From NCBI GenBank assembly GCA_900555345.1, contig USKS01000046.1, positions 1 through 8,556 of the forward strand: a DNA stretch of 8,556 nucleotides, in the 5' to 3' direction. Positions 1 to 8,556 of this stretch are shown in pieces. The position numbers and the translations under genes were made by a program. The DNA is from an uncultured Eubacteriales bacterium (GTDB taxonomy: Bacteria; Bacillota_A; Clostridia; Oscillospirales; CAG-272). A model generated the notes under the pieces. That model saw nothing but the letters and a program-made list of their open reading frames with translations, had not been told where the DNA came from and did not search any database. Numbering within the stretch: the stretch's first letter is position 1; each line of letters starts with the position of its first letter.

Positions 1-656
1 ATGATGCAGACGGACATATCAAGATCGTTTGCGAAAGATGCGACGAGGTTCTGAGAGATGAAGTTCTTCCCAGACTCACTGTTTCCGCAACGGTTAAGTG
101 CGTTATCGTCAACGGCAACGATGTAACAGTTATTTCCGAGACTACCACCGACGGTCTCTACAAGGGCGACAGCTTCAAGGCTCAGCGTCCCGAGATCCCC
201 GGCTACACTCCCACAGATGACGGCGCAGAGAAAGAGATCCAGCTCGGCGAGACCGATAACGTGATCTACTTCGAGTTCACCGCTAACACCGATATTACTT
301 ACACAGTTAAGTATGTAGACGAGAACGGCAAGGAGCTTGCTCCCGCAAAGGTTGTCAAGGATCAGACCATGGCTTCCACCGTTACCGAAAAGGCTATCGA
401 GATCAAGGGCTACACTGCAGACGCTGCAGAAAAGACTCTGACTCTCGCGGCTGAGGGCAACGAGATCGTCTTCACCTACAAGGCTGATAAGGTCGTTGAT
501 GATGGCGGCAAGGGCACTACAAATCCCGACAACAACAGCAAGCCCAACGGCAACTCTCGGACCGGCGATAACTTCATATTCGTAGTGATCGCTCTGGTTA
601 TTGCTGCCGCAGGTGCTGCAACCGTTGTTATCGTAAGAAGAAAGCGCCAGCACTGA
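1..656 (+). CDS. C-terminal part of a wall-anchored surface protein with MucBP-like modules (5' truncated by window)
   Basis: The reading frame is open from the first complete codon at position 3 to TGA at 654-656, so 217 residues of a longer protein are present. Residues about 9-14 hold a VCERC pair, like the CxxC knuckles seen in repeats of clostridial surface proteins. Two consecutive modules follow (about 24-93 and 100-161). The second has the MucBP-like pattern YTVKYVDENGKEL, then IKGYTA, then IVFTYKAD. An Asn/Gly/Pro-rich linker (162-184) leads to NSRTGDN (184-190), a hydrophobic helix (191-211) and the basic tail RRKRQH. That order (degenerate LPXTG-like motif, membrane helix, positive tail) is a sortase sorting signal. 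The protein probably sits on the cell wall and may bind glycans or host mucin; ligand binding is inference. Codons are strongly C-ending, unlike downstream genes, suggesting high expression. The ATGATG at 1-6 is in another frame that soon stops. Confidence 0.85.
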   Translation, partial: DADGHIKIVCERCDEVLRDEVLPRLTVSATVKCVIVNGNDVTVISETTTDGLYKGDSFKAQRPEIPGYTPTDDGAEKEIQLGETDNVIYFEFTANTDITYTVKYVDENGKELAPAKVVKDQTMASTVTEKAIEIKGYTADAAEKTLTLAAEGNEIVFTYKADKVVDDGGKGTTNPDNNSKPNGNSRTGDNFIFVVIALVIAAAGAATVVIVRRKRQH

Positions 657-685
657 GTTCACAGAAACCGGTCTGAAGCTTGATT

Positions 686-735
686 TCTGAAAAGCAAATA
701 TTTCAGAGGGGCTGCCTTAGGGCAGCCCCTGTTTC
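686..735 (+). terminator. Rho-independent terminator of the surface protein gene, with a leading hairpin
   Basis: A 9-bp GC-rich stem, GGGGCTGCC (708-716) with GGCAGCCCC (721-729) and a four-base loop, lies about 50 bases after the stop codon. It is followed by a short, imperfect T-stretch (TGTTTC). A separate 7-bp hairpin, TCTGAAA (686-692) with TTTCAGA (701-707), abuts it on the 5' side and may add to the structure. This separates the surface gene from the preQ1-controlled operon. Confidence 0.8.
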
Positions 736-779
736 TATACTTCGGGTTTTCAGATGAAGTATGAATATCACAAAACCGC

Positions 780-808
780 TTGATTTTTGCGTCGCGGTAT
801 ATTATAAT
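780..808 (+). promoter_or_regulatory. Sigma-A promoter of the riboswitch-transporter operon
   Basis: TTGATT (780-785) and a perfect TATAAT (803-808) are separated by 17 bases. Transcription would start near 815, giving a leader of about 80 bases that contains the riboswitch. The position just upstream of the aptamer supports it. Confidence 0.8.
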
Positions 809-839
809 ACTGCTTGTGATACGTCACACCAATTCAATA

Positions 840-885
840 ATAAGATGTTTCTTGCCTAACCATCTTATAAATAAAAAACAAGGAG
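840..885 (+). promoter_or_regulatory. preQ1-I-type riboswitch overlapping the Shine-Dalgarno
   Basis: An 8-bp perfect stem, ATAAGATG (840-847) with CATCTTAT (861-868), closes the 13-base loop TTTCTTGCCTAAC. The tail is A-rich (869-881) and ends in CAAGGAG (879-885). This matches the small preQ1-I aptamer: one hairpin, a loop with TTC, GC and a final AAC just before the stem closes, and an A-rich tail that folds back as an H-type pseudoknot. The Bacillus subtilis queC aptamer loop is very similar. The last loop C (860) would be the ligand-pairing base. CTTG in the loop (851-854) can pair with CAAG (879-882) in the tail. AAGGAG doubles as the transporter's ribosome binding site, 11 bases before its ATG, so preQ1 binding should hide it and lower translation. 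The downstream queuosine-precursor transporter supports the call independently. Confidence 0.85.
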
Positions 886-896
886 ATCTTACCCCA

Positions 897-1685
897 ATGC
901 AAAATTTCAAGAAATCATTCAGACGCGAAATTCGTGAACTGAAGCTGCTGTTTGCAAGCATTCCCGCTCCGATGTTTACGGCGTTTGCCGTGTCGGTCAT
1001 AGTGATGAATCTGCTTGCCAACAAAAGTATAGACCTGCCGGTAAGCTGGCTTGCTCTCGATTGCGGCTTCATAGTTTCATGGATTTCTTTTTTGTCAATG
1101 GATGTGATCACCAAGCACTTCGGACCTAAAGCTGCGACACAGGTTTCCGTCGCCGCAGTGCTTACAAACCTTGCCGTCTGCCTTTTGTTTTTCGCCGCAA
1201 GCAAGATCCCCGGCGTGTGGGGCGAGTCTTATGTCGCCGGCAGTGAGAGCATTATAAACGCTGCACTTGACAACACCTTCGGCGGCACATGGTATGTGCT
1301 GCTCGGCAGCACTACTGCGTTTCTTCTGTCGGCTGTCGTAAACAATTTTCTGAATTTTGCCATAGGAAGACTATTCAGGAAAAATCCCGACGGCTTCGCC
1401 GCTTACGCTATGCGTACGTACATTTCAACAGCAATAGGGCAGCTTGCCGACAATCTGACCTTTGCGCTTATAGTCAGTAAAGTATTTTTCGGATGGTCTC
1501 TTACGCAGTGCATAACATGCTCTATCGTAGGCATGCTTGCGGAGCTTTTGTGCGAGGTCATATTCTCGCCCGTCGGCTACTCCGTGTGCAGACGCTGGAA
1601 GCGCGACGGAGTCGGCAAAGCGTATTTGGATTACATAGCAAAGCTGACATGCGGATATTGGTTACGGGTTCATCAAACGGAATAG
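897..1685 (+). CDS. VUT-family queuosine precursor transporter (YhhQ-like, DUF165)
   Basis: This is a 262-residue integral membrane protein, likely an importer of queuosine precursors (preQ0, preQ1 or queuine). I place the start at ATG 897 because AAGGAG lies at 880-885; starting at 780 would translate through the promoter and riboswitch. About six hydrophobic segments are visible (roughly 25-42, 48-68, 75-100, 130-152, 186-199, 203-225). Family signatures include the MDVITKHFG segment (68-76), VVNNFLNFAIG (147-157), and the run at 172-186 with Arg173, Ser177, Gln182 and Asp185, matching the conserved R...S....Q..D pattern of COG1738. An N-terminal basic stretch and a basic 231-241 segment fit cytosolic ends. 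Its C-terminus overlaps the next gene by 37 bases, suggesting cotranscription and coupled translation. Control is by the preQ1 riboswitch in its leader. Family assignment is firm; the exact substrate is inferred from the riboswitch. Confidence 0.88.
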   Translation: MQNFKKSFRREIRELKLLFASIPAPMFTAFAVSVIVMNLLANKSIDLPVSWLALDCGFIVSWISFLSMDVITKHFGPKAATQVSVAAVLTNLAVCLLFFAASKIPGVWGESYVAGSESIINAALDNTFGGTWYVLLGSTTAFLLSAVVNNFLNFAIGRLFRKNPDGFAAYAMRTYISTAIGQLADNLTFALIVSKVFFGWSLTQCITCSIVGMLAELLCEVIFSPVGYSVCRRWKRDGVGKAYLDYIAKLTCGYWLRVHQTE

Positions 1686-2296
1686 GCAGGGCTATATGCG
1701 AAAAATTTCTCGGTTGCGGGCATACCGTTATAGGTATCGATGTGCTCGACAAGACGATCGACAGTGTAAACTACAGCCACTATATTGCTGACATATTTGA
1801 CGGTGAACTGCCGGAGATCGGATTGCCGGATATTCTTATCAACAATGCGGGGGTGCAGGATTCCGGCCGCGATATCGACGTTAATCTCAAGGGAACTATC
1901 CGCATAACCGAGAAATACGGCATTCACCCGAGTATTAAAAGCGTATTGTTTATAGCGTCCGCAAGCGCGTCCACGGGTGCGGAATTTCCCGAGTACGCCG
2001 CGAGTAAGGGCGGCATGGTGGCGTATATGAAAAGCACTGCGCTGCGTGTCGCTGAATTCGGCGCGACGTCCAACAGCCTGTCTCCCGGCGGAGTTATTAC
2101 CGATCTTAACAGTCACATCATAGACGACGAGCGGCTTTGGAAGCTTGTCTTAAATGAAACAATGCTTAACCGTTGGGCGGATGTGGGGGAGATCGCAGAG
2201 TGGGCATATTTTGTGACTGCTGTAAATCGCTCCATGACTGCGCAGGACATTCTGATAGACAACGGCGAGGCTGCAAAGTCTAACTTTATTTGGTAA
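1649..2296 (+). CDS. Short-chain dehydrogenase/reductase (SDR) in the preQ1-controlled operon
   Basis: A 215-residue SDR. TGSSNGIG (6-13) is the Rossmann cofactor motif, and Asp31 at the end of the second strand favours NAD(H) over NADP(H). NNAG is at 65-68, VNLKG with Asn79 at 78-82, a serine-rich strand end at 104-108, YAASK at 116-120 (catalytic Tyr116 and Lys120), and SPGGVITDLN at 145-154. At 215 residues it is shorter than the usual 240-260, mainly from short loops in the middle. The ATG at 1649 is chosen because the Rossmann strand begins immediately (MRILVTG); earlier starts would lie deep in the transporter frame. No good Shine-Dalgarno precedes it, and it starts 37 bases before the transporter's stop, so translation is probably coupled. 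The substrate is unknown. The operon suggests a link to queuosine or deazapurine metabolism, but SDRs move freely and this is inference only. Confidence 0.88.
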   Translation: MRILVTGSSNGIGRAICEKFLGCGHTVIGIDVLDKTIDSVNYSHYIADIFDGELPEIGLPDILINNAGVQDSGRDIDVNLKGTIRITEKYGIHPSIKSVLFIASASASTGAEFPEYAASKGGMVAYMKSTALRVAEFGATSNSLSPGGVITDLNSHIIDDERLWKLVLNETMLNRWADVGEIAEWAYFVTAVNRSMTAQDILIDNGEAAKSNFIW

Positions 2297-2300
2297 GTGC

Positions 2301-2438
2301 CGCCGCGCACTGATCGTGCGGGATAAAATATATGGGGCTTCACCCCATGCCCCACTTAGGGTGCTTTTTTGAGAAAAAGCGCCCTAAGAACCCGAAAAAA
2401 CCGAGTAAGGTGTAAAGGGAAGAGGCAAGGCGCAGCGG
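2301..2438 (+). repeat. Structured intergenic repeat, copy A
   Basis: This is the first of two related copies (see 2495-2654) in a gene-poor stretch. In order it has a small stem CGCAC/GTGCG (2306-2320); ATGGGG/CCCCAT (2332-2348); a long 15-bp stem starting CTTAGGG, with a T-run on one side and an A-run on the other (2355-2388); the block ACCCGAAAAAACCGAGT (2390-2406); and the tail GTAAAGGGAA to GCAGCGG. Copy B repeats this order with diverged sequence. Strand is arbitrary. The 56 bases between the copies (2439-2494) show nothing recognisable. Confidence 0.7.
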
Positions 2439-2494
2439 AGGAAAGGATGTCGTTGCAGACCTGTTGTATACACTGGCAAAGGTTTATTCGTGTC

Positions 2495-2654
2495 CACCCG
2501 CGCGCCGATCGTGCGGGAATATATGCGGGGATTCACCCCGCACTCCGAACCGAGGTGGGATAAATCCCACCTCGCGGACTTATTTTTTGGGAAAAAGTCC
2601 CCAAGACCCGAAAAAACCGGGTATGGAGTAAAGGGAAATGGCAAAGTGCAGCGG
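2495..2654 (+). repeat. Structured intergenic repeat, copy B
   Basis: Same order as copy A: CGCGC/GTGCG (2501-2515), GCGGGG/CCCCGC (2525-2541), a stem GGACTT/AAGTCC enclosing a T-run and A-run (2576-2600), ACCCGAAAAAACCGGGT (2606-2622), then a GTAAAGGGAA to GCAGCGG tail. It carries an extra perfect 10-bp hairpin, CGAGGTGGGA/TCCCACCTCG (2551-2574), absent from copy A. Two base pairs of the GGGG stem differ between the copies on both sides at once, which supports real structure. Confidence 0.7.
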
Positions 2655-2772
2655 CAGTGCGAAGAAAGCTAGAGCCTATGTGCAGCGATACAAAGAAAGC
2701 GAAAAGCACTGCACCGATGCCAACGCTTACTGCACGAAGCGGAACATTCCGAAACTGTCAGTCAGCTCATAA
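2638..2772 (+). CDS. Possible small protein of 44 residues (doubtful)
   Basis: ATG at 2638 opens a 44-codon frame ending in TAA at 2770-2772. The product would be basic and hydrophilic with three cysteines (MAKCSG..., ...KHCTD..., AYCTKRN...) and ends IPKLSVSS. AAAGGG lies only two bases before the ATG, which is too close for a normal ribosome binding site; GGAG further up is weak. The start lies in the shared tail of repeat copy B, and copy A has no ATG at the same place. No family is recognised. It may be chance open frame in spacer DNA. Confidence 0.2.
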   Translation: MAKCSGSAKKARAYVQRYKESEKHCTDANAYCTKRNIPKLSVSS

Positions 2773-2785
2773 ATAAATCAGCAGA

Positions 2786-2825
2786 AAAAGAGCAAGGCTT
2801 GCCGTACGACAAGCCTTGCTCTTTT
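2786..2825. terminator. Bidirectional Rho-independent terminator, mainly serving ddl
   Basis: A 16-bp perfect inverted repeat with an 8-base loop: AAAAGAGCAAGGCTTG (2786-2801) and CAAGCCTTGCTCTTTT (2810-2825). It has T-runs on both strands, so it can stop transcripts from either side. It lies 30 bases beyond the ddl stop codon on the minus strand, and would also stop plus-strand read-through from the SDR operon. Confidence 0.9.
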
Positions 2826-2854
2826 GCGATTATTATATTGCTGTGCGGAACTCG

Positions 2855-4120
2855 TCAGTTCTTTGCTCCGTCGAGCTTTGCGCCGTTGGTGCCTTTTGCG
2901 CCGCCTCCCGAGGTGGGAGCGCCCATGGCAAATATGTTTGTGTCAAATGAGTATGTAATATCACTTTCAAGACGCGCACGCTTCAGTGCCAGCGCTATCA
3001 GCCTGTCGAGCAGCTCGCTGTATTCCATGCCGACGGGCTTCCACAGATAGAATGCAAGAGAGCCGGGGATCGTGTTGAATTCGTTGATATAAAGCTCTTC
3101 CGTGGCGTTATCAATCATAAAGTCTATACGGGATACACCGCTGCAGCCCATATGAATAAACGCTTCACAAGCCATTTTACGGATGCGCTCGCGCATTTCA
3201 TCAGTCAGGTCCGCTGGCACCTTGCGCGAAAGGCTCGCCATGCCGCTGCTCTCAAGTCCGCTCTTTGAGCCTGCCGCTTTTGCGGGAGAGGTTTTTGCGC
3301 CGCCTTTTGCGCCTTTTGCGCCGCCCATGTATTTATCCTCATAGCTGAGTATTTCGTCGTGCATAAACGGTTCTTCACACTCAGAGGCGACAGCGCTCTC
3401 GGAGTCGCCCAGAACGGAACAGTTTATCTCGCGCAGCTCCGTAATAGCCCTCTCGCAAAGAACGTTTTCGGCATAGTTGAATGCGTCGCCGAGTGCCGTC
3501 TCAAGCGTGTCACGGTCGGCGGCTTTTGAAATACCGACGCTTGAGCCCAGATCAACGGGCTTTACAATTACGGGATAGCCTATGCGCTTTTCGATGGCGT
3601 CAATGCAATCGGGGATGCTGCTGCGGTATTTGTTGAATCTGAGGCAGTCGAGAACGGGAAAGCCTCCGTCACGAAGTACGGCCTTCATTACATATTTATC
3701 CATGCCGACGGCTGAAGAAAGCACGTCGCAGCCCACAAAGGGAACGCCCAGCGTTTTCAGATAGCCCTGGAGGGCGCCGTCCTCAACGTTTGTGCCGTGC
3801 ACTATGGGGAAAGCAACGTCAATGTCGGTTATTGTATTCTTACCGAAACGCTTTGCGGGGTAACATTCAAGGTATGTTCTGCCTTTGTCCGATACGAGGA
3901 TAACACGCTGCGAAGCCTTGCACATTGCGTCGAGATCCTTGTACGATGCGGCGTCGCGCAGCGCCTCTCCCGTATACATACTGCCGTCCTTGGAGATGTA
4001 AACGGGGAAAATGTCGTATTTGGCAGTGTCAAGATTCTCCATTGCCTGGAGTGCCGAAATAACCGATATTTCATGTTCAACGCTTTTGCCGCCGAACAGC
4101 ACACACAGTTTTGTTTTCAT
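2855..4120 (-). CDS. ddl: D-alanine--D-alanine ligase with a low-complexity insert in the active-site loop
   Basis: A 421-residue cytosolic ATP-grasp enzyme that joins two D-alanines for the peptidoglycan stem peptide. The start at 4120 (MKTKLCVLFGG) has GAGAGG about 10 bases upstream; a TTG at 4156 would overlap murF. Visible signatures are EHEIS with Glu15 (14-18), HGTNVEDGALQG (108-119), AVGMDK (137-142), KPVDLGSSVGISK (187-199), RIDFMID with Asp333 (331-337) and ELYINEFNTIPG with Glu346 and Asn348 (342-353). Tyr264 in SYEDKYMGG (259-267) is the omega-loop tyrosine of D-Ala-D-Ala enzymes; D-lactate enzymes such as VanA have histidine in this loop, so an ordinary D-Ala-D-Ala product is expected. 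Right after it comes a Gly/Ala/Lys/Ser-rich insert (about 266-293). A related GGGAKGTNGAK tail closes the protein, making it longer than the usual 300-370 residues. It is the last gene of the operon, 32 bases after murF. Confidence 0.93.
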   Translation of the reverse strand: MKTKLCVLFGGKSVEHEISVISALQAMENLDTAKYDIFPVYISKDGSMYTGEALRDAASYKDLDAMCKASQRVILVSDKGRTYLECYPAKRFGKNTITDIDVAFPIVHGTNVEDGALQGYLKTLGVPFVGCDVLSSAVGMDKYVMKAVLRDGGFPVLDCLRFNKYRSSIPDCIDAIEKRIGYPVIVKPVDLGSSVGISKAADRDTLETALGDAFNYAENVLCERAITELREINCSVLGDSESAVASECEEPFMHDEILSYEDKYMGGAKGAKGGAKTSPAKAAGSKSGLESSGMASLSRKVPADLTDEMRERIRKMACEAFIHMGCSGVSRIDFMIDNATEELYINEFNTIPGSLAFYLWKPVGMEYSELLDRLIALALKRARLESDITYSFDTNIFAMGAPTSGGGAKGTNGAKLDGAKN

Positions 4121-4152
4121 AAAAATCGCGCCTCTCTTATGCTGATATAGTA

Positions 4153-5730
4153 TCAATAATTATCGGGAAGATCGTTTTCCAACAAAACGATCTTTGCCCC
4201 TTCGCAGCGGATGGAGTAGACTTTATCCATTGCGTCCTTTATGGTGTCAGCCACAAAAATTTTTTCGTCAGGGTACCCCGCATCGTGAAGTCCTGCAACG
4301 ATCGGCACAGCCTGCCTGCGTCCCACGGGTATCACAAGGTCGCACACAGCGGCGGCTTCGCTGCCGAACTCGCGGTTAAGGCGTTCTTCCTCGCTGCCCA
4401 GCTCTACCATGCCCGGGGTAACGAGGATCTTCATGCCGTCAAAACGACTGAGAGTATCAAGCGCCGCACGGCATCCGCTGGGGTTTGAATTGTAAGCGTC
4501 ATCCAGAATTATCATGCCGGGCTTCTTTATAAGCTGAAGCCTGTGAGGTACGGGGGATATGCGGCACACACCGTCGTAAATGGCTTTGTCGTCAACGTCG
4601 AGATAATGCGCCATAGCGATTGCGCCGCAAAGATTTGTAACGTTGTGCGCACCGACCAGCTGCGTTGCGAAATCATGTACGCTGCCGTCGGGGTATCTTA
4701 CGCTGAACTGCGTGCCGGAGCTTGAAACGCTTTTGAGCACTGCGCTGTATGCGGCATCCTCACGGGTGCCGTATGTAACGGCGCCCGCGGGCATATTGTC
4801 GCGCAGATATTCGTTGTCGGCATTGATAAACGCCGCGCCGCCGGGCTGCAGATTGTTTGCAAGCTCAAGCTTGGTTTTGATTATGTTGTCAATGGACTTA
4901 AAGGTCTCAAGATGCTGAGGACCGACCGAGGTGACAATGCCGTACTTGGGTGATGCAATATCGCAGAGTTCTTTTATCTCGCCTACGCGCCTTGCGCCCA
5001 TTTCGCAGATGAATATTTCGTGATAGCCCCGAAGAGAGGAGCGAACGGTCTTTACAACTCCCATGGGAGTGTTGTAATTGCCGGGTGTCATAAGTACGTT
5101 GAAGCGCTGCTTCAGTATTTCGTTGAGAAAGTATTTAACGGAGGTTTTGCCGTAGCTGCCCGTAATGCCGATAACCGTTAGATTTTGGCAGGAGCGGAGG
5201 ATTTTCAGCGCGTCGTTGAGATACCACCGACGAACGGCAGCCTCTATGGGCGCGTTTATTACATTGGCAAGGAGAAGAAGCGCGGGGGACAGCGCATATG
5301 CCAGAAGCATTACAGCATAGTCTGCGCCGACGCCGCCGAGAAGCCATGCCGCGGCGCCTGCCGCCGCGCAGAGCACCGCATATGTCACCGCCATGCGCTT
5401 GACTCTTGCGGTATATACAAGCGGGGTCTTTGCGCCTTTTTTCGGCAGCTCCGAAAGGGCAAACAGCAAAAGCGCCGCAAGAGTGATCGCGTGGAGGATC
5501 ACCGCTTCGGTCGTTCCGAATTTCATAACGGCATCTCCGGCAAAGCACACAAGCGCCAGTACAAGAGAGAGTATGTTTGTCACAGCCGTGCCCATATTGC
5601 GCTTTTGCCACTTCAGATGCTCCGATGTGTTGTACGAGTTCAGCTGGAACATATGGCAGGTGCGCATAAAGCTCACCGTGCAGGCAAAGGCATAAACTGC
5701 CGTAAATATCGAAAGAATGATCGGTTCCAT
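4153..5730 (-). CDS. murF: MurF-type Mur ligase with an N-terminal membrane domain
   Basis: A 525-residue protein of the UDP-MurNAc-tripeptide--D-alanyl-D-alanine ligase family, which adds the dipeptide made by Ddl to the wall precursor. Residues 1-160 hold about five hydrophobic helices (2-20, 48-68, 76-93, 113-132, 137-158) with the cytosolic-looking motif FQLNSYNTSEHLKWQKRN (28-45) between the first two. The Mur ligase core starts at the P-loop GITGSYGKTS (188-197), with TPGNYNTPMG (215-224), HLETF (273-277), the MurF-type DDAYNSNPSG (410-419) and GMVELGSEEER (440-450). It ends LLENDLPDNY. Classical MurF is soluble and about 450 residues, so the extra length is the membrane part. The start has AAGGA about 8 bases upstream. 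It follows the hydrolase gene by 10 bases and precedes ddl by 32, so one transcript makes both steps. Whether it is the cell's only MurF cannot be told here. Confidence 0.9.
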   Translation of the reverse strand: MEPIILSIFTAVYAFACTVSFMRTCHMFQLNSYNTSEHLKWQKRNMGTAVTNILSLVLALVCFAGDAVMKFGTTEAVILHAITLAALLLFALSELPKKGAKTPLVYTARVKRMAVTYAVLCAAAGAAAWLLGGVGADYAVMLLAYALSPALLLLANVINAPIEAAVRRWYLNDALKILRSCQNLTVIGITGSYGKTSVKYFLNEILKQRFNVLMTPGNYNTPMGVVKTVRSSLRGYHEIFICEMGARRVGEIKELCDIASPKYGIVTSVGPQHLETFKSIDNIIKTKLELANNLQPGGAAFINADNEYLRDNMPAGAVTYGTREDAAYSAVLKSVSSSGTQFSVRYPDGSVHDFATQLVGAHNVTNLCGAIAMAHYLDVDDKAIYDGVCRISPVPHRLQLIKKPGMIILDDAYNSNPSGCRAALDTLSRFDGMKILVTPGMVELGSEEERLNREFGSEAAAVCDLVIPVGRRQAVPIVAGLHDAGYPDEKIFVADTIKDAMDKVYSIRCEGAKIVLLENDLPDNY

Positions 5731-5740
5731 AAAAAAGTCC

Positions 5741-6508
5741 TTATATTTTCAGATATGATCGGATAATTGCGTCGAAAACGGCGGGAGAGTCCAGCCAGGA
5801 AAAGTGACCCGCGCCATTTATTTCGGCAAGTCCCGCATTTGGGATCTTTTTTTCCATGATCTCTGCGTCACCGATGGGAGTCGCATCGTCCTTTGTGCCC
5901 CATATGAGCAGCGTTTCGACGGAAATCTTGCCAAGCAGAGGTTCAAGGTCTTCGTTTACTGCTTTTACAAGACATCCCTTCATGACGGGAGAAGCATTGC
6001 GGTAGTCGCTGCTGCCGCGCTTTGCCTGCATTTTTTCAACGCCGTCGGGGGAGAGCTTTCTCATAAGAGAGGTGCTCATAAACTTTTTTGCCGCTTTGTA
6101 TGCACCCACGCGTATTTTATATCCTATGCTGCGGCGGGGCATGATGCCCGCGCTGTCAACAAGGATAAGCTTTTCAATCTCAAAGGGAAGGTTGTCGCGC
6201 GCGCAGAGCTTTATCGAAATGCGGCCGCCGAAGGAGTGACCGAGAAGTATAATTTTCCGTAGCCCGAGTGCCGAAACAAATCGAACAACCATATCCGCAA
6301 AGCCGTCAACGTCCCAAACCTTTGGCGGCTCGCTGCTTTTGCCGAAGCCGGGAAGATCCGGCGCTATCACTCTGTACTTTTCGGCGACGGTCGTAATGAC
6401 GCGCCCGAAGGCCTCCTTGCAGGAGCCCCAGCCGTGCAGCATGACGACAGGGTCGCCGCTGCCTACGTCGGTGTACTGTATATTCGTGTTTCCGATCTGT
6501 ATTTCCAA
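5741..6508 (-). CDS. Alpha/beta-fold hydrolase, first gene of the murF-ddl operon
   Basis: A 255-residue cytosolic alpha/beta hydrolase of unknown substrate. HGWG (25-28) forms the oxyanion-hole motif, DLPGFGKSS (51-59) is the usual loop after strand 4, GHSFGG (90-95) holds the nucleophile Ser92, WGTKDDATP (203-211) gives the acid (Asp207 likely), and GAGHFSWLD (232-240) supplies His235. The triad is complete, so it should be an active esterase, lipase-like or other hydrolase. No signal peptide is seen. The start is a TTG codon at 6508, with AGGGGG ending nine bases before it; the nearby ATG at about 6526 is in a different frame. It heads the operon, followed 10 bases later by murF. Its placement suggests a role tied to cell-wall precursor work, but nothing in the sequence fixes the substrate. 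Confidence 0.87.
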   Translation of the reverse strand: MEIQIGNTNIQYTDVGSGDPVVMLHGWGSCKEAFGRVITTVAEKYRVIAPDLPGFGKSSEPPKVWDVDGFADMVVRFVSALGLRKIILLGHSFGGRISIKLCARDNLPFEIEKLILVDSAGIMPRRSIGYKIRVGAYKAAKKFMSTSLMRKLSPDGVEKMQAKRGSSDYRNASPVMKGCLVKAVNEDLEPLLGKISVETLLIWGTKDDATPIGDAEIMEKKIPNAGLAEINGAGHFSWLDSPAVFDAIIRSYLKI

Positions 6509-6541
6509 AGGTCAAATCCCCCTGCATAAGCATACATAATA

Positions 6542-6570
6542 ATAATATCATATACACTATTTTATGTCAA
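6542..6570 (-). promoter_or_regulatory. Extended -10 promoter of the hydrolase-murF-ddl operon
   Basis: On the minus strand, a perfect TTGACA (6570-6565), a 17-base spacer and TATTAT (6547-6542), preceded by TG one base before the -10 box (extended -10). Transcription would start near 6535, about 27 bases before the hydrolase start codon. This is the strongest promoter in the window. Confidence 0.88.
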
Positions 6571-6673
6571 GGAAAAGGGACTTGATTTTGCGTGCTGTCA
6601 CAAAGAAGTGACCCGGAATAAGATGCTATGGGGAGCTTTTCCCCCGAGAATATGAAAGGCATGGTCTGACATA

Positions 6674-6910
6674 ATGAAGGAAAAATGCTGTCTTTCCGAC
6701 ATCGGACCCGGAGAATGCGCGCAGGTGTGCAGCATTGACGCCGGGAGCGGCATACGCCGCCGGCTGCTCGACATCGGAATGATAGAAAAAACAAAGGTGA
6801 GATGCGTGGGAAGAAGTCCCGCAGGGGACCCGGCGGCGTATCTTATCCGCGGAGCGGTCATAGCAATAAGAAAAGCCGACTGCCGCGGTATAACAGTTTA
6901 TCGGATATAG
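6674..6910 (+). CDS. Stand-alone FeoA-domain protein
   Basis: A 78-residue FeoA-like protein: a small SH3-like fold that in known systems sits beside the FeoB ferrous iron transporter in the cytosol. Signatures are LSDIGPGE (7-14), the IRRRLLDIGMI block (27-37), KTKVRCVGRSP (39-49) and AAYLIRGAVIAIRKAD (54-69), covering the whole domain. Length matches single-domain FeoA (75-90). No feoB or second feoA follows; the next gene is convergent, so the iron-transport role is not shown by context. The ribosome binding site is poor: GAAAGG lies about 14 bases before ATG 6674. No convincing promoter was found in the 100 bases upstream; TAAGAT at 6619-6624 is the best -10 candidate, without a good -35. 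A GTCAC/GTGAC hairpin (6597-6612) lies in the leader region, of unknown meaning. Confidence 0.85.
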   Translation: MKEKCCLSDIGPGECAQVCSIDAGSGIRRRLLDIGMIEKTKVRCVGRSPAGDPAAYLIRGAVIAIRKADCRGITVYRI

Positions 6911-6932
6911 ATATACCGACCGACACATAAAC

Positions 6933-6962
6933 GGGGAGGTATGACGCGCGTCATACCTCCCC
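6933..6962. terminator. Terminator hairpin between convergent feoA-like and glycosyltransferase genes
   Basis: A perfect 13-bp stem, GGGGAGGTATGAC (6933-6945) with GTCATACCTCCCC (6950-6962) and the loop GCGC. On the plus strand ATTTTTA follows a few bases later; on the minus strand GTTTATGT follows directly. It lies 22 bases after the FeoA stop and 17 bases beyond the glycosyltransferase stop, so it probably serves both, though neither T-run is strong. Confidence 0.75.
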
Positions 6963-6979
6963 CAACTGATTTTTAAATG

Positions 6980-8122
6980 TCAGAATTTTCCGTCTTCAAT
7001 GATGCCGCACCACTTTTTCATGATAGCATCCTCGGAAAAATCTTTTGCGTGCGTGCGTGCCGCATCCCCCATTGCTTTTCGCTTGTCGGGATCGTCGATA
7101 AGCTCACATATGCGCTCTGCGAACTCATCCTCGTCGCGCCCGTCTACAACGTAGCCGGTTTCATCGTTTTCTATAAGGGAATCAAGCCCCACGCGCACAT
7201 CAAAAGCAACGGCGGGAGTACCCGTATACAGCGCCTCAAGCAGCACCATGGGAAAACCCTCGGTGACGGATGTCAGCGTGTAGCATACGGAGCGGCTCAT
7301 TTCGCAAAGCAGAGTTTTATGGTCAACAGCGCCCGCAAAATCAACGCTTTCCGAAATATCAAGCGTTTTCGCGTACTCTTCAAGCTCGGCGCGGAGATCG
7401 CCTTCGCCGCAGATCTTCAGGGTATAGTCCGGATGCTTTTCGGAGACCTTTTGCCATATGCGAAGCAGCGAGTGAAAATCCTTGTCGGGATGCAGCCTGC
7501 CCGCCGCAATGACCTGCTTTTTCATCTCTGATGTTTCCGGTATCTCTTCTGCCGCGATAAAGTTCGGCATACTGATGATCTTTGTGTGAGTGTTTGCGCT
7601 CATGAATTTGCGCACTTCGTCGGCAAGCTTCGGCGTCAGCAGCAAAAACCAGTCGATATTCTTGTATCGCTTTGAAAAATCAGAAATGAGCTTTTTGTCA
7701 AAGCGGTGATCGTGATGCAACTGCGCTATTTTAAGAACGCCGGGGCGCCCGTAGCGCGAGAGAAGCACGGAGTGCTCGTTTCTGGTGGAAATGATAACTC
7801 CGTCGTCGATTTCGGAAACAGCCTTTGCCATAGTGCGCTTTTTGAGACGCAGTATGCGGACGGCGCGCGCCGCCTCGCGTATCGTCGCGCCTATTTTCTT
7901 TGCCGAAAGCGCAGCTTTGAAGCTTTCTTTGTTGGGCAGAACGTTTGTGAGATATTTTATGCGTACACGCTCGTCAGGCGGATATGCGCAGGTGCCGAAA
8001 TCGTATGTGCAGAGGATCTCAACGTCATATCCCCGCTTTACAAAGGCGTTTGCAAGGGAAGTGACCGCCATTTCAACGCCGCCGTGACGCATATGCAGCG
8101 CCGTTATGTATATTTTTTTCAT
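6980..8122 (-). CDS. GT4-family (GT-B fold) glycosyltransferase
   Basis: A 380-residue glycosyltransferase, most likely retaining and using a nucleotide sugar in the cytosol to build a surface polysaccharide, teichoic acid or glycolipid. The N-terminal half opens with HMRHGGVEMAVTSLA (10-24), the glycine-rich acceptor-side loop of GT4 enzymes. The C-terminal half has AAGRLHPDKDF (206-216) with Arg209 and Lys214 for the donor phosphates, ICGEGDLRAELEE (237-249), and the E-x7-E motif TEGFPMVLLEAL (287-298) with Glu288 and Glu296. GTPAVAFDV (301-309) follows. The start at 8122 (MKKIYIT) is chosen for its GGAG 7 bases upstream and for the promoter at 8151-8179, which lies inside a longer frame reaching 8203. 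It appears to be a single-gene transcript. Acceptor and sugar cannot be read from sequence. Confidence 0.88.
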   Translation of the reverse strand: MKKIYITALHMRHGGVEMAVTSLANAFVKRGYDVEILCTYDFGTCAYPPDERVRIKYLTNVLPNKESFKAALSAKKIGATIREAARAVRILRLKKRTMAKAVSEIDDGVIISTRNEHSVLLSRYGRPGVLKIAQLHHDHRFDKKLISDFSKRYKNIDWFLLLTPKLADEVRKFMSANTHTKIISMPNFIAAEEIPETSEMKKQVIAAGRLHPDKDFHSLLRIWQKVSEKHPDYTLKICGEGDLRAELEEYAKTLDISESVDFAGAVDHKTLLCEMSRSVCYTLTSVTEGFPMVLLEALYTGTPAVAFDVRVGLDSLIENDETGYVVDGRDEDEFAERICELIDDPDKRKAMGDAARTHAKDFSEDAIMKKWCGIIEDGKF

Positions 8123-8150
8123 TTTGTACTCCGTGGTGATTGATGATATA

Positions 8151-8179
8151 AGTATACAACCGATCGGGGCGTTTTTCAA
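8151..8179 (-). promoter_or_regulatory. Promoter of the glycosyltransferase gene
   Basis: On the minus strand, TTGAAA (8179-8174), a 17-base spacer and TATACT (8156-8151). The start would fall near 8144, about 22 bases before the ATG. It lies back-to-back with the tRNA promoter (8198-8226), so the two transcripts diverge. Confidence 0.82.
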
Positions 8180-8197
8180 GAAAAAACGAAATATATA

Positions 8198-8226
8198 TTG
8201 CAAAACCGCAATAATTGTGGTAAAAT
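8198..8226 (+). promoter_or_regulatory. Promoter of tRNA-Leu
   Basis: TTGCAA (8198-8203), a 17-base spacer and TAAAAT (8221-8226), with TGG directly before the -10 (extended -10). The start near 8233 leaves a 5' leader of about 7 bases before the tRNA. Confidence 0.82.
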
Positions 8227-8239
8227 TCTTTTGTTATAT

Positions 8240-8326
8240 GCCGGTGTGTTGGAATTGGCAGACGAGGCGGACTCAAAATCCGTTGGTAGCGATACCGTGC
8301 GGGTTCGACCCCCGCCACCGGCACCA
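8240..8326 (+). tRNA. tRNA-Leu (anticodon CAA), CCA encoded
   Basis: A class II tRNA. The acceptor stem GCCGGTG (8240-8246) pairs with CACCGGC (8316-8322), then A and an encoded CCA (8324-8326). The anticodon stem GCGGA/TCCGT encloses CTCAAAA, giving CAA at 8274-8276, which reads the leucine codon UUG. A long variable arm (GGTAGCGATACC, about 8285-8296) is typical of Leu/Ser tRNAs. The T-arm is GCGGG-TTCGACC-CCCGC (8299-8315). The 3' part, from the T-stem's second strand to the CCA, is the first piece of the downstream 96-bp tandem repeat. Confidence 0.95.
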
Positions 8327-8556
8327 TAAAGCGAAGCCGCTCCCCGAAGGGGAGGGGCTTTCGATTTATGAAAGTAACGGTTCGGGGGTCGAACCCAGTC
8401 GACGTCCCCGCCACCGGCACCATAAAGCGAAGCCGCTCCCCGAAGGGGAGGGGCTTTCGATTTATGAAAGTAACGGTTCGGGGGTCGAACCCAGTCGACG
8501 TCCCCGCCACCGGCACCATAAAGCGAAGCCGCTCCCCGAAGGGGAGGGGCTTTCGA
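8310..8556 (+). repeat. Perfect 96-bp tandem repeat beginning inside tRNA-Leu
   Basis: Units at 8310-8405, 8406-8501 and 8502-8556 (cut by the window end) are identical at every position visible. Each unit starts with the tRNA 3' end CCCCGCCACCGGCACCA, then a terminator-like hairpin, then ATTTATGAAAGTAACGG, then a hairpin GGTTCG/CGAACC (8379-8395 in unit 1) and AGTCGACGT. Unit 1's head is the real tRNA; later units have only its last 17 bases preceded by TCGACGT, resembling the T-loop TCGAC with two bases added. There are no variable spacers, so it is not CRISPR. The number of copies beyond the window is unknown. Confidence 0.95.
8333..8361 (+). terminator. Weak terminator of tRNA-Leu, repeated in every 96-bp unit
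   Basis: AAGCCGCTCCCC (8334-8345) pairs with GGGGAGGGGCTT (8349-8360) around a GAA loop, with one G-G mismatch. The T-run after it is interrupted (TTTCGATTT), so stopping may be incomplete. Identical hairpins recur 96 and 192 bases later (8429-8457 and 8525-8553). Confidence 0.7.

Follow-up and report, generated by a model that had tools for sequence, protein, structure and literature searches.

A perfect tandem array at the 3' end of a clostridial tRNA-Leu gene, and putative gene-free insertion elements at tRNA ends in related genomes

No docking sites for mobile DNA are better known than the 3' ends of tRNA genes, and a tRNA gene whose 3' end is repeated perfectly raises the question of what produced the repeats. 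We address this question for a stretch of 8,556 nucleotides from an uncultured Eubacteriales bacterium, referred to here as the window, in which a tRNA-Leu gene with the anticodon CAA and an encoded CCA (8240-8326, plus strand; detected by ARAGORN, and by Rfam RF00005 at 47.9 bits) anchors a tandem repeat at 8310-8556. Tandem Repeats Finder reports a period of 96, 2.6 copies (2.57) and 100% matches, and a direct check places the start of the identity at offset 96 exactly at 8310. A previous sequence-only reading of this DNA had proposed a perfect 96-bp tandem array, which both methods confirm, with three units identical over 247 bases; the identity stands, but only two units are full (8310-8405, starting within the tRNA, and 8406-8501, the same as the first, both on the plus strand), while the third consists of its initial 55 bases (8502-8556, plus strand), because the array runs into the end of the window.

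Each unit opens with the tRNA's final 17 nt, CCA included, as had been stated earlier: these are 8310-8326 in the gene itself, and the same sequence recurs at 8406-8422 and 8502-8518. The CCA is followed by a palindromic trailer hairpin, an inverted copy of the T-arm, the sequence TCGACGT from 8399, and the next tail. The trailer hairpin (8327-8368, not assigned to a strand; repeated at 8423-8464, and incomplete from 8519) had been called a terminator. The palindrome is present and its fold is terminator-like, but the T-run on the plus strand is weak and not canonical, and the terminator scan flags the minus strand only. What had been taken for a second small hairpin is in fact part of the inverted T-arm copy CGGGGGTCGAACCC (8383-8396, minus strand, with a second occurrence at 8479-8492), which forms the left arm of an outer stem and is exact over 14 nt in each full unit, a length reached by 0 of 5000 dinucleotide shuffles. 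The second copy of the tRNA 3' end, measured from the T-loop TCGA to the CCA, lies at 8399-8422 (plus strand) and a third at 8495-8518; the copy starts with TCGAC at 8399 and shows a 2-nt difference before CCCCG (TCGACGTCCCC vs TCGACCCCC).

Because the inverted T-arm is contained within each unit, the unit forms one long hairpin, an imperfect palindrome with a loop of only six nucleotides between its arms. A single 96-bp unit folds at -50.3 kcal/mol (z -5.2) and the whole 247 bases at -133.7 kcal/mol (z -7.0), with 0 of 200 shuffles being as stable in either case. The two arms are imperfect complements carrying identical mismatches in both full units, which suggests that the unit was formed first and amplified afterwards. 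A CRISPR array was considered and rejected, since it needs varied spacers and the window units are identical across the full 96 bp.

The main rival to the interpretation developed below holds that the array is a plain tandem duplication involving no mobile element. Replication slippage or template switching would have copied the hairpin-prone DNA of the tRNA end, where the T-loop TCGA is self-complementary, together with its trailer, giving a palindromic unit later expanded by unequal crossing over. Both the long imperfect palindrome and the perfect identity of the units are in line with this explanation, which we nevertheless regard as rather unlikely in view of the relatives described below.

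The sequence-only reading had seen no integrase in the window, and Pfam scans of its eight proteins agree, revealing no integrase, transposase or phage protein among them. These proteins are a glycosyltransferase, an alpha/beta hydrolase, a Mur ligase, a D-Ala-D-Ala ligase, FeoA, a vitamin-uptake-type transporter, a short-chain dehydrogenase and a MucBP-domain protein. MurF has one relative at 99% identity in the protein collection, the next being at 72-76%. Its best match in whole genomes, at 54%, falls in the genus of genome G003, with 54% in other family members too, and the window's own species and genus were thus not found among the whole genomes. No relatives of the window glycosyltransferase were found. 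The tRNA-Leu(CAA) is identical at 87 of 87 bases in four species of the G003 genus (G325, G308, G310 and G323). We rejected a phage or plasmid source of the unit: the 247 array bases have no plasmid match, and the phage matches, in the 20 records listed out of 26, extend across the tRNA but no more than 17 bases past its end. Searches of viral contigs for unit-specific patterns returned none, or coincidences in repetitive CACCGCC-type sequence, and we draw no reading from the matches listed in a scan of viral contigs for CACCGGCACCA pairs.

The relatives share a common frame, consisting of a tRNA, a terminator, an inverted T-arm, a covarying non-coding core, a copy of the tRNA's own 3' end and a second terminator. 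We refer to this arrangement as a tRNA-tail cassette, a class defined in this analysis, from relatives. The earlier reading would have been countered by the lack of any such repeat at tRNA-Leu in close relatives, together with a lack of transcripts, yet two loci, L161 and L146, duplicate the tail at tRNA-Leu(CAA). In both, the tRNA is followed by a terminator, an inverted T-arm, a spacer with the hairpin ACAGTCC-GGT-GGACTGT, a second tail and a second terminator. Loci L326 and L356 have an equal layout with Leu(CAA)-type tails, the tRNA there not being called by ARAGORN. All four loci contain a core, whereas the window does not. On balance we favor the interpretation that the window holds a core-less tRNA-tail cassette, tandemly amplified, and that in relatives the frame acts as an insertion element of tRNA 3' ends.

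Within the closest genus, 23 of 34 genomes carry the pattern ACAGTCC-RSY-GGACTGT, as do 96 of the 300 genomes drawn from the family, with no hit for a control in which the pattern was reversed. The fetched loci contain 95 distinct hairpin copies, and a tRNA on the same strand stands upstream of 42 of them, covering 18 isoacceptors. The last 18 nt of the hairpin's own tRNA are repeated with at most 3 mismatches in 32 of these 42 (28 exactly; 14 isoacceptors), compared with 2 of 420 swapped-tail controls, and the inverted arm matches the host tRNA in 27 of 42, compared with 46 of 420 controls; as many loci were fetched because of the hairpin, the tail-copy counts are not prevalences. A good tail copy is missing in 10 of the 42, and no upstream tRNA was detected for the remaining 53 of the 95 copies, some of which are cut by contig ends and some of which are clearly elsewhere. 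Two tRNAs give less biased figures. At tRNA-Ser(GGA) a tail copy is present in 11 of 30 fetched loci of the genus, two more (L445 and L447) having cut-off elements. For tRNA-Leu(CAA) genes with at least 200 bases downstream, the tail is copied in 0 of 29 among the best family loci and in 2 of 23 among the genus loci. Similar non-tRNA copies of the hairpin element are seen in the viral contigs L390, L398 and L402.

Several core subfamilies can be distinguished by eye. Consensus folds for subfamilies A (20 sequences) and B (15 sequences) consist of an outer stem made of the tRNA-matching arms, together with apical and side hairpins. Covariation scores are 0.280 in A, compared with 0.115 for shuffled alignments and at most 0.062 for slid partners, and 0.275 in B, compared with 0.125 and at most 0.076, respectively, these being scores for consensus structures predicted from the very same alignments. 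Further pair types are not in excess over shuffles (471 of 500 were as high in A and 129 of 500 in B), and neither, in subfamily A, are pairs of which both members have changed (as many in 99 of 500 shuffles). Alignment A2 lost 3 of 23 matched subfamily-A stretches at trimming, and alignment A3 omits one of 16 sequences, L447, as a cut-off element. In subfamily B the apical hairpin has been swapped whole, from ACAGTCC..GGACTGT to ATGCTTC..GAAGCAT, in L441, L450, L452 and L459. When 391 genomes drawn from the class were searched with the core models at E <= 1e-5, A was detected in 11 and B in 5, with G003 among those matching B.

Strong stem covariation in the relatives' cores, along with a tail copy that still ends in CCA, is what would be expected if each unit were the gene of a small structured RNA whose 3' end resembles that of a tRNA, maintained for some function in the cell, for example as a decoy for tRNA-processing enzymes, and not as mobile DNA. 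The sequence-only reading had likewise listed a functional array of small RNAs among the origins of the repeat; the covarying cores keep an RNA role possible in the relatives, but the window units have no core, the occurrence of tail copies at tRNA-Ser(GGA) is patchy, and the cores match no Rfam family at gathering score. We therefore hold it very improbable that the array consists of such genes. A known RNA family was also tried and rejected: when 16 loci were compared with Rfam, only tRNA, nearby Gut-1 and one SRP RNA reached gathering scores, and whatever else matched at relaxed thresholds, apart from tRNA and Gut-1, was weak and unrelated.

That cores change target and take their arms from it is best supported by an identical 78-nt core, which L327 carries at tRNA-Gly(GCC) and L338 at tRNA-Pro(GGG), with the arms fitting the respective tRNA in each case. 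This is the sole pair with identical cores among the 19 copies compared (L373, the twentieth, was omitted), and at least 9 of 10 arm positions are paired in 14 of the 19. Plain duplication leaves the presence of one core on two tRNAs unexplained, as it does the association of a single frame, with covarying cores and a matching tail, with 14 isoacceptors.

In order to define the boundaries of the duplicated segment we compared the tRNAs with their tail copies, using 38 tail-copy tRNAs drawn from 156 distinct tRNAs in loci that were mostly picked for the hairpin. Direct identity extends 18-22 nt leftward in 35 of the 38 (1, 12 and 31 in the other three), and exact identity to the right stops at the CCA or within 5 nt of it in 30 of the 38. 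From CCA to CCA the inserts measure 122-304 bp and contain no genes. The trailers following the two tails differ in 23 of the 34 cases scored (at most 0.42 of the maximum) and resemble each other in 11 (at least 0.63), by a score without a null. The 11 cases in which both trailers are similar could be plain duplications, the trailer having been repeated along with the tail, and they count in favor of that explanation. The same is true of locus L104, where after position 1587 a tRNA-Leu(CAA) is followed by a terminator and an exact inverted acceptor end (TGGTGCCGGTGGC), with no core and no tail copy.

The downstream trailers of 37 filled sites were compared with those that follow empty tRNAs of matching isoacceptor type, and only 5 sites gave a score above 25. 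Clear empty and filled pairs are formed by L450 and L452 with the empty L454, and by L458 with the empty L457; in these pairs the trailer match begins at the first base past the CCA. These matches indicate that the block of hairpin, arm, core and tail sits exactly where the CCA would otherwise meet the old trailer. Gain of the block is the simpler reading of these sequence comparisons, and its loss, if the tails recombined with each other, would leave the same picture. Empty and filled pairs, too, are left unexplained by plain duplication, although this answer concerns the relatives and still allows the window to be an independent case.

Tandem arrays are not confined to the window. Units of 169 bp (2 copies; tail copies with 0 and 1 mismatch of 18) are found at tRNA-Met in L367, of 211 bp (2.1 copies; 0 and 0 mismatches) at tRNA-Ser in L485, of 141 bp (2.7 copies; 3 and 3 mismatches) at tRNA-Gln in L477, and of 159 bp (2.4 copies) at a Leu-type tail in L307, where the tRNA was not called. 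Elsewhere unlike cassettes stand in series: 194 and 209 bp at tRNA-Ser in L435 (tail mismatches 0 and 1), 140 and 178 bp at tRNA-Pro in L366, and two unlike cassettes each at tRNA-Ser in L301 and L322. In L366, at tRNA-Pro(GGG), the inserts of the two cassettes are unlike and the first has no ACAGTCC hairpin. The 141-bp array (2.1 copies) next to the tRNA-Ser of L480 lacks a good tail copy, the best having 6 mismatches of 18, and the 152-bp arrays of L312 and L317 (2.5 and 2.9 copies), which represent a hairpin-element subfamily with a different outer stem, have no tRNA detected nearby.

These arrays bear on a further explanation, namely that a real tail duplication at a contig end, single or of another copy number, was walked around a cycle in the assembly graph, so that the copy number, or the tandem arrangement itself, is unreal. 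The array is perfect and runs up to the last base of the window, and hairpin sites are found within 250 bp of a contig end in 17 of 65 cases against 2.3 expected, from which it appears that assemblies break at these sites, as the window does. A cycle nevertheless requires at least one real junction from the end of a unit to the start of a tail, and similar runs have been assembled within contigs: in L367 (G487:C12, 42 kb), in L435 (G321:C55, 61 kb) and in L477 (G123:C15, flanked to left and right by more than 1.2 kb). We consider an assembly effect improbable.

Duplication of the tail and preservation of the tRNA are described for islands at tRNA genes (PMC4383910), and tRNA ends are described as variable hot spots (PMC10589994). 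The tail copies could be attL and attR scars accreted from departed phages or islands with tyrosine integrases. Such integrases do adjoin the same tRNAs in siblings, at tRNA-Leu(CAA) in L162 and at tRNA-Ser(GGA) in L442 and L453, and each of the three reading frames examined there matches PF00589. No second tail was found in the 2.4-5.3 kb past the confirmed integrases, where the far ends of the islands lie beyond the contigs, nor in about 40 kb past the tRNAs in L451 and L106, which have only integrase-like remnants, judged by eye. The shortness of the inserts argues against accretion of att sites, and so does the same core on two tRNAs with different tails, unlike the prediction of a fixed attP; we see little probability in this explanation.

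The cassettes do resemble Islander-type tRNA islands and ICEs with a tyrosine integrase, in that the 3' part of the tRNA is the target, the tRNA remains whole, the far end is marked by a displaced copy of the tail, and repeated events lead to arrays. They differ in being gene-free and 122-304 bp long, in the occurrence of one core on two tRNAs and in having, for the most part (27 of 42), an inverted T-arm at the left end. Casposons (casposase, family 2) offer another comparison, since in A. boonei the casposon is reported to insert at the 3' end of a tRNA gene and to duplicate 14-15 bp of its target in direct orientation (PMC6614799); the cassettes, by contrast, duplicate 19-22 nt, are non-coding and carry an inverted arm that matches the target.

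REP sequences and REPINs, which are associated with RAYT proteins, are short, palindromic and non-autonomous and occur in many copies per genome, all of which applies to the cassettes. In L373 (1274-1836) a hairpin-type element lies between two frames, one resembling the N-half and the other the C-half of a RAYT-like transposase, as if within a broken gene, and this suggested a RAYT origin; the N-half scores 18.6 bits to PF01797, under the 23-bit cut-off, and the C-half matches no family. RAYT/REP as a general driver was rejected, because the hairpin is present in 0 of 30 fetched loci with Y1 transposases, so that unlike REPs the hairpins flank no Y1 gene in these loci and no enzyme could be tied to the elements in this way, and because Y1 genes differ little in presence between element-rich (18 of 25) and element-free (11 of 25) genomes. 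We know of no counterpart among REPs of the duplication of a tRNA tail. Integron attC arrays and CALINs are imperfect, unlike hairpins in tandem at one site, comparable to the unlike hairpin cassettes in tandem at tRNA-Ser in L301 and L322; in contrast to them, the cassettes are gene-free, are anchored at a tRNA tail rather than at attI, and have no integrase seen within.

How, then, does the window array relate to these elements? It shares with the class a copy of its own tRNA's tail up to the CCA, an inverted T-arm, the TCGA boundary typical of subfamily A, and a trailer hairpin. A core is absent from the array as far as R2 (7.3 bits, E = 1) and R1 (8.2 bits, E = 0.7) can detect one, neither score being significant or better than what the rest of the window gives. 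R2 fits its outer stem and tail to 8381-8423 and 8477-8519 by skipping its whole interior, at a non-significant 7.3 bits, and it matches elsewhere in the window at 8.2 bits, above the array score. As the core is absent, the window unit is placed in the class by its frame, and a frame of tail copy and inverted T-arm could arise without a mobile element. With moderate confidence, therefore, we regard the window unit as a core-less form of the frame rather than as a proven member, and we infer its descent from a core-bearing cassette. Among the origins listed by the sequence-only reading, a mixture of repeated site-specific integration and excision at the tRNA and unequal crossing over is supported by the relatives.

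The sequence comparisons can be combined into a tentative mechanism. Some activity would place the cassette at the CCA, between the CCA and the original trailer, presumably as a true insertion rather than the converse of a loss, and both arms of the outer stem would be copied from the target tRNA upon insertion, as seems likely from their match to the host tRNA. The cassette would bring its own terminator, and since the element ends in a duplicate of the terminal 19-22 nt, the tRNA would stay intact. The duplicated tail would offer a new target as well as homology for unequal recombination, and recombination between tails would remove or multiply cassettes. In the window, the core would have been lost, leaving the six-nt loop, and the core-less cassette would have been amplified, perhaps via unequal recombination or slippage between the repeats.

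More broadly, and with less confidence than for the window itself, we suggest that Clostridia may harbor undescribed miniature elements, gene-free and structured as RNA, that home to tRNA 3' ends, form their outer stem by copying the target's T-arm in both orientations, leave the tRNA unharmed and stack into arrays of like or unlike cassettes, the window containing their smallest form, core-less and freshly amplified. We found no description of such elements in the open-licence literature. To our knowledge, mobile users of tRNA 3' ends are kilobases long and carry an integrase. If the suggestion is correct, a gene-free element of 122-304 bp that fits each tRNA would need the target to be copied into the element, and we found no description of a mechanism of this kind in the open-licence literature. 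Such elements would also help to account for the breaking of contigs at tRNA genes in assemblies of Clostridia and for spurious reading frames at these genes, and they would provide a ready family of covarying structures for experiment.

Several minor observations concern sequences near the cassettes and elsewhere in the window. Gut-1 RNA (RF01706) resembles the cassettes in that its hairpin arrays adjoin some of the same loci in the genus, and differs from them in sequence and structure, with no match in the window. It is found above gathering score in L302 (462-534) and L309 (1322-1396), as chains of GTGAAAT-type hairpins near cassettes, and similar chains of GTGATGC hairpins follow tRNA-Leu in L105, L147 and L155. 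Within the window, the stretches 2330-2440 and 2520-2650 are related intergenic sequences which, judged by eye, resemble diverged copies of a dispersed repeat with the motif CACCCC..GAAAAAACCGxGTA..GTAAAGGGAA..GCAGCGG. The D-Ala-D-Ala ligase encoded at 2855-4156 on the minus strand has a Gly/Ala/Lys-rich insertion, MGGAKGAKGGAKTSPAKAAGSKSG, and a similar tail.
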